Assembly (NCBI RefSeq): GCF_026965535.1
Contig: NZ_CP114039.1
Span: 8,973,461 to 9,037,460, forward strand
Direction of reading: 5' to 3'
From: Corallococcus sp. NCRR
GTDB lineage: Bacteria > Myxococcota > Myxococcia > Myxococcales > Myxococcaceae
DNA: 64,000 nt
Under the pieces are notes generated by a model that had not been told where the DNA came from, searched no databases, and was given only the letters and a program-made list of their open reading frames with translations. How positions within the stretch are numbered: the first letter of the stretch is position 1; every line of letters starts with the position of its first letter. The position numbers and the translations under genes are program-made. Below, piece after piece: positions 1-64,000 of the stretch.

Positions 1-1299
1 CTGCTCAACGCGGTGTGCAGCTACCTGCCCAACCCCAAGGAAGCGACCAACGAGGCGCTCGACCAGAAGAACAACGAGGCCAAGGTCATCCTGGAGTCGG
101 ACCCGGCCAAGCCCTTCGTCGGTCTGGCGTTCAAGCTGGAAGACGGCCGCTACGGCCAGCTCACCTACATGCGCATCTACCAGGGCAAGGTGAGCAAGGG
201 TGACTTCATCATCAACCAGGTGAACCAGAAGAAGGTCAAGGTTCCGCGCATCGTCCGCATGCACGCGTCGGAAATGCACGACGTGAACGAGGCCACGGCC
301 GGCGACATCGTCGCGCTGTTCGGCATCGAGTGCGCCTCCGGCGACACGTTCACCGACGGCACCGTGCAGTACACGATGACGTCCATGTTCGTGCCGGACG
401 CGGTCATCTCCCTGGCGGTGACGCCGAAGAACCGCGACACGCTGGCGAACTTCTCCAAGGCGCTCAACCGCTTCCACAAGGAAGACCCCACCTTCCGCGT
501 GCGCCGTGACGAAGAGTCCGCGCAGACCATCATCAGCGGCATGGGCGAGCTCCACCTGGAGATCTACATCGAGCGCATGAAGCGCGAGTACAACTGCGAG
601 GTGGTCGCCGGTAAGCCCCAGGTGGCGTACCGCGAGACCATCTCCCAGAAGGGCGAGTTCGCGTACACGCACAAGAAGCAGACCGGTGGTTCGGGTCAGT
701 TCGCGCGCGTGTGCGGCTACGTGGAGCCCCTGCCCTCGGACGCCGTGCAGCAGTACGAGTTCGTGGACGACATCGTCGGTGGCTCCATCCCGCGCGAGTT
801 CATCCCCGCGTGCGACAAGGGCTTCCAGGAGGCCGTGAAGAAGGGCAGCCTCATCGGCTTCCCCGTGGTGGGCCTGCGCGTGGTCATCAACGACGGCGCC
901 TTCCACGCGGTCGACTCGTCCGAAATGGCGTTCAAGACGGCCGCCATCATGGGCTTCCGCGAGGGCTACGCCGCCGCCAAGCCGGTCATCCTCGAGCCGA
1001 TCATGAAGGTCGAAGTCACGGCTCCGGAAGACTTCCAGGGTTCCGTCGTGGGCCAGCTGAACCAGCGCCGCGGCACCATCCTGGAGACGGGCACCGCGGA
1101 AGGCTACGTCACGGCCGTGGCGGAAGTGCCGCTGAACACGATGTTCGGCTACTCCACCGACCTGCGCTCCGCCACCCAGGGCAAGGGCGAGTTCACGATG
1201 GAGTTCTCCAAGTACATGCCGGTCCCCCGCAACGAGGCGGAGGCCCTGATGACGCAGTACAAGGAGAAGCAGGCCGCGGAGCAGGCTGCCCGCAAGTAG
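1..1299 (+). CDS. fusA: elongation factor G, C-terminal part (5' end outside window)
   Basis: The open frame enters from the left edge, so the GTPase domain is missing and 432 residues are visible. They cover domain II (GDIVALFG at about residue 101), domain III (GMGELHLEI at about 180), domain IV ([11 protein letters not shown] at about 223) and domain V, ending in a short charged tail. EF-G drives tRNA-mRNA translocation on the ribosome in the cytoplasm. The stretch around [10 protein letters not shown] and YRETI resembles the mitochondrial-like EF-G subtype of deltaproteobacteria more than E. coli FusA; that subtype call is from memory of the family. A good hairpin terminator follows the stop codon, so this is probably the end of a transcription unit. 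Confidence 0.95.
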
Positions 1300-1329
1300 T
1301 CCGGGTGCCCACGCCGCACTGGCTGTAGG

Positions 1330-1375
1330 AAGGGCGCTCCCCGCTTCAAGTGGGGGGCGCCCTTTCGCTTTTCCC
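1330..1375 (+). terminator. rho-independent terminator after fusA
   Basis: A 13-bp inverted repeat (arms 1330-1342 and 1351-1363, one G-U pair) is followed by a run rich in T at 1362-1372. It lies 30 bp after the fusA stop and before the GTG of the next gene, so it separates the two transcripts. Confidence 0.75.
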
Positions 1376-1402
1376 CTCCCCCTTTTCGAAAGGTTCCTTT
1401 CC

Positions 1403-3343
1403 GTGACGCTGCTTCGCGCCGCCAACGTCCAGCTCGCCTTCGGCAGCCGCACCGTCTTCGAGGGCCTCACCTTCACCATCGAGGAGGGCGAGCGCGTGGG
1501 CCTCGTGGGCGTCAACGGCTCCGGCAAGTCGTCCCTGATGAAGATATTGGCCGGCGCGGCGAAACCGGACCTGGGCGAGCTGCAGCTGCGCCGGGGCGCG
1601 CGCGTCACCTACCTGCCCCAGGAGCCGGAGTTCCCCGAAGGCGCCACCGTGCAAAGCGAGCTCGCCGTGTCCCAGGCGCCGCTGAAGGAGGCGCTGGACG
1701 CTCACGCGGAGCTGTCCCGGAAGCTGGAGGCGGACCCCGCGCACGCGACCCCGAAGATGCTGGAGCAGCTGTCCGCGCTGAGCGACCGCATTGAGCAGGC
1801 GGGCGGCTGGGACACGGAGCACCACGCGAAGACGCTGCTGGACCGCCTGGGCGTGAAGGACTGGGACCGTCCGGTGGCGCAGCTGTCCGGAGGCCTGCGC
1901 AAGCGCGTGGCCATTGCCCGGGCGCTGCTCACGCGCCCGGACCTGCTGCTTTTGGACGAGCCCACCAACCACCTGGACGCGGACACCGTGGACTGGCTGG
2001 AGGACGAGCTGGACAAGCTGCCCGGGGCGCTCCTGCTCGTCACGCACGACCGCTACTTCCTGGACGACCTGGTGGACCGCATCGTGGAGATCCAGCCCGG
2101 CGGCGGCCTCGTCTCCTACCCCGGCAACTACGCGGCCTACGTGGAGCAGAAGCTCGTGGCCCAGGAGAACGCGGAGACGGCGGAGCACAAGCGCGGCCGC
2201 TGGATTGCCCAGGAGGTGGCCTGGCTGCGCAAGGGCCCGGAGGCGCGGCGCACCAAGAGCAAGGCCCGCATCGAGCGGGCGCAGAAGCTGCTGGCGGAGA
2301 AGGGCTTCCAGCGCCCCAAGGTGGCGGACTTGAAGGTGGTGGCCGCGCCCCGGCTGGGCCACACCGTCATCGAGGCCGAAGGGCTGAAGAAGTCCTTCGG
2401 TGACCGCAAGGTGCTGGACGGCGTGGACTTCCGGCTCCAGCGCGGCGAGCGCGTGGGCTTCCTGGGCCCCAACGGCGTGGGCAAGACGACCTTCCTGCGC
2501 GTGCTGCTGGGCGAAATCCCGGCGGACAGCGGCAAGCTCGTCATCGGGAAGAACACGAAGGTCGCCTACTACGATCAGCAGCGCGCCCAGCTGGACCCGG
2601 AGCAGACGGTGTACGACGCGGCCTCCAACGGCGAGGACCACGTGGAGCTGGCGGACCGGAAGGTGGCCCTGCGCGACTACCTGGAGGACCTGCTCTTCCC
2701 GGTGCCCATGCAGCGCATGAAGGTGGGCGCGCTGTCCGGCGGCGAGCGCAACCGGCTGCTGCTGGCGCGGCTCTTCTTGGAAGGCGCCAACGTGCTGGTG
2801 CTGGACGAGCCCACCAACGACCTGGACATCGTCACCCTCAACATCCTGGAGCGGCTGCTCCTGGACTTCGCGGGCAGCACCCTGCTGGTGACGCACGACC
2901 GGTACTTCCTCGACAAGGTGGCCACCGCCATCCTCTCCTTCGACGGAGAGGGCAAGGTCACCCGCTACGAGGGCAACTACGACATGTACAAGCGGCTGCG
3001 CGAGCAGTCGCAGGCCGCCGCGCTCAAGGCCGCCGCCGCGCAGAAGAAGGACGAGCAGAAGAAGGACGAGCCCCGCGAGGAGCCCGCCCAGAAGCCCGCG
3101 CAGAAGAAGCCCGGGAAGCTCTCCTACAAGGACCAGCGCGAGCTGGACGGCATGGAGGCCACCATCGAGGCCGCGGAGAAGCGCAAGGCGGAGCTGGAGG
3201 CGAAGCTGGCCGACCCCACCGTCTACAGCCAGGGCTCCAAGGTCGCGGAAGTCAACCAGGCCCTGGAGGCCACCACCGCCGAAGTGGACCGGCTCTATAC
3301 GCGATGGCAGGAATTGCAGGACCTGGCGGCGGGAACTGCCTGA
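1403..3343 (+). CDS. uup: ABC-F family ATPase, Uup type
   Basis: This soluble protein of 646 residues has two ATP-binding cassettes and no membrane segments. Cassette 1 shows Walker A GVNGSGKSS (about 36), signature LSGG and Walker B LLLLDEPTNHLD; cassette 2 shows GPNGVGKTT (about 357), LSGGERNR and VLVLDEPTNDLD. A Lys/Glu/Pro-rich linker (about 545-575) leads to a C-terminal coiled coil with a DPTVY motif, which is typical of the Uup branch. ABC-F proteins act on the ribosome or, for Uup, are also linked to DNA-structure binding and transposon excision. The GTG start at 1403 gives the usual family N-terminus. It sits alone after the fusA terminator. Confidence 0.88.
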   Translation: MTLLRAANVQLAFGSRTVFEGLTFTIEEGERVGLVGVNGSGKSSLMKILAGAAKPDLGELQLRRGARVTYLPQEPEFPEGATVQSELAVSQAPLKEALDAHAELSRKLEADPAHATPKMLEQLSALSDRIEQAGGWDTEHHAKTLLDRLGVKDWDRPVAQLSGGLRKRVAIARALLTRPDLLLLDEPTNHLDADTVDWLEDELDKLPGALLLVTHDRYFLDDLVDRIVEIQPGGGLVSYPGNYAAYVEQKLVAQENAETAEHKRGRWIAQEVAWLRKGPEARRTKSKARIERAQKLLAEKGFQRPKVADLKVVAAPRLGHTVIEAEGLKKSFGDRKVLDGVDFRLQRGERVGFLGPNGVGKTTFLRVLLGEIPADSGKLVIGKNTKVAYYDQQRAQLDPEQTVYDAASNGEDHVELADRKVALRDYLEDLLFPVPMQRMKVGALSGGERNRLLLARLFLEGANVLVLDEPTNDLDIVTLNILERLLLDFAGSTLLVTHDRYFLDKVATAILSFDGEGKVTRYEGNYDMYKRLREQSQAAALKAAAAQKKDEQKKDEPREEPAQKPAQKKPGKLSYKDQRELDGMEATIEAAEKRKAELEAKLADPTVYSQGSKVAEVNQALEATTAEVDRLYTRWQELQDLAAGTA

Positions 3344-3452
3344 CGCGGCGATATTTGCGCGGGGCAACCATCAATCGGTGGCACCCGTGCATGATTTTCG
3401 CGGCGAGGGACTCTGGCTAGAGTCCGCGTCCCTCCGCCTCGGGAGTCGTCAC

Positions 3453-4367
3453 GTGTTTCGTCCGGCCTCGGTCCTCGCCGCTGCCCTGCTGTCCGTCCCC
3501 TTCTCCGCCCACGCCCTGGAAAGCGGCCCCAAGAGTCCGCTGCCCATGTTCGACCTGCAACGCCTGCGCCTGGACCCGGCGGCGCTGGGGTCGCTGGTGG
3601 TGGGGACGGGCCGGACGCTGGAGTCGGGGCAACTGCGCGTGGCGTTGAACTACCACTACGAGCAGCTGCCCATGCACTTCCAGACGCGCTGGGAGCCCGG
3701 CGAGGGCACGGGCCTGGTCGAGAACAAGATGACCGCCCATTTGACGGTGGGCCTCGGCATCCTGTCCTGGCTGGAGGTGGGCGGTGAGCTGCCCTTCGTC
3801 CTGACGCAGGGGGGGAAGCCCACGCTGGAGTACTACGGGCCGAACACCGGGGGCATCGCCACGCCCTGGCTGACGGCCCGGGCGGCGCTGCTGCGCCAGT
3901 CGAAGGGCGCCCCCATCAACCTGTCGGTGGGGCTCACCGCGGGGCTGCCGGTGGGCAGCCGCGAGGCGCAGGCGCACGAGGACTACGCGTGGCAGCCGCG
4001 TCTGCAATTGGGCTACGTGGGCGAGGGCTTCCAGGTGGGCGGCGAGGCCGGCGTCTTCCTGCGCAAGCGCCAGGACCTGGGCCCGGTGTCCTACGACCCG
4101 AAAGACATCGTGGGCAATGAGCTGCGATTGGGCGCCACGGTGACGTCGCTGCACGGCGAGACGACGCGCGGCGAGGTGAGCGTGATTACCGGCATCCCGC
4201 TGAACGGGGGCCGGGTGGGGGCGGAGCTGCTCATCGCCATCCGCCGCCACGCCCTGTCCACCCTGGACCTGTACGTGATGGGCGGCCCGGGCGTGGGCGC
4301 GGGGTTCGACACGCCCACCTTCCGCTTCGTCGCGGGCGTGTCCTGGGCCACCAGCAAGGTGGACTGA
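3453..4367 (+). CDS. outer-membrane beta-barrel protein
   Basis: I place the start at GTG 3453, preceded by GGGAG, because it gives a clean signal peptide (hydrophobic core ASVLAAALLSVPFSAHA) and 304 residues in all. The mature part has alternating hydrophobic/polar strands with many Gly and aromatic residues, as in a porin-like barrel (for example NKMTAHLTVGLGILSWLEVGG). This resembles the barrel that myxobacterial OmpA-family proteins carry before their OmpA domain, but no OmpA peptidoglycan-binding domain follows. It is likely outer-membrane located. Substrate and role cannot be told. The stop is 8 bp from the convergent OPT gene. Confidence 0.7.
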   Translation: MFRPASVLAAALLSVPFSAHALESGPKSPLPMFDLQRLRLDPAALGSLVVGTGRTLESGQLRVALNYHYEQLPMHFQTRWEPGEGTGLVENKMTAHLTVGLGILSWLEVGGELPFVLTQGGKPTLEYYGPNTGGIATPWLTARAALLRQSKGAPINLSVGLTAGLPVGSREAQAHEDYAWQPRLQLGYVGEGFQVGGEAGVFLRKRQDLGPVSYDPKDIVGNELRLGATVTSLHGETTRGEVSVITGIPLNGGRVGAELLIAIRRHALSTLDLYVMGGPGVGAGFDTPTFRFVAGVSWATSKVD

Positions 4368-4375
4368 GCCGTCCC

Positions 4376-6271
4376 CTACTTGGGCATGAAGCCGAAGGCC
4401 TTCACCATCGCGATGGCGATGCCCAGCAGGCTTTCGCCCGCGATGAAGCCGGAGCTGACGGGCAGCACCGCGTCCTCCGCGAGCTTCGGCTTCACTCGCC
4501 GGATGAACGCCGCCAGCGCCGCGCCCACGAAGAGGCTGATGGAGCTGGAGCCGGGGATGACGATGGCCAGCCCCAGGCCGGACGCGGTGGGGATGAAGGC
4601 CTTCACCTTCGGATGGGCCCAGCGCTCCAGCAGCACCAGCGTGATGCCCAGGAGCGCGCCGCACAGGGCGCCCATGCGCGCGGTGGGGTGCAGCGCGGAC
4701 ACGCCCGAGGCGAGCATCTTCGACACGCCGGCCCAGACCATGGACGCGGGCGCGGGGAACTGCTCCGTGCCCAGCACGTCCGCGGTGGGCACCAGCAGCT
4801 TGAAGATGGGCACCACCACCAGGGCGCCCGCGACCACGCCGAACAGCTGCGCGAAGAACTGCTGACGCGGAGACGCGCCCAACAGCCACCCGGACTTGAG
4901 GTCCGTGAGCAGGTCCGCCGAGTGCAGCCCCACGCCGCCCGTGGCGTTGGCGCTCATCACGTTGGCGGGGATGTTGCCCGGCGCCAGGCCTCCGAAGATG
5001 AGCTGGGTGACGGGGCCCAGCGCCTTGGTGGGCGTGGTGTCCGTCTCCCCCGTCACGCGCGACGCGATGACGCCCATGACCACCGCCAGCGGGAGCGCGA
5101 GGACGCCCGCCCACCAGGGAATCTGGAACAGGTAGGCCATGAGGAAGACGGCCACCGGCCCCAGGAGCGCGAAGCCCAGGGGGAACCACGCCGGGGGGCA
5201 CTCGATGTCCGCCAGCGGATCCTCGCGAGCGCCCTCCTTGGGCTTCATCCCCACCAGCCCGCCCAGCGCGGAGAACGAGCGCACCACGCTCTTCCACTGG
5301 AAGGCAAAGGACAGCAGGCCGGACGACACCAGCACCGCGGAGCCCGTCCACAGGGACCAGCTGTTGATGGCCTTGTACGTCACCTCCGGGATGACGCCCT
5401 GGGAGACCATGGCCGGCGCGAGGAAGCCGTAGTTGAGGATGGCGCCCAGCAACATGGACCAGCCGGTGCGGAAGTTCACCAGCGCGCCCGCGCCGATGAG
5501 CAGCAGGCTGAAGTCGAAGGACAGGGACCACTTGCCCGCTTCACGGCCCAGGATGCTGAACGGCAGGCTCACCTTCTCCGGCAGGTTCTTCAGCCAGGTG
5601 AAGCGCGCGTCGCGCACCAGCACCAGCAACGCGCCCACCAGTCCCGCCAGGCCCAGCAGGCGCGACTTGCGGCGGGCCACATCGCCGTGGCCGTGCAGCG
5701 CGCGGATGGTCTCCGCCGTGGCCGTGCCCGTGGGGAACGGGAGCGCTTCGATGTTGATGAGCTGGCGCTTGATGGGGATGGCGGCGAAGACGCCCAGCGC
5801 GGAGATGACGGCGAACCACACCATCAGCCAGCCGGAGGACGGCAGCGTGCCGGTGAGCATCAGGAGCGCGGGCACCGCGGCCATGTTGCCGCCGCCCGTC
5901 ATGTAGCCCGCGGCGGACGCCACGGAGCCCATGGCGTTGTTCTCCAGGTCGGTGAACTCGTTGCGCAAGAGCTTCAGCGAGCGCAGCGTGCCGAACACCG
6001 CGAAGGCCAGGATGCACGCGGTGATGGTGACGCCCAGGCTCCAGCCCGTCTTGAGGATGACGTAGAGGTTGGACAGGCACATCACCGCGCCAATGAGCAT
6101 GCCCGCGATGACGGCGCGCACGGTGAGCTGCCGCGCGCCGCCCTGGTAGACGTGCTCCCGCCAGTACAGCTCCGGATCCATGGCCGCGGAGGCACCGGGC
6201 CGGTCGGGGACGGCGCCGGGGTCGGGCGCGGGGACGCGGAGCTGGCTGGGGTTCGGGACGGGAGGAACCAT
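4376..6271 (-). CDS. OPT family oligopeptide transporter
   Basis: This is a polytopic inner-membrane protein of about 631 residues with some 14-16 hydrophobic helices. Features of the OPT family include an early Asn/Gly-rich segment (NNAMGSVASAAGYMTGGGNMA), a following PFPTGTATAETI-like motif and a C-terminal GFIAGESLLGIAIA motif. Bacterial OPT members import oligopeptides or metal-chelate complexes by secondary transport. I take ATG 6271 as the start; an in-frame ATG at 6307 would add 12 residues of weak character. A second OPT gene lies at 55350-57197 and shares the GGGLIAGES-type C-terminus, so the strain has at least two diverged copies. Confidence 0.88.
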   Translation of the reverse strand: MVPPVPNPSQLRVPAPDPGAVPDRPGASAAMDPELYWREHVYQGGARQLTVRAVIAGMLIGAVMCLSNLYVILKTGWSLGVTITACILAFAVFGTLRSLKLLRNEFTDLENNAMGSVASAAGYMTGGGNMAAVPALLMLTGTLPSSGWLMVWFAVISALGVFAAIPIKRQLINIEALPFPTGTATAETIRALHGHGDVARRKSRLLGLAGLVGALLVLVRDARFTWLKNLPEKVSLPFSILGREAGKWSLSFDFSLLLIGAGALVNFRTGWSMLLGAILNYGFLAPAMVSQGVIPEVTYKAINSWSLWTGSAVLVSSGLLSFAFQWKSVVRSFSALGGLVGMKPKEGAREDPLADIECPPAWFPLGFALLGPVAVFLMAYLFQIPWWAGVLALPLAVVMGVIASRVTGETDTTPTKALGPVTQLIFGGLAPGNIPANVMSANATGGVGLHSADLLTDLKSGWLLGASPRQQFFAQLFGVVAGALVVVPIFKLLVPTADVLGTEQFPAPASMVWAGVSKMLASGVSALHPTARMGALCGALLGITLVLLERWAHPKVKAFIPTASGLGLAIVIPGSSSISLFVGAALAAFIRRVKPKLAEDAVLPVSSGFIAGESLLGIAIAMVKAFGFMPK

Positions 6272-6340
6272 GGGGGGCGCAAGATAGTGCACGCCCCCCG
6301 GGGTCACGAAACGCTCCGTGCCCCACGGATGGAAAAGGCA

Positions 6341-6823
6341 CTACCCGTGCGCGCCGCCCGGCCCGTGGACGTGGCCGTGCGCCAGCTCTTCCTGCGTCGC
6401 GTCACGCACTTCGCGCACGGTGACGTCGAAGTGGAGCGTCTTGCCCGCGAGCGGGTGGTTCAGGTCCACCACGACGTGGTCCGGGTTCACGGCGATGATG
6501 CGCAGGGGAACGTCGCCGTCCTCCGTCTGGGCCATCAGCGTGCCGCCCACCTGCGGCAGGTACGTGGTGGGCAGCATGGTGCGGGGGACGTTGCGAACGC
6601 CCTCCGGCTTGTGGATGCCGTAGCCCTGCTCCGGAGTGATCACCACCTGCTTGCTGTCCCCCACGCCCAGGCCGTCCAGCGCGCTCTCCAGGCCGGGGAC
6701 GATCTGCTTGTGCCCGTGCAGATAGGCGAGCGGCTGGTTCGGGGCGCTCTGGTCGATGATCTGCCCATCACCCAGGTGGAGGCGGTAGTCGAGCGCGACG
6801 ACGCGACCGTTCGAGACTTTCAT
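6341..6823 (-). CDS. FKBP-type peptidyl-prolyl isomerase, SlyD-like
   Basis: The 160-residue protein starts at ATG 6823 behind a clear AAGGAG. It opens with V-x-x-x-Y-x-L-x-L-x-D-G-x-I-I-D, has the FKBP core motif GLESALDGLGVGD, then an IF-like insert and the SlyD-type DLNHPLAGKTLHFDVTV segment. The C-terminus is His/Gly-rich (HGHVHGPGGAHG), which in SlyD proteins binds metals such as nickel. It catalyses prolyl cis/trans isomerisation and acts as a cytoplasmic folding chaperone. The longer upstream frame is unsupported because the ribosome site marks the shorter start. Confidence 0.9.
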   Translation of the reverse strand: MKVSNGRVVALDYRLHLGDGQIIDQSAPNQPLAYLHGHKQIVPGLESALDGLGVGDSKQVVITPEQGYGIHKPEGVRNVPRTMLPTTYLPQVGGTLMAQTEDGDVPLRIIAVNPDHVVVDLNHPLAGKTLHFDVTVREVRDATQEELAHGHVHGPGGAHG

Positions 6824-6897
6824 GCGGCTCAAGCTCCTTGGCTTCGTGGGACGGCGGATGGGACTTCGGTCAAAGTTGGAAACGGGGTGACGCCACG

Positions 6898-8178
6898 TCA
6901 GGCGGCGGAGGACGACTCCGCCGCCTCCTCGCCGACCGGCCGGTCGGGGGGCTCGCCGCGCGACACGTACACCGCGGCGGCCAGGTCTCCGGTGACGTTG
7001 AGCACGGTGCGGCACATGTCCAGGAAGCGGTCCACGCCGAGGATGAGGCCCAGGCCCTCCACGGGGATGTGGAACATGCCGAGGATCATCGCGATGACGG
7101 GGATGGAGCCCGCCGGCACGCCCGCGGTGCCAATGCCCGCCAGCACGCAGATGAACATGATGGTCGCCTGCTGCGTGAGCCCCAGCGGGACGCCATACAC
7201 CTGCGCGAGGAAGAGGACGGTGACGCCCTCGAAGAGCGCGGTGCCGTTCTGGTTCATCGCGGAGCCGGCGGTGAGCACGAAGCGCGACACGTTGCGCGGC
7301 AGCTTGAGGTTTTCTTCCGCCACCTTGAGGGCGGTGGGCAGCGTGGCGCTGGAGGAGGACGTGGAGAACGCGGTGACGATGGCCAGCCGGCAGGAGCGGA
7401 AGAACTCCACCGGGTTGAGGCCGCCCAGGAAGCGCACGGACAGCGAGTACATGACGAACATGTGGATGCCCAACGCCAGCAGCACCACGCCCACGTACGA
7501 CGCCAGCTGTCCCAGGATGTGGAAGCCCAGGCGCGCCGTCATGGAGAACAGCAGCGCGCCCACGCCCACGGGGGCCAGTTTGAGCACCCCGTCGATGAGC
7601 TTCATCATCACGTCGTAGAGGCCCTGGACGACGTCCTTGAGCCGCTGCGCGGGCTCCCCCGGCGTGAGCGCCAGGCCCAGGCCGAAGATGAGCGAGAAGA
7701 CGATGAGGCCAATCATGTCCCCGTCCGCCGCGGCCTTCAGCGGGTTGGTGGGCACCATGGACATGAAGAGCGCGCCCGCGGAGGTGTCCCCGGGGGGCGG
7801 CGCGGCCTTGATGGTCGTGCCCGTGCGGGCCAGGGCGCGGGCCTCGTCGCTCAGGCCGTCGCCGGGCCTGAGCGTGTTGACGAGGAGCAGGCCGATGACC
7901 ACGGAGATGACGGAGAAGACGACGGTGTAGCCCAGCGTGCGGGCGCCCAGGCGGCCCACCTGCTTCAGGTCCAGCTCCGCCACGCCCACCACGAGCGCGG
8001 AGAACAGGAGCGGCACGACGAGCATCAGGAGCAGGCGGATGAAGATCTGCCCCAGGGGGTTGGTGACGTGCTCGACGCTCCAGGTGAGCCAGTCCGCGCT
8101 CCCGAACACGGCGTTGCAGACGAGCCCGGCCGCCGCGCCGACAGAAATCCCGAGGAGCATCTTCTGATGGGGCTTCAT
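6898..8178 (-). CDS. dicarboxylate/amino acid:cation symporter (DAACS family)
   Basis: This 426-residue inner-membrane protein carries the diagnostic DAACS signatures: a serine-rich re-entrant loop STSSSSATLP (about 269) and MNQNGTALFEG (about 308) in the second half, with eight or so membrane helices around them. Relatives (GltP, DctA) import glutamate, aspartate or C4-dicarboxylates with protons or sodium. The start MKPHQKMLLG is the family-typical N-terminus. The C-terminal 20 residues are acidic and variable. The exact substrate is not deducible. Confidence 0.9.
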   Translation of the reverse strand: MKPHQKMLLGISVGAAAGLVCNAVFGSADWLTWSVEHVTNPLGQIFIRLLLMLVVPLLFSALVVGVAELDLKQVGRLGARTLGYTVVFSVISVVIGLLLVNTLRPGDGLSDEARALARTGTTIKAAPPPGDTSAGALFMSMVPTNPLKAAADGDMIGLIVFSLIFGLGLALTPGEPAQRLKDVVQGLYDVMMKLIDGVLKLAPVGVGALLFSMTARLGFHILGQLASYVGVVLLALGIHMFVMYSLSVRFLGGLNPVEFFRSCRLAIVTAFSTSSSSATLPTALKVAEENLKLPRNVSRFVLTAGSAMNQNGTALFEGVTVLFLAQVYGVPLGLTQQATIMFICVLAGIGTAGVPAGSIPVIAMILGMFHIPVEGLGLILGVDRFLDMCRTVLNVTGDLAAAVYVSRGEPPDRPVGEEAAESSSAA

Positions 8179-8249
8179 GAGGGGGCGAAGCCTACCGGTG
8201 AAAGGGGGTGGCGCCCACCTCGCGTTCAGGAGAAAGCTTCCGCCCCATC

Positions 8250-8888
8250 GTGGAACCCCTCGTCCAGCTCACCGAGCCCGCCCTGCCCCCGCCCCTCTTC
8301 CAGCGGCTGTCCCGCCGCGTGGGGGACCTGAAGGGGGAGCGCCTGCGTCACACGTACCAGACGACGTTCTGGTACGCCTTCGGGCCTCCGGAGAACGTGG
8401 TGGAGGAGGTCATCCACACGCTGCGGCCCCGGGTGACGAAGGGCTGGAAGATTTCTGGTGTGGAGTGGTGGCTGTCGCGGATGCGGGCCACGGACGTGCG
8501 GGTGGACTTCCACCAGGACCGGGACGAGCGGCTGGCGTTGGCCACGGGCAAGCTGGTGCACCCGGTGCGCTCGTCGGTGTTGTTCCTCAACCGGGTGCGG
8601 GGCGGCGCGCTGGCGGTGACGCGGGAGCTGCCGTGTGACGACAACCCGTCGCTCGCGCCGGAGCGGTTGGAGGACCTGACGCTGGTGGCGCCGCGCCCCA
8701 ACCGGCTGGTGGTGTTCGACGGGACGCTGACGCACGGGGTGCTGGACGCGAACAACCAGGTCCCGGACGGCAAGCTGCAGGGGCCTTCACGCGAGCGGCG
8801 CACGCTGGTGATGAACTGGTGGGGCCACCGTCCCACGGACGTGCCCCGGTGGAGCGAAACGCGCTTCTACCGGGCGCTGGCCAGCTGA
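8250..8888 (+). CDS. putative 2OG-Fe(II) oxygenase-like protein
   Basis: About 212 residues. The iron-binding facial triad of 2-oxoglutarate oxygenases seems present: HQD (H-x-D) in VDFHQDRDE and a distal His in GTLTHGV, with an Arg-rich RRTLVMNWW strand that could bind 2-oxoglutarate. The start is uncertain: GTG 8250 has AGGAGA 14-16 bp upstream, while ATG 8208 would add 14 residues. The 3' end overlaps the convergent DNA methyltransferase gene by 22 bp. Substrate is unknown; the family includes prolyl hydroxylases and small-molecule oxygenases. The call rests on motif spacing only. Confidence 0.55.
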   Translation: MEPLVQLTEPALPPPLFQRLSRRVGDLKGERLRHTYQTTFWYAFGPPENVVEEVIHTLRPRVTKGWKISGVEWWLSRMRATDVRVDFHQDRDERLALATGKLVHPVRSSVLFLNRVRGGALAVTRELPCDDNPSLAPERLEDLTLVAPRPNRLVVFDGTLTHGVLDANNQVPDGKLQGPSRERRTLVMNWWGHRPTDVPRWSETRFYRALAS

Positions 8889-9640
8889 CGGGCGGTCTCG
8901 CGCAGGCGGTGGGTGACGCGCTCGGCCCACTCGGGTTCGACCTCCATGCAGGCGGGGCGGCGGCCCAGGCGCAGGGCGGCGGAGGGCATGGAGCCGCTGC
9001 CGGCGAAGGGGTCCAGCACCGTCTCGCCGGGGCGGCTCCAGGTGCGGACCAGGGGCTCCAGCACGGAGAAGGGCTTGTGGTGCGGGTGGCCGCCCCACTG
9101 CGTGGCCTCGGCGTCATCGTCGTAGCCGCCGACGACGGCCCACACGGTGGGGGCGTCTCCGGGGGCGAGCTGCGGCGCGGGCGTGCGGGCGATGACGAGG
9201 GCGACCTCGTAGACGCGCAGCAGCTGCTCGTTGGCGTTCTTGTCGGTGGTGCGCTTGCCCCAGACGTATTCGCCGCGCAGGTGGGTGTAGCCCAGGCCGT
9301 GGGCGGCGGTGAGGATGGGCTCCTTGCCCAGCAGGTTGGTCCAGATGATGAGGGGCGCGTCGGGGGTGAGGTGCGCGGTGGCGCGGGTGAGCCAGGCCTC
9401 GGAGAAGACGCGGTAGTCGCGCACGGACTCGAAGCGCACGATGGGGTTGCGGTCGATCTTCTTGTTCGCGCGGGGGTCGCGCAGGTCCCCGCCCTTGCGG
9501 CGCCGGGTGAGCAGGCAATAGGGCGGGTCCGTGTGGAGCAGCGAGGCGCGGGTGTCGCCGAGGGCGGCCCGGTAGCCCTCGGGCTCGCGCGCGTCGGCGC
9601 GGACGCAGCGCAGGGATTCGGGCGTGAGGTCGGAGGTCAT
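8867..9640 (-). CDS. DNA N6-adenine or N4-cytosine methyltransferase, class beta
   Basis: The 257-residue enzyme has the catalytic motif DPPY at 38-41 and the S-adenosylmethionine-binding motif DPFAGSGS at 210-217, with a KPFSVLEPLVR stretch just before it. Having the catalytic motif first and the SAM motif last is the class-beta order. It would methylate an exocyclic amino group in DNA. No restriction endonuclease gene lies beside it, so it may be a solitary methyltransferase that marks the chromosome. ATG 9640 is the first start giving only family sequence; the longer upstream frame runs antisense through the toxin gene and is not real. Confidence 0.85.
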   Translation of the reverse strand: MTSDLTPESLRCVRADAREPEGYRAALGDTRASLLHTDPPYCLLTRRRKGGDLRDPRANKKIDRNPIVRFESVRDYRVFSEAWLTRATAHLTPDAPLIIWTNLLGKEPILTAAHGLGYTHLRGEYVWGKRTTDKNANEQLLRVYEVALVIARTPAPQLAPGDAPTVWAVVGGYDDDAEATQWGGHPHHKPFSVLEPLVRTWSRPGETVLDPFAGSGSMPSAALRLGRRPACMEVEPEWAERVTHRLRETARQLASAR

Positions 9641-9706
9641 CGTGTGGAGCCGCACCCTACCCGGCATGGGGACGGGGGCGGCGGGATTCTGGCACGCTCG
9701 GCGGCC

Positions 9707-10492
9707 ATGCGGGTTCGTCACATCGAGGCCGTGCTGGGCTGGCTGCTGCTCTGCGGGTGCCACTCCGCGGGCGGCGTCCCGGCGCGGCGGGAGTACCAGC
9801 AGACGCTGGATTCGGGCACGAACGCGTGCCGGCACAACCCCGCCTACTGCGCGGTCATGCCCGCGAGCGTTCGAACCACGGCACAAGCCGGTGCATCCGT
9901 GGCAGGGGCGCTGAAGGTCATGGATGCGGCGACCCAAAGCCGCCTGCATGACATCTTGAAGAAGTGCGCGACCCTGGCGGACCAGGAGGTGAACCTGCGG
10001 TTGCTCGACGGCAAGACGCCCACGGCGCAGCAGTGCGAGGAGCAGGTCGGGACGGATGCGGCGGGCAAACCCATCACCCGGGCCATGCAGTTGGGCCGGG
10101 AGAAGCACGAGGTGGCCCTCCGCTGCGTTCAGGAGCACCTGTCCGTTGAGCGGCCCGGTGGCTTCAGCCTGGAACAGCGGTACGGCTACGACATGAGGAC
10201 GGGAGCGCTCCGACTGATCACCCGCGCGGAAGCAGAAGCGTGGCTTCGGTCCGGACAGGCGGGCCAGCTTCTGGGCACGCTCATTCCGGACGTCGTCATC
10301 CATCTGGGAGATCCGCTTGCCCCCGAAGATGCGTTCGACTTCAAGTTTCCTTGCCCCATCAGTAACTCCGCGAGTTGGCGGCGCTATCCCCGCAACCATC
10401 CTTACGAGGGGAGGACACAAGGTCAGATGTATGAGCAGGCCTTGGGCATTCGTCCCTGGCTTGTCGTCCCCATCCTTGGAGCATCCCAGTGA
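9707..10492 (+). CDS. predicted lipoprotein toxin with restriction-nuclease-like C-terminus
   Basis: The 261-residue protein starts MRVRHIEAVLGWLLLCGCHS, a short lipoprotein signal with Cys16 or Cys18 as acylation site. The middle is helical and Cys-containing. The C-terminus has a PD-(D/E)xK-like arrangement: PDVVIHL (Asp195), then DAFDFK (Asp211, Lys213), then a Gln-rich helix start GRTQGQMY. This fits nuclease toxin domains of the restriction-endonuclease fold found in polymorphic toxins. The stop overlaps the start of the next gene by 4 bp, as expected for a toxin/immunity pair. Lipoprotein toxins exchanged between outer membranes (SitA) are known in Myxococcus; assignment to that system is inference. 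Codon use is looser than in flanking genes. Confidence 0.6.
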   Translation: MRVRHIEAVLGWLLLCGCHSAGGVPARREYQQTLDSGTNACRHNPAYCAVMPASVRTTAQAGASVAGALKVMDAATQSRLHDILKKCATLADQEVNLRLLDGKTPTAQQCEEQVGTDAAGKPITRAMQLGREKHEVALRCVQEHLSVERPGGFSLEQRYGYDMRTGALRLITRAEAEAWLRSGQAGQLLGTLIPDVVIHLGDPLAPEDAFDFKFPCPISNSASWRRYPRNHPYEGRTQGQMYEQALGIRPWLVVPILGASQ

Positions 10493-11394
10493 CTCGCTCT
10501 CATCCCCGCATCAGGATTCGCGCAGGGCACGGAGGCATGTTGCTCCGGGATGGCGTCAACATTGCCTTCTACTTGAGGCATTCGCACCAGGACATTACCC
10601 AGCGCATTGAACACGCCCTCCATGTGTTTCAGCAGGCCATCGCCCCGGCATCCCTGAGTTGGTATTGCGACTACGAAGGGGATTTCCACGAGCTCGACAG
10701 CACCGGGCGCGAGTTCCTCGAGCATGAATTCCATGCCCCCCACTTCGCCTATGTTCGACTGGCGGACCACGTCAACGGCGTGGGCGACTACAAATTCTTC
10801 TATAACGGCCAGTGGAGGGAGCAGCCTGATTCCCGTGACGCGGCACGGAGGTTGAGCACCGTCAGCTTCTGGCTCCCCACGGAGTTCCTGGAGGCGCAAG
10901 GGTCGCCTGTCGTCCACGAGCTGGCGCTGAAACTCTCAGCGGACCTGCCGTTTGCCTCCGGGCATGCGGGACTCGCATTCAATGGCCAGCTCGACCTCCT
11001 GGGTGTCGGCGACCTGGTTCATCGCGAACGCCTGCTCCATCCCGGAATGGATGTCCCGGATGAGTCCGCATCTCATTACCTGGGCCAATGCGTTCCCGGC
11101 GTCCATTGGATGAACTTCCTGGGTCCCCCGGTGCTCACGGAGCTGGGGGGCGTGGAGGCTCTTCGTGGACGGCTCAGGAGCCCTGGCACGACGGTGCAGT
11201 CGCTGCCCGGTGGGCGTGCGGTCATCACCCTGGGAAGTGAACCTGACGCGGGAGACGTGACGCAGAGCCCCGTGCTACCGGCCTACCGTGAGCTGGCCCG
11301 CGTCCTGGAGCCCTGGCTGTACTTCCAGGGCGACTCCCGCCGCTGGCGAGACACCGAAGCACAACGTCGATGGGAGCGCCGGTTCCTGGACTGA
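10489..11394 (+). CDS. DUF3396-type predicted immunity protein
   Basis: This 301-residue cytoplasmic protein starts at GTG 10489 inside the previous stop (GTGA), so the two are probably translated together. The sequence agrees with the DUF3396 'type VI immunity' family as I remember it: an early RDGVNIAFYLR segment, a central SWYCDYEGD motif, a Gly/His-rich HPGMDVPD region, VPGVHWMNFLGPPVL, and a C-terminal EPWLYF…RRWERRFLD. Proteins of this family sit after toxin genes and protect the producer. Position, coupling and family all suggest neutralisation of the toxin encoded just upstream. I have no direct evidence for the pairing. Confidence 0.65.
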   Translation: MTRSHPRIRIRAGHGGMLLRDGVNIAFYLRHSHQDITQRIEHALHVFQQAIAPASLSWYCDYEGDFHELDSTGREFLEHEFHAPHFAYVRLADHVNGVGDYKFFYNGQWREQPDSRDAARRLSTVSFWLPTEFLEAQGSPVVHELALKLSADLPFASGHAGLAFNGQLDLLGVGDLVHRERLLHPGMDVPDESASHYLGQCVPGVHWMNFLGPPVLTELGGVEALRGRLRSPGTTVQSLPGGRAVITLGSEPDAGDVTQSPVLPAYRELARVLEPWLYFQGDSRRWRDTEAQRRWERRFLD

Positions 11395-11408
11395 GCGGGG
11401 CTTCAGGC

Positions 11409-12317
11409 TCAGGGGAAGTTGATGCCACTCCACCGCGCCGTCCGGACGCCATCCACATCCGTGACGCTCAGTTGATAGCCATCTAGCTCCGCGTTGTTGA
11501 CATCGAACTCCAGGACCAAGGTCGCCTGAGACTCGTCCGTGATGGGGCCGGACTGAAAAGGCGGAAAGGATTGCCACTCCTTTCCCTTCCGGTCCACCAG
11601 CACGGCTTTCCCAATGGTCCATGGCTTCTTGTCGGCCGTCCTCAGCAACAACTGCACGGCCCTCCGCGGGCCCGACGTGAACACCGCACCTCTCTCAACC
11701 TGGAATGAGCACGGGCGCCTGCAGTTGATGCGCATCCACTTACCGTCGACCCCAATGCCAGGAAGCGACGTCGAGGCGATCAGGAGCCCCCGAAGGCCCA
11801 TCGGCTCACGCGCGCCCTCTCCCGAGGAAACGTGTTCCTGCCGCAAGCGCTCGATTTCCGCGCGAAGTTGCTGCACTTCCTGGTGGTACGACTCCGCGGA
11901 ACGCGCCCGCCGGTAGACCTCCACCTGCCGATCCACGGCACCTGAATCCACCACCAAGGTCAAAGACAACATCGAGGGAAGCGCCGAGTCCGTAGCCTTG
12001 AAGGGAATGGACAGCTTCAAGCGGTCCCCGCCCTGCAAGTCATTGGACGGAACGAGCACGAGAACGGAACTGCCCGTGCTCACCCGTGCGAACCGTGCTC
12101 GTGACTCCAGGCTCAGTTGGTCCTGCTGGATGTCGGTATCGAAGAGGAGCGTCGTGCTGACCCCAGGCCCGATGTGGATGGGGCGCGTCCCCTGGCCGTC
12201 CGCTCCCACTTCCATCCGGAGCGTCCCCTCAACCGCATCGTTCCCGACGGGAGGAGCCGCCAATACATGAGTCGACCAGAGAAGAACCGGAAGCGCGACG
12301 AACAGACAGGAGGGCAC
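11409..12317 (-). CDS. DUF2381 family exported protein (Myxococcus paralogous family)
   Basis: The 302-residue protein starts at GTG 12317 and has a signal peptide (LFVALPVLLWSTHVLA). An N-terminal beta-rich domain with GVSTTLLFDTDI and LSIPFKATDS is followed by a coiled-coil segment (EVQQLRAEIERLRQE, about 147-161) and a second beta-rich domain ending in WSGINFP. This layout matches the TIGR02268/DUF2381 family, known from multiple copies in Myxococcus and Stigmatella and of unknown function. It is probably periplasmic or surface associated. It lies 122 bp downstream of a kinase gene on the same strand, a pairing typical of the family. The stop is 14 bp from the convergent immunity gene. Confidence 0.72.
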   Translation of the reverse strand: MPSCLFVALPVLLWSTHVLAAPPVGNDAVEGTLRMEVGADGQGTRPIHIGPGVSTTLLFDTDIQQDQLSLESRARFARVSTGSSVLVLVPSNDLQGGDRLKLSIPFKATDSALPSMLSLTLVVDSGAVDRQVEVYRRARSAESYHQEVQQLRAEIERLRQEHVSSGEGAREPMGLRGLLIASTSLPGIGVDGKWMRINCRRPCSFQVERGAVFTSGPRRAVQLLLRTADKKPWTIGKAVLVDRKGKEWQSFPPFQSGPITDESQATLVLEFDVNNAELDGYQLSVTDVDGVRTARWSGINFP

Positions 12318-12439
12318 GGTGGGGAGGGCTCCTCGAACCGGGGCAGCAGGAGTTCCCTTCTATCACGGGGCGTTTCGCGTACCCGCTGTTCGCGGATGAC
12401 TCACCTCCACGAGTAGGCACCGATGCGGCGAAGTGCCGA

Positions 12440-14314
12440 CTACCTGGGCTCGTAGTACACGTTGAGACGCTTGACCCCCACCACACCGTACAACTGGTTC
12501 GGGACCCACCGGGTCGTGGCGGTGTCCGGGGTGTAGCCCTGGTCGTTCACCGGGTGGCCAAATTGACCGTTCTCCTCGTCAATGTACTCCATGCAAATGG
12601 GGAAGACCCTCCCGTCAGGTAGGGTGGCCTCCGTGAACAGCAGTCGGGTGATCAGCGGATCGAAAATCGCGCGGCCCTTCACGATCGTCCCTATCGGCAA
12701 GGCACCGCGCCTCGCCGCCGCATTATGGACGATGCCCTGGATGGGCCCTTCACGGACCTCCCTCTCGAACCTCTCCGCCTCCTTCAGCCAGAGGCCGTGC
12801 CAGATTTTGAAGCCGGACTTCAACTCCACCATGGCCTCCTTGGCTCCCGCCGGGCACGGTTCGCTCTGATCCTGGCGGGTGTTGGCACCACCGCCCGCGC
12901 ATGACACGCCCACGCAGGCCGCTACGGCCGCTCCAGCGACCTTCCGCATGACACCGCCGTCCGCTCGCGGGAGTTTCACGGACGGGGTCGCAATCTCGGT
13001 GGGCGCGGGCGGAGTCGGCTCCGCCGCAGCGGAAACACCCGCATCCGGCGAAGACGCCACCGCGAGCACGGCGGCATCGGGAAGACTCGGGGCTGGTGTC
13101 ACGGACGAACTTCCTTTCTCAGACACAGGCGCTACGACAGGTGGAGGCCGGTCCGGCGTCAGTCGCGCCAGCCCGAAGATCAAGAAGCCCAGCAGGAGTA
13201 CTCCCAGACCGAGCACCGCCCCGTTGCGACGGCGCCGCTTCGGCTCGACGGCCTTCGCGGGTGAGGACGGCTCCGCGGGCGCTGACTCCCGGGCTTGCGC
13301 TGTCAGCACCGGAGCGCTCCCGGGGAACTTGGACAGCGATACGACACCCCGGTCCAACCCGGCTTCATCTGGGGCCGCTGGGACGTCCAGCGAGACCTTC
13401 CAGTCCGAGTGGCGCTTGTCCTTGGCCGCATCCCAGAGCGCCTGCAGCAGCGTCTCCGTCCCCGAGTAGCGATCCTCGGGGCGCTTGGAGAGCAGCCGCA
13501 TCGCGATGTCCGAGAGGCTGGAGGGGACCTTGGGGTTGATGTCCTTCGGCGCTCTCGGCACCACCGTTTCGATGGCGGGCAGCAACCGTTCGTAGGGCAG
13601 GCGTGGGTCGAAGGCGTAGCCGTCCGTCAGGGACTCGTAGAGCAGCGCGCCCAGCGCATACAGGTCGCCCGGGATGCCCGCATCGAAGTTCGCTCCGGAC
13701 TTCCAGGAGCCTTCGCGCAGGAAGGTCACGCACTCGGGCGGCAGCAGGTGCGGCGACGCGGGCGCGACACCCACGGTCAGCGTGGAGGCCCCCGGGATGC
13801 GCGCAGTGCCCAGGTCGATGAGGATGGGGCGCTCATCCAGGCGGCGGATCAGCAGGTTGTCCGCCTTGAGGTCGCGGTGGTGCACACCCCGCCGGTGGAG
13901 ATCCGCCACCACCCGCACGACCTCCGTGTAGACGGTCAGCAGGTGCGCGGCGGAGGGCTTCACCCGCCAGCGCCACTCGTGGAACGTCTCGCCGTCCACG
14001 AAGTCCGTGACGTGGAAGAGGTAGCCGTCCGGTGGCTCCGGCCAGCGATCCACGGCGTGCACGCGCGGCAGGTTGGGATGCGGCGCGCACGCGAGCAGCG
14101 CCGCCACCTCCCGCGCGAGCCGTCCGTTGACGTCCTCTTCATCGCTGGCGTGCTGGTTCGCCGGACGCAACGCGAGCTTCAGCGCGTAGACGTTCCCACC
14201 CCGCTCCACCTTGAACACCCGGCCGAAGCCTCCCGCGCCGAGCGTCCCGACGATCCGCCAGGGGCCGACACTGTGGCCGACTTCAAGCTGGTCCGGGTGG
14301 AGCGGCGTGGTCAT
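12440..14314 (-). CDS. membrane-anchored Ser/Thr protein kinase, eukaryotic type
   Basis: The 624-residue protein begins with a Hanks-type kinase domain (about 17-295): glycine loop GAGGFG (26-31), Lys46, catalytic HRDLKADN (146-153) and DLG (167-169) in place of DFG. A basic stretch RRRR then a single membrane helix (about 365-383) puts a Pro/Ala-rich linker and a folded C-terminal domain (about 480-624) outside the cytoplasm. At residue 456 a second hydrophobic run (MRKVAGAAVAACVGVSCAGG) looks like an embedded signal/lipoprotein leader. Together with the DUF2381 protein it would form a sensory or signalling pair. Input and targets are unknown. Confidence 0.88.
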   Translation of the reverse strand: MTTPLHPDQLEVGHSVGPWRIVGTLGAGGFGRVFKVERGGNVYALKLALRPANQHASDEEDVNGRLAREVAALLACAPHPNLPRVHAVDRWPEPPDGYLFHVTDFVDGETFHEWRWRVKPSAAHLLTVYTEVVRVVADLHRRGVHHRDLKADNLLIRRLDERPILIDLGTARIPGASTLTVGVAPASPHLLPPECVTFLREGSWKSGANFDAGIPGDLYALGALLYESLTDGYAFDPRLPYERLLPAIETVVPRAPKDINPKVPSSLSDIAMRLLSKRPEDRYSGTETLLQALWDAAKDKRHSDWKVSLDVPAAPDEAGLDRGVVSLSKFPGSAPVLTAQARESAPAEPSSPAKAVEPKRRRRNGAVLGLGVLLLGFLIFGLARLTPDRPPPVVAPVSEKGSSSVTPAPSLPDAAVLAVASSPDAGVSAAAEPTPPAPTEIATPSVKLPRADGGVMRKVAGAAVAACVGVSCAGGGANTRQDQSEPCPAGAKEAMVELKSGFKIWHGLWLKEAERFEREVREGPIQGIVHNAAARRGALPIGTIVKGRAIFDPLITRLLFTEATLPDGRVFPICMEYIDEENGQFGHPVNDQGYTPDTATTRWVPNQLYGVVGVKRLNVYYEPR

Positions 14315-14680
14315 GACCCTGGCTCAAGCCGTGACACAACCTGGGAGGTGGGGACGGCCATGCGGGTTTTCAGGACCGGCGAGGGCGACTTCCCTGCCAC
14401 ACCCCACCGCGGAGGTCGGATTCCCCGCAATCCGCGAGCGTGCCCGGCCGATGACGGCGCGGACCCACTTGGCGGAACCACCCAGGGAGCGGTGTTCAAT
14501 GCGGACAACCTCCGGGGTTGACCCTATCTGGCCCTGCGGGGCTGTCACGTTTTTTCGTGACGCAGCAGGGGGGTCGACCCTGAACAGGCGTCCAACCCGC
14601 CAGGCAGCCTGAGGTTCGTGAAACAGGTTTCAGCCCGTCCGGATGTGACGGCCCCCTGTCTGGGATTGCGCGGGGGCCGG
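14315..14680. other. intergenic region upstream of the kinase gene
   Basis: These 366 bp lie between the kinase start and the TfuA stop and must hold the kinase promoter. I find no convincing gene: the short frames present have no ribosome site and a composition like antisense reading. A 6-bp perfect inverted repeat with a T6 loop (GTCACG at 14544-14549, CGTGAC at 14556-14561) is the only notable motif and could be an operator or a weak hairpin. Confidence 0.5.
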
Positions 14681-15940
14681 CTATTCGCCTTCGTCGGACG
14701 CGTCGTCCGCCTCCGCCAGCGCTCGGGCAGCCTGCTCCCACTGGCCTCCCAGTCGCGCCTCGGAAGCCAGGGCTTCGTCCCAGGAGGGACCATCCGGCAG
14801 CAGGCGCGACGCGTGCTTCAAGGCCAGGCGCTCCAGCGCGCGGGCTTCGCACAAGCGGCGAAGCTCCAGCGCGTCGAGCCCGTTCGCGGCGAGGAAGGCC
14901 TCACGGCGCGAGGCACGAACGTTCCGCTCGTTCCACCACGCGGCCTCCTCCGCGGCGATCTCCTCCTCGGTCGCGTCGAGCCCCAGCGAACGCGCCCAGC
15001 CCGCGAGCAACGCCCGCCGCAGGCCCGCCTCCGCCCAGGACTCCGCGTCGGGCGCGCCGCGCAGCAGTTCCATCACGCGCCCGGAGTCCACGGCGCGCGA
15101 GCCCACGCGCGTCACGTCCTCCATCAGGCGCCGGCGCCGCACCAGCGACGAAGGATTGCGCCGCGCTCCAGGTTGCATCGGAGGCGCACGGCGCACGAAC
15201 TCCGAGCCCGCGCGCACGCACTCGATGGCGTCCAGCCGCTTGAGGTCCTCCACGCCGCCCGCGAACCAGGCGTCCCAGGCGTCACGCACGGACCGGGTCC
15301 ACGCGGGCTCCACGGCCTCGCGGATCCGGGGCCAGGTGCGCTCCTGGTAGAAGATGCCCGAGGCCGCGTCCACCAGGGCCTGTGCCCCCGAACGGCCCAA
15401 TACGCGCGCCTTCCGCGCCAGCTCCGCCGCGTGCCGCACGTTCACCAGGGGAACGGTGAGCGGACGCCAACCGTGTTCGGCGTCCGCGTGCAGCAGCGCC
15501 ACTTCCGAGTCGTCCACCGCCACGCCGTCGCGATACCAGCCGAAGATGCGGCCCACGCCGACCACGCCGTGTTCGGACAGCTCCGAGGCCCGCAGCGCGC
15601 CCATGCTCCCGCCGCCGAAGACGGCTACACCGGCCTCCAGCGCCGCGAGCAGCTCGTGATGCCACACGGACGGCTGCGCCTCGAAGACGCCGTCCACCAG
15701 CACCAGCGCGCGGGGCTTGAGCGACAGCGCCCGCCAGACGTCTCCCTGCCGCGCGGGAGGCAACACCGTGCACGGCCCGATCCGCCGCGCCTCTGCCGCG
15801 GGCAACGAAGGCCCCAGGAACACCACCAGGTCGTCCGGCCGGCGCTTCACGCGGCTTCCATCACGAACAGGCCCGCCCGCCGCATCCGCGACGCCAGCAA
15901 CCACGGCCCCTGAACCCTTCACACCGGACCGCCGCTTCAC
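14681..15940 (-). CDS. TfuA-like protein (YcaO partner)
   Basis: The 419-residue protein contains the TfuA core: VVFLGPSLP, then RPPARQGD-like PPARQGDV, LVDGVFEAQPSVWHHELLAAL, and the strongly typical GGGSMGALRASEL. In characterised cases TfuA recruits sulfur and works with YcaO to turn peptide amides into thioamides (thioviridamide-type peptides, methyl-coenzyme M reductase thioglycine). The GTG start at 15940 overlaps the YcaO stop by 4 bp with GGAG upstream, so the pair is translationally coupled; GTG 15850 would begin right before the conserved domain. The C-terminal 170 residues are helical and Ala/Glu-rich, longer than in minimal TfuA proteins. Confidence 0.85.
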   Translation of the reverse strand: MKRRSGVKGSGAVVAGVADAAGGPVRDGSRVKRRPDDLVVFLGPSLPAAEARRIGPCTVLPPARQGDVWRALSLKPRALVLVDGVFEAQPSVWHHELLAALEAGVAVFGGGSMGALRASELSEHGVVGVGRIFGWYRDGVAVDDSEVALLHADAEHGWRPLTVPLVNVRHAAELARKARVLGRSGAQALVDAASGIFYQERTWPRIREAVEPAWTRSVRDAWDAWFAGGVEDLKRLDAIECVRAGSEFVRRAPPMQPGARRNPSSLVRRRRLMEDVTRVGSRAVDSGRVMELLRGAPDAESWAEAGLRRALLAGWARSLGLDATEEEIAAEEAAWWNERNVRASRREAFLAANGLDALELRRLCEARALERLALKHASRLLPDGPSWDEALASEARLGGQWEQAARALAEADDASDEGE

Positions 15941-17091
15941 AGGAGCTCCGAGACGCGCATGCCCGGCACCACGACCTTCCACACGTGCAACCCGGGCACC
16001 GGTGCATCCAGCGCCACGCCTGCCACCTGCGTGAACCCCGCGCCGTCCAGCAGCGACAACACCGTGCGCACCTTCGCCGCCGCGGTCTTCGCGCGCCGGT
16101 CCAGCGCGTCCGGCATCGCGTCCACTCCGCGACGGGGTCTCACTTCGGACAGCGCCTGCGCGAACCCCAGCGCCGCATCACGGTCCGCCGCCGCCACGTC
16201 CTCACGGGCTCCGTGGATGTCCGTAAGCCTCGATTGCGCCGCTTCCAGCAAGGCCTTCAGCAACGCCTCATCCCGGTCCAGCGCGCACGCGTAGCCGGCC
16301 GTGAGCGGCACCGGCCCTTCGTCCGCGTCCACCAGCACCGCCGCCGCCACGGGCAGCCCCACCCTCCCCTTCGTCCGGGGCGCGGGCGTCACATCGAAGA
16401 GGTAGGCCCGAAACCCCTGGGCCTTCAGCGCGTCCCTCAGCGCCGCCGTGCGCGGGGCCCCGTCCTCCAGGTCCTCCGGCCGCAGCATCCGCCCCACCAC
16501 GCCCTCCTCCGACCAGCCCTCCGGCAGGGCCCGCGACAACTGGTCACGCTCCGTGGCCTCCAGCAGCGCGTGCAGCAGCGCCGGGTCCGACTCCGGATGC
16601 GCACCGGAGCCATTCGTCGTCCACGCCACCGACACCGGCCCCAGCGCCACCGTCCCGGAAGGCGGGCAGTACACCCCCTGCGCCGGCACCCAGACCCGCT
16701 CGTCCCCGACCAGCGTCCGGGCCTCGCACCACGCCAGCCGCACCGCCGGCCCCGCGAGCCTTGGCGCCACCACCGCGCCCGCCGACCCGAGCGACTCCAC
16801 GCCCCAGACGGTGTCGCCCGCCCTCTCCAACTCCGCCTGGGAGCCCCAGCGCAGCCGCTCCGGCCGCACCGTCTCCGCCGCCCACAGCTCCGCGGTCTCG
16901 AAGAGCGCGCCCCGGGCCGCGGCCTCGAACGTCAGCCCCTTGCCATTACACACCTGGAGCACGTGTCCGCCCGGACGCACCGCGCAGGCGACCTCCACGC
17001 CGGTGCGGTCCAGGCCGGTGACCCGGGCGACCCGGGTCACTCCCAGGCCCCGGGCCAGGGCATCGAGGAAGGCGGGGGAGATGGATTCCAT
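15937..17091 (-). CDS. YcaO family ATP-dependent cyclodehydratase/thioamidase
   Basis: The 384-residue enzyme shows the YcaO glutamate/arginine clusters that bind ATP: ALFETAELWAAE (about 65-76), LLEATERDQLSR (about 185-196) and LLEAAQSRLTDI (about 275-286). YcaO proteins phosphorylate a backbone amide oxygen; with TfuA next door the expected product is a thioamide. The start at ATG 17091 gives the normal family N-terminus; GTG 17106 is an alternative. It is first in a two-gene operon with the TfuA gene and divergent from a peroxiredoxin 120 bp away. No precursor peptide gene is visible beside it, so the substrate may be a larger or distant protein. Confidence 0.87.
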   Translation of the reverse strand: MESISPAFLDALARGLGVTRVARVTGLDRTGVEVACAVRPGGHVLQVCNGKGLTFEAAARGALFETAELWAAETVRPERLRWGSQAELERAGDTVWGVESLGSAGAVVAPRLAGPAVRLAWCEARTLVGDERVWVPAQGVYCPPSGTVALGPVSVAWTTNGSGAHPESDPALLHALLEATERDQLSRALPEGWSEEGVVGRMLRPEDLEDGAPRTAALRDALKAQGFRAYLFDVTPAPRTKGRVGLPVAAAVLVDADEGPVPLTAGYACALDRDEALLKALLEAAQSRLTDIHGAREDVAAADRDAALGFAQALSEVRPRRGVDAMPDALDRRAKTAAAKVRTVLSLLDGAGFTQVAGVALDAPVPGLHVWKVVVPGMRVSELL

Positions 17092-17211
17092 CAAGGCAGG
17101 CGACACGGAGGGGCACCTTAGCGGACACCCGGCGCGGCGCGGCATGGGATGACGGGGAAAACGTGGTAGGGGAAGGGCAGCCCCGCCGTCTCGGGATGGA
17201 GCGCGCATCGA

Positions 17212-17688
17212 ATGATTGCCGTCGGAGAACTCGCACCGGACTTCGCAGCGACCGGCTGCCACGGGCAGACCGTTCGATTGTCGGAGCTGCGAGGCCGGCG
17301 CGTCGTGCTCTTCTTCTTCCCCCGCGCCTTCACCGTGGGGTGCACCATCGAGAACCGCGCCTTCAGGGACAACCACGAGCGGATCCGCTCGCTGGGCGCG
17401 GAGCTTGTCGGCGTCTCCGTGGACACGCTCACCACCCAGTGCGACTTCGCTGAACAGGAGGGCATCCACTTCGCCCTCCTGGGAGACGACGAGCGGCGCA
17501 TCAGCCGCGCCTGGGGCGTGCTGTGGCCGGTCCTCAACATCGACCGGCGCGTCACCTTCATCATCGGCGCGGACGGCGTCGTCGAACACGTCATCCACCA
17601 CGAGGTGCGCGTCTACCGCCACCTGGACGACGTGCTCAAATACCTCCAGGCCCACCCCACCCCGGGCGGCGACACCGCCTCCGCCTGA
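17212..17688 (+). CDS. peroxiredoxin, AhpC/TSA (BCP-like)
   Basis: The 158-residue protein has the peroxiredoxin active-site motif P37-x-x-x-T41-x-x-C44 (PRAFTVGC), with Cys44 as peroxidatic cysteine. No cysteine stands five residues later, unlike classic BCP, so the resolving partner is either another Cys (Cys16 or the one in TTQCDF) or an external thiol. It reduces hydrogen peroxide and organic peroxides in the cytoplasm. It is transcribed away from the YcaO operon and may share a short divergent promoter region with it. Confidence 0.9.
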   Translation: MIAVGELAPDFAATGCHGQTVRLSELRGRRVVLFFFPRAFTVGCTIENRAFRDNHERIRSLGAELVGVSVDTLTTQCDFAEQEGIHFALLGDDERRISRAWGVLWPVLNIDRRVTFIIGADGVVEHVIHHEVRVYRHLDDVLKYLQAHPTPGGDTASA

Positions 17689-17796
17689 GGCCTAGGGCCC
17701 GCCCGCCTGCCCGGTACCGGACGTCTCCCCCACATCTCCAAAAGCGAAAAACGGACCGGAAAATAACCTTCCGTCCCCTGGAGGGTTGGAGCCCCT

Positions 17797-18411
17797 GTGA
17801 GCGGACGGGTCCTAGGACTGGTGCGGCCCGGTGGGGCCGTGAGCGCTCTCTCGGATGAGGCCCTGTGCGGGGCCTTCCTCGCGGGGGACGCGACGGCGTT
17901 CGGCCAGCTCTTCGAACGGCACCGGGGCCTCGTCTTCTCGCTGATGCGCCGCTACACCGTGAGCGCGGAGGACGCGGCGGACCTGACGCAGCAGGCGTTC
18001 CTCCGGGCCCTGGAAGCATCGCGGCGGGTGTTCGCGCGCTTCACGCCCACCACGCCCACGCCGTTCCGTTCGTGGCTGGTGCGGGTGGCGCTCAACCTGG
18101 CGAAGAACCACGCGCGCCAGGGGCTGCGGTGGCGGCCGGTGCTGGTGGAGTCGGTGACGGATGACGTGGCGGCGGACATGAGCGAGGGCGCGGACGCGTC
18201 GCTGGAGCGCACCCAGCAGGGCCAACGGGTGCGCCAGGCGGTGCTCGCCCTGCCCCGCCGTCAGCGCGAGGTGCTGACGCTGCGCGTGGACGGCGGTCTG
18301 CCGTTCAAGGACATCGCGGAGACGCTGGGCATCACGGAGAACAACGCGAAGGTGCAGTTCCACCTCGCGGTGAAACGGTTGAAGGCCGACGTGGCCGGGG
18401 AGACGCGGTGA
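17797..18411 (+). CDS. ECF-type RNA polymerase sigma factor
   Basis: The 204-residue protein has sigma region 2 (DATAFGQLFERHRGLVFSLMRRY, DLTQQAFLRALE) and region 4 (LPRRQREVLTLRV, FKDIAETLGITENNAKVQFHLAVKRL), without regions 1 or 3, as in extracytoplasmic-function sigma factors. GTG 17797 is preceded by GGAG at a good distance. It is first in a three-gene operon with an anti-sigma factor and a Spy-like protein, joined by overlapping stop/start codons. An A-rich patch GGAAAATAAC at 17758-17767 may be part of an autoregulated promoter, but I cannot define the -10 element. Confidence 0.9.
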   Translation: MSGRVLGLVRPGGAVSALSDEALCGAFLAGDATAFGQLFERHRGLVFSLMRRYTVSAEDAADLTQQAFLRALEASRRVFARFTPTTPTPFRSWLVRVALNLAKNHARQGLRWRPVLVESVTDDVAADMSEGADASLERTQQGQRVRQAVLALPRRQREVLTLRVDGGLPFKDIAETLGITENNAKVQFHLAVKRLKADVAGETR

Positions 18412-18950
18412 TGGGTGCGTGCGTGGAATACGAGGAGCAGGCGAGCCTCCACGCCGCGGAGGCGCTGGAGGGCGAGGAGGCCGCGCGCTTCCAGGCCCAC
18501 CTGGAGTCCTGCGCGGCCTGTCAGGCGGAGGTGGCCTCCGCTCGCGAGGTCCTGGGCCTGGTGGCGCTGCCGCCCCAGACGCCCGTGGAGGTACGCGCGC
18601 AGGACGGTCTGGGCGCGAGGACCCTCGCGGCCTGGCGCCGGGAGCAGACGCGCCGGGGGATGGGACGCCGGGCGCTGGGTTCGCTCGCGGCCGTGGCGGC
18701 GGTGGTGGCGCTGATGCTGGGGCCGTCCGCGCTGGAGCGGCTCAAGGCGCCCCCCCCGGTGGCGACGCCGGCCTCCGTGCCGTCCGCGAGCGCCCGCGAC
18801 GACGTGGACGCGGAGACGCTGGCCGCCTTCGAGGCGTGGGCCGGGTTGGATCCGCTGGAGGATGACGGCTCGGGGTACGGCTTGGATGAGGACCTGTCGT
18901 GGGATGACTCCGGCCTGGACGGGGACTTCGACCTGGGAGAGACACTGTGA
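18411..18950 (+). CDS. anti-sigma factor with zinc-finger (zf-HC2) domain
   Basis: The 179-residue protein opens with a zinc-binding anti-sigma domain: His in SLHAAEALEG and H-x-x-x-C-x-x-C in HLESCAAC. One membrane helix follows (ALGSLAAVAAVVALMLG, about 87-103). The periplasmic tail is very acidic (many Asp, for example LDEDLSWDDSGLDGDFDLG). It should hold the ECF sigma factor at the membrane until a signal arrives. The ATG shares its A with the sigma stop codon; GTG 18408 is possible too. The acidic tail could bind metal or cationic ligands; that is inference. Confidence 0.85.
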   Translation: MGACVEYEEQASLHAAEALEGEEAARFQAHLESCAACQAEVASAREVLGLVALPPQTPVEVRAQDGLGARTLAAWRREQTRRGMGRRALGSLAAVAAVVALMLGPSALERLKAPPPVATPASVPSASARDDVDAETLAAFEAWAGLDPLEDDGSGYGLDEDLSWDDSGLDGDFDLGETL

Positions 18951-19444
18951 AGACGATGAAGCGGATGACCTGGGCGCTCGTGTTCGCGCTGCCGATGATG
19001 GCGCTGGCGCAGCCCGGGCCGAAGGATGCGGGCGCGCGCGACTCCGACCGCATGGCCCGGGCCGAGCAGCGGCTGCGGCTGCGGCAGGTGCTGGAGCTGG
19101 CGGACACGCTGGAGCTGGACAGCGCGCAGGCCCTGAAGATGGATGAGACGCTGCGCCGCTTCGAGGACCGGCGCCGTCCGCTGCGGGAGCAGGTGCGGGA
19201 CTCGGCGCGCATCCTCCACCTGGCGTCGCGGGGCGACAGCGCGGCGCTGGGTCAGGTGGACGCGGCGGCGCAGAAGGTCTTCGACGCGCGCGCGCAGATC
19301 GCCGCGCTGGACCGGGAGCTGTACCAGGCGCTCGCCAGGGACCTGACCCCGGAGAAGCGCGCGCGGCTGGCCGTGGTCATGGCCCGCTCCGAGGGCATGA
19401 AGGGACTGAAGGCCAAGGGACCGAAGCAATCGCGCGGCGACTGA
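18947..19444 (+). CDS. Spy/CpxP-like periplasmic protein
   Basis: The 165-residue protein has a signal peptide (MKRMTWALVFALPMMALA) and an all-helical, Arg/Leu-rich mature part with LTPEKRARL near the end, like the LTxxQ-type Spy/CpxP or heavy-metal sensor proteins. Such proteins sense or chaperone misfolded proteins or metals in the periplasm. Its GTG overlaps the anti-sigma stop (GTGA at 18947-18950). As third member of the sigma/anti-sigma operon it may feed the periplasmic signal to the acidic anti-sigma tail. Confidence 0.72.
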   Translation: MKTMKRMTWALVFALPMMALAQPGPKDAGARDSDRMARAEQRLRLRQVLELADTLELDSAQALKMDETLRRFEDRRRPLREQVRDSARILHLASRGDSAALGQVDAAAQKVFDARAQIAALDRELYQALARDLTPEKRARLAVVMARSEGMKGLKAKGPKQSRGD

Positions 19445-19572
19445 GGACGTCCCTCCCCAAGGTCGGAGGCGGACGGGCGGGCACGGCCAGTCCGCCCCGG
19501 GGGGCATCCCCAACGTCATGGCGTTGACCGCGTCCCCCCCCAAGGGACGCCCCCCTCCTCCTGGAGTCCGCC

Positions 19573-20148
19573 ATGCGTCTGCTGTCCCGTGTTCTTCCCG
19601 TGCTCGTGGGCCTGGGGCTCGCGTCCTGCGCGGGCGTCGATGTCGGCACCAACTACGACCCCGCCGCCGTCCAGCGCATCAACGAGTTCCACACGTATGC
19701 GTGGCTGACGCATCCCCAGCAGACGAAGGACTCGCGCATCAACAACGACATCACCGAGTCCCAGGTGACGGGCGCGGTGGACCGCGACCTCCAGGCCCGC
19801 GGCTACCAGAAGGTGGATGCGAGCGCGAACCCGGACTTCCTCATCGGCTGGCAGGGTGCCATCGACACGCGGCTGTCTGCGGAGACGGTGGACAACTACT
19901 GGGGCTACCCGTGGGATCCGTTCTGGGGTTCGTACTACGGGCCCTCGGAGACGTATGTGCGCCAGTACGACGTGGGAACGCTCATCCTCGACGTGGTGGA
20001 CGCGAAGGAGAAGAAGCTCGTCTGGCGCGGCACGGCCCAGGCGAACCTGGGCGACAGCCCGAGCGCCCAGACCAACAGTGGCAAGATTGAAAAAGGCGTG
20101 GAGAAGATGCTGAAGGACTTCCCGCCCGAGCCGAAGGAGAAGAAGTAG
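19573..20148 (+). CDS. DUF4136 lipoprotein
   Basis: The 191-residue protein has a lipoprotein signal with LASC as lipobox (Cys19). The mature part has the DUF4136 pattern: an early F-x-T-Y-A-W (FHTYAWL), an I-x-x-x-V-x-x-x-L-x-x-x-G-Y helix, PDFLIGW, a Tyr/Trp/Gly-rich middle (YWGYPWDPFWGSYYG), GTLILDVVDAKEKKLVWRG, and a Lys-rich end. The family is common in proteobacterial envelopes and of unknown function. A 7-bp inverted repeat (19530-19536/19544-19550) lies just before its ribosome site. Confidence 0.85.
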   Translation: MRLLSRVLPVLVGLGLASCAGVDVGTNYDPAAVQRINEFHTYAWLTHPQQTKDSRINNDITESQVTGAVDRDLQARGYQKVDASANPDFLIGWQGAIDTRLSAETVDNYWGYPWDPFWGSYYGPSETYVRQYDVGTLILDVVDAKEKKLVWRGTAQANLGDSPSAQTNSGKIEKGVEKMLKDFPPEPKEKK

Positions 20149-20156
20149 GCGCGCGC

Positions 20157-21290
20157 TCAGCGCGCGCGACGCCAGGCCCGCGTGAGCAGCAGGCCTCCCA
20201 GGAGGCCGCCCGCGCCCAAGAGCGTGAGCCAGAGCAACACGCGGTCCACCAGCGGGCCCAGCCGGTCGAACGCGTGGTCCACCCAGCCGCGCGCCAGTCC
20301 GTCCATCTGCTGGAGCGCGGCCACACGCTCGGCGTGCAGCGCGTCCACCAGCGCCTGCCGCTCCCGCCCCACGTCCGAGAGCACGGCCTGGCGCTCGCCG
20401 GTGACGAACTCCTGGAGGCCCATGCGTTCGGCGTGCAACGCGTCCAGCGCCGCGCGGCGCTCGCGTTCGATGAGCGCGGGTGAGTTCGCGGCCAACGCGC
20501 CCACCCGGTCCAGCAGGTCCACCGTGCGCCCCAGTTCCGCCAGCGCGGCCTGGACCGTGGGTGCATGCAGGGCATCCGTGGCGACCAACTCCGCCTGCCA
20601 GCGCGCCTGCCTGGGCAGGCTGGCCGCGTAGAGGTCCACGCGCGCGGTGAGGTCGCGCGTGTCCTCGACGAGTCCGGCCGCCGTGGTCCGCAGGCCTCCC
20701 CCCGTCACATCCGTGAGGGAGGCCAGCAGGCCCGTGGTGGACACGCGCGTGACGAGCGGCCCGGTCAGCGGATGCGCCGCGGCCCAGGCGTGGACCCGGT
20801 CGCGGGTCTGGGTCACGTCCTCGCGGCCTGTCACCACGCGCCACTCGGCCTCCACTTCGGACTCCAGCGCCACCAGCGAGTCATGGGCGTGCGCCAGCAA
20901 CTCCGGCGATGCGCCCTCGGCGTTGCGCGGCAGGTAGTCCTCCAACTGGGCCAACAGCGCCCAGGTGTCGATGAGGGCGGCCAATGGATCCGGCTGGAAG
21001 AGCGCGCTCTGCACGGCGGGCACCGCGTTGGCCTTGAAGCGCAGCATGGCCGAGGCCACCCGCGGTGAGCCGGAGCGCGCGGCCAGGTCGTCCGCCAGGG
21101 CCTCGATGAGTCCCGAGAAGCGCCGGGCCAGGTCCCGCACCCGCGTGCGCATCACCGCCACGGACAGGTCGGACCGGCCCACGCGCGTGGTCAGCTCCGA
21201 GCGCTGTGGCTCCAGCGACGCGCAGCCACCGCACAGCGCCGTGAGCAGCACCACGGTCACGACGCGCGCGGGAGGGAGAACCGGGGACAT
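20157..21290 (-). CDS. lipoprotein of unknown function with C-terminal membrane helix
   Basis: I do not recognise a family. The 377-residue protein has a lipoprotein signal (VVLLTALCGGC, Cys at about 23), a long alpha-helical body rich in Ala, Leu, Arg and Glu, and a C-terminal hydrophobic helix (VLLWLTLLGAGGLLGGLLL) followed by Arg-rich residues. Near the end the motif ALxALHAER occurs twice in tandem with similar spacing (ALDALHAER, LVDALHAER). The two anchors suggest a protein tethered at both ends or spanning the periplasm. It is convergent with the DUF4136 gene, 8 bp apart. Confidence 0.65.
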   Translation of the reverse strand: MSPVLPPARVVTVVLLTALCGGCASLEPQRSELTTRVGRSDLSVAVMRTRVRDLARRFSGLIEALADDLAARSGSPRVASAMLRFKANAVPAVQSALFQPDPLAALIDTWALLAQLEDYLPRNAEGASPELLAHAHDSLVALESEVEAEWRVVTGREDVTQTRDRVHAWAAAHPLTGPLVTRVSTTGLLASLTDVTGGGLRTTAAGLVEDTRDLTARVDLYAASLPRQARWQAELVATDALHAPTVQAALAELGRTVDLLDRVGALAANSPALIERERRAALDALHAERMGLQEFVTGERQAVLSDVGRERQALVDALHAERVAALQQMDGLARGWVDHAFDRLGPLVDRVLLWLTLLGAGGLLGGLLLTRAWRRAR

Positions 21291-21374
21291 GGGCCGGGCC
21301 CCAAGCTGCGCACGGCCTGCTCCGCCGCCGAGCAGTCCCCCGGGGCGGAGCCAACGTCGGACGTCCGACGCCCG

Positions 21375-21965
21375 TCACTTCTCCGCGAGCGCCTTGTCGA
21401 TGGCGGCCTTCAGCTCCGGGCTGTCCGGCGTGACGCTGCTGGGGAAGGCGGCCTTCACCTGGCCGTCCTTGCCCACCACGTACTTGTGGAAGTTCCACTT
21501 GGGCTCGCCATGGTCCTTGGCGAGGAACGCGTAGACGGGGGACTGGCCCTCGCCCTTCGTCTTCACCTTCTCGAACATGGGGAAGGAGACCTTGAAGCGC
21601 AGCTCGCAGAACTTCGCGATCTGCTCGGAGGTGCCCGGCTCCTGGCCGCCGAAGTCGTTGGACGGGAAGCCCAGGACGACCACGCCCTTGTCCTTGTAGC
21701 TGTCGTAGAGCGCCTGGAGGCCCTTGTACTGCGGCGTGTAGCCGCACTCGGACGCGGTGTTCACGACGAGGGCGACCTTGCCCTGGAAGTCCGACAGCTT
21801 CTCGGGCTTGCCGTCGAGCCGGTTGGCGGAGAGCTGGTGGAAGGACATGGCTTTCTTCTCGGTCTTGTCCGCGGCGGTGGCCGCCGTGGAGAGGGAGAGC
21901 ACCGTCGCGACGGTGCACAGCAGGGGAGTTCGCATGGCGAACGCAGGATGCCGGAAGGAGCGCAT
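21375..21965 (-). CDS. glutathione peroxidase, exported
   Basis: The protein of up to 196 residues has a signal peptide (LLCTVATVLSLSTAATA) and the glutathione-peroxidase fold with catalytic Cys in NTASECGYTPQY, Gln in FPSNDFGGQEPG and Trp in PKWNFHKY, a cysteine rather than selenocysteine enzyme. It reduces peroxides, probably with thioredoxin, in the periplasm. ATG 21965 lies only 4 bp past the uvrA stop with GGGGACGG upstream, so co-translation is likely; ATG 21935 would give a shorter leader. It is the downstream gene of the giant uvrA. Confidence 0.88.
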   Translation of the reverse strand: MRSFRHPAFAMRTPLLCTVATVLSLSTAATAADKTEKKAMSFHQLSANRLDGKPEKLSDFQGKVALVVNTASECGYTPQYKGLQALYDSYKDKGVVVLGFPSNDFGGQEPGTSEQIAKFCELRFKVSFPMFEKVKTKGEGQSPVYAFLAKDHGEPKWNFHKYVVGKDGQVKAAFPSSVTPDSPELKAAIDKALAEK

Positions 21966-21969
21966 GGAT

Positions 21970-27273
<5,304 letters not shown>

Positions 27274-27441
27274 GCCGGCCGGAGGTTTAACGACCGGACA
27301 CTCGCGCGCCAATCACAACATGACGGCCAACATCGTCCCGCCCGGGTGGGTTGGGTGGGGAGCGGGCAGGCTGATACAACGTGATGCGGCCCGTCACATC
27401 GAATGAGTCTCGGTGGGAATGCCGGCCGAACGGGGGTGGCC

Positions 27442-28455
27442 ATGTCCGACGACGTCCAGGCACGCGGTGCGCGGGCCGAAGAGGCCCTTCAGCGCACGAG
27501 TGCCTCCCTGGTGTTGCTGGACCTGGGCGGCCACACCGCCACGGGCTTCGTCATCTCCTCCGAAGGCCACGTCGTCACCAGCCTCCACGCGGTGGCCAGC
27601 GCGCGCGCCATCACCGCCGTGCTGCCGGACGGCCTGCGCTCCCCGGTGGTGCAGGTGGCGGCCGTGGATGAGCGCCGCGACCTGGCCCTCCTGTGCCTGT
27701 CCGTGCCGGACCTGGTGCCCGCCCTGGCCCTGGGCCCCGCCACGCTGCCCTCGGAAGGCGAGGCCCTGCAGGTGATCCAGGCCCACGCGGACCACCCCCC
27801 GGAGCCGCGCCACCTGGAGGTCCGCGCGGTGCAGGTGCTGGGCGAATGGCTCACCCTGCTGGAGCTGTCCCGCACGCTGCCCGAGGACGCGTCGGGCTCG
27901 CCGGTGCTGGACGCGCGGGGGCAGGTGGTGGGGTTGGCCACCGCGGCGCTCGCCAACGGCCGCGCGCTGGGGCTGGTCATCCCGGTGCGCTACATCGCGC
28001 CGCTGCTCAAGACGCCCGGCCCGCCCCGCCCGCTGTCCGCGCTGGACGCGCCCCGGCAGCGCTCCACCCGCGTGCGCCAGGTGCCGCAGCATCCCGTGGG
28101 CCTGCTGGAGGGCTGCGCGACGCCGGCCGTGGAGTCCGTGGCCTCGCTCTTGGGCCAGGCCATCAACGTGGGCGCGCCCGCCTACAACCGGGGCGACGTG
28201 GAGGGCTGCTACCGGCTCTACGCGCACACGGCCGAACAGCTCATCGACGAGCGAGACGACTGCCCCGGCGTCCAGCGCGCGCTGCGCGACGGCCTCTTGC
28301 GCTGCGAGGGCCTGCGGGACATGGAGGACCGGGCCTGGGCCCTGCGTGACACGTTCGACGGGTTGATGGACGTCATCGGCCGGTGGCGCCAGTCCCGCCC
28401 GGCGCTGCCCACCTCCGCCAGCAAGCGCCCCCCGCCGAAGACGTACCTCAACTAG
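27442..28455 (+). CDS. trypsin-like serine protease domain protein (S1C-like)
   Basis: The 337-residue protein has an N-terminal chymotrypsin-fold domain resembling DegP/HtrA: TGFVISSEGHVVTSLHAVA (catalytic His), AVDERRDLALL (catalytic Asp) and DASGSPVLDARGQVVGL (catalytic Ser in SGSP). No signal peptide or PDZ domain is seen. The last 130 residues are helical and contain a possible substrate- or partner-binding domain (NVGAPAYNRGDVEGCYRLY). ATG 27442 is chosen because the region before it reads poorly; ATG 27403 is possible. It is divergent from uvrA with 168 bp between the starts. Confidence 0.68.
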   Translation: MSDDVQARGARAEEALQRTSASLVLLDLGGHTATGFVISSEGHVVTSLHAVASARAITAVLPDGLRSPVVQVAAVDERRDLALLCLSVPDLVPALALGPATLPSEGEALQVIQAHADHPPEPRHLEVRAVQVLGEWLTLLELSRTLPEDASGSPVLDARGQVVGLATAALANGRALGLVIPVRYIAPLLKTPGPPRPLSALDAPRQRSTRVRQVPQHPVGLLEGCATPAVESVASLLGQAINVGAPAYNRGDVEGCYRLYAHTAEQLIDERDDCPGVQRALRDGLLRCEGLRDMEDRAWALRDTFDGLMDVIGRWRQSRPALPTSASKRPPPKTYLN

Positions 28456-28479
28456 CGGCGGGGGGATGCGCGGGCCTCT

Positions 28480-29064
28480 TCAGGCCTCGTCCCAGCGGAT
28501 CCGCAGCGCATAGGTGTGCTCGGCGCGCTCCAGCACGTCCACGCGCGGCAGCACCCGCGTGCGGCGCAGCACCTGCTCCACCACACCCGCCACGAAGTCC
28601 GGCAGCGGATCCGCGTCCACCACGCGCGCCCGCCACTCCCGCGCGCGCACCGGCTCCAGCACCAGCTTCATGTCCTCGCGGCCCGCGCGCAGGTACGTGG
28701 GCAGCCGCGCCAGGCACCGCTCCGCGCCCAACAGCGGCGCCGCCGCCGCGAAGATGCGCCCCACCAGCGTCTGCGCGAAGCCCTCCACATAGTGCGTGCC
28801 CAGCACGCGGTTGGCGTCCTCGCTCGCGAGGCCCGGGCACGCATGCCGCCGCGCCACCGCCAGCGACGCGCGCCACACCTCCAGCGGAATGCGCTCCTCC
28901 ACCGTGTCCGGGTCGTAGCCCACGTCCCGCAGCGCCTGCGCGAACGGGCCCGACGGCCGCAGTGAGTGCTCGAACAGACCTTCGAAGTTCCGGCGCGGCA
29001 CCCGCACCAGCAGCGGCGGCAGGCCTGGCGCCTCCCGCGTCTCCGGATGAATCCACGGCTCCAT
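28480..29064 (-). CDS. DUF2378 family protein (Myxococcus paralogous family)
   Basis: The 194-residue protein matches the TIGR02265/DUF2378 family as I know it: FEGLFEHSL near the start, LRDVGYDPD, IPLEVWRASLAVARRH, a central G-x-x-Y-V-E-G-F-x-x-T-x-V-G-R segment and a beta-rich C-terminus with EPVRAREWRARVVD. The family is expanded in myxobacteria, cytoplasmic and without known function. ATG 29064 is used; the preceding in-frame TTG is weaker. It is convergent with the protease gene, 24 bp apart. Confidence 0.78.
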   Translation of the reverse strand: MEPWIHPETREAPGLPPLLVRVPRRNFEGLFEHSLRPSGPFAQALRDVGYDPDTVEERIPLEVWRASLAVARRHACPGLASEDANRVLGTHYVEGFAQTLVGRIFAAAAPLLGAERCLARLPTYLRAGREDMKLVLEPVRAREWRARVVDADPLPDFVAGVVEQVLRRTRVLPRVDVLERAEHTYALRIRWDEA

Positions 29065-29436
29065 GTCTCTCAACCCCCCCAGGGTCCAGCCCCCGCACCA
29101 TCCCGGCCGGGAAACCGTGTCTCAGTGTATCAGCCTCCACCCGCCGGGCCTGCCCGCCTGGTTGCCGCTGTTGTGGACTTTTCCAATGATTTCTTCCGCC
29201 ATTTCCCGCCCCGTCCGCGCTGATCCATGACGGCTCGCGTCGGGGATTCCGGGAATTCGGGTCACGAGGGACCCGGACTGAAAGCAAAAATTCGGTGTCA
29301 ACCGTTGAATTCACCGGAAGTCCACTGGCTCTATCCCCTGATTCCTGGGCTGCCGCGTTAACTTCTTCAAGCCATCGGAAACTCTCGGTGTTCATCGTGC
29401 GAGAATTGTTCATCCCCCTTGCAGTGTGAGTGATCC
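29065..29436. other. divergent intergenic region before the metalloprotease
   Basis: These 372 bp are less G+C-rich than the surroundings, particularly 29280-29430, as usual for a long regulatory region. No gene is apparent. A TTGAAT at 29305-29310 with TCTATC 19 bp later is a poor promoter match. The region serves the M4 protease to the right and the DUF2378 gene to the left. Confidence 0.5.
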
Positions 29437-31566
29437 ATGACCATTCGCCGCACCGAAGGTTCGACGCCCGTTTCTCTCCGTCCCACCACCGATACCTCCG
29501 CGCCGGCGAAGGCGAAGAACGTCCTTCGCGTGAAGGACGGCTTCGAGTCCGTCTCCCGCACGGGCGCCGCCGCTGGCGCTCAGCCCACCGCCGCCGCCGC
29601 GACGACGGCGCAGGCTTCCACGACGGGGGCCGCTTCCGCGCAGACCGGCCGCCTCGCGCTGGACAGCAAGGAGGCGCAGGCCGCCATCCAGACGTCGCTG
29701 AAGGCCCTCACCCCGCCGATGACCGCCTCGTCGCTGCTGGCGGCGAACAAGACCGGCCCGACGCTGGCCCCCAAGAGCGTGGAGGTCGACGAGCTGGGCA
29801 TGACCCACGTTCGCCTGGACCGCATGCACGAGGGCGTGAAGGTCTTCGGCGAGCAGCTCATCAGCCACCTGGGCACGGACGGCAAGGTGTCCAGCATCAC
29901 CGGTGAGCAGAACCCCATCCCCGCGGGCCTGGGGACCCAGAAGCCGAAGCTGGCGCCGCAGCAGGCCATCGACATCGCGAAGAAGGAGCTGGGCGGCAAG
30001 GCCGACAAGCAGCCCTCTTCCGAGCGCGTCATCTACCAGGACGCGGAAGGCAAGTACCACTCCGCCTACCAGGTGGAAGTGACGCAGATCGCCGGGCAGG
30101 AGAAGCCCAAGAAGCAGAACTACATCATCGACGCCAACACGGGGAAGGTGCTGGAGAGCTTCAACAAGATCGGCGGCTGGTCGAAGTCCGCCGCGGCGCA
30201 GCTGCAGGTCAACGGCACGGCCAGCCCCAACGTCGCCATCCCGGACAAGGGCCAGGTCCAGTCGAAGATCAACATCCCGGACGGCGTGACGGTGGACAAG
30301 CTGTCCGTCGACCTGAACATCAAGCACACCTGGAGCGGCGACCTGAAGGTCTCCGTGACCAGCCCCTCCGGCAAGACGGCCGTGCTGCAGGACCGCAAGG
30401 GCGGCTCCAAGGACGACATCGCGGGCTCGTTCGACCTCTCGGAGGCCTTCAAGGGCGAGAGCGCCAAGGGCGAGTGGACCATCACGGTCGAGGACAAGGC
30501 CGCGCGTGACACGGGCACCCTGAACAACTGGAGCCTGAACATCACCGCGAAGGAGACCACGCCTCCGACGGATCCGCAGAACCCGCCCACGGGCACCGCG
30601 GACGACCTGTCCATGTACAGCGGCCACGTGGACCTGAAGACCAAGAAGGAAGCGGACGGCACGTACTCGCTGGAGGACTCGACGCGCGGCAAGGGCATCG
30701 TGACCTACGACGCGAACAACAAGTCCACCGCGTCCGGCCAGACGAAGATCACCGACAACAACGACAAGTGGGGCGAGGCCACCGACCCGGCGCGCGCCAA
30801 GGCCGGCATCGACGCGCACTACGGCGCGGCCATGACCTACGACTTCCTGAAGAACGTCCTGGGCCGTGACTCGATCGACGGCGCCGGCGAGAAGCTCGTC
30901 AACTACGTGCACGTGAAGAACAACTACGTGAACGCGTACTGGGACGGCGAGAAGATGAGCTACGGCGACGGCGACGGGAAGCAGTCCGGCCCGCTCACCA
31001 CGCTGGACATCGCGGGCCACGAGATCGCGCACGGCCTCACCGAGCGCACCGCGGGCCTCATCTACAGCGGCGAGTCCGGCGGCCTGAACGAGTCCTTCTC
31101 CGACATCATGGGCACGGGCGTGGAGTGGTACGCCGCGCAGAACAACCCCGAGGCCAAGTGGAACTGGACCGTGGGCGAGGCCGCGTGGACGCCGAACAAC
31201 GGCGACTCCGAGGACGGCCTGCGCTACATGAACGACCCGACCAAGGACAATTACTCGGTCGACAACTACAAGAACTACCCGAAGCAGACGGAGGTGCACG
31301 GCTCCAGCGGCATCTCCAACAACGCCTTCTACCTGCTGGTCGAGGGCGGCAAGAACCGCACCTCCGGCCTGGAAGTGAAGGGCGGCATCGGCATGGAGGA
31401 CGGCCTGAAGATCTTCGGCCGCGCCCTCACCACGTACATGACGCCGAAGACGACGTTCGCCCAGGCCCGCGAGGCCACCATCAAGGCCGCCACCGACCTG
31501 TACGGCGCGGACTCCAACCAGGTGGCGAAGGTGAAGGACGCCTGGACCGCGGTGGGCGTGAACTAG
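29437..31566 (+). CDS. M4 (thermolysin) family metalloprotease with P domain
   Basis: The 709-residue protein has a zinc site H528-E-x-x-H532 (HEIAHG) and third ligand Glu552 in GGLNESFSD, the M4 pattern. Before it lie an FTP/PepSY-type propeptide (about 90-245) and a proprotein-convertase P domain (about 265-373, HTWSGDLKVSVTSPSG, GTLNNWSLNI). Having the P domain between propeptide and catalytic domain is unusual; it normally follows the catalytic domain. The N-terminal 85 residues are Ala/Thr/Ser-rich and contain no hydrophobic signal peptide. It is a likely extracellular protease for predation or development, with an unknown export route. A terminator follows. Confidence 0.9.
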   Translation: MTIRRTEGSTPVSLRPTTDTSAPAKAKNVLRVKDGFESVSRTGAAAGAQPTAAAATTAQASTTGAASAQTGRLALDSKEAQAAIQTSLKALTPPMTASSLLAANKTGPTLAPKSVEVDELGMTHVRLDRMHEGVKVFGEQLISHLGTDGKVSSITGEQNPIPAGLGTQKPKLAPQQAIDIAKKELGGKADKQPSSERVIYQDAEGKYHSAYQVEVTQIAGQEKPKKQNYIIDANTGKVLESFNKIGGWSKSAAAQLQVNGTASPNVAIPDKGQVQSKINIPDGVTVDKLSVDLNIKHTWSGDLKVSVTSPSGKTAVLQDRKGGSKDDIAGSFDLSEAFKGESAKGEWTITVEDKAARDTGTLNNWSLNITAKETTPPTDPQNPPTGTADDLSMYSGHVDLKTKKEADGTYSLEDSTRGKGIVTYDANNKSTASGQTKITDNNDKWGEATDPARAKAGIDAHYGAAMTYDFLKNVLGRDSIDGAGEKLVNYVHVKNNYVNAYWDGEKMSYGDGDGKQSGPLTTLDIAGHEIAHGLTERTAGLIYSGESGGLNESFSDIMGTGVEWYAAQNNPEAKWNWTVGEAAWTPNNGDSEDGLRYMNDPTKDNYSVDNYKNYPKQTEVHGSSGISNNAFYLLVEGGKNRTSGLEVKGGIGMEDGLKIFGRALTTYMTPKTTFAQAREATIKAATDLYGADSNQVAKVKDAWTAVGVN

Positions 31567-31598
31567 TCGTCCGCTGACGGAAGCATCCTGAAGCACCC

Positions 31599-31638
31599 GA
31601 GGCGGGTCCGGTCACCACCGGGCCCGCCTCTTCCTTTT
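31599..31638. terminator. terminator between M4 protease and M18 aminopeptidase genes
   Basis: A 13-bp inverted repeat (31599-31611 and 31618-31630, one G-U pair, 6-nt loop) is followed by TTCCTTTT. It serves the protease gene; the convergent aminopeptidase gene ends 6 bp further on and might use the same stem. Confidence 0.75.
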
Positions 31639-31643
31639 GCCGC

Positions 31644-32954
31644 TCAGGCGAAGAGGCGCGACAGCACCGCCACCATGCGGGCCACGTCGGACGCGGCGGC
31701 CAGCTCGCGGATGGAGTGCATGGACAGCATGGGGTTGCCCACGTCCACCGTGCGGATGCCCAGCTGCCCCGCGGTGATGGGGCCAATGGTGCTGCCGCAG
31801 CCCAGGTCCGTGCGGGTGACGAAGTGCTGGGGCGTCACGCCCGCCTCCTTGCACAGCGCCGCGAAGTACCCCCACGACTCGCCGTCCGTCGCGTAGGACT
31901 GGTTGACGTTGGTCTTGATGACCGGGCCGCCGCCCAGCTGCGGCTGGTGCTTGGGCTCGTGCATGGACGAATAGTTGGGGTGCACCGCGTGCGCCATGTC
32001 CGCGCTCACCATGAACGAGCGGCGGATGGCGCGGTGGAACGCGTCCGCCCTGCCATCCGAGTGCGCCTGGACGATGCGCTCCAGGAGGTCCTTCAGGAAC
32101 GGCGACGCGGCGCCCTGCGCGCTGCGGCTGCCGCACTCCTCGTGGTCGTAGAGCACCACGCCCACCGTGGCCTCGCGCGGGCCGGTGTCCTTCAAGAGCG
32201 CGGTGAGCCCGGTGTGGCAGCTGGCCAGGTTGTCCAGGCGGGGCGCGTGGAGGAACTCCCCGTGCAGGCCGGAGCGCGTGGACGGCTGCACGTCGTAGAG
32301 GCACAGGTCGTAGCCCAGGAGGTCGTCCGCGGCGGCCTTCACGCCCGAGCGGCCCAGCTCCTCCACCAGCAGCCCCTTCAGCTCCGCAGGACCCGCGCTC
32401 TCCAGGCCCAGCACCGGCACCATGTGCTCCTGGGGGTTCAGCTTCAGGCCGTCCGAGTTGACGCCGCGGTTGAGGTGGATGGCCAGGTTGGGCACGCGCA
32501 GGAGCGGCCGGCGGAAGTCCACCAGGTGGTGCTGGGGGCGGCCGTTGTGCAGCGTCACCACGCGGCCCGCGAGCGACAGGTCGCGGTCCGTCCACGTGTG
32601 CAGGAGCACCCCGCCGTAGATTTCCACGCCCAGCTGCTGGTAGCCGTGGCGGTTGACGGGCGCGTTGGGCTTGAGGCGCAGGTTGGGCGAGTCCGTGTGC
32701 GAGCCCACCAGCCGGAAGCCGGTGGTGTCCACGGGCTTCGTGCCCAGTTGGAAGGCGGCGATGCTCGTGTCGCCGCGGATGACGAAGACCTTGTCGCCGG
32801 GCTTGAGCGACCAGGACTCGCGCTCGTCCAGTTCGCGGAAGCCCGCGGCGGTGAGGCGGCGCGCCGTCTCCCGCACGGCGTGGTACGGCGTGGGCGACGC
32901 GTCGATGTACTGGAGGAGGTCGTTGGCCTGCGTGTCGATGTCAGTCGGGCTCAT
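31644..32954 (-). CDS. apeB: M18 family aminopeptidase
   Basis: The 436-residue cytoplasmic enzyme has the M18 metal-binding residues: SHTDSPNLRL (about 85), DHEECGS (about 270), SADMAHAVHPNY (about 320) and a C-terminal MHSIRE motif. M18 enzymes (ApeB, aspartyl aminopeptidase) are dodecameric dizinc exopeptidases that trim N-terminal residues from peptides. The length is the usual one. ATG 32954 starts with the normal family N-terminus; the 2OG-oxygenase-like gene ends 12 bp upstream, so they may be co-transcribed. Confidence 0.93.
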   Translation of the reverse strand: MSPTDIDTQANDLLQYIDASPTPYHAVRETARRLTAAGFRELDERESWSLKPGDKVFVIRGDTSIAAFQLGTKPVDTTGFRLVGSHTDSPNLRLKPNAPVNRHGYQQLGVEIYGGVLLHTWTDRDLSLAGRVVTLHNGRPQHHLVDFRRPLLRVPNLAIHLNRGVNSDGLKLNPQEHMVPVLGLESAGPAELKGLLVEELGRSGVKAAADDLLGYDLCLYDVQPSTRSGLHGEFLHAPRLDNLASCHTGLTALLKDTGPREATVGVVLYDHEECGSRSAQGAASPFLKDLLERIVQAHSDGRADAFHRAIRRSFMVSADMAHAVHPNYSSMHEPKHQPQLGGGPVIKTNVNQSYATDGESWGYFAALCKEAGVTPQHFVTRTDLGCGSTIGPITAGQLGIRTVDVGNPMLSMHSIRELAAASDVARMVAVLSRLFA

Positions 32955-32966
32955 GGGCCCGGCACG

Positions 32967-33800
32967 CTAACGCCGTCCGGCCCCGGTGCCACGTCCGACT
33001 GTCACCGCCCGGACAGGCGGAGGGGCGCCCGCCGGCAGGACGGTGGAGGAGGGGCGCGTCCCGGGAGGGGCGTCCAGGAAGGTACCCAGGAGCACCCAGC
33101 GGCGCGCCGCGTCCTCCCTGCCCGGCTTCGCGGCGAGCGGCGTCGTGTAGTGCCAGAAGGGCAGCCGGTACACGGTGACGCCGCCCACGGTGCTGACCTT
33201 CGTCAGTTCGGAGAAGTGCCCGTCCTTCGCGTACACGAGGTACTGGTGGTCCACGGCGGGCTGGGTGAGGCTCACGTGCATGTCCACGTAGCCGTCGCGC
33301 GCGTCCGCCTCCTCCGGGTGGTGGTCGTTGTGCGGGCCCGTGTAGTCGCCCGGGCCGTAGCAGAGCACCTGGATGCCCCAGCCCCGCTTGAGCGGCCGGC
33401 CGCTCACCGCCGCCGCGAAGGCCGCGAACGTGTCCGAGCGCAGGAGCGCCTGAAGCCCCACGCCTTCCGCCGCGCGCCACGAGCGCGAGCGCCGGCTCTC
33501 CAGCAGCGCGGTGCGCACGCGGACCGTCTTGGGCAGCGCCTCCGTGTAGTTCTCCACCATGCCGGAGATGGAGTCCTCCGGGATGGGGTCCTCCATGGTG
33601 ACGAGCGTGTCACGCAGCGCGGCGTCCAGGAGGTCGCGGGCCTCGGCCGCCTTCTTCACGTCGATGACGCCCTGCAGCGCGATGAAGGGCCGCGTGGGGT
33701 CCAGGAGCGCTCCGCGGGTCTCGGAGTCTCGGCCTTCGAGAATGCGGCGGCCCTTCGGGGTGAGGAGGTCGGCGAACTGGGTGGGCAGGCGCGGGGACAT
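32967..33800 (-). CDS. putative 2OG-Fe(II) oxygenase-like protein
   Basis: About 277 residues. A likely iron site is H-x-D in GPHNDHH (about 171-177) preceded by CYGPGDYTG, with a distal His in FWHYTTPL. The double-stranded beta-helix-like strands around them (DMHVSLTQ, VTVYRLPFW) fit the 2-oxoglutarate oxygenase fold. The C-terminal 30 residues are Pro/Gly/Arg-rich and disordered. ATG 33800 is used rather than 33812. It is directly upstream of the aminopeptidase gene on the same strand. Substrate is unknown. It is not closely alike to the other oxygenase-like gene at 8250-8888. Confidence 0.55.
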   Translation of the reverse strand: MSPRLPTQFADLLTPKGRRILEGRDSETRGALLDPTRPFIALQGVIDVKKAAEARDLLDAALRDTLVTMEDPIPEDSISGMVENYTEALPKTVRVRTALLESRRSRSWRAAEGVGLQALLRSDTFAAFAAAVSGRPLKRGWGIQVLCYGPGDYTGPHNDHHPEEADARDGYVDMHVSLTQPAVDHQYLVYAKDGHFSELTKVSTVGGVTVYRLPFWHYTTPLAAKPGREDAARRWVLLGTFLDAPPGTRPSSTVLPAGAPPPVRAVTVGRGTGAGRR

Positions 33801-33920
33801 GGCGCGCACCATACCGGGACGGGGGCGGAACGCACGCGCTGGGGAGGGCGTGGCGAGGCAACTCCCCTGCTCTGCCGGCGATAATCCGTTACTCCGACAT
33901 CCAGGGTAGAAGGTGCCTCC

Positions 33921-34628
33921 ATGACGCAGATCCGCAACCGTCCCGCCGCCCCCTCCGTCGCTCCGGCCCGCACGCAGGCGCCGGCCGCGCAGCCCGCCCG
34001 GGCCAACCAGGTCACGGAGGCGTCACGCGCGGAGGTGCTCAACCGCGCGGAGCTGGCGCGCACCCGCGCGACGATGGCGCCGGTGCAGGCGACGCCGGGT
34101 TCGTGGCGCGGCGGCCCCAACACGGAGGTGGGGCGCGCCATCCAGACCATGCGTCAGCGCCTGTCCGACGTGAACATCACCATCAAGGGTGACACGCCGC
34201 AGAGCCTGTTCGACCGGGCCATCCTGGACAACAAGCACGTCACCAACGAGCAGATCCTGGAGATGTCCCGGGTGACGCTGCCCCAACTGGCCACGGACCC
34301 GGCGACGCGCGCGAAGGTGCTGGAGCGCGTGCCCAACGCGCGCGAGCTGCCGGTGCACCACTTCACCGTGGCGATGCTGTCCGCGGTGACGGGCATCGAC
34401 CGGGCGGCGCTGTCGGAGGCCTGTCCGGACCTGGGCCTCACGGGCGCGCCGAACACGCCGCTGCTCTACGCCGCCAGCACCGAGCGCATGCAGCGCTCCA
34501 CCGCCCTGCACGACTTCACGGACTACATGCGCGGCGCGGGCGTGAAGGGCATGAACAAGGCCGTCTGGGGCGTGGAGAACCGCGTCCTGTCCGCCATCGT
34601 CTCCGCGCTGGGTGGCGGGCGGTACTGA
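33921..34628 (+). CDS. hypothetical protein with disordered N-terminus, no signal peptide
   Basis: I do not recognise a family. The 235-residue protein starts MTQIRNRPAAPSVAPARTQA, a Pro/Ala/Arg-rich stretch of about 60 residues, followed by a mainly helical domain (LFDRAILDNKHVTNEQIL, HHFTVAMLSAVTGIDRAAL) and a Gly-rich end. The kind of N-terminus (MT-I-R, then low-complexity, no hydrophobic segment) is similar to that of the M4 protease gene 4.5 kb upstream. It has its own terminator and stands alone between two minus-strand genes. Confidence 0.65.
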   Translation: MTQIRNRPAAPSVAPARTQAPAAQPARANQVTEASRAEVLNRAELARTRATMAPVQATPGSWRGGPNTEVGRAIQTMRQRLSDVNITIKGDTPQSLFDRAILDNKHVTNEQILEMSRVTLPQLATDPATRAKVLERVPNARELPVHHFTVAMLSAVTGIDRAALSEACPDLGLTGAPNTPLLYAASTERMQRSTALHDFTDYMRGAGVKGMNKAVWGVENRVLSAIVSALGGGRY

Positions 34629-34647
34629 CACACCCGTAGCACCCAGG

Positions 34648-34701
34648 AGCCCGCGCGGCGGAGGAGGCATGAAGCCCCTCCCCTCGCGGGCTTCTCTTTT
34701 C
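34648..34701 (+). terminator. terminator after hypothetical gene
   Basis: An imperfect hairpin with outer arms 34648-34655 and 34685-34692 (8 bp perfect, more G/C pairing inside) precedes TCTCTTTT. It lies 20 bp after the stop codon. Confidence 0.6.
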
Positions 34702-34706
34702 AGGCG

Positions 34707-35642
34707 TCAGTCGTCGCCCGCGCCGCCAGCCAGCCGCTGCCTCGCGACCTCCAGCCGCTTCGCGCGCACCTTGGAGGCCAGGTCGAGCAGGCGCCGGTCC
34801 CGCTGCCACCGCTCGCGCATCTCCACGTCCACGCCCTCCCAGGCCACCTCGCAGCGCTCCAGCGCGCGGTGCATCTGCGCGAGCGCTCCGCCCAGCGCCA
34901 CGTGCACGGCCGGGTCGCTGGGGTCCTCCAGCGCGAGCGCGTGGATCATCACCGCGAGGGAGACCAGCTCCTCGCGCAGCGCCACCGGCCAGCCGCAGCG
35001 GCGGGCCACCTTCACCAGCCAGCCCAGCACCGCCAGGTTGACGTGGCAGTCCTCCACCGTGCGGAACGGCTTGAGGTAGCGGGTGTAGCCATCCCCGGGC
35101 AGCACGTCCTCCGGCGCCACCGCCACGCCGCCCAACCGCAGCGCCGCGTGCGGCACCTCCGGCACGAAGCCCAGCGGCGGCAGCGGCTCCACGGTCACCC
35201 CGGACGCATGCGCGTCCAGCCGCACCATGCGCAGGCGGTTGCGCTCCTGGGCGTCCCGGCCCTCGGAGGCGACCACCAGCAGCACCTCCGCGTGCGTGCC
35301 CAGCGTGACGTAGGTCTTCACGCCATCGAGCGTCCAGCCCGCGCCCTTCGGCGTGAGCTTCGTCTCGATGGCGCCCGGGTGCCCGCCGCCGGTCTCCGTG
35401 GCGCAGAGCGCGGCGCGCTTGTCCGCCGGGAGCTGCGGGAAGAGCGAACGCAGCGCGGCCTGATAACCGGAGGAGAACGCGAACCCCATCCGGTCCATCC
35501 GGAAACCGCTGGCGAGCGCCAGGTCCGCGGGCACCGGGAAGCGTGGCAGCACCGCGAGGTGCCGGCGCCACCAGGCCTCCACGGAGTCGAGCGCGGGGAA
35601 GTCAGGGGCCTCGGTGAGCAGGAAGCGCAGGACGTCTTTCAC
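34707..35642 (-). CDS. short acyl-CoA dehydrogenase-like protein
   Basis: The 311-residue protein carries the acyl-CoA dehydrogenase middle domain: CATETGGGHPGAIETKL, GWTLDGVKTYVTLGTHAEVLLVVA and the beta-strand region to VLPGDGYTRYLKPFRTVED. Acyl-CoA dehydrogenases bind FAD and oxidise acyl-CoA. The protein is some 70 residues shorter than usual; the N-terminal helical domain is small and the C-terminal domain ends early, and I could not place the catalytic glutamate. It may be a divergent or non-catalytic member. It is downstream of the SET gene on the same strand, 53 bp apart. Confidence 0.65.
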   Translation of the reverse strand: MKDVLRFLLTEAPDFPALDSVEAWWRRHLAVLPRFPVPADLALASGFRMDRMGFAFSSGYQAALRSLFPQLPADKRAALCATETGGGHPGAIETKLTPKGAGWTLDGVKTYVTLGTHAEVLLVVASEGRDAQERNRLRMVRLDAHASGVTVEPLPPLGFVPEVPHAALRLGGVAVAPEDVLPGDGYTRYLKPFRTVEDCHVNLAVLGWLVKVARRCGWPVALREELVSLAVMIHALALEDPSDPAVHVALGGALAQMHRALERCEVAWEGVDVEMRERWQRDRRLLDLASKVRAKRLEVARQRLAGGAGDD

Positions 35643-35695
35643 GCTTCCAGTCTAATGCCCGGCTCCGGAGCGTGCGCGCTTCCCGTCGCGGGCCC

Positions 35696-36361
35696 TCAGC
35701 TCGCGGCGCGGCGGCCCGGGGACTTCGAGCGCTGGGTGCCCCGCTTCTTCTTCGCGGCGGCCGGCGGCGCGGCCTTCGACTTCTTGGCGGACTTCGCCTT
35801 GGAGGTCGACTTGGCCTTCGACGCGGGCTTGGACTTGGAGGCCGACCTGGCCTTGGACGGGGCCTTCTTGCGGCGCGCGGGGGCCTTCTTCTCCGGGGCG
35901 AGGATGGTGCCTCGGCAGGAGGGGGTGCCACAGCGGCAGACGTAGAGCGACTCGGCCTCCGCGTCCATCTCCGGGCTGCGCTCGTACGCGTAGTCGTACG
36001 TCAGCTCCTCCCCCGGTTCGATGGCGCGCAGCGCGTAGATGTGGATGTGGCCCTTGTCGATGAGCGACTGGCAGTTGGGCTCGCACGAGTGGTTGATGTA
36101 GCGCGACTCGTTGTGGAGGGTCCCCGCGTCCAGCACCGTGTCGTCGTCCAGGTTGAAGAGGAACGTGTGGTGGCGCTCCATGGACTCGTCGTCGTAGCGG
36201 ACGTCCGCCTCGGCCTGGGTGATGCGCTCACCGATGTACTCGATGATGCGCGCTCCCTTGCGGATGCGGCGGGTGGCGAAGGCGCCCGTGCCCTGGATGG
36301 GGGACTGGCGCAGCTCGAAGGGAATCGACGGGGTCGGCTGGAAGGATGAAGAAGTCATCAT
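35696..36361 (-). CDS. SET-domain lysine methyltransferase with histone-H1-like tail
   Basis: The 221-residue protein has a complete SET domain: QGTGAFATRRIRKG (about 23-36), the SAM/active-site motif RYINHSCEPNC (87-97) and ELTYDYAY (119-126). A post-SET cysteine motif C-R-C-G-x-x-x-C follows (142-149). Residues 156-221 form a Lys/Ala/Ser/Pro-rich tail with repeats of the KSKAxSK kind, like eukaryotic histone H1 tails or bacterial DNA-binding tails. It would methylate lysines, perhaps on DNA-bound proteins. The start is one of two adjacent ATGs at 36361/36358. The gene is divergent from the DUF423 gene. Confidence 0.85.
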   Translation of the reverse strand: MMTSSSFQPTPSIPFELRQSPIQGTGAFATRRIRKGARIIEYIGERITQAEADVRYDDESMERHHTFLFNLDDDTVLDAGTLHNESRYINHSCEPNCQSLIDKGHIHIYALRAIEPGEELTYDYAYERSPEMDAEAESLYVCRCGTPSCRGTILAPEKKAPARRKKAPSKARSASKSKPASKAKSTSKAKSAKKSKAAPPAAAKKKRGTQRSKSPGRRAAS

Positions 36362-36463
36362 CGCGAGTAGGGGCGCGGCTGGGGCGGGTGCGTGTTCAAC
36401 CAGGACGCTGCCGTGAAGCGCGGTGTAGCGTGCCGCAGTCAAGCGCGCGAAGAAAGGCACTCG

Positions 36464-36838
36464 ATGATGCGGTGGTGGATCGTGGTGGGCGCGGTGAACG
36501 CTTTCCTGGCCGTGGCGGCGGGCGCCTTCGGGGCGCATGCGCTGAAGGCCCGGCTCGCCCAGGACCTGCAGGTCATCTTCGAAACCGGGGCGCGCTACCA
36601 CATGTACCACGCGCTCGCGCTGGTGGCCGTGGGCCTGCTGGGCACGGTGCGCCCCTCCGCGCTCCTGGAGTCCGCGGGCTGGGCGATGCTCGCGGGCATC
36701 GTCCTGTTCTCCGGCAGCCTGTACGCGCTGGCCCTGTCCGGCGTGCGGGTGCTGGGCGCCATCACGCCGCTGGGCGGCCTGGGCTTCCTCGCGGGCTGGG
36801 CGCTCTTCGCCGTGGCCGCGTGGCGCACCTCACCGTGA
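36464..36838 (+). CDS. DUF423 membrane protein
   Basis: The 124-residue inner-membrane protein has four hydrophobic helices and the family motifs GAFGAHALK (near 20), an F-x-T-G-x-x-Y-x-M-Y-H-A-L-A segment and G-x-x-x-F-S-G-S-L-Y-x-L. It corresponds to the YgdD/YwdK type, of unknown function. The ATG at 36464 has AGAAAGG upstream; the longer frame is unlikely. Confidence 0.88.
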   Translation: MMRWWIVVGAVNAFLAVAAGAFGAHALKARLAQDLQVIFETGARYHMYHALALVAVGLLGTVRPSALLESAGWAMLAGIVLFSGSLYALALSGVRVLGAITPLGGLGFLAGWALFAVAAWRTSP

Positions 36839-36856
36839 AGCAGGGGACAGCCCGCC

Positions 36857-37165
36857 TCACTCCCGCAGCAGGGGCGGCAGCGGATAGATGACGTCCAGGT
36901 CGCGGTGGTTGCGCAGGCCGCAGGCCTCTCGCTGCACGGTGAGGTTCCAGCGCAGCCGCTCCGCTTCCTTCCAGAGCGCGCGGTACGCCGCGTAGCGCTC
37001 CACCCGCGCCACGCCATGCAGGGCACGCAGCTCCTTCTCCGCCTGGGTCACCTGCGCGAGGGCGTCCTCCAGCTTGTCGCCGGAGCGGCGCAGCCCGGAG
37101 GCGCGCTCGCGCTGGAAGTCCACCTCCACGGGCAACAGGGCGTTGATGTTCACCGGACGGGCCAT
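36857..37165 (-). CDS. hypothetical helical protein
   Basis: I do not recognise this 102-residue protein. It is helical and charged (DFQRERASGLRRSGDKLEDALAQ), has no signal or membrane segment and ends VIYPLPPLLRE. The start at ATG 37165 is well supported by GGGAAGG just upstream; the longer upstream frame is antisense to the next gene and unlikely. It is the last gene after the glycosyltransferase-like gene on the same strand. Confidence 0.6.
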   Translation of the reverse strand: MARPVNINALLPVEVDFQRERASGLRRSGDKLEDALAQVTQAEKELRALHGVARVERYAAYRALWKEAERLRWNLTVQREACGLRNHRDLDVIYPLPPLLRE

Positions 37166-37236
37166 GCCTTCCCAATAACCACGAGCCCCCGCCCTCGCAT
37201 TGGCGCTCCGGTCCATGCCCGGCAGGCAACCGGGCT

Positions 37237-38583
37237 TCAGGAAGGCGGTGTCGGAGCGGGTGCGTCCTTCGCCTCCGAAGGCGCCGTGGCGCCAGGGCGT
37301 CCCCACCGCCACGCCTCGCGGGCCCAGGCGAGCCCCGCGAGGAGCACCATCGCATTGCGTGCGAGCAGCAGCAGCGTGAATGAGGGCTGCCAGCCCGTGT
37401 TGTAGGTGCTGCCAGCGAAGAGCCCGCGCGTGATGGCGGCGGCCACCAGCAGCACGGCGGACGGCCACACCGTTCCGGAGAGCAGCGCGAGCGCGGCGGC
37501 CCCGGTGAGCCAGATGAGGTACTGCGGGCTCAGCACCGGGTTGAGGATGACGAAGGCCACGAGCGGCACCAGCGACAGCCGGGCCAGGTCCTCGATGTGC
37601 ACCAGGGGCCTGCGCCAGGCGGCGCGCACGGACACCGCCACGGCCAGCAGCAGGCCCGCGACCCACACCTGGCGGGTGACCGCGCGGACCATTTCGGCGT
37701 CCGCGCCGTGCAGCTCATAGGCGGCGGGGGCGTGGACCCACTGGACGTGGGCGAAGCCCAGGAGGTGCGCGGCCCAGAGCAGGCCCGCGCTGAAGGCCTC
37801 CACCTGGAGGCCCCGCTCGACGTGGAAGGCCGCGAACCGCCACCACGGCCACACGAAGCTCAGGGGCAAGAGCGGCAGCACGCCCGCGATGAGTCCGGTG
37901 AGCAGGGCCCGCGCCGGCTTCGCGCCCCGCCGCCAGCACATGGCCAGGGCCAGCGGCACGAGCACGGCCGGGTACAGCTTGGTGACGGTGCCCACCGCGA
38001 GCGCCGCGCCCGCCCAGCCTTCGCGCCGGCGCATCAGGGCCACCCACGCGGCCAGCGCGAGCGCGGCGGGGATGAGGTCGTAGCGCTTGAGGTAGTGCAC
38101 GCTCTGGAGCCAGCTGACGACGGAGTACGCCGCGAACGGCACCCACGCGCGCCACGCCGTCCCCCACCGGCGCACGCCTTCGGACAGCAGCAGCCATTTG
38201 ACGAACGCGTCGATGAGCGTGAGCTGGAGTCCGAACGCGAGGATGAAGCCGCGCAGGTCGCCGCCCGCCCACGTCGCGGGCACGAACCACAGGAGCGCGT
38301 AGGGCGGGTATTCGAAGCGGAAGTCGCGGTTGGGGACCGCGCCGTCCAGGAACGCGCGGGCCGTCCGGAAGTACAGCGGCAGGTCGCCCTCGCGTGGGGA
38401 GAACGCGTAGAACGCCAGCGGCGACACGGCCACCGCGAGCGCGAGCCAGTGCCTGGGCGTCAGCCGCGAGGGCTCGGACGATGTCGGTGCGGACACGAAG
38501 CGTGACTCTGCCCGCGAGGACCGGGCGCTGTCGCTGGGAAAGGCATTCGTCCCCTTCCCTGCCCTGCGCGCGTCCAGGCGCAT
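37237..38583 (-). CDS. polytopic membrane glycosyltransferase (GT87/DUF2029-like)
   Basis: The protein of up to 448 residues has about ten membrane helices. An acidic motif after the first helix (SPREGDLPLYFRTARAFLDG), PNRDFRFEYPPYALL and a KLYPAVLVPLAL segment are typical of polyprenyl-phosphate-dependent mannosyl/arabinosyltransferases of the GT87 (DUF2029) kind. It would add sugars to envelope lipids or glycans on the outer face of the inner membrane. The start is uncertain: ATG 38583 or GTG 38496, neither with a strong ribosome site. It is divergent from mug. Confidence 0.68.
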   Translation of the reverse strand: MRLDARRAGKGTNAFPSDSARSSRAESRFVSAPTSSEPSRLTPRHWLALAVAVSPLAFYAFSPREGDLPLYFRTARAFLDGAVPNRDFRFEYPPYALLWFVPATWAGGDLRGFILAFGLQLTLIDAFVKWLLLSEGVRRWGTAWRAWVPFAAYSVVSWLQSVHYLKRYDLIPAALALAAWVALMRRREGWAGAALAVGTVTKLYPAVLVPLALAMCWRRGAKPARALLTGLIAGVLPLLPLSFVWPWWRFAAFHVERGLQVEAFSAGLLWAAHLLGFAHVQWVHAPAAYELHGADAEMVRAVTRQVWVAGLLLAVAVSVRAAWRRPLVHIEDLARLSLVPLVAFVILNPVLSPQYLIWLTGAAALALLSGTVWPSAVLLVAAAITRGLFAGSTYNTGWQPSFTLLLLARNAMVLLAGLAWAREAWRWGRPGATAPSEAKDAPAPTPPS

Positions 38584-38637
38584 GGGCGTGCGAGGCGGCA
38601 CCCGACCCGCTAGGTTCCGGCCTGGACTGCCCACTCC

Positions 38638-39192
38638 ATGAAGCTCCACCGCCCCACGAAGGACGAGCTGTTCGCCGCCACCGGCCGCACCATGCCGGAC
38701 CTGCTGGCCCCGGACCTGCGGGTGCTCTTCTGCGGCATCAACCCCAGCCTCTACTCCGCGGTGGTGGGCGTGCACTTCGCGCGGCCGGGCAACCGCTTCT
38801 GGCCGTCGCTGCACGGGGCGGGCTTCACCCCGCGCGTCCTCAAGCCCGCGGAACAGGAGGAGCTGCTGGTCTTGGGCCTGGGCATCACCAACGTGGTGGA
38901 CCGGGCCACGGCGAGCGCGGACCAGCTGGGCGCGGAGGAGTACGCGGAAGGCGCGAAGTCGCTGGCGCGCAAGGTGAAGCGCTACCGGCCGAAGTACCTC
39001 GCGGTGCTGGGGCTGGGCGCGTACCGCACCGCCTTCTCGCGGCCGAAGGCGAGGTTCGGTCCGCAGGAGGAGACGCTGGGCGACACGCGGCTGTGGGTGC
39101 TGCCCAATCCCAGCGGGCTAAACGCCAGCTACCAGCTCCCGGACCTCGCGCGGCTGTACGGCGAGCTGCGCCGCGCGGCCGGGACGCGCTGA
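38638..39192 (+). CDS. mug: G/U mismatch-specific DNA glycosylase
   Basis: The 184-residue enzyme has the Mug/TDG motifs: FCGINPSLYS with catalytic-type Asn35, FARPGNRFWPSLHGAGFTPR, and the C-terminal loop LPNPSGLNASY. It removes uracil and ethenocytosine from mismatches and starts base-excision repair. Size and start are typical. The stop codon directly abuts the stop of the convergent cysQ gene. Confidence 0.92.
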   Translation: MKLHRPTKDELFAATGRTMPDLLAPDLRVLFCGINPSLYSAVVGVHFARPGNRFWPSLHGAGFTPRVLKPAEQEELLVLGLGITNVVDRATASADQLGAEEYAEGAKSLARKVKRYRPKYLAVLGLGAYRTAFSRPKARFGPQEETLGDTRLWVLPNPSGLNASYQLPDLARLYGELRRAAGTR

Positions 39193-40026
39193 CTACTTCA
39201 GCAGGCCGGCCTCGCGGGCCACCTGCGAGGCCACGGGCAGCACCTTGTCGAAGGCGGCGGCGTTGCACGCGAGCAGGCCCCGGCGGTTCTGGAGCTCGGA
39301 GCCGTCGTACAGGTACACGTCGCCCGCCAGGTCCGTGAGCACGCCGCCCGCGGAGCGGATGACGGCCTCCGGCGCGCAGTTGTCCCAGCGGTAGCTCTTG
39401 TCGCTCACGTGCACGTAGAGGTCGCAGTGGGCCTCCGCCAGCAGGCCGCACTTGAGCCCCACCGAACCGGACTCCCGCTCCTTCGTGATGCCCAGCCGCT
39501 GCACCACCGCGTCCGTCGTCTTCGAGCGGTGCGAGCGCGACACGACGAGCCGCAGCTGCGCCGGGTCCGCCACGTCCGACACGCGCAGCGCGCGGCGGCC
39601 CTGGGGGTCCTCGACATATCCCTGCTCGCCGACAATGCCGGAGTACAGGACGTCCCCCACCGCCCGGTAGACGACGCCCAGCGCCGCCCGGCCCTCCACC
39701 GCGAGCCCGATGTGGATGGCGAACTCGCCGTTGCGGTTCACGAACTCCTGCGTGCCGTCGAGCGGATCCACGAACCAGCAGCGGCTGAAGCGCTTCGCGT
39801 CGGAGACATCCTCCTTCTCCTCCGCCACCACGCCGTCCGCCGGGAAGGCCTTGCGCAGCTCGCCCACGATGAAGGCGTTGGCGCGCTCGTCCGCCACCGT
39901 GACGGGCCCGGCGCCTCCGGCCTTGTCCGTGACCGAGAAGTCCGTGGCGTAGACCTGCAGGAGGATGTCACCGGCCTGGCGGGCGATGCGCCGGGCGACT
40001 TCGAGCTCGTGGGCGAGTGCGGACAT
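39193..40026 (-). CDS. cysQ: 3'(2'),5'-bisphosphate nucleotidase, inositol-phosphatase family
   Basis: The 277-residue enzyme has the lithium-sensitive phosphatase motifs: VAEEKED (metal ligands, about 67-73), DPLDGTQEF (about 87-95) and WDNCAPEAV (about 217). The sequence following DGT (FVNRNGEFAIHIGL) is closer to CysQ than to inositol monophosphatase, though Gln replaces the usual Lys after DGT. CysQ recycles 3'-phosphoadenosine 5'-phosphate produced in sulfate activation. ATG 40026 gives the expected N-terminus; the longer upstream frame is not coding. Confidence 0.85.
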   Translation of the reverse strand: MSALAHELEVARRIARQAGDILLQVYATDFSVTDKAGGAGPVTVADERANAFIVGELRKAFPADGVVAEEKEDVSDAKRFSRCWFVDPLDGTQEFVNRNGEFAIHIGLAVEGRAALGVVYRAVGDVLYSGIVGEQGYVEDPQGRRALRVSDVADPAQLRLVVSRSHRSKTTDAVVQRLGITKERESGSVGLKCGLLAEAHCDLYVHVSDKSYRWDNCAPEAVIRSAGGVLTDLAGDVYLYDGSELQNRRGLLACNAAAFDKVLPVASQVAREAGLLK

Positions 40027-40194
40027 GGAGGCCGGTGAGTCTACCGGGGCAGATTGCCCCCGTGGGGAAATCTGCCCCGCCTCGCGGCCCCCTCGCTCCG
40101 GGGTGGAGGCCCTGGCCCGGGGGCTGCACTTCCCAGGCGGATTCGCCTTCCCTGCCCCGGGCAGCGCGGCGGGAGACAAGCAAGGACTCGAACG

Positions 40195-40698
40195 ATGATG
40201 AAGTGGCTGATGGGGCTGGCCCTGCTGGGCATCGGCGTGGCGCTGGCGTTCGCGGGCGGCCGGATGGTGTACCGCTCGAAGGTGAGCAAGGACTGGCCCA
40301 CCGTGCAGGGCACCGTGGTGAGCTCCCGCGTGGAGACGCTGCGCAGCAAGCGCGCGGTGAGCTTCCGCCCGGAGGTGAGCTACCGCTACGAGGTGAACGG
40401 CGTCCCGTACACCTCCGACACGGTGGCCTTCGACGGCCACGGCGCGGGCGGGCTCGCGGACGCGCAGGCCGTGTCGCGTCACTACACGGCGGGCGCCCCG
40501 GTGACGCTGCACTACGAGCCGGAGGACCCGTCCGTGGCGTGCCTCCAGTGCGGCGACACGGGCTTCGTGAACTACATGTTGACGCTGGGAGGCGCGGCGT
40601 TCGCGCTCGTGGCGGGCTGGGGCCTGGTGGAGATGGCCCGCTCCACCCTGCGCGACGGCAAGCGCGCCGTCCCCCAGATGCGCGCGAAGGCCCGCTAG
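40195..40698 (+). CDS. DUF3592 membrane protein
   Basis: The 167-residue protein has a membrane helix at each end (LMGLALLGIGVALAFAGG and YMLTLGGAAFALVAGWGLVEM) with a beta-rich domain between them: WPTVQGTVVSSRVE, VSYRYEVNGVPYTSDTV and VTLHYEPEDPSVACL. This is the DUF3592 layout, of unknown function. ATG 40195 has AAGGA at a good distance. Confidence 0.75.
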   Translation: MMKWLMGLALLGIGVALAFAGGRMVYRSKVSKDWPTVQGTVVSSRVETLRSKRAVSFRPEVSYRYEVNGVPYTSDTVAFDGHGAGGLADAQAVSRHYTAGAPVTLHYEPEDPSVACLQCGDTGFVNYMLTLGGAAFALVAGWGLVEMARSTLRDGKRAVPQMRAKAR

Positions 40699-40811
40699 AC
40701 GACGCCGGGCCGCCGTTCGCGTGGCCCGCTGAGCACTTTTCTCCGGAAGGCTTCGACAGACGCGGCCCACGATGCGCAACCTGGAGCGGACACCCGCTTC
40801 CTGGAGAACGC

Positions 40812-41300
40812 ATGCCCGTCACCATCCGCCCCGCGAAGGATTCGGACGCGCCCGCGCTGGGCCGCATGGGCGCGGCGCTCGCGCGCCAGCACCACGGGTT
40901 CGACCCACAGCGCTTCATGGTCCCGGACGACGTGGAGTCCGGCTACCGGTGGTGGCTGGGCAAGGAGGCCCGCCGTCCGCAGGAGGCCGTGGTGCTCGTG
41001 GCTGAATTGGACGGCGAAGTGGTGGGCTACTGCTACGGCCGGATGGAGGGCGTGGACTGGAACATGCTCCTCGACCGGTGCGGCGCCCTGCACGACATCT
41101 GGGTGGAGGCGAAGGCGCGCGGCACCGGCACCGGCCGGCTGCTCGCGGAGGCCATGGTCCAGCGGCTCACGGAGATGGGCGCGCCGCGCGTGGTGCTCCA
41201 CACCGCCGCGAAGAACGAAGCCGCGCAACGCCTGTTCGCGCGGCTGGGCTGGCGCCCCACCATGGTGGAGATGACCCGGGAGACGCCGCCCAGCGCCTGA
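40812..41300 (+). CDS. GNAT family N-acetyltransferase
   Basis: The 162-residue protein has the GNAT acetyl-CoA-binding motif A in IWVEAKARGTGTGRLLAEAM and motif B with NEAAQRLFARLGW near the end. It would transfer an acetyl group to an unknown amine substrate. The start ATG 40812 has GGAGAACGC directly upstream; the longer frame to the left is not supported. It is convergent with glnS. Confidence 0.85.
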   Translation: MPVTIRPAKDSDAPALGRMGAALARQHHGFDPQRFMVPDDVESGYRWWLGKEARRPQEAVVLVAELDGEVVGYCYGRMEGVDWNMLLDRCGALHDIWVEAKARGTGTGRLLAEAMVQRLTEMGAPRVVLHTAAKNEAAQRLFARLGWRPTMVEMTRETPPSA

Positions 41301-41316
41301 GCGCGAAGCGCGCGCC

Positions 41317-42999
<1,683 letters not shown>

Positions 43000-43059
43000 G
43001 ATGGTGCGAATCCTCTGGGAAGCTGAACCAGGGGAGCAAGGTTTTCCTGCCCCCTCGCA

Positions 43060-44196
43060 TCAGACCTCCGCCAGCAGGGACTCCCAGGCCTTCAGGGCCC
43101 GTTCAGCGGACAACTCGTCCGCCCGGTCCAGGGCCCGCTGGCGCAGCCCTTCGCGCCACCGGGCATCCGTCACCACCCGGCCCAGGGCCTGGGCCATGGC
43201 GGCGTCGTCCCCCATGGGCACCAGCACCCCTGCCCGCCCCCCGGCCAGGGCCTCCGCGGGGCCCGAGGGGCAGTCCGTGCTGACGATGGGGCAGCCGAGC
43301 GCGAGCGCCTCCAGGAGCACCATGGGCAGCCCCTCGAAGCGCGAGGACAGGGCGAACGCAGTGGCCCGCCGCATCAGCGCGTGCGGGTTGTCCGCGTAGC
43401 CCGGCATGAACACGGAGGACTCCACGCCCAGCTGCGCGACCAGCGCCTTGAGCGCCGCCTCCTGCGAGCCCACCCCCAGGATGAGCAGGTGCGTGTCCGT
43501 CCCGGCCGCCCGCATCCGGGCGTGCGCGCGAAGGAGCATGTCGAAGGACTTCTGCGGCTCCAGCCGCCCCACCGCGATGATCACCGGCTTCTTGAACACC
43601 GGCACCGCCCACGCGGGCAGGGGCGCGTCCGCCGCGGCGCGGATGCGGTCCGCGTCGACGAAGTTGGGGATGACCTCCAGCCGCTCGCGGTCCACGTTCA
43701 CCAGCTCCGCGAACGCCTTCGCGGAGTCGTAGCCGCACGCCACGATGCGGTCCATGCCCGGGTAGAGCACCTTCAGGCCCCAGAGCTGGCGCTTCGGCTG
43801 CTCGCGGTGGAAGGCGCCCCAGTCGAAGTGCACCATCCCCAACACGGGCTTGCCCAACAGCGCCCCCGCCATCCGCGCCAGCAGGGCCGCCCGGCCCTCC
43901 TGCCCGGAGACGATGATGTCCGCCTTGCGCGCCTCATGGAAAAGCCGCCAGAACATCCGAGGCAGCTCCCAGCGCCGGTAGGCCTCCACGCCCACACCCC
44001 AGGAAATGGGCACGTCCGCGGGGATGCGCCCGCGCGTGTCCGGCGGCGGCGGCCCGTGGTGGAAGAACAGCGAGGGTTCGAACCGCTCCCGGTCCAGGCC
44101 CGCCAACACGTTGCACACGGAGCGCTCGATGCCCCCCGTCCCCATGAAGACGAGCGTGAACAACACGCGCCGCCGCCCGGGAGCCGGGACCGCCAT
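43060..44196 (-). CDS. glycosyltransferase family 4
   Basis: The 378-residue GT-B enzyme begins RRVLFTLVFMGTGGIERSVCNVLAGL and has the GT4 C-terminal motif SRFEGLPMVLLEALALGCPIVSTDCPSGPAE (E-x7-E, about 275-305), plus VGRLEPQKSFDMLLRA. It would transfer a sugar from a nucleotide donor in the cytoplasm, for exopolysaccharide or lipopolysaccharide synthesis. The start could also be ATG 44313, which has AAGGTG upstream and would add 39 residues of low conservation. Confidence 0.85.
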   Translation of the reverse strand: MAVPAPGRRRVLFTLVFMGTGGIERSVCNVLAGLDRERFEPSLFFHHGPPPPDTRGRIPADVPISWGVGVEAYRRWELPRMFWRLFHEARKADIIVSGQEGRAALLARMAGALLGKPVLGMVHFDWGAFHREQPKRQLWGLKVLYPGMDRIVACGYDSAKAFAELVNVDRERLEVIPNFVDADRIRAAADAPLPAWAVPVFKKPVIIAVGRLEPQKSFDMLLRAHARMRAAGTDTHLLILGVGSQEAALKALVAQLGVESSVFMPGYADNPHALMRRATAFALSSRFEGLPMVLLEALALGCPIVSTDCPSGPAEALAGGRAGVLVPMGDDAAMAQALGRVVTDARWREGLRQRALDRADELSAERALKAWESLLAEV

Positions 44197-44615
44197 CTCT
44201 TGCCGCGCCTGCGGTTCCAATGTCTGGGATTCCCGGTAAGAAACGATTTTCTGACCTCCCGCACGGGGTTCGGATGTGCGCCGAGCCCACCTCGGGAGTG
44301 GGGCGTTGATCATTAGCCCACGCACCTTGCGATAGGTAGCGAAGGTCACCTGTCGCCGCCACCCAGCAGACAGTTGCACGGCGCCCTTCCGGTGGATCTC
44401 CCGGGGGCGCACACGCCATGCCGGAACAGCGGCTGCCAGCAGCCCCCTGATACACCGTTGAAACACCCGGGTGGCGGCCCGCCGGGCGAGCCCCAGCGTT
44501 GACGTGTCAGGGGGCGCTGGACGTGTCAAAGGGCGAGGCTCGTTGCCTGGGGACGCAACGAGCCCGGGGACCTGCCAGGAACGGGATTCCGGGTATAGGC
44601 TCACAGTCCATCCTC
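44197..44615. other. divergent intergenic region with inverted and direct repeats
   Basis: These 419 bp separate the GT4 and hydrolase genes. They contain a direct repeat GACGTGTCA (44501-44509 and 44520-44528), a perfect 10-bp inverted repeat (44537-44546 and 44555-44564, 8-nt spacer) and a TATAGG at 44594-44599 that could be a -10 element for the hydrolase gene. The repeats are positioned like operators of that promoter. No gene is apparent, unless the GT4 frame begins at 44313. Confidence 0.45.
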
Positions 44616-45515
44616 GTGAAGAACCCCATCCGCCTCCGTCCCGCCCGTTTCATCGCGCTCGCCCTGCTGGGCGTGCTCGCGGTGGCGGCCGTCATCGCGT
44701 ATCGCAACGTCCGGACCGCGCGCGCGGTATTGCACCCCGCGCGCCAACCGTTGAAGCCGGTGGCGGAGGGCGTGCTCGCGGAGCGCACGGACGTGGTGCT
44801 GCGCACGCGGGACGGCCTGTCGCTGCGCGGCTGGTACCTGCCTTCGCGCAACCGCGCGGCGGTGGTGGTGATGCACGGCTTCGCGGAGAACCGCACGCAG
44901 ATGCTCTTCGAGGCGGAGGTGCTCTCACGCGCGGGCTACGGCGTGCTGCTCTTCGACTCGCGCGGCCACGGTGAGAGCGAGGGCGACCTGGTGACCTGGG
45001 GCGACCGCGAGCGCGAGGACCTGCGCGCGGCGGTGGACTTCGTCTCTCGGCGCGACGACGTGGATCCCTCCCGCCTGGGCGTGCTGGGCTTCTCCATGGG
45101 CGGCACCACCGCGATGCTGGGCGCCCTCGATGACGGACGCCTCAAGGCGGTGGCCGCCGCGGGCGCCTACCCGTCGCTGGAGGCGGACACGCGGTACAGC
45201 TACGGCAAGTGGGGGCCGCTGAGCGTCCAGCCGGTGCTCTGGACCCTGCGCCTGTCCGGCGTGGACGTGGACGCGGTGGACCCCATGAAGCGCCTGTGCG
45301 ACTTGAAGGGCCGGCCGCTCCTGCTGATCAACGGCGACGTCGACGAGTACGCGCCTGCGTTCCTCCAGGACGCGCTCTTCCAGGCCGCGTGCGAGCCCAA
45401 GGCCTACTGGGTGGTGCCCGGCGCGCACCACGGCGAGTACGCGAAGAAGGCCCCGGAGGAGTACGCGCGCCACCTGCGCGACTTCTTCGGCGCGGCGCTG
45501 CTCAGCGGCTCCTGA
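44616..45515 (+). CDS. membrane-anchored alpha/beta hydrolase
   Basis: The 299-residue protein starts at GTG 44616 with one hydrophobic anchor (FIALALLGVLAVAAVIAY) and an alpha/beta hydrolase domain: oxyanion VVMHGFAENR, nucleophile GFSMGG (Ser160), Asp in NGDVDEYAP and His in GAHHGEY. It resembles the DUF-type 'alpha/beta hydrolase, BAAT/dienelactone' group. It would cleave esters, amides or peptides at the envelope. The last 14 bp overlap the convergent transferase gene. Confidence 0.85.
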   Translation: MKNPIRLRPARFIALALLGVLAVAAVIAYRNVRTARAVLHPARQPLKPVAEGVLAERTDVVLRTRDGLSLRGWYLPSRNRAAVVVMHGFAENRTQMLFEAEVLSRAGYGVLLFDSRGHGESEGDLVTWGDREREDLRAAVDFVSRRDDVDPSRLGVLGFSMGGTTAMLGALDDGRLKAVAAAGAYPSLEADTRYSYGKWGPLSVQPVLWTLRLSGVDVDAVDPMKRLCDLKGRPLLLINGDVDEYAPAFLQDALFQAACEPKAYWVVPGAHHGEYAKKAPEEYARHLRDFFGAALLSGS

Positions 45516-46314
45516 CCCCCGCGTCCGGCCCCACCCACTCCGGCGCTTGCGCGTCAGCCGCGGCTTCTGGCGCGTCAACCGCGGCACGCCACTCCGGGGG
45601 CGCGTCCAGCGCGGGCCGGCCCTCCAGCAGCTCATGCGGGCGGAAGCCGGCCTTGTAGCGAAGCGAGTCGCACGCCAGCACGCGGTAGCCCAGGTACACG
45701 TGGGGGATGCCCCGCTCTCGCGCCAGCTCCACCTGGAACAGCACGCTCGCCTTGCCCAGGGACAGCCGCGCGTAGGCCGGGTCGTAGAAGAAGTACACCG
45801 CGCTCCACACGCGCGGCGTCTCGTCGCACAGGCCCAGCCCCACCAGCTTCGGGCCCGTGGGGTCGCTGTCGTCGTACCAGGCCACCTCGCGCGCGGACGG
45901 GTGCGGGAAGGCGAACTGGAGCGAATACTCGCGCGCCCCCAGTTCGGACGCCTCCCAGTCGCGGGAGGCTTCGCGATCCGCGTGCCACGCCCGGTACAGC
46001 GCCAGGCGCTCCTCGTCCACGCGCGGCGGGCCTACCTCCACGCGCAGGTGCGCGCACGCGGCGCGGGCCCGGCGCTGGCTGCGGTTGGGCGTGAAGCCCT
46101 CCACCGGCACGCGCAGGGACACGCACTCATGACACGACGCGCAGGCGGGCCGGAAGTACTGCGGGCCGAAGCGGCGCCACCCGCGCACGAGCAGGTGCTC
46201 GTACTCCTGCGCCGTGACGTTGCGCATCAGCAGCGTCTCCAGCGACGCCTCCCGCCCCGGCAGGTAGCTGCACGGGCGCGGTTCTTCAATTTCGTGTGCC
46301 AGCAGGACGGCCAT
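45502..46314 (-). CDS. aminoacyl-tRNA:protein transferase (ATE/Bpt family)
   Basis: The 270-residue protein has the N-terminal ATE domain with the Cys cluster (CSYLPGREASLETL, ACASCHECVSLRVP) and the C-terminal acyltransferase-like domain with YFFYDP, SLGKASVLFQVELA and a YLGYRVLACDSLRYKAGFRP motif. Such enzymes add Leu or Arg from aminoacyl-tRNA to protein N-termini and mark them for ClpAP degradation. I cannot tell Bpt (leucyl) from Ate (arginyl) by eye. ATG 46314 has GGAAGGGAAC upstream. The last 50 residues are Ala/Pro-rich and variable. Confidence 0.85.
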   Translation of the reverse strand: MAVLLAHEIEEPRPCSYLPGREASLETLLMRNVTAQEYEHLLVRGWRRFGPQYFRPACASCHECVSLRVPVEGFTPNRSQRRARAACAHLRVEVGPPRVDEERLALYRAWHADREASRDWEASELGAREYSLQFAFPHPSAREVAWYDDSDPTGPKLVGLGLCDETPRVWSAVYFFYDPAYARLSLGKASVLFQVELARERGIPHVYLGYRVLACDSLRYKAGFRPHELLEGRPALDAPPEWRAAVDAPEAAADAQAPEWVGPDAGVRSR

Positions 46315-46428
46315 CGGTGTTCCCTTCCTGTCGGCCCCAGGCTCCGGCGTCAAGCCATGCCTGCCCGTCCGGCGACCCACCTTCCGTCGGAAACGACCCG
46401 TTCAGGTGGGCCGTTCCGTATCCAGAAG

Positions 46429-46444
46429 TGGCACACCGACTGCA
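46429..46444 (+). promoter_or_regulatory. sigma-54 type -24/-12 promoter
   Basis: TGGCAC at 46429-46434 and CTGCA at 46440-46444 match the sigma-54 consensus (TGGCAC-N5-TTGCA) with one mismatch; the invariant GG and GC are 10 bp apart. The predicted transcript start is near 46456, 35 bp before the small ORF. Myxobacteria use many sigma-54 promoters with enhancer-binding proteins. Confidence 0.6.
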
Positions 46445-46490
46445 AGTCACCGGCTGGAGCCGAACCGCTTGCGGAAGAGGACGAACGCAC

Positions 46491-46661
46491 ATGGCCCGCG
46501 AGGAACTGCATCCCGGATGGCTGCCGCTGGACCCCGAGGAGGCCGAGGGCCCCCTCTTGGATGACGCCTTCCACGAGGAGGACGAGGCCTTCCACCACGC
46601 CGCCGGAGCCGACGCCGTGGACGACCTGGACGCGTTCGATTTCGCCGTCGCCAGCTACTGA
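46491..46661 (+). CDS. small acidic protein, 56 residues
   Basis: The ORF starts at ATG 46491 with GGAAGAGG upstream. The product is very acidic, with runs of Asp and Glu (FHEEDEAFHH, AVDDLDAFDF) and ends in SY; no Cys, no signal or membrane segment. I do not know a family. It lies directly behind a sigma-54 type promoter and before a 7-bp inverted repeat (46667-46673/46680-46686). It could be a small regulator, an anti-factor or a metal-binding protein; the function is unknown. Confidence 0.5.
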   Translation: MAREELHPGWLPLDPEEAEGPLLDDAFHEEDEAFHHAAGADAVDDLDAFDFAVASY

Positions 46662-46923
46662 GAAACCCGTGGCCGGGCAGCCACGGTGTGGCAGCCCTGT
46701 CGCGATCCGACCGTGATTTTTTCCGGTCCGCCCCCGGCTGAGGCCGTAGAAACTTCCGAGAAACCGATAGACCGACACCCTGTGTTCGCCTCCCCGGACA
46801 GCAGGCGGGTAACCCCGGACACAGGGGCCGGGGCGCAATGCCCCCGGGTGGCGGAATGCCCCACGCGCGTGAGGCCTGGCTGGCTTCTCAGTCGTGGGGC
46901 GCCACCGGTATAAACCGGGGCCT

Positions 46924-47775
46924 ATGTCATCGGTCGACGTCTCGGTGGTGATGCCCACGTACAAGCGCGAGAAGGACGTGGTGGAGGCCATCCACTCCGC
47001 GCTGCGTCAAGAAGGCGTCCAGGTGGAGGTCATCGTCCTGGACGACTCCGCGGAGGGCACGGCCCGGGACGCGGTGCGGGGCATTGGCGATGCCCGCGTG
47101 CGCTACTTCAAGCAGGAGGTGCCGTCCAAGGGGCGCCCCGCGCTGGTGCGCAACCACGGCGCCACACTGGCGACGGGCCGCTACCTGCACTTCCTGGACG
47201 ACGACGACCTGCTCGCCGAAGGGGCGCTCAAGGCCATGGTGTCGGCGCTGGACGCGCGGCCGGACGCGGGCGTCGCGGTGGGCTGGGTGGTGCCCTTCAG
47301 CGAGGACCCGGAGTGGCTGGAGGACAAGAGCACCTACTTCGAGCGCGTGGCGAAGGTGGGGGCCACCACGCCCAACAGCGCGTGGACGGTGGCGCACATC
47401 CTGTTCCTGGGCACGCTGTACGTGAACTCCGCGTGCATGGTGCGCCGCGAATACTTCCAGCCCCTGGGCGGGTTCGATCCGAACATCCCCGTCTACGAGG
47501 ACGTGGACTTCTACATGCGCGGCATCCGCCGCTACGGCCACGTGTACGTGAACCGGCCCATCCTCAACTACCGGGTGGGCAAGCCGTCGCTGATGAATGA
47601 TTTGGGCAAGACGGGCGCGAAGGTGGAGAAGTCCGTGGCGGAGTCCAACGCCATCATCCACAACAAGTACCGGCGCGAGCACGGCGAGCTGGAGTACCGG
47701 CTCCTGCAGATGGCCACGCGCGCGCTGAAGGGCCGCTTCGGCCTCACGCGCTACCTCCCCCTCAAGCTGCCGTAA
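46924..47775 (+). CDS. glycosyltransferase family 2
   Basis: The 283-residue GT-A enzyme begins VSVVMPTYKRE, has the donor-binding VLDDS (Asp-Asp) and the acidic DDDD stretch in HFLDDDDLLAEG, then EDVDFYMRGIRRYG as catalytic-base region. It would transfer a sugar to a polysaccharide, lipid or natural product. ATG 46924 lies only 10 bp after a TATAAA at 46909-46914, so the transcript may be leaderless. The next gene, a PLP decarboxylase, begins 25 bp downstream and is probably in the same operon. Confidence 0.88.
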   Translation: MSSVDVSVVMPTYKREKDVVEAIHSALRQEGVQVEVIVLDDSAEGTARDAVRGIGDARVRYFKQEVPSKGRPALVRNHGATLATGRYLHFLDDDDLLAEGALKAMVSALDARPDAGVAVGWVVPFSEDPEWLEDKSTYFERVAKVGATTPNSAWTVAHILFLGTLYVNSACMVRREYFQPLGGFDPNIPVYEDVDFYMRGIRRYGHVYVNRPILNYRVGKPSLMNDLGKTGAKVEKSVAESNAIIHNKYRREHGELEYRLLQMATRALKGRFGLTRYLPLKLP

Positions 47776-47800
47776 GCGTTTCCTGAAAGGGCCTCTCCCC

Positions 47801-49246
47801 GTGAGCCTGCGTCGTCGTCTCGTTGGAACCGCCAAGCGCCAGTTGAAGCAGACCCTGGGGCCCGTCGTGCAGCGCGCCATGGCCCCCGCCCGCGCCTTCC
47901 TCCCCCCGGAGACGTGGGGCCTGGAGTCGCGCGGCGGCCAGGGCCTCTTCCTGGAGGGAGTGTCGCTGTCCCAGCTGGCCCAGGAGTACGGCTCGCCGCT
48001 GCACGTGGTGCACCTGGCGGCGCTGCACCGCAACGCGGACGCGTTCCAGGCGGTGCCCCCGGGCGCGGCGGGCGGCTGCGAGGTGTACTACTCGTACAAG
48101 ACCAACCCCGTGCCGGGCGTGCTGTCCGCGCTGCACGCGCGCGGCGTGGGCGCGGAGGTGATCTCCGCCTATGAGCTGTGGCTCGCGCTCAAGCTGGGCG
48201 TGGCGCCGGAGCGCATCGTCTACAACGGCCCGGTGAAGTCGGACGCGTCCATCCGCGAGTCCATCACCCGGGGCATCGGCCTGCTGGCCGCGAACCACCG
48301 CGAGGAGCTGGACGTCTTCTCACGCCACGCGGCGCAAGTGGGCAAGCGCCCGCGCGTGGCCGTGCGGGTGACGACCATGTCGGGCTGGACGTCACAGTTC
48401 GGCACGCCCATCGCGGGCGGCCAGGCCATGGCGGCGTACCGGCAGGCGATGGCCTCCGGCAACCTGGACGTGGTGGGCCTGCACGCGCACCGGGGCGAGC
48501 TCATCCGCACGGAGGCGGAGCTGGAGGGCTTCGTCGGCTCGGTGCTGGACTTCGCGGACGAGCTGCACCGCGAGCTGGGGTTGGACCTGGAGGTGCTGGA
48601 CCTGGGCGGCAGCCTCTGCACGCCGACGGTGGAGCACATCGAGCAGCGGGACTGGCGGCTCAACCTCACCTTCCAGCGCGACCTGCCCGCGCCGGACTTC
48701 GCGGCGGCGCTCTCCATCGAGCGGTACGTGGCGAAGGTGGTGGCCCAGGTGGAGACGCACTACGCGAAGAAGGGCCGCAGGCGCCCGCGCATCTTCCTGG
48801 AGCCGGGCCGCGCGATGACGGGCAACACGCAGCTGTTGCTGGGCCGCGTGCACGCGCTCAAGGAGGGCGGCGAGCGGACGTGGGCGGTGCTCGACATGGG
48901 CATCAACCACGCCGAATGCGTGCGCAACGAGTACCACCAGCTCTTCCACGTCGAGCGGCCGGCCGCGCCGGCACACAAGGCGTACACGGTGGTGGGCCCC
49001 ATCTGCACCCCGGCGGACACGCTGTACCACGCGGTGCGGCTGCCGGAGCTGAAGGTGGGCGACACGCTGGCCATCATGGACGCGGGCGCGTACTTCGTGC
49101 CCTTCGGCACGTCCTTCTCCTTCCCGCAGCCGGCCATCGTGAGCGTGGAGGGCGGGAAGGTGCGCCGCTTGCGCCGGGCGGAGACGCACGAGGACCTGAT
49201 CACCTTCGATGATCCGGTGCCCTCGGCGTCCCGTGCCGCGGGGTGA
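47801..49246 (+). CDS. PLP-dependent decarboxylase, fold III (diaminopimelate/ornithine type)
   Basis: The 481-residue protein has the PLP lysine in YSYKTN (Lys100), an HAHRGE stretch where the family has HVGS, DLGGS (phosphate binding), EPGRAMTG and GPICTPADTL (substrate Cys/Asp). This is the fold-III group of diaminopimelate, ornithine and related amino-acid decarboxylases, but the 50-residue N-terminal extension and the HAHRG variant suggest a specialised member, as in natural-product or polyamine-like pathways. GTG 47801 follows the GT2 gene by 25 bp. Confidence 0.85.
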   Translation: MSLRRRLVGTAKRQLKQTLGPVVQRAMAPARAFLPPETWGLESRGGQGLFLEGVSLSQLAQEYGSPLHVVHLAALHRNADAFQAVPPGAAGGCEVYYSYKTNPVPGVLSALHARGVGAEVISAYELWLALKLGVAPERIVYNGPVKSDASIRESITRGIGLLAANHREELDVFSRHAAQVGKRPRVAVRVTTMSGWTSQFGTPIAGGQAMAAYRQAMASGNLDVVGLHAHRGELIRTEAELEGFVGSVLDFADELHRELGLDLEVLDLGGSLCTPTVEHIEQRDWRLNLTFQRDLPAPDFAAALSIERYVAKVVAQVETHYAKKGRRRPRIFLEPGRAMTGNTQLLLGRVHALKEGGERTWAVLDMGINHAECVRNEYHQLFHVERPAAPAHKAYTVVGPICTPADTLYHAVRLPELKVGDTLAIMDAGAYFVPFGTSFSFPQPAIVSVEGGKVRRLRRAETHEDLITFDDPVPSASRAAG

Positions 49247-49255
49247 CGGTCCCCT

Positions 49256-50575
49256 TCAGCGGTTGAAGACCATCATCCGCAGGAAGGCGCGGGGGTGGCG
49301 CGCGGCCCCATAGGAGATGGTGGCCAGCTCCACCGCCGCGGGCATCATGTCGTCCCGGTCGATGAGCGGATCCACCGCCGTCTCCTTGTGGGTGTTGAAC
49401 CACTGGCGCCACTGCCGGGCCTCGTCCGCGGGCAGCGCGCCGGACAGCCGCTGGAGGTTGAGCAGCATCTCCAGCGCGATGCGGTTGCAGAACACCGCGT
49501 CCTCGTGCGCGGCGCTGGCGTCGCGTGCGTCCTCCACCGCGCGCCGGAGCGCGTCCTTGTCCCCGGTGGCCGCGTGGTACGCGAGCAGCGGCAGGGGCAG
49601 CCCCCGCGCGATGTCGAAGCCCATCTGCCCGTAGAAGCGCGGGTTGAAGTCGATGAGGAGGTACGAGTCCTTCGTCTGGATGAACTCCACCTCGAAGACG
49701 CCGTGGTAGCCCAGCTTCTTGCACAGCCGGGTGAGCCCCGCGACCAGGTCCGGGCGCAGCGGCGCGGACTCGAAGCAGACGCCCACGCCCAGGCGGCGCG
49801 GACGCTGGAGGACCTTCATCGCGGCGCGGGCCTCGAAGAGCTCGCCGGACTCATCCACGAAGCCGGAGAGGCTGTAGATGCCCTCCGCGGCCTCCGGGTG
49901 GAACTCCTGCACCATGGGGTTCACCACGGCCGGGTCGAACTTCACGAGCATGGGCGCGTAGGTGTCCCGCGCGAACTCGCGGTACTCGCGCGCCAGGTCG
50001 TCCGGCGAGGACACCGGCTGGCCCTTGCGGTGCGTGGCGTGGAGGATCTGCGTGGTGGGCTTGAGCAGCACCGGGAAGTTCGCCTCGCGGCGCACCTGCT
50101 CCAGGTCCTCCTCCGACTGCGGGAACCAGGTGCGCGGCAGGTGCAGCCCCACCTCCGTGCCCACCTCGTAGAGGCGGCGCTTGTTGAGCAGGCCGTACAC
50201 CGCGTCCACGCCCGGGTCGTAGAGGTGGAAGAGGTCCTCCAGCTTGGAGCGGTGCGCGGAGATGAGCCACGCCAGCTCGTCGCTCGTCGGGTAGAGCACG
50301 TGCTTGACGGGCTCGCGCAGGCCGAAGTCCACCAGCCACTGGAGGAAGGCCTCCGGCTGGGACTCCGGCGGGCACTGCACGCGGCGGCTGACGAAGCGCG
50401 AGTAGCTGGCCGGTCCCAGGCGGCCGGTGTCCGCCACCGTCACGTCCACGCCGTGGCGGCCCAGACAGCGGGCGGCGGCCAGGGTGCCGTAGAAGTTGGC
50501 GGAGAACAGCAACGCGGGGGGCCGGGCCGCGATGATGGCCGCGGGGGCCTCATCGGAGTAGGCGGCCTCTTCCAT
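49256..50575 (-). CDS. ATP-grasp domain ligase
   Basis: The 439-residue protein has an N-terminal Rossmann-like domain (PPALLFSANFYGTLAAARCLGRHG) and an ATP-grasp core: FPVLLKPTTQI, MVQEFHPEAAEG, LGYHGVFEVEFI and YLLIDFNPRFYGQMGFD (Mg-binding E-x-x-x-x-x-x-x-x-x-N-P-R). ATP-grasp enzymes join a carboxylate to an amine or thiol with ATP. The start is uncertain: ATG 50575 has GGAG 8 bp upstream and begins just before the conserved part; ATG 50755 would add 60 Arg/Ser-rich residues with a spurious-looking signal. It faces the decarboxylase gene across 9 bp. Confidence 0.82.
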   Translation of the reverse strand: MEEAAYSDEAPAAIIAARPPALLFSANFYGTLAAARCLGRHGVDVTVADTGRLGPASYSRFVSRRVQCPPESQPEAFLQWLVDFGLREPVKHVLYPTSDELAWLISAHRSKLEDLFHLYDPGVDAVYGLLNKRRLYEVGTEVGLHLPRTWFPQSEEDLEQVRREANFPVLLKPTTQILHATHRKGQPVSSPDDLAREYREFARDTYAPMLVKFDPAVVNPMVQEFHPEAAEGIYSLSGFVDESGELFEARAAMKVLQRPRRLGVGVCFESAPLRPDLVAGLTRLCKKLGYHGVFEVEFIQTKDSYLLIDFNPRFYGQMGFDIARGLPLPLLAYHAATGDKDALRRAVEDARDASAAHEDAVFCNRIALEMLLNLQRLSGALPADEARQWRQWFNTHKETAVDPLIDRDDMMPAAVELATISYGAARHPRAFLRMMVFNR

Positions 50576-50882
50576 CTCATGCTCCAGTTTCGCGGGGTCG
50601 GCCTCGTGGCGCGGGCGCGCGGAGGAACGACGGGATTGACGGTGGGGACGCGACGAGAGACGGCCCCCTCCGAGCGCGGAGGTCGCCGGGCCGGCGGCGG
50701 ACGAGGTGCTTGCCATCAGCCCCGCGGCGAGAAGCGTCAGAAGGTGCCTGGTCATGTCGAGCCGTCTGCTTCCAGCGATTCGGGGGCCGCCGGAATTCCA
50801 GTTCCCGACAGAGTACCTTTTTCCGACGGTGCGTGGGACCGGCCTCCGCACGATTGGACCCCCAAGGAGTGAGTGGCCGGGC
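50576..50882. other. region upstream of the ATP-grasp gene
   Basis: About 307 bp between the ATP-grasp start used here and the methyltransferase stop. If the ATP-grasp gene starts at ATG 50755, the first 180 bp are coding. Otherwise I see nothing definite in it besides the likely promoter. Confidence 0.4.
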
Positions 50883-51701
50883 TCACGCCGGAGTACCGCC
50901 GGGGGGGCTCCAGCGCAGGCAGCCCCGGGTCAGCAGCCACGCATCGGTGGCGACCCCTGGGGTCATCCGCGCGAGGCGCACGGCGGACTCGGCGAAGGCG
51001 TCCGGAGGCGCGGTGTGGCCTTCCTCGCGCGCGGCCTTCCACGCCGCCTCCCATGCCTGGAAGAAGGCGTGCATGGGGTCGCCAGGGCGGACGCGGCGGC
51101 GCAGGTCGCGGGGCAGCCAGTCGCGCAGGAGCAGCGGCGCGAAGCCCCGGGAGAAGTCGGTGTGGAAGAGGAGGCCCTCGCGCGTGGGTGCTTCCGTGTC
51201 CGGCGTCCGGCGCAGCAGGTGGGCCACCAGCACCGCGCCGTCCGTGTCGGAGGAGCCTTCCACCAGCAGCCCGCCGGGCAGGAGATGCCGCGACATCGCG
51301 CGGTGGGCCTCCGGGATGCGCTCCGGCGGGCCCTGGCGCAGGAGGTTCATGGCGCGCACCAGGCGGGCGGGTTCGTCCGGTGACAGCGGGAGCGCGAAGC
51401 CGCCCTCGCGAAAGTGCGTGCGCGCCTCCGCGTGGTCTCGCGCGGCGGCCGTGGCGCGCTCGGGCTCCAGCTCCACGCCCACCACGGACAGCGCCGGGTT
51501 CAGCGCGCGGAAGGCGGCGGCGCTCTCCAGCGTGGTCCACGGGTGCTCACCGAAGCCCACGTCCACGAAGACGGCGCGGGCCCACGGGCCATCGTCACGC
51601 GTGAGCAGCGGGGCCTCGGACTGGCACAGGTACGCGTCCAGTGCGCGCAGACGCCCCCGTGCGGTCCTCCCCCGGGTGCGGGTGTCCAGCTCCTGAGCCA
51701 T
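50883..51701 (-). CDS. class I SAM-dependent methyltransferase-like protein
   Basis: The 272-residue protein has a Rossmann SAM-binding start, VFVDVGFGEHPWTTLE (about 43-58), and VVGVELEPERATAA as motif II. The middle contains LVRAMNLLRQGPPERI and LLPGGLLVEGSSD, fitting a methyltransferase fold. The N-terminal 35 residues and C-terminal 90 residues are not recognised. Substrate is unknown. ATG 51701 lacks a strong ribosome site, but the region before it is non-coding with operator-like repeats. Confidence 0.7.
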   Translation of the reverse strand: MAQELDTRTRGRTARGRLRALDAYLCQSEAPLLTRDDGPWARAVFVDVGFGEHPWTTLESAAAFRALNPALSVVGVELEPERATAAARDHAEARTHFREGGFALPLSPDEPARLVRAMNLLRQGPPERIPEAHRAMSRHLLPGGLLVEGSSDTDGAVLVAHLLRRTPDTEAPTREGLLFHTDFSRGFAPLLLRDWLPRDLRRRVRPGDPMHAFFQAWEAAWKAAREEGHTAPPDAFAESAVRLARMTPGVATDAWLLTRGCLRWSPPGGTPA

Positions 51702-51749
51702 GGACGCACTGTAGCGCGGGACGTCATTGCCGGGGCCCGCGCCGTAACA

Positions 51750-51782
51750 CGACATGTCACAACCCGCGTCACAAGCCTTGTG
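51750..51782. promoter_or_regulatory. cluster of operator-like repeats between divergent genes
   Basis: The palindrome GACATGTC (51751-51758), two direct copies of GTCACAA 12 bp apart (51756-51762 and 51768-51774) and a perfect inverted repeat CACAAG-C-CTTGTG (51770-51782) overlap in 33 bp. They lie 50-80 bp before the methyltransferase start and about 150 bp before the exported-protein gene. This looks like a protein-binding site; the regulator is unknown. Confidence 0.4.
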
Positions 51783-51927
51783 GCCTCCGCGGGTTCTCCC
51801 TCTGGAGCCGGGGGGAGCGCGGCCATGTGAGGGCTTGGCATCACCGCTGCACAGGGGAGCCGCCGGTGCCGCAGTCCCTGGCATCCGTGACCGCAGTCCC
51901 CTCCAAGAGATTGGTTCTCCGTCCCCC

Positions 51928-52554
51928 ATGATCACTTCCAGCTTCATGCGTTCCTCCCTCGTTGCCGCCCTCCTCCTCTCCGGCTCCGCCTTCGCGGGCG
52001 AGCCCCGGTACACGTCGGCCGCCGCGGCTGCCTGCACCGAGCTCAAGACCGAGCTGATGCAGGGCGCGAAGGCGCAGGGCGTCGCGCTCAACGAGGAGGA
52101 GATCGGCACCCTCACGACGGACAAGGCCACCGTCGTGGCGACGGCCATCGCGGGCTACGAGAACGTCCCCGCCGCGGAGTACGAGAAGGGCGTGGACGCG
52201 GCCTTCGTCTACATCGACTCCGAGGAGGCGGGCATCCCGGCGGGTCACTACCGCGTGAAGGTCCGCGCCAACCCGGAAGACATCAAGGTGGGCAAGTACA
52301 AGGCCATCGCCAGCCTCATCGACAAGGACGGCAAGGAGGTCGCGCAGCGCGCGACGGTCATCGAGACGTTCCCCACGGCGGTGAAGTCCGCGCGCTACGG
52401 CTCGCCGATGAGCGTGGGCATCCAGCAGCAGACCATCAACGACTGGAACCTCACGCGCTTCCGCAAGACCATCATCGTCGTCATCGTGCACTCGTGGGGC
52501 GTCACGGTCATCGACCTGTTCGGCACGGACTACAGCAGCTACTACGGCTTCTAG
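51928..52554 (+). CDS. exported hypothetical protein
   Basis: The protein of about 208 residues has a signal peptide (SSLVAALLLSGSAFA) and a mature part beginning GEPRYTSAAAAACTELKTEL, with a beta-rich middle (AFVYIDSEEAGIPAGHYRVKVRANPEDIKVG) and a C-terminus FGTDYSSYYGF. I do not recognise a family; it is likely periplasmic or secreted. The start can be ATG 51928 or 51946; both keep the signal. Confidence 0.7.
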   Translation: MITSSFMRSSLVAALLLSGSAFAGEPRYTSAAAAACTELKTELMQGAKAQGVALNEEEIGTLTTDKATVVATAIAGYENVPAAEYEKGVDAAFVYIDSEEAGIPAGHYRVKVRANPEDIKVGKYKAIASLIDKDGKEVAQRATVIETFPTAVKSARYGSPMSVGIQQQTINDWNLTRFRKTIIVVIVHSWGVTVIDLFGTDYSSYYGF

Positions 52555-52639
52555 TCCCGCGCTCCGCCGCCGGGAGCCTCATGGGTTCCCGGCGGTGCGA
52601 TTTTCGTCCCATCCGCGGCGCACCTAGAGGACGGGGTTC

Positions 52640-53680
52640 GTGAGCCCTCCGTCCGCGACCTGTCCCCGCTGTGGCGCCCCCCGCGTGGCGGGGCCCGAGT
52701 GCCCGGCATGCGGCGTCATCTACCTGCGCGCGGAGGTCCGCGCCGCCACCCGTCAGGCCGAGGCCCGCGACCGCGAGGCCCGCGAGGCGGCCCAGCGCGA
52801 GGCCGAGGACCAGCGGGCCGCGCTGCGCGAGGCGCTGGAGGCCCACACCGTCCCCACGTTCGCCTCCCCCCTGGTGGCGGCCCAGCCCCCGCCGGACCCG
52901 GCCACGGAGGGCATCACCTTCCACGGCGAGTACACCGGTGATGACGAGGGCCTCCTGGAGGCGCGGCTGCGGCTGGCCGTGTTGCCCGTCGCGCTCGGCA
53001 TCGCCTGGGTCGCGGTGCGTTCGCCCCTCTTCCATTCGCTGTTCCGCATCTTCTTCACGATGCCGGTGCACGAAGTGGGGCACGCCGTCACGGCGTGGTT
53101 CTGCGGCTTCAGCGCCACGCCCACGCTGTGGGTGACCCACGTGTCGGACGAGCGCTCGACGTTCATGACCGTCGTGCTGACGGGGCTGCTGGGCGCGCTC
53201 GTCTGGCAGGGCTGGAAGCGCCGCCGGTGGACGTGGCTGGGCGTGGGCGCGGGGCTCCTCGCGGTGCACTGGATGGGCAGGTTCAGGCTCACCCAGACCC
53301 AGGCCCATGCCGTCGTCTTCTTCGGCGGTGACGCGGGGCTGATGGTGCTGGGCGCGCTGCTGATGGCCACGTTCTACGTGCCGCCGGGCCACTACCTCCA
53401 CCGGCACCAGCTGCGTTGGGGGTTCCTCGTCATGGGCGCGGCGGCGTTCATGGACGGCTTCGAGCAGTGGTGGGCGGCGCGCACCAACGTGGACCGCATC
53501 CCCTTCGGCCGCATCGAGGGCGTGGGCCTGAGCGACCCCAGCACCCTGGTGGAGACCTACGGCTGGACCGTCGGCAACGTCATCCGCGGCTACGTCGCGG
53601 TGGGCGCCGTCTGCCTCTCGGCCCTGGTCGTGCTCTACCTCGTCTCGCTCTGGCGGGCCCGCGACCTGCTGCGCGGCTGA
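52640..53680 (+). CDS. membrane protein with zinc ribbon and HExxH motif (M50-like)
   Basis: The 346-residue protein starts with a zinc ribbon (C8-x-x-C11 … C21-x-x-C24), then a Glu/Arg-rich coiled-coil stretch (30-70) and about six membrane helices. HEVGH (144-148) lies at the beginning of a helix (PVHEVGHAVTAWF), as in M50 site-2 proteases, but the usual downstream NxxPxxxLDG motif is not evident, so protease activity is not certain. The GTG start at 52640 is used. The last 46 bp overlap the convergent metallo-beta-lactamase gene. Confidence 0.6.
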   Translation: MSPPSATCPRCGAPRVAGPECPACGVIYLRAEVRAATRQAEARDREAREAAQREAEDQRAALREALEAHTVPTFASPLVAAQPPPDPATEGITFHGEYTGDDEGLLEARLRLAVLPVALGIAWVAVRSPLFHSLFRIFFTMPVHEVGHAVTAWFCGFSATPTLWVTHVSDERSTFMTVVLTGLLGALVWQGWKRRRWTWLGVGAGLLAVHWMGRFRLTQTQAHAVVFFGGDAGLMVLGALLMATFYVPPGHYLHRHQLRWGFLVMGAAAFMDGFEQWWAARTNVDRIPFGRIEGVGLSDPSTLVETYGWTVGNVIRGYVAVGAVCLSALVVLYLVSLWRARDLLRG

Positions 53681-55227
53681 GGCGCGGCCTCGCGCCAGTT
53701 CCCGAAGGGCCACTCGAAGCCCGGCGTGCTCAGCACCTCCGGCTTGCGCGCGCCTCGCCAGCGCAGGGCCTCGCCGGGCCGCAGCAGCAGCGCTTGCGGC
53801 CCCTGGCCCTGCGCCTTACGCACCTCGGCCAGCCGCTCCGGATACGGATCCGCGTCCGGGTTCTCGTCCATGTTGCTCGCCCCCTCGACGGGCGCGCCCG
53901 GATAGCCGGCGTAGCGTGGGCCCATGCCCTCGCGCCAGTACCAGGGGGCGCCGCCGTCCGCGCAGGGCACCACGTAGCGCGCGCCCAGCAGCGCGCCGTA
54001 GCGCAGCGCCTCCTCCGGTCCCGCCATCAGGCGCTGCGGCGTGGTGAGCGCGTCGCGCGGCACGTTGACGAGGAACGCATCCAGCGTCGTAAAGCCGAAG
54101 AAGATGGGCGGCAGCCGGAAGCCGCGCACGCCGCAGAAGAGCACGTCCACCGGCCCCTGCTGCTTGCGCACGCGGCGGCACACCGCGTCCATGTCCCCGC
54201 GTACGTCATGGCCCGCGTCCGCGAAGAAGGCGGCGGAGAAGTCCTTGGAGCGCACGAGCCACGTGTTGCCCTCGTTGTAGAGGTCCGGGTGGGGCCCCTC
54301 GCCGTCGGTGGGCTGCTCGCCGTGGAAGGGCAGCGCGTGCACCGTCACGTCGCCCACCTGCCGCGACTCGCCCCAGCGAAGGGGCTCCACGTGCGTGAAG
54401 CCCAGCTGCTTCAGCCGCAGCGCGCAGTCCGTGGAGAAGAGGCTCTCGCGCGCCACCGCCGGCACGAAGATGCGCGTGTCGCGAGGCAGGGGCAAGAGCG
54501 AGCCCAGGTGGAAGTGGTCCCCGTGGGAATGGGTGATGACCACGGCGTCCACCCGGCCCAGGTCCGACGCCTGCAACGCCCCATAGCCGGGCAGGTCCGC
54601 CTCGCCCGTGGGACGGAAGTACGGGTCCACCAGCACGCGCCCTTCCCTGCCCGACACCAGCACCGTGTTGTGCCCCACGAAGAGGGCGCCCGGCCCCGGC
54701 ACGTCCACCGGCCCCGCGTGGCGCACGAGCCAGCCGGCTTGCGACAGGTCGCCGAGCAGCTCGCCCACGACGGGCACGGTGGCCAGCGCGCGCAGCTCCT
54801 CGCGGGTCGCGCCGCGGGCGAGCGCCGCGAACAGGTCCGCCACCCCGGGCCAGTCCTTCGCGCGCACCGGCACGTCCAGCCCCAGCGAGTCCTGGCGCAG
54901 GTGCAGCACGCGCGGGCGGTGGCGCAGCGGATCCGGGAAGAGGACGTCCTCGCGCAGCACGCGCCGTCCCATGCGCCGCTTCGTGCCCTGGCAGAGGGCG
55001 GCATAGCGGGGCGTGTCCTCCAGCCAGCGGATGAGCGCGTCCGCTTCGCGCAGCGCACCCTCGCGGCCCAGCGCGGCGATGTGGCGCTTCAGCGGCACCT
55101 GCGCGCGGCGCACCGGGCGCGCGGTGGGCCCCTGGATGCTGCACCCCAGGTCCTCGTGGTGGTCGGCTTCCGTGCGGGCGGAGGCGAGGACGGCCAGGCT
55201 GACGCCGCGGTGCAGGGTGAATCGCAT
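53635..55227 (-). CDS. metallo-beta-lactamase fold protein with N-terminal extension
   Basis: The 530-residue protein has a metallo-beta-lactamase domain in its second half: VDAVVITHSHGDHFHLGS (H-x-H-x-D-H), further metal ligands probably in FHGEQPTD and ADAGHD. The N-terminal 190 residues are helical and Arg-rich and not recognised. It has no signal peptide. MBL-fold proteins hydrolyse esters, nucleic acids or thioesters; the substrate is unknown. ATG 55227 is the first ATG that gives a sensible start. It is divergent from the second OPT gene and convergent with the HExxH gene. Confidence 0.72.
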   Translation of the reverse strand: MRFTLHRGVSLAVLASARTEADHHEDLGCSIQGPTARPVRRAQVPLKRHIAALGREGALREADALIRWLEDTPRYAALCQGTKRRMGRRVLREDVLFPDPLRHRPRVLHLRQDSLGLDVPVRAKDWPGVADLFAALARGATREELRALATVPVVGELLGDLSQAGWLVRHAGPVDVPGPGALFVGHNTVLVSGREGRVLVDPYFRPTGEADLPGYGALQASDLGRVDAVVITHSHGDHFHLGSLLPLPRDTRIFVPAVARESLFSTDCALRLKQLGFTHVEPLRWGESRQVGDVTVHALPFHGEQPTDGEGPHPDLYNEGNTWLVRSKDFSAAFFADAGHDVRGDMDAVCRRVRKQQGPVDVLFCGVRGFRLPPIFFGFTTLDAFLVNVPRDALTTPQRLMAGPEEALRYGALLGARYVVPCADGGAPWYWREGMGPRYAGYPGAPVEGASNMDENPDADPYPERLAEVRKAQGQGPQALLLRPGEALRWRGARKPEVLSTPGFEWPFGNWREAAPQPRSRSRARQSETR

Positions 55228-55349
55228 GCATGCGACGTCGCATGGCGCCCGGCCCTTCGCAAGGGATGACGCTTGCGCCCGGCCGCCGGGCCGCCCGCGA
55301 CCTCGCGGGTTGTGGCGCCCCAGGGAGGCCGGTACCCTTCCGCGCACCC

Positions 55350-57197
55350 ATGGCCCACCCCGCCGAGCCGCTCCCGCCGGAGCCTTCCGCCCCCCTGTCC
55401 TCCGTGCCCGACGCCGTCGCGCCGCGCTTCCGCTTCCTGCCCGCGGTCGGCACGTGGAAGTACCACCTGCTGCTCGCGTCGGTGGCCATCTTCATCCTGG
55501 GCCCGCTGGGCGGCGTGGCCGCGTCGTACATGAACTTCAGCCTGGGCTTCTTCGTCGCCAGCCAGGTGCTGTCCGGCATCCTCGGCAGCGTCGTCACCTA
55601 CGGCTACGGCGCGGAGGGCAAGCACGGCGCCAACTACATGCAGACGATGGCCGCGTCGGTGGCCTCGCTGTGCGCCATGTCCGTGCTCATCCAATCCATG
55701 GTGTGGCTGGGCATGCCCCAGCCGCCCGCGTGGCAGCTGATGCTCTTCGTGGGCTGCGTGGGCATGTTCGGCGTGGGCGTGGGCATGCTCTACACGCCGC
55801 TGCTCGTGGACCGGCTCCAGTTGGACTACCCGTCCGGCTACGCGGTGGCCAACATCCTGCGCGCGCTCACGGACAAGCGCCTGCTCAAGGCCTCCATCGC
55901 GAAGCTGGGCGGCGGCACCGGCCTGGGCATCCTGGCCGCGTGGCTCACGGAGAAGGTAGCGGCCATCGCCGCGCTGAGCATCAGCAGCTCCACGGTGGGC
56001 GCCGGCATGGTGGTGGGCAGCCGCATCACCGTGCCCGCCATGCTCATGGGCCTCATCGGCTACGCAATCTCTCCGTACCTCCAGGGCATCGGGTGGCTGG
56101 GGCCGGATGACCCGTACCGGAAGATTGGCTTCCTCATCTCGCTGGCGATGATCTGCGGCGCGGCGCTGGTGGACCTGGCGCTGCTCGCGGTGCAGGCGGC
56201 GGACCGCATCCGGGGCCGCGCGCAGGCGCCCGCGAACGACGAGCCCGCGTGGAAGAAGGTCAACGTGCCCCGGCTCATCGCCTGGGTGGTGGGCTGGGGC
56301 GCGGCCGTCGTCGTGGTGGCCACGCAGGTGCTGCACCAGCCCCCGGGCTTCATCCTCTTCGGGCTCGTGCTGTCGCTCTTGTTCGTGCTCATCAACGGCA
56401 TCGCCTACGGCATCAGCGACAACAACCCCATCTCCAGCGCCTTCGTGGTGTCGGTGCTGCTGATGTCGCTCCTGGGCCTGAAGGATCCGCTGGTGGGGCT
56501 GATGGCGTCCTCCATCCTGCTCATCTCCACGTCGGTGGGCTGCGATATGCAGCAGGACCGCTCCACCGGGTGGCGCCTGGGCACCAACCGCGTGGTGCAG
56601 TTCCGCTACCAGGTGCTTGGCATCTTCATGGGCGCGGTGCTGTGCGTGGTGCTGGCGCGCGTGTTCATGGGCGCCTACCCCGTGCTGTCCGTCAACCAGT
56701 TGGACCACCCGGACGTGAAGGTGGCCCAGTGGAGCTCCGCGATGACGTACAAGTTCGTGGGCGCCATCCGCGACCTGGGCACGCTGTCCGCGCACAAGGT
56801 GACGGCGCTGCTCGTGGGCCTGTCCATCGGCTTCACGCTGGAGGTCATCCGCAAGGTGGTGCGCCGCCGCCCCGCGTACCTGAGCTACGTGCAGGGCTCG
56901 CGCACGGGGTTCGGCGTGGGCTGGACCCTGGACTCGCTGGTGCTGGCCAGCCCCTACGCGCTCGCGTTCGGCGGCTTCATCGCGCTGCCCGCGGCCATCT
57001 GGTTCGGCATGGGCGGCATCCTCACGTCGGTCTTCAACACCGTGTCCAAGCGCTTCCGCAAGGAGCCCGCGCCGGGCGAGGCGGTGCTGCCGGAGGACAT
57101 GAGCACCATGTCGCTGGTGGGCGGCGGCCTCATCGCGGGCGAGTCGCTCTTCTACCTCTTCGTCGGCCTCGCCGGCCTGCTGTCCCTGCTGGGCTGA
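55350..57197 (+). CDS. OPT family oligopeptide transporter (second copy)
   Basis: The 615-residue inner-membrane protein has about 14 helices with OPT-like features: ASYMNFSLGFFVASQVL, GYGAEGKHGANYMQTMAASVASL, GVGVGMLYTPLLV, LDYPSGYAVANILRAL and a C-terminal GGGLIAGESLFYLFVG. It is only distantly like the OPT gene at 4376-6271 and is the type sometimes called peptide transporter of PA4858-like group; substrate unknown. ATG 55350 begins a Pro-rich cytoplasmic tail. The downstream Thr-leader and ThrRS gene follow by 60 bp. Confidence 0.85.
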   Translation: MAHPAEPLPPEPSAPLSSVPDAVAPRFRFLPAVGTWKYHLLLASVAIFILGPLGGVAASYMNFSLGFFVASQVLSGILGSVVTYGYGAEGKHGANYMQTMAASVASLCAMSVLIQSMVWLGMPQPPAWQLMLFVGCVGMFGVGVGMLYTPLLVDRLQLDYPSGYAVANILRALTDKRLLKASIAKLGGGTGLGILAAWLTEKVAAIAALSISSSTVGAGMVVGSRITVPAMLMGLIGYAISPYLQGIGWLGPDDPYRKIGFLISLAMICGAALVDLALLAVQAADRIRGRAQAPANDEPAWKKVNVPRLIAWVVGWGAAVVVVATQVLHQPPGFILFGLVLSLLFVLINGIAYGISDNNPISSAFVVSVLLMSLLGLKDPLVGLMASSILLISTSVGCDMQQDRSTGWRLGTNRVVQFRYQVLGIFMGAVLCVVLARVFMGAYPVLSVNQLDHPDVKVAQWSSAMTYKFVGAIRDLGTLSAHKVTALLVGLSIGFTLEVIRKVVRRRPAYLSYVQGSRTGFGVGWTLDSLVLASPYALAFGGFIALPAAIWFGMGGILTSVFNTVSKRFRKEPAPGEAVLPEDMSTMSLVGGGLIAGESLFYLFVGLAGLLSLLG

Positions 57198-57220
57198 AGT
57201 CCCCTGCCCCGGAGCACGGC

Positions 57221-57249
57221 TTGACTTTCCGTGACTCCGGGAGCACTTC
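57221..57249 (+). promoter_or_regulatory. possible promoter before the Thr-rich leader
   Basis: TTGACT at 57221-57226 matches a -35 element; 17 bp later only a poor -10 (CACTTC at 57244-57249) is seen. If used, transcription would begin close to GTG 57257, giving a leaderless or nearly leaderless leader ORF. Confidence 0.35.
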
Positions 57250-57256
57250 TTGTCCC

Positions 57257-57340
57257 GTGAACCTCGTCATCACCACCACCGCGACCACGACCACCACCGC
57301 TTCGGCGGGCGTGGGTGCGGTGCGCGTGTCGGTGTCCTGA
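57257..57340 (+). CDS. threonine-rich leader peptide ORF, 27 residues
   Basis: A GTG-started ORF encodes VNLVITTTATTTTTASAG followed by a Val-rich end and TGA. Eight of the nine codons 6-14 are threonine (57272-57298), like attenuator leaders of thr and other amino-acid operons. It lies 111 bp before a threonyl-tRNA synthetase paralogue, which makes the threonine codons meaningful. Ribosome stalling here when Thr-tRNA is low would free the following hairpins. No other role is seen. It is too short to be found by standard gene calling. Confidence 0.6.
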   Translation: MNLVITTTATTTTTASAGVGAVRVSVS

Positions 57341-57345
57341 CGAGC

Positions 57346-57445
57346 GCACGGTTTCCCGCCCCGCCGAAGTCCGGCCGGGGCGACCGTGCAACCTCACACG
57401 CCCCGTGTCCGGCCCCGGCTGCTTCATCCCGACCGACACACGGAG
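57346..57445 (+). promoter_or_regulatory. candidate attenuator/RBS-sequestering hairpins after the leader ORF
   Basis: Directly after the leader stop, GCACGGT (57346-57352) + CGCCCCG (57357-57363) pair with CGGGGCG (57376-57382) + ACCGTGC (57383-57389), with a 4-nt bulge. Downstream, ACACG (57396-57400) can pair with CGTGT (57404-57408), or CCGTGT (57403-57408) with ACACGG (57438-57443); the last overlaps the GGAG ribosome site (57442-57445). The two small stems are mutually exclusive. No T-run follows the large stem, so control may be translational rather than by termination. Confidence 0.45.
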
Positions 57446-57451
57446 ACGACG

Positions 57452-58654
57452 ATGCTCGACGAACACGACCACCGCGCGCTGGGCCAGCGCCTGGACCTCT
57501 TCCACCTGCAGGAGGAGGCCCCGGGCATGGTGTTCTGGCACCCGCGCGGACTGATGCTGTACCGGCTCCTGGAGGACCACGTGCGCCAGCGCATGCGCGA
57601 GGAGGGCTACCGCGAAGTCCGTACGCCGCAGCTGTGCTCCCAGCCGCTGTGGGAGCAGAGCGGCCACTGGGAGAACTTCCGCCAGAACATGTTCTGCATG
57701 GAGGAAGGTGACCGGCACCTGGCGTTGAAGCCGGTGAGCTGCCCGGGCCACATCCAGTTGGTGCAGCGCATGGCGCCCAGCCATCGCGACCTGCCCCTGC
57801 GGCTGGGGGAGTTCGGGCTGGTGCACCGCAGCGAGCCCAGCGGCGCGCTGCACGGGCTGTTCCGCCTGCGCCAGTTCACGCAGGACGATGGCCACATCTT
57901 CTGCGCGGCGGAGCAGGTGGAGGCGGAGGTGGTTCGCTTCGTGCGCTCGCTCAAGGCGTTCTACGCGGGCTTCGGCTTCGACGACGTGCAGGTGGCCTTC
58001 TCCAGCCGTCCGGCGATGCGCGCCGGCGGTGACGCGCTGTGGGACCAGGCGGAGGCGTGGCTCCAGTCCGCGGCGAAGCAGGCGGGTCTCCAGTACGTGG
58101 ACCAGCCCGGCGAGGGCGCCTTCTACGGGCCCAAGCTGGAGTTCGTGCTGAAGGACCGGCTGGGCCGCGCGTGGCAGTGCGGGACGATCCAACTGGACCT
58201 GGTGCTGCCGGAGCGCTTCGACCTGCACTACGTCGGCGCGTCCGGAGAGCGCCTGCGCCCGGTGATGCTTCACCGCGCGCTGTTCGGCAGCCTGGAGCGC
58301 TTCATCGGCGTGCTGCTGGAGCACCATGGCGGCGCGCTACCGGCGTGGCTCGCGCCCGAGCAGGTGGTGGTGGCCTCCGTGGGCGCGGGGGCCGCCGCGT
58401 ACGCGGAAGGGCTGGCGGCGCGGCTGCGGCTGGCCGGCTGCCGCGCGCGGGCGGACGTGCGGGACGAGTCCCTGTCGAAGAAGGTCCTGGGCTCGCACGA
58501 GGACGGCGTGCCGTTCCTCGCGGTGGTGGGTGGCCGCGAGGTGGAGTCGAAGGGCGTGCGCCTGCGGCAGCGCGATGGCTCGCAGCGCGACCTGCCCTGG
58601 GATGACGCCGTGGCGTGGCTGTCCGCCGCGTGCCAACCGGCCGTGGCGGGCTGA
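57452..58654 (+). CDS. truncated threonyl-tRNA synthetase paralogue (catalytic and anticodon domains only)
   Basis: The 400-residue protein matches ThrRS from the class II core onward: zinc ligand Cys97 in SCPGH, motif 2 FRLRQFTQDDGHIFC (His148), GPKLEFVLKDRLGRAWQCGTIQLDL, motif 3 PVMLHRALFGSLERFIGVLLEHHGG and an anticodon-binding domain. The TGS and editing domains (about 240 residues) are absent, so it cannot clear Ser-tRNA(Thr) itself. A normal ThrRS is probably encoded elsewhere. It may be a stress or resistance isozyme. ATG 57452 has GGAG upstream; a Thr-rich leader precedes it. Confidence 0.88.
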   Translation: MLDEHDHRALGQRLDLFHLQEEAPGMVFWHPRGLMLYRLLEDHVRQRMREEGYREVRTPQLCSQPLWEQSGHWENFRQNMFCMEEGDRHLALKPVSCPGHIQLVQRMAPSHRDLPLRLGEFGLVHRSEPSGALHGLFRLRQFTQDDGHIFCAAEQVEAEVVRFVRSLKAFYAGFGFDDVQVAFSSRPAMRAGGDALWDQAEAWLQSAAKQAGLQYVDQPGEGAFYGPKLEFVLKDRLGRAWQCGTIQLDLVLPERFDLHYVGASGERLRPVMLHRALFGSLERFIGVLLEHHGGALPAWLAPEQVVVASVGAGAAAYAEGLAARLRLAGCRARADVRDESLSKKVLGSHEDGVPFLAVVGGREVESKGVRLRQRDGSQRDLPWDDAVAWLSAACQPAVAG

Positions 58655-58668
58655 GCGGCCGTCCCTGA

Positions 58669-58690
58669 AGCACCGGCCCGGTGCTCCCTT
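58669..58690. terminator. inverted repeat between convergent genes
   Basis: AGCACCGG-C-CCGGTGCT (58669-58685) is a perfect 8-bp inverted repeat 15 bp after the ThrRS stop, followed by CCCTTCCC. It could terminate transcripts from the left; the T-run is poor. Confidence 0.45.
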
Positions 58691-58730
58691 CCCTCACGCG
58701 AAGGGGGCGCCGGGCCTTTCCGTGGTGGGC

Positions 58731-59150
58731 TCAGGAGTAGAGGCTCAGGTATTCCAGCGGCTCGCCGGGCCGCAGCAGCGTGAGGGGCTCGGAGGCGACG
58801 TCGTCCAGACTCAGGAGCCCCACCGCGTGGTTCTCCGCGTCCACGACCACCAGGCGGTTCAAGTGATGCTGCTCCATCAGGCGCTCGCCGGCCTCCAGCG
58901 GCGCGTCCTCCGGGCAGGTGACGAGCGGGGCCCGCATCGCCTCGCGCACGGTGGTGACGTCGGGGTCATGTCCGTGGACGGTGGAGCACAGGGAGAGTTC
59001 GGAGTCGGTGAGCAGGCCCACCACCCGTCCGTGCTCCGTGACGGGCAGCGCCCCCAGGCTGGCGGTGTCCAGCCGCTCGGCGGCGGACCGCAGGCACTCA
59101 TCCGCGTCGATGGTCTTCACGTCCCTCTGCATCCACTCCGAAATCCGCAT
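58731..59150 (-). CDS. CBS-domain protein
   Basis: The 139-residue protein is two CBS repeats: MRISEWMQRDVKTIDADECLRSAAERL…LPVTEHGRVVGLLTDSEL and REAMRAPLVTCPEDAPLEAGERLM…LVVVDAENHAVGLLSLDDV. CBS pairs bind adenine nucleotides and act as energy or signal sensors. No other domain is attached. ATG 59150 has a strong AGGAGG upstream, which fixes the start. Confidence 0.9.
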   Translation of the reverse strand: MRISEWMQRDVKTIDADECLRSAAERLDTASLGALPVTEHGRVVGLLTDSELSLCSTVHGHDPDVTTVREAMRAPLVTCPEDAPLEAGERLMEQHHLNRLVVVDAENHAVGLLSLDDVASEPLTLLRPGEPLEYLSLYS

Positions 59151-59366
59151 GGGCAGACCTCCTGGTGACGCGCGCCCGCGTCTCGAAGCAGTACAACCGG
59201 CGCACGGACATCCAACCCATTGCCCTGGAGGCCCGCCGTTCCGTGAGGAGCAGAACCAAGGGGCCGGCCCCCTGCCTGTCCGCCTGGTATAGGGTGCGAC
59301 GCGAAGGCCTGCGGTGCATCCAAGGCCGTGCTCCGGGCTGAAGGCCCGAAACGTGGAGGAGGACCC

Positions 59367-59789
59367 ATGGCGGACAAGCTCATTCTTTCCAACGACGAGT
59401 GGCGCAAGCGCCTCACCCCCGAGGAGTTCCAGGTGCTGCGGCAGCACGGCACCGAGTACCCGGGGACGGGCTGTTTCCTCGGCACCAAGACGCCGGGCAC
59501 CTACGTGTGCGCGGGCTGCAACAACCCGCTGTTCAAGGCCGGGACGAAGTTCGAGTCCGGCACCGGCTGGCCGTCCTTCACGCAGACGCTGTCGGAGGAC
59601 TCTGTCACGGAGATCCGCGACGTGTCGCACGGGATGATCCGCACCGAGGTCCGCTGCGCGCGCTGCGACGGACACCTGGGCCACGTGTTCCCGGACGGCC
59701 CGCCGCCCACGGGGCTGCGCTACTGCATGAACTCCGTGGCGATGAAGCACGTCCCGGAAGGAAGCCCCATCGAGCTGGTCAAGGCCTGA
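59367..59789 (+). CDS. msrB: peptide-methionine (R)-S-oxide reductase
   Basis: The 140-residue enzyme has the MsrB zinc cysteines C48-x-x-C51 and C97-x-x-C100, catalytic Cys120 in RYCMNSV, and GTGWPSF and [10 protein letters not shown] motifs. It reduces methionine-R-sulfoxide in proteins. A resolving Cys could be Cys36. ATG 59367 has GGAGGAGGA upstream. It is divergent from the CBS gene. Confidence 0.95.
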
Positions 59790-59838
59790 GCGGCTGAAGC
59801 AGGACGGGCCTCCCCTCCCTCTGCGAGGATGGGAGGCC

Positions 59839-61716
59839 ATGCGACGACCTCCGGCCGGCCCCTGGATGCTCTTCACCGCGCTGCTCCTGGGCGGTGTTTC
59901 CCAGGGGGCTCCGCCCTCCAAGCCGCCCCGGGTGACGTGGCTCTATCAGGACCGGCTGGCTTCGCCCTGGGAGGACCTGACGTGGGCCGGTGCGCACGCG
60001 ATGAGCGCCACCGTGGCAGGGGCCTCGGGCAGCCACGCCATCTCCGTGACGCTGGGGCCCTGGGAGGCGCTGTACTTCGGCCACCCGGGCTTCGACGTGG
60101 CACCGGAGGACACGCTGGTGCTGAAGGTGAACGGCGGGAAGGACGGCGCGAACGCGGCGGTGCGCGCGCGCGTCGTCATCGGCGCCGAGCAGCCCGTGGG
60201 CGTGCCGCTGGGCCCTACCTGTGAGGGCGGCGCCATCCCCGCCGGGAAGTGGACGACCTGCCGCGTGCCGCTGGCGAAGCTGCTGCCCGAAGGCCGCACG
60301 CGCATCACCGGCCTGTGGCTCCAGGAGGACAGCGGCAAGACGCTGCCGCCGCTCTTCTTCGACGACATCGGTGTCGAGCAGGGCCCCCGGACCGTGTCCC
60401 TCACGCTGGAGACGCCCGCCGTCTTCCTGGCGCCGGGCGCCACACACGCCTTCAGCGCCACCGTGACGAACAGCACGGACACGGAGGTGGCCTGGAGCGT
60501 GGAGCCCGGCAACGAGCGGGGCACCATCAGCGCCGCGGGCGTCTACACCGCGCCTCGCAAGCCGGGCACGTACCGGGTGATGGCCCGGAGCAAGGCGGAC
60601 CCGAGCCAGGTGGCTCAGGCCAGCGTGGTGGTGAGCGCTTCCACCGCCGTGAAGGGTCCTCCGGGCCAGGGCGGCAAGTGGGTGTCGGGCTACTACACGG
60701 GCTGGAACGCGGATGACTACCCGCCGGAGAAGGTGGACTTCAGCGCGCTCACGCACATCCTCGTGGGCCGCGTCACGCCGAAGGCGGACGGCACGCTGAG
60801 CACGAAGTTCGACAACGACCGGGGGCCGGAGATTGCCCGCACGCTGTCGAAGCGCGCGCATGCCGCGGGCCGCAAGGCGCTCATCATGGTGGGCGGCTCC
60901 GGTGAGCACGACGGCTGGGTGGGCGCCGCGTCCGACGCGAACCGCGCGAAGTTCGTCCGCGCGCTGCTCAAGGCGATGGACGACTTCGGCTACGACGGCC
61001 TGGACCTGGACTGGGAGCCCGTGGAGAAGGAGGACCGGCCCAAGCTGCTGGCCCTGGTGAAGGCCCTTCGCGAGGCGCGGCCGAAGATGCTCCTCACCTT
61101 CCCCCTCCACTGGATCAACACCAACTTCCCCACCGACGCGGACCCATGGTTCGCGGAGCTGGCGACGCACTTCGACCAGATGAACCTGATGTCCTACGAG
61201 ATGATTGGCGCGTGGGACGGCTGGAAGTCCTGGCACACGTCCGCGCTGAGGGGCGAACAGGGGCTGCACCCCACGTCCATCGCGTCCAGCCTGGCGCTGT
61301 GGGTGAAGGCCGGCATCCCCAAGGCGAAGCTGGGCATCGGCATCCCCTTCTACGGGCTCGCGTGGCGCCACATCACCGGCCCGTACCAGCCGTTCACGAA
61401 CTGGTCCGACTACGTGGGCGGGGACAACTCGTTCACGTACAAGAAGATCCTCCGCTACTCGAAGCAGGGGAAGTACCAGTGGGACGAGAAGGCCCAGGCC
61501 AGCTACGTGACGTTCGCTCCGGACAAGCTCGTGGAGGACGGCACGGTGACGTGGATCTCCTACGACAGCCCGCAGGCCATCGCCGCCAAGGGCGCCTTCG
61601 TGAAGCAGGAGGGCTACGGCGGCACCATCCTCTGGACGCTCAACCAGGGCTGCGTCGACCCGGTGACGGGCGCCAACCCGCTGCTGGACGCGGTGAAGGC
61701 GGCCTTCCTCCCGTAG
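59839..61716 (+). CDS. exported glycoside hydrolase family 18 (chitinase-like), first copy
   Basis: The 625-residue protein has a signal peptide (MLFTALLLGGVSQGA), an N-terminal beta-sandwich of carbohydrate-binding kind (about 30-180), a bacterial Ig-like domain (about 185-265, GTISAAGVYTAPRKPGTYRV) and a GH18 barrel (about 280-625) with the catalytic motif DGLDLDWE (386-393, acid Glu393). GH18 enzymes cleave chitin or related N-acetylglucosamine polymers. It is secreted and plausible in predation. The next gene is a close copy. Confidence 0.88.
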   Translation: MRRPPAGPWMLFTALLLGGVSQGAPPSKPPRVTWLYQDRLASPWEDLTWAGAHAMSATVAGASGSHAISVTLGPWEALYFGHPGFDVAPEDTLVLKVNGGKDGANAAVRARVVIGAEQPVGVPLGPTCEGGAIPAGKWTTCRVPLAKLLPEGRTRITGLWLQEDSGKTLPPLFFDDIGVEQGPRTVSLTLETPAVFLAPGATHAFSATVTNSTDTEVAWSVEPGNERGTISAAGVYTAPRKPGTYRVMARSKADPSQVAQASVVVSASTAVKGPPGQGGKWVSGYYTGWNADDYPPEKVDFSALTHILVGRVTPKADGTLSTKFDNDRGPEIARTLSKRAHAAGRKALIMVGGSGEHDGWVGAASDANRAKFVRALLKAMDDFGYDGLDLDWEPVEKEDRPKLLALVKALREARPKMLLTFPLHWINTNFPTDADPWFAELATHFDQMNLMSYEMIGAWDGWKSWHTSALRGEQGLHPTSIASSLALWVKAGIPKAKLGIGIPFYGLAWRHITGPYQPFTNWSDYVGGDNSFTYKKILRYSKQGKYQWDEKAQASYVTFAPDKLVEDGTVTWISYDSPQAIAAKGAFVKQEGYGGTILWTLNQGCVDPVTGANPLLDAVKAAFLP

Positions 61717-61833
61717 CCCCGCCCCCGGGGCAGCTCCAGCGCTCCTCCCGGGCAGGGTGTCCGCGAGGCACTCCAGGCTGAACCTCATGGCACCCGCCAT
61801 TCCGGCGAGGCGTGTTCACGTCCCGGGAGTGCC

Positions 61834-63735
61834 ATGCGCAGACCTTCGAAGGAGTGGTGGCTCGTTGCCGTGGTCCTCGCGGTGCTCACGGGGCTGGTCC
61901 TGGCGACCCGCCCCCGAGCGCCGCGAGCGCCCACCGAAGCGGGCATCCAGGGCGCGGCCACGACGTGGATCTACCAGGAGCAGTTGGAGTCGCCGTGGCT
62001 GGACTACTCCTGGGCCCAGCACTCGCTGAGCGCCACCGACCCCGTGGCCTCCGGTGCCCACGCCATCTCCGTGACGCTGGGGCCGTGGGAGGCGCTGTAC
62101 TTCGCGCACCCTGGCCTGGACGTGGCGCCCGGGGACACGCTGGTGCTGAAGGTGCACGGCGGCAGCGAGGGAGAGGGCGCGGCGGTGCGCGTGCGCGCCG
62201 TCGTGGGTGACGCGCAGCCAGTGGGACTCCCCCTGGGGCCCACGTGCGAGGGCGGCGCCATCCACGCCGGGCGCTGGAGCACGTGCCGGGTGCCGCTCGC
62301 GTTGCTGCTTCCCGAGGGGCAGACCCGCATCACGGGCCTGTGGCTCCAGGAGGACAACGGGAACACGCTGCCGCCCCTCTTCTTCGACGACCTTGGCGTG
62401 GAGCACTCGGAAGCGCCTCCGGAAGACGTGCGCGTCACCGTGAGCCCGCCGGACGCGGTGCTGGCCCCGGGCGGCTCACGCGCCTTCACCGCCACCGTGA
62501 GCGGGAGTGATGACACCTCGGTGGACTGGAGCGTCGAGCCGCCCGGGGCGGGAGGCGTCATCACCGTCGATGGCGTCTATACGGCGCCGTCCGAGCCGGG
62601 CACGTACCACGTGGTGGCCCGCAGCCGCGCGGCCCCGGAGCAGGTGGCGCGCGCCGCCATCCACGTCCGGACCGAGGGCATGCCCGGAGAGGGCAAGTGG
62701 GTGTCCGGCTATTACACCGGATGGAACACGGACCTCTACCCGCCGGAGAAGGTGGACTTCAGCGCCATCACGCACCTGATGGTCGGCCGCGCCACCCCCC
62801 GAGCGGATGGCACGCTCAACACGCAGTTCGACAACGACCAGGGGCCGGAGATCGCCCGCGCGCTGTCGAAGCGCGCGCACGAGGCGGGCCGCAAGGCGAT
62901 CATCATGGTGGGCGGCGCCGGTGAGCACGACGGCTGGGTGGGCGCCGCGTCCGACGCGAACCGCGCGACGTTCGTCCGCTCGCTGCTCCAGGCGGTAGAC
63001 GACTTCGGCTACGACGGACTGGATCTGGACTGGGAGCCCGTGGAGAAGGAGGACCAGCCGAAGCTGCTGGCGCTGGTGCAGGCCCTGCGTGCCGAGCGTC
63101 CGGAGTTGGTCCTCACCTTCCCCCTCCACTGGATCAACACCAACTTCCCGCAGGACGCGGATCCCTGGTTCGCGCGGCTCGCGCCGTACCTGGATCAGGT
63201 GAACGTCATGTCCTACGAGATGATTGGCCCATGGGAGGGCTGGCACTCCTGGCACACGTCCGCGCTGCGAGGCGAGACACCCGAGCACCCCACGTCCGTC
63301 GCGTCCACCCTGGACCTGTGGGTGAAGGCCGGCATCCCCAAGGAGAAGCTGGGCCTGGGCATCCCCTTCTATGGCATGGCGTGGCGCCACATCACCGGCC
63401 CGGGCCAGCCCTTCACGGGCGGGTCCGACTATGTCGGCGGAGACAACGTCTTCACGTACAAGAAGGTGCTCGCGCTGTCGGAGAAGGGCACGGAGCAGTG
63501 GGACGACGCGGCCCGTGCCTCCTACGTCACCTTCGCGCAGGACGCGTGCGTGGAGGACGGGACGGTGCGGTGGATCTCCCACGAGAGCCCCCGCTCCATC
63601 GCGGAGAAGGGCCAGTTCGCGAAGGAGGAGGGTTACGGCGGCGTCATCATCTGGACGGTCAACCAGGGCTGCACCGATCCAGAGACCGGTGCCAACCCGT
63701 TGCTGGACGCCGTGCGGGACGCCTTCCTGGAGTGA
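61834..63735 (+). CDS. exported glycoside hydrolase family 18 (chitinase-like), second copy
   Basis: The 633-residue protein repeats the domain layout of the preceding gene: signal or anchor segment (WWLVAVVLAVLTGLVLA), beta-sandwich, Ig-like domain (GVITVDGVYTAPSEPGTYHV) and GH18 barrel with DGLDLDWE (394-401, Glu401). Long DNA stretches are nearly identical to the first copy about 2,020 bp upstream, strongest in the catalytic part. The N-terminus is less like a cleavable signal, so this copy may stay membrane-anchored. ATG 61834 follows GGGAGT. Confidence 0.88.
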   Translation: MRRPSKEWWLVAVVLAVLTGLVLATRPRAPRAPTEAGIQGAATTWIYQEQLESPWLDYSWAQHSLSATDPVASGAHAISVTLGPWEALYFAHPGLDVAPGDTLVLKVHGGSEGEGAAVRVRAVVGDAQPVGLPLGPTCEGGAIHAGRWSTCRVPLALLLPEGQTRITGLWLQEDNGNTLPPLFFDDLGVEHSEAPPEDVRVTVSPPDAVLAPGGSRAFTATVSGSDDTSVDWSVEPPGAGGVITVDGVYTAPSEPGTYHVVARSRAAPEQVARAAIHVRTEGMPGEGKWVSGYYTGWNTDLYPPEKVDFSAITHLMVGRATPRADGTLNTQFDNDQGPEIARALSKRAHEAGRKAIIMVGGAGEHDGWVGAASDANRATFVRSLLQAVDDFGYDGLDLDWEPVEKEDQPKLLALVQALRAERPELVLTFPLHWINTNFPQDADPWFARLAPYLDQVNVMSYEMIGPWEGWHSWHTSALRGETPEHPTSVASTLDLWVKAGIPKEKLGLGIPFYGMAWRHITGPGQPFTGGSDYVGGDNVFTYKKVLALSEKGTEQWDDAARASYVTFAQDACVEDGTVRWISHESPRSIAEKGQFAKEEGYGGVIIWTVNQGCTDPETGANPLLDAVRDAFLE

Positions 63736-63747
63736 CGCGAGCCCGCG

Positions 63748-64000
63748 TCAGCCCAGGGTGACGCGGGCGTTGCGGAACATGCGCATCCAGGGGCCGTCCT
63801 CGCCCCACTCCGCCGGGTGCCAGGAGTGCTGCACGGTGCGGTGCACGCGCTCCGGGTGCGGCATGGTGATGGTGAAGCGCCCGTCCTTCGTGGTGATGCC
63901 CGCGATGCCGTGCGGCGAGCCGTTGGGGTTGGCCGGGTACTTCGCCGCCACCTGGCCCCGGTTGTCCACCCAGCGCGTCGTCACCAGCCCGGAGGCGTTG
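63748..64000 (-). CDS. purL: phosphoribosylformylglycinamidine synthase, C-terminal end (5' part outside window)
   Basis: The visible 83 residues match the glutaminase end of large-type Pur[28 protein letters not shown], then MPHPERVHR and [15 protein letters not shown] at the C-terminus. The enzyme makes formylglycinamidine ribonucleotide in purine synthesis. The frame runs off the right edge. A 9-bp inverted repeat (63742-63750/63759-63767) covers its stop codon and could end transcription from the GH18 side. Confidence 0.9.

Follow-up and report, generated by a model that had tools for sequence, protein, structure and literature searches.

The genome of Corallococcus sp. NCRR encodes a YcaO protein and a TfuA protein in overlapping genes, and this pair probably forms an enzyme, ancient in the order to which the species belongs, that thioamidates protein backbones. 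TfuA occurs across the order, the neighborhood of the pair is kept through much of Myxococcaceae, both genes are under purifying selection, and the YcaO falls in a separate clade, features that together make the pair unlike a sporadic peptide cluster. We favor a model in which the pair thioamidates the backbone of a protein encoded elsewhere in the genome, and thus works in trans. YcaO would bind ATP and activate a backbone amide oxygen of the target protein; TfuA would release sulfide from a thiocarboxylated ThiS-like carrier and deliver it, turning the amide into a thioamide; and a helical C-terminal extension of TfuA may help to hold the target. The genome contains three ThiS-family matches. 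We infer the thioamidation chemistry from the two protein families, and the identity of the target is a guess, for which a SUI1-domain protein is the best-linked candidate.

Both genes lie on the minus strand of the window, the whole 64,000-nucleotide stretch of DNA analyzed here. The YcaO gene (positions 15937-17091) encodes 384 amino acids (Pfam PF02624, E 9.3e-55) and the TfuA gene (14681-15940) 419 amino acids (PF07812, E 1.2e-40), and in both cases the Pfam match spans the full family (1-325 of 325 for YcaO, 1-119 of 119 for TfuA). The original prediction of family motifs in both genes and of a 4-bp overlap is borne out: the outer coordinates of the pair, 14681-17091, are exact, and the YcaO stop and TfuA start share the sequence GTGA at 15937-15940, which likely couples their translation. 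The complete 9.79 Mb genome contains three YcaO matches and one TfuA match at E 0.01. Both genes recur across the order, mostly with the same 4-bp overlap, which argues that their pairing is not due to chance. A Ser/Thr protein kinase gene (12440-14314, minus strand), a syntenic neighbor with its own promoter-like element, and a divergent peroxiredoxin gene (17212-17688, plus strand), syntenic in Myxococcaceae, are both probably outside the system. Among the eight neighbors scanned, which comprise the kinase, a DUF2381 protein, a TsiV-type immunity protein and one family-less protein on one side, and the peroxiredoxin, an ECF sigma factor, a zf-HC2 protein and one family-less protein on the other, none is a RiPP exporter or leader protease, in line with the earlier claim that no such gene accompanies the pair. 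M20 and M3-like peptidase genes are found near some deep orthologues, where they are divergent or family-specific.

YcaO is a predicted ATP-dependent backbone-activating enzyme. It scores 98.7 bits against TIGR00702, above the family cut-off, and its sole sequence match in the PDB at E 0.001 is MJ1094 (6pe3/6peu). The motifs ERD, AQSR and HG.R.D, which we take to contain the ATP-binding residues of an ATP/Mg site, align with MJ1094 and are invariant or nearly so in a 22-row alignment. A PxPxP C-terminus is the mark of azoline-forming YcaOs; the protein instead ends in VPGMRVSELL, and the (S/T)ELL ending is kept in 21 of the 22 rows, the last of which (L065) crosses stretches of N. The kept motifs, the missing PxPxP tail and the adjacent TfuA fit the TfuA-associated class of YcaOs, whose predicted chemistry is thioamide formation.

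TfuA is the predicted sulfide-delivering partner. PDB entry 6xp8 matches it by sequence (E 5.8e-33), and in an AlphaFold2 model (mean pLDDT 85.4) its catalytic-type domain, residues 36-252 (15185-15835, minus strand), shares the fold of Methanosarcina acetivorans TfuA (6xp8, Z 27.3, rmsd 1.9, 215 residues aligned). Further along, residues 296-383 (14792-15055, minus strand) belong to the C-terminal extension and are predicted to resemble the helical chaperone domain of SurA/PrsA. Modeled alone (mean pLDDT 91.2), the extension matches PrsA entries at Z 7.7-5.7 and SurA entries at Z 6.5-4.0, which are weak scores. By title, 14 of its 15 top structure matches are SurA, PrsA or PPIase entries (best Z 7.7), and the fifteenth, a YrvJ-YacD model (Z 4.5), is presumably of the same kind; that model aside, matches to other proteins reach at most Z 3.6. 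Foldseek returned a best E of 0.2, and Pfam gave nothing above cut-off over the extension. Two TfuA orthologues of one genus (L066 and L072) lack it. The long TfuAs of YcaO-TfuA paralogues in the order carry a homologous extension (hhalign probability 97, E 1.1e-10), so that a part which could bind protein is found in these paralogues as well.

According to the available text of two reports, YcaO enzymes can act in trans on proteins: a YcaO-TfuA pair on methyl-coenzyme M reductase, McrA (PMC5589413), and E. coli YcaO on ribosomal protein uL16, which it thioamidates (PMC13063428). The pair described here resembles the methanogen system in its two-gene composition, in its best NCBIfam and PDB matches (6pe3 MJ1094 and 6xp8 TfuA), and in having no precursor and, probably, a protein substrate in trans. 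It nevertheless falls below the cut-offs of the McrA thioglycine families (109.2 of 365 bits for TIGR03266 and 173.3 of 235.2 bits for NF033432), and its TfuA has an extra C-terminal extension of ~165 residues compared with the methanogen protein. McrA itself is absent: PF02745 has no match in the genome, while a control search found it in two methanogens.

With core copies defined by identity and profile score, core TfuA is present in 79 of 96, 7 of 12 and 15 of 24 genomes of the order's families f1, f2 and f3, and six out of six divergent f1 copies that we fetched are closer to the core than to the paralogues. Among the matches listed for a core YcaO profile, intact Myxococcaceae copies score up to 638 bits and paralogues below 200, with fragments and divergent copies in between. 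In a midpoint-rooted YcaO tree with long branches, 60 distinct core rows group together, apart from 30 of the 32 paralogue rows, whose ‘RiPP-type’ label is presumed; the two exceptions are L108, which the threshold mislabeled, and the second YcaO of the Corallococcus sp. NCRR genome, whose branch is very long. The neighborhood of the pair is the same through much of Myxococcaceae, and between families the neighbors change while YcaO and TfuA stay together. This synteny and the look of the one gene tree point to vertical inheritance. In five Corallococcus comparisons dN/dS is 0.15-0.26 (YcaO) and 0.14-0.22 (TfuA), which indicates purifying selection on both genes; the kinase gives 0.31-0.42 and the peroxiredoxin 0.06-0.18. 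The original prediction had suggested a housekeeping protein as a possible substrate, an idea now favored by the order-wide presence, the separate YcaO clade and the purifying selection, with the substrate still putative. The pair is dispensable, since it is missing from four Myxococcus genomes, each assembled in one or two contigs (genus g19; name inferred), and several members of the order lack it; the paralogues are much patchier. Myxococcus xanthus AM003 has the pair (locus L055). Among the 384 genomes searched, only 2 from outside the phylum contain TfuA. Conservation across an order would also fit a conserved small metabolite with its precursor elsewhere.

The bacterial YcaO-TfuA pairs that have been studied mostly work on RiPPs. 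A possible but less probable alternative is a conserved biosynthetic role for the pair, in making a RiPP or another thioamide metabolite from a precursor encoded elsewhere. The thioamidated-RiPP systems of the thioviridamide group and the thiovarsolins use the same enzyme pair; the paralogues, which presumably belong among these systems, have long TfuAs like that of the core pair; and Corallococcus is among the genera of the dominant Proteobacteria TfuA gene cluster families of Malit et al. (PMC8120280). The available text of that study, however, notes no product for the TfuA clusters, and the separate clade under purifying selection contrasts with the rapid divergence described for RiPP YcaOs (PMC13063428). 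Known thioamidated-RiPP pairs have an adjacent precursor, whereas we found no linked precursor, protease or exporter beside the core pair. At 75 core loci (including cases of one genome reached by two routes), clustering of the ORFs of 15-130 amino acids that lie within 1.5 kb yielded no precursor-like family, so the earlier description of the pair as stand-alone and without a precursor holds as far as tested. The same clustering found no clear precursor near 33 paralogue loci either, which means that the search has limited power. Some relatives do have a gene at a fixed distance from the pair, a possibility that the original prediction had raised with a precursor in mind: in Anaeromyxobacteraceae a gene for a protein of 125-132 amino acids follows TfuA directly, but this protein is SUI1, a translation factor, rather than a RiPP precursor.

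The best core ORF clusters consist of ORFs overlapping the kinase and peroxiredoxin genes and of ORFs in the TfuA-kinase gap. The gap ORF (74 amino acids) is intact in 7 of 9 Corallococcus loci; we rejected it as a precursor, as its changes are, by eye, mostly non-synonymous and it contains a stop in L041 and L098. A conserved promoter-like DNA element, which carries a CAACC...GGTTG palindrome and underlies the ORF, accounts better for the gap cluster. An Rfam search gave a single match (E 0.3) under the gathering score, RNA folding of 14315-14520 is unremarkable (z -1.22), and a consensus promoter scan of 14200-17400 found no promoter, the CAACC...GGTTG element included.

Within the model of protein-directed thioamidation, the SUI1-domain (eIF1/YciH-like) protein is a tentative candidate: either of its two glycine-rich loops (GRGGK, LGCGG) could be thioamidated, which would tune start-site selection. 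SUI1 directly follows TfuA in 9 of the 13 Anaeromyxobacteraceae genomes with both genes (one inferred across a contig break), and the called genes overlap by 4, 4, 4, 1, 73 and 76 bp in six loci; in a seventh (L073) the SUI1 start is called late. Genomes with and without this linkage intermingle in the YcaO tree, at weak forks, so the linkage may be old in this family. Across core-TfuA genomes, SUI1 is present in 99 of 103, the other four being drafts of 180-960 contigs. The GCGG loop, compared in 100 of 102 SUI1 loci (two had no hit), is invariant in the 67 proteins that come from core-positive genomes, a subset of these genomes, while among 33 from other genomes the C is kept in 27 and the last G in 26. 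There is also a precedent for a thioamidated translation component in uL16. Yet the linkage is limited to Anaeromyxobacteraceae, with SUI1 at none of 72 other pair loci (L035-L072, L079, L081-L113; flanks up to 9 kb), where TfuA may instead be followed shortly by an Exo_endo_phos nuclease gene (L111; similarly L067, L112 and L113) or a TrkA-N protein gene (L062; similarly L088). With a Corallococcus SUI1 query, which diverged SUI1s could escape, we found none beside the TfuAs from outside the phylum (14.0 and 6.4 kb). In Anaeromyxobacteraceae, divergently oriented M20-peptidase and phosphorylase genes are conserved neighbors as well, so SUI1 adjacency need not mean function. Moreover, most relatives without the pair keep SUI1, and in the four pair-less Myxococcus genomes it is unchanged in both loops. 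Shared ancestry confounds the co-occurrence as well as the difference in the GCGG loop; given this relatedness among the genomes, we do not take the result of Fisher's test for core TfuA against SUI1 (99, 4, 37, 55; p 7e-19) as evidence.

The available text of the E. coli study describes uL16 as the second YcaO-thioamidated protein after MCR and expects more (PMC13063428). We speculate, with considerable doubt, that a SUI1 loop thioamide could be a third such case after McrA and uL16, installed by a dedicated YcaO-TfuA enzyme with a chaperone-like client-binding domain. If SUI1 is indeed the target, thioamides would be a recurrent way to tune the translation machinery. The question of what else is thioamidated becomes directly testable with a pair that spans the order with no precursor found beside it, occurs in tractable bacteria, is naturally absent from some members of one genus, and has one named candidate substrate.

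It is very unlikely that the substrate is uL16, as for E. coli YcaO: the genome's uL16 has a target-like loop (...ETRMGTGKGG...), and by eye none of the three YcaOs is of the E. coli kind, but uL16 is universal and the loop thus says little, MJ1094 rather than E. coli YcaO is what our YcaO finds among solved structures at E 0.001, and in the available text the YcaOs that modify uL16 lack a neighboring TfuA and have a low pI (PMC13063428). The pair shares with E. coli YcaO, which modifies Met82 of uL16, a YcaO outside RiPP clusters, slow evolution and a structured protein target, predicted in our case. E. coli, by contrast, has no TfuA, whereas TfuA overlaps YcaO here, and its YcaO has a TPR domain and a pI of 4.4 (PMC13063428), compared with 5.4 for the Corallococcus sp. 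NCRR protein. Charge complementarity of the kind proposed for E. coli YcaO was considered and set aside: full-length orthologues, unlike the E. coli enzyme, keep no stable charge, their pI ranging from 5.4 to 11.4 for YcaO and from 5.4 to 11.8 for TfuA.

The YcaO and TfuA genes occupy positions 15937-17091 and 14681-15940 on the minus strand and share the four bases GTGA, and each product matches its whole Pfam profile (PF02624, E 9.3e-55, and PF07812, E 1.2e-40), bearing out the original prediction of adjoining genes of these two families with a 4-bp overlap. On one side, the pair is followed by genes for a Ser/Thr kinase, a DUF2381 protein, a TsiV-type immunity protein and a family-less protein; on the other lie those for a peroxiredoxin, an ECF sigma factor, a zf-HC2 protein and a family-less protein. 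Also in the window, at 8819-11394 on the plus strand, a gene whose 557-aa product matches no Pfam family immediately precedes, with a 4-bp overlap, the gene for a TsiV-type (VRR-NUC) type VI immunity protein, and the two are possibly an effector-immunity pair.

The top NCBIfam models for the pair, TIGR03266 (YcaO) and NF033432 (TfuA), both describe McrA-glycine thioamidation, and a sequence search of solved structures turned up only MJ1094 (6pe3/6peu) as a relative of YcaO and Methanosarcina acetivorans TfuA (6xp8) as a relative of TfuA; a second structure row for TfuA, at E 0.73, was dismissed as chance. The window pair thus shares its best models and solved relatives with the methanogen McrA-modifying pair, but because its scores fall below the NCBIfam cut-offs and the Corallococcus sp. 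NCRR genome has no McrA match, its sequence places it among TfuA-type pairs outside the McrA equivalog. In the predicted TfuA structure, the stretch from residue 36 to 252 can be superposed on 6xp8 (Z 27.3, rmsd 1.9, 215 residues). When the extension was modelled alone (residues 250-419, pLDDT 91.2), 14 of the top 15 rows were, judged by their titles, SurA, PrsA or related PPIase-chaperone entries, with a best Z of 7.7 (rmsd 3.6, 72 residues), below the value of 8 under which a match may reflect a common structural arrangement; Foldseek gave E 0.2 at best. Since the long TfuAs of paralogous loci carry a homologous extension, and two TfuA orthologues of genus g35 (L066 and L072) lack it, the extension is neither essential nor specific to the orthologous clade.

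Small-ORF clustering of 75 orthologous loci yielded a single intergenic group, in the gap between TfuA and the kinase gene, which we rejected as a precursor because it overlaps a conserved, promoter-like DNA element. This element (14506-14548, minus strand) consists of GTGACA, 16 bases, TAGGGT and then a CAACC-N5-GGTTG palindrome, and is strongly conserved across Corallococcus, Myxococcus, Pyxidicoccus and Citreicoccus; we read it as a putative promoter of the Ser/Thr kinase gene with an operator-like palindrome, and a simple promoter scan did not report it. The 120-bp gap between YcaO and peroxiredoxin contains no ORF of at least 12 codons. The expectation that no precursor gene lies nearby therefore held, as a moderate negative only, because the same method found no clear precursor for 33 paralogue loci either.

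The genome (one contig, 9.79 Mb) contains three YcaO matches and a single TfuA match. The second YcaO (L001, G000:C1:7718930-7719892) is a long protein with a C-terminal NPVPFYF, which by eye we read as an azoline-forming synthetase; a radical-SAM-like protein is encoded directly after it, and on visual inspection the locus resembles an azoline RiPP cluster. The third (L002, G000:C1:2273387-2274439), of a different subfamily, reads by eye as a stand-alone protein and adjoins proteins that, also by eye, resemble a TIM-barrel and a metallo-beta-lactamase.

Within the phylum, 109 of 195 genomes contain TfuA. By family it occurs in 79/96 Myxococcaceae, 7/12 genomes of a second family (f2) and 15/24 Anaeromyxobacteraceae, counts that leave out six genomes with paralogue-class TfuAs only (G119, G128, G130, G131, G192 and G194). 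Some absences are only apparent, since in G037 and G038 the contig ends at YcaO. Among the YcaO profile matches listed, intact Myxococcaceae copies score up to 638 bits and paralogues below 200, with fragments and divergent copies between; in six low-scoring, divergent Myxococcaceae copies that we fetched, each YcaO is nearer the orthologues (41-54% identity) than the paralogues. In a maximum-likelihood YcaO tree, the 60 distinct orthologue rows group with one another, and of 32 paralogue rows 30 are placed away from them; the exceptions are L108, mislabelled by the orthologue threshold, and the second YcaO of Corallococcus sp. NCRR, whose branch is very long. In Corallococcus, Citreicoccus, Pyxidicoccus and part of Myxococcus, the pair sits between the kinase and the peroxiredoxin/sigma block; certain Myxococcus loci retain a single flank or have lost the peroxiredoxin, Archangium retains only the peroxiredoxin/sigma flank, and f2 and Anaeromyxobacteraceae have different neighbours with YcaO-TfuA coupling kept. 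In Myxococcus xanthus AM003 (L055:6064-6206), the peroxiredoxin beside YcaO is reduced to short matching fragments. In a sample of 384 genomes of relatives, two from outside the phylum contain TfuA. One record labelled Comamonas sp. KCTC 72670 (L052) carries the pair with Myxococcus-like synteny and falls inside Myxococcus in the tree; it is probably mislabelled or contaminated.

Across five Corallococcus comparisons, dN/dS was 0.15-0.26 in YcaO and 0.14-0.22 in TfuA, whose two domains gave similar values (0.12-0.21 and 0.09-0.19); the neighbouring kinase gave 0.31-0.42 and the peroxiredoxin 0.06-0.18. The pair is dispensable, because four genomes of genus g19 (G119, G128, G130 and G131, each in one or two contigs) lack it: they keep both kinase and peroxiredoxin, spaced ~0.45 kb apart, and in the surrounding 15 kb nothing matches YcaO or TfuA with an E below 0.5. 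Methanosarcina acetivorans is likewise viable after losing its YcaO-TfuA pair, according to PMC5589413.

In Anaeromyxobacteraceae, TfuA is followed on the same strand by a gene of 125-132 aa that encodes SUI1 (PF01253, E 3.5e-12 and 2.4e-13 in two members). By gene positions, this triad occurs in 9 of the 13 genomes of the family having both TfuA and SUI1 (G031, G032, G033, G035, G036, G039, where it is split over two contigs, G040, G042 and G043, but not G041, G048, G053 or G054). SUI1 is absent from all 72 other loci retrieved around a pair; in Myxococcaceae it is located away from the pair, at G000:C1:704308-704511 in Corallococcus sp. NCRR. A VKOR-DsbA gene adjoins SUI1 in 55 of 106 SUI1-bearing loci examined, a partly redundant set with short flanks. 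Across the phylum, 136 of 195 genomes have SUI1, as do 99 of 103 with an orthologous TfuA; it also persists in 20 genomes of the three families without such a match, two of which (G068 and G038) have an orthologous YcaO near a contig end. We regard SUI1 as the candidate with the best linkage but not as the probable substrate, because it is kept in genomes without the pair, with the GRGGK and GCGG loops unchanged in the four g19 genomes, and because in other lineages the gene after TfuA encodes an Exo_endo_phos nuclease or a TrkA-N protein. Five Myxococcaceae (L199-L203, from G062, G095, G091, G061 and G138) encode a second, diverged SUI1 with both loops altered.

YcaO enzymes act on backbone amides in an ATP-dependent manner, with sulfide supplied by ThiS homologues together with TfuA, as described in PMC5589413 and PMC13063428; the Corallococcus sp. 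NCRR genome has three ThiS-family matches. We propose that the window pair would perform the same ATP- and sulfide-dependent chemistry on a protein in trans. Our search, which mostly did not reach subscription journals, found no literature joining YcaO with SUI1 or YciH with thioamidation. By title, results for thioamidation, initiation factor and YcaO concerned ribosome structure, translation-targeting RiPPs and chemical azole installation, and those for TfuA and SurA were unrelated; by titles and abstract starts, none on TfuA in myxobacteria or YcaO in Myxococcus treats the window pair. Such TfuA clusters have already been counted, since PMC8120280 names Corallococcus as one of the genera represented in the TfuA cluster families that dominate in Proteobacteria.
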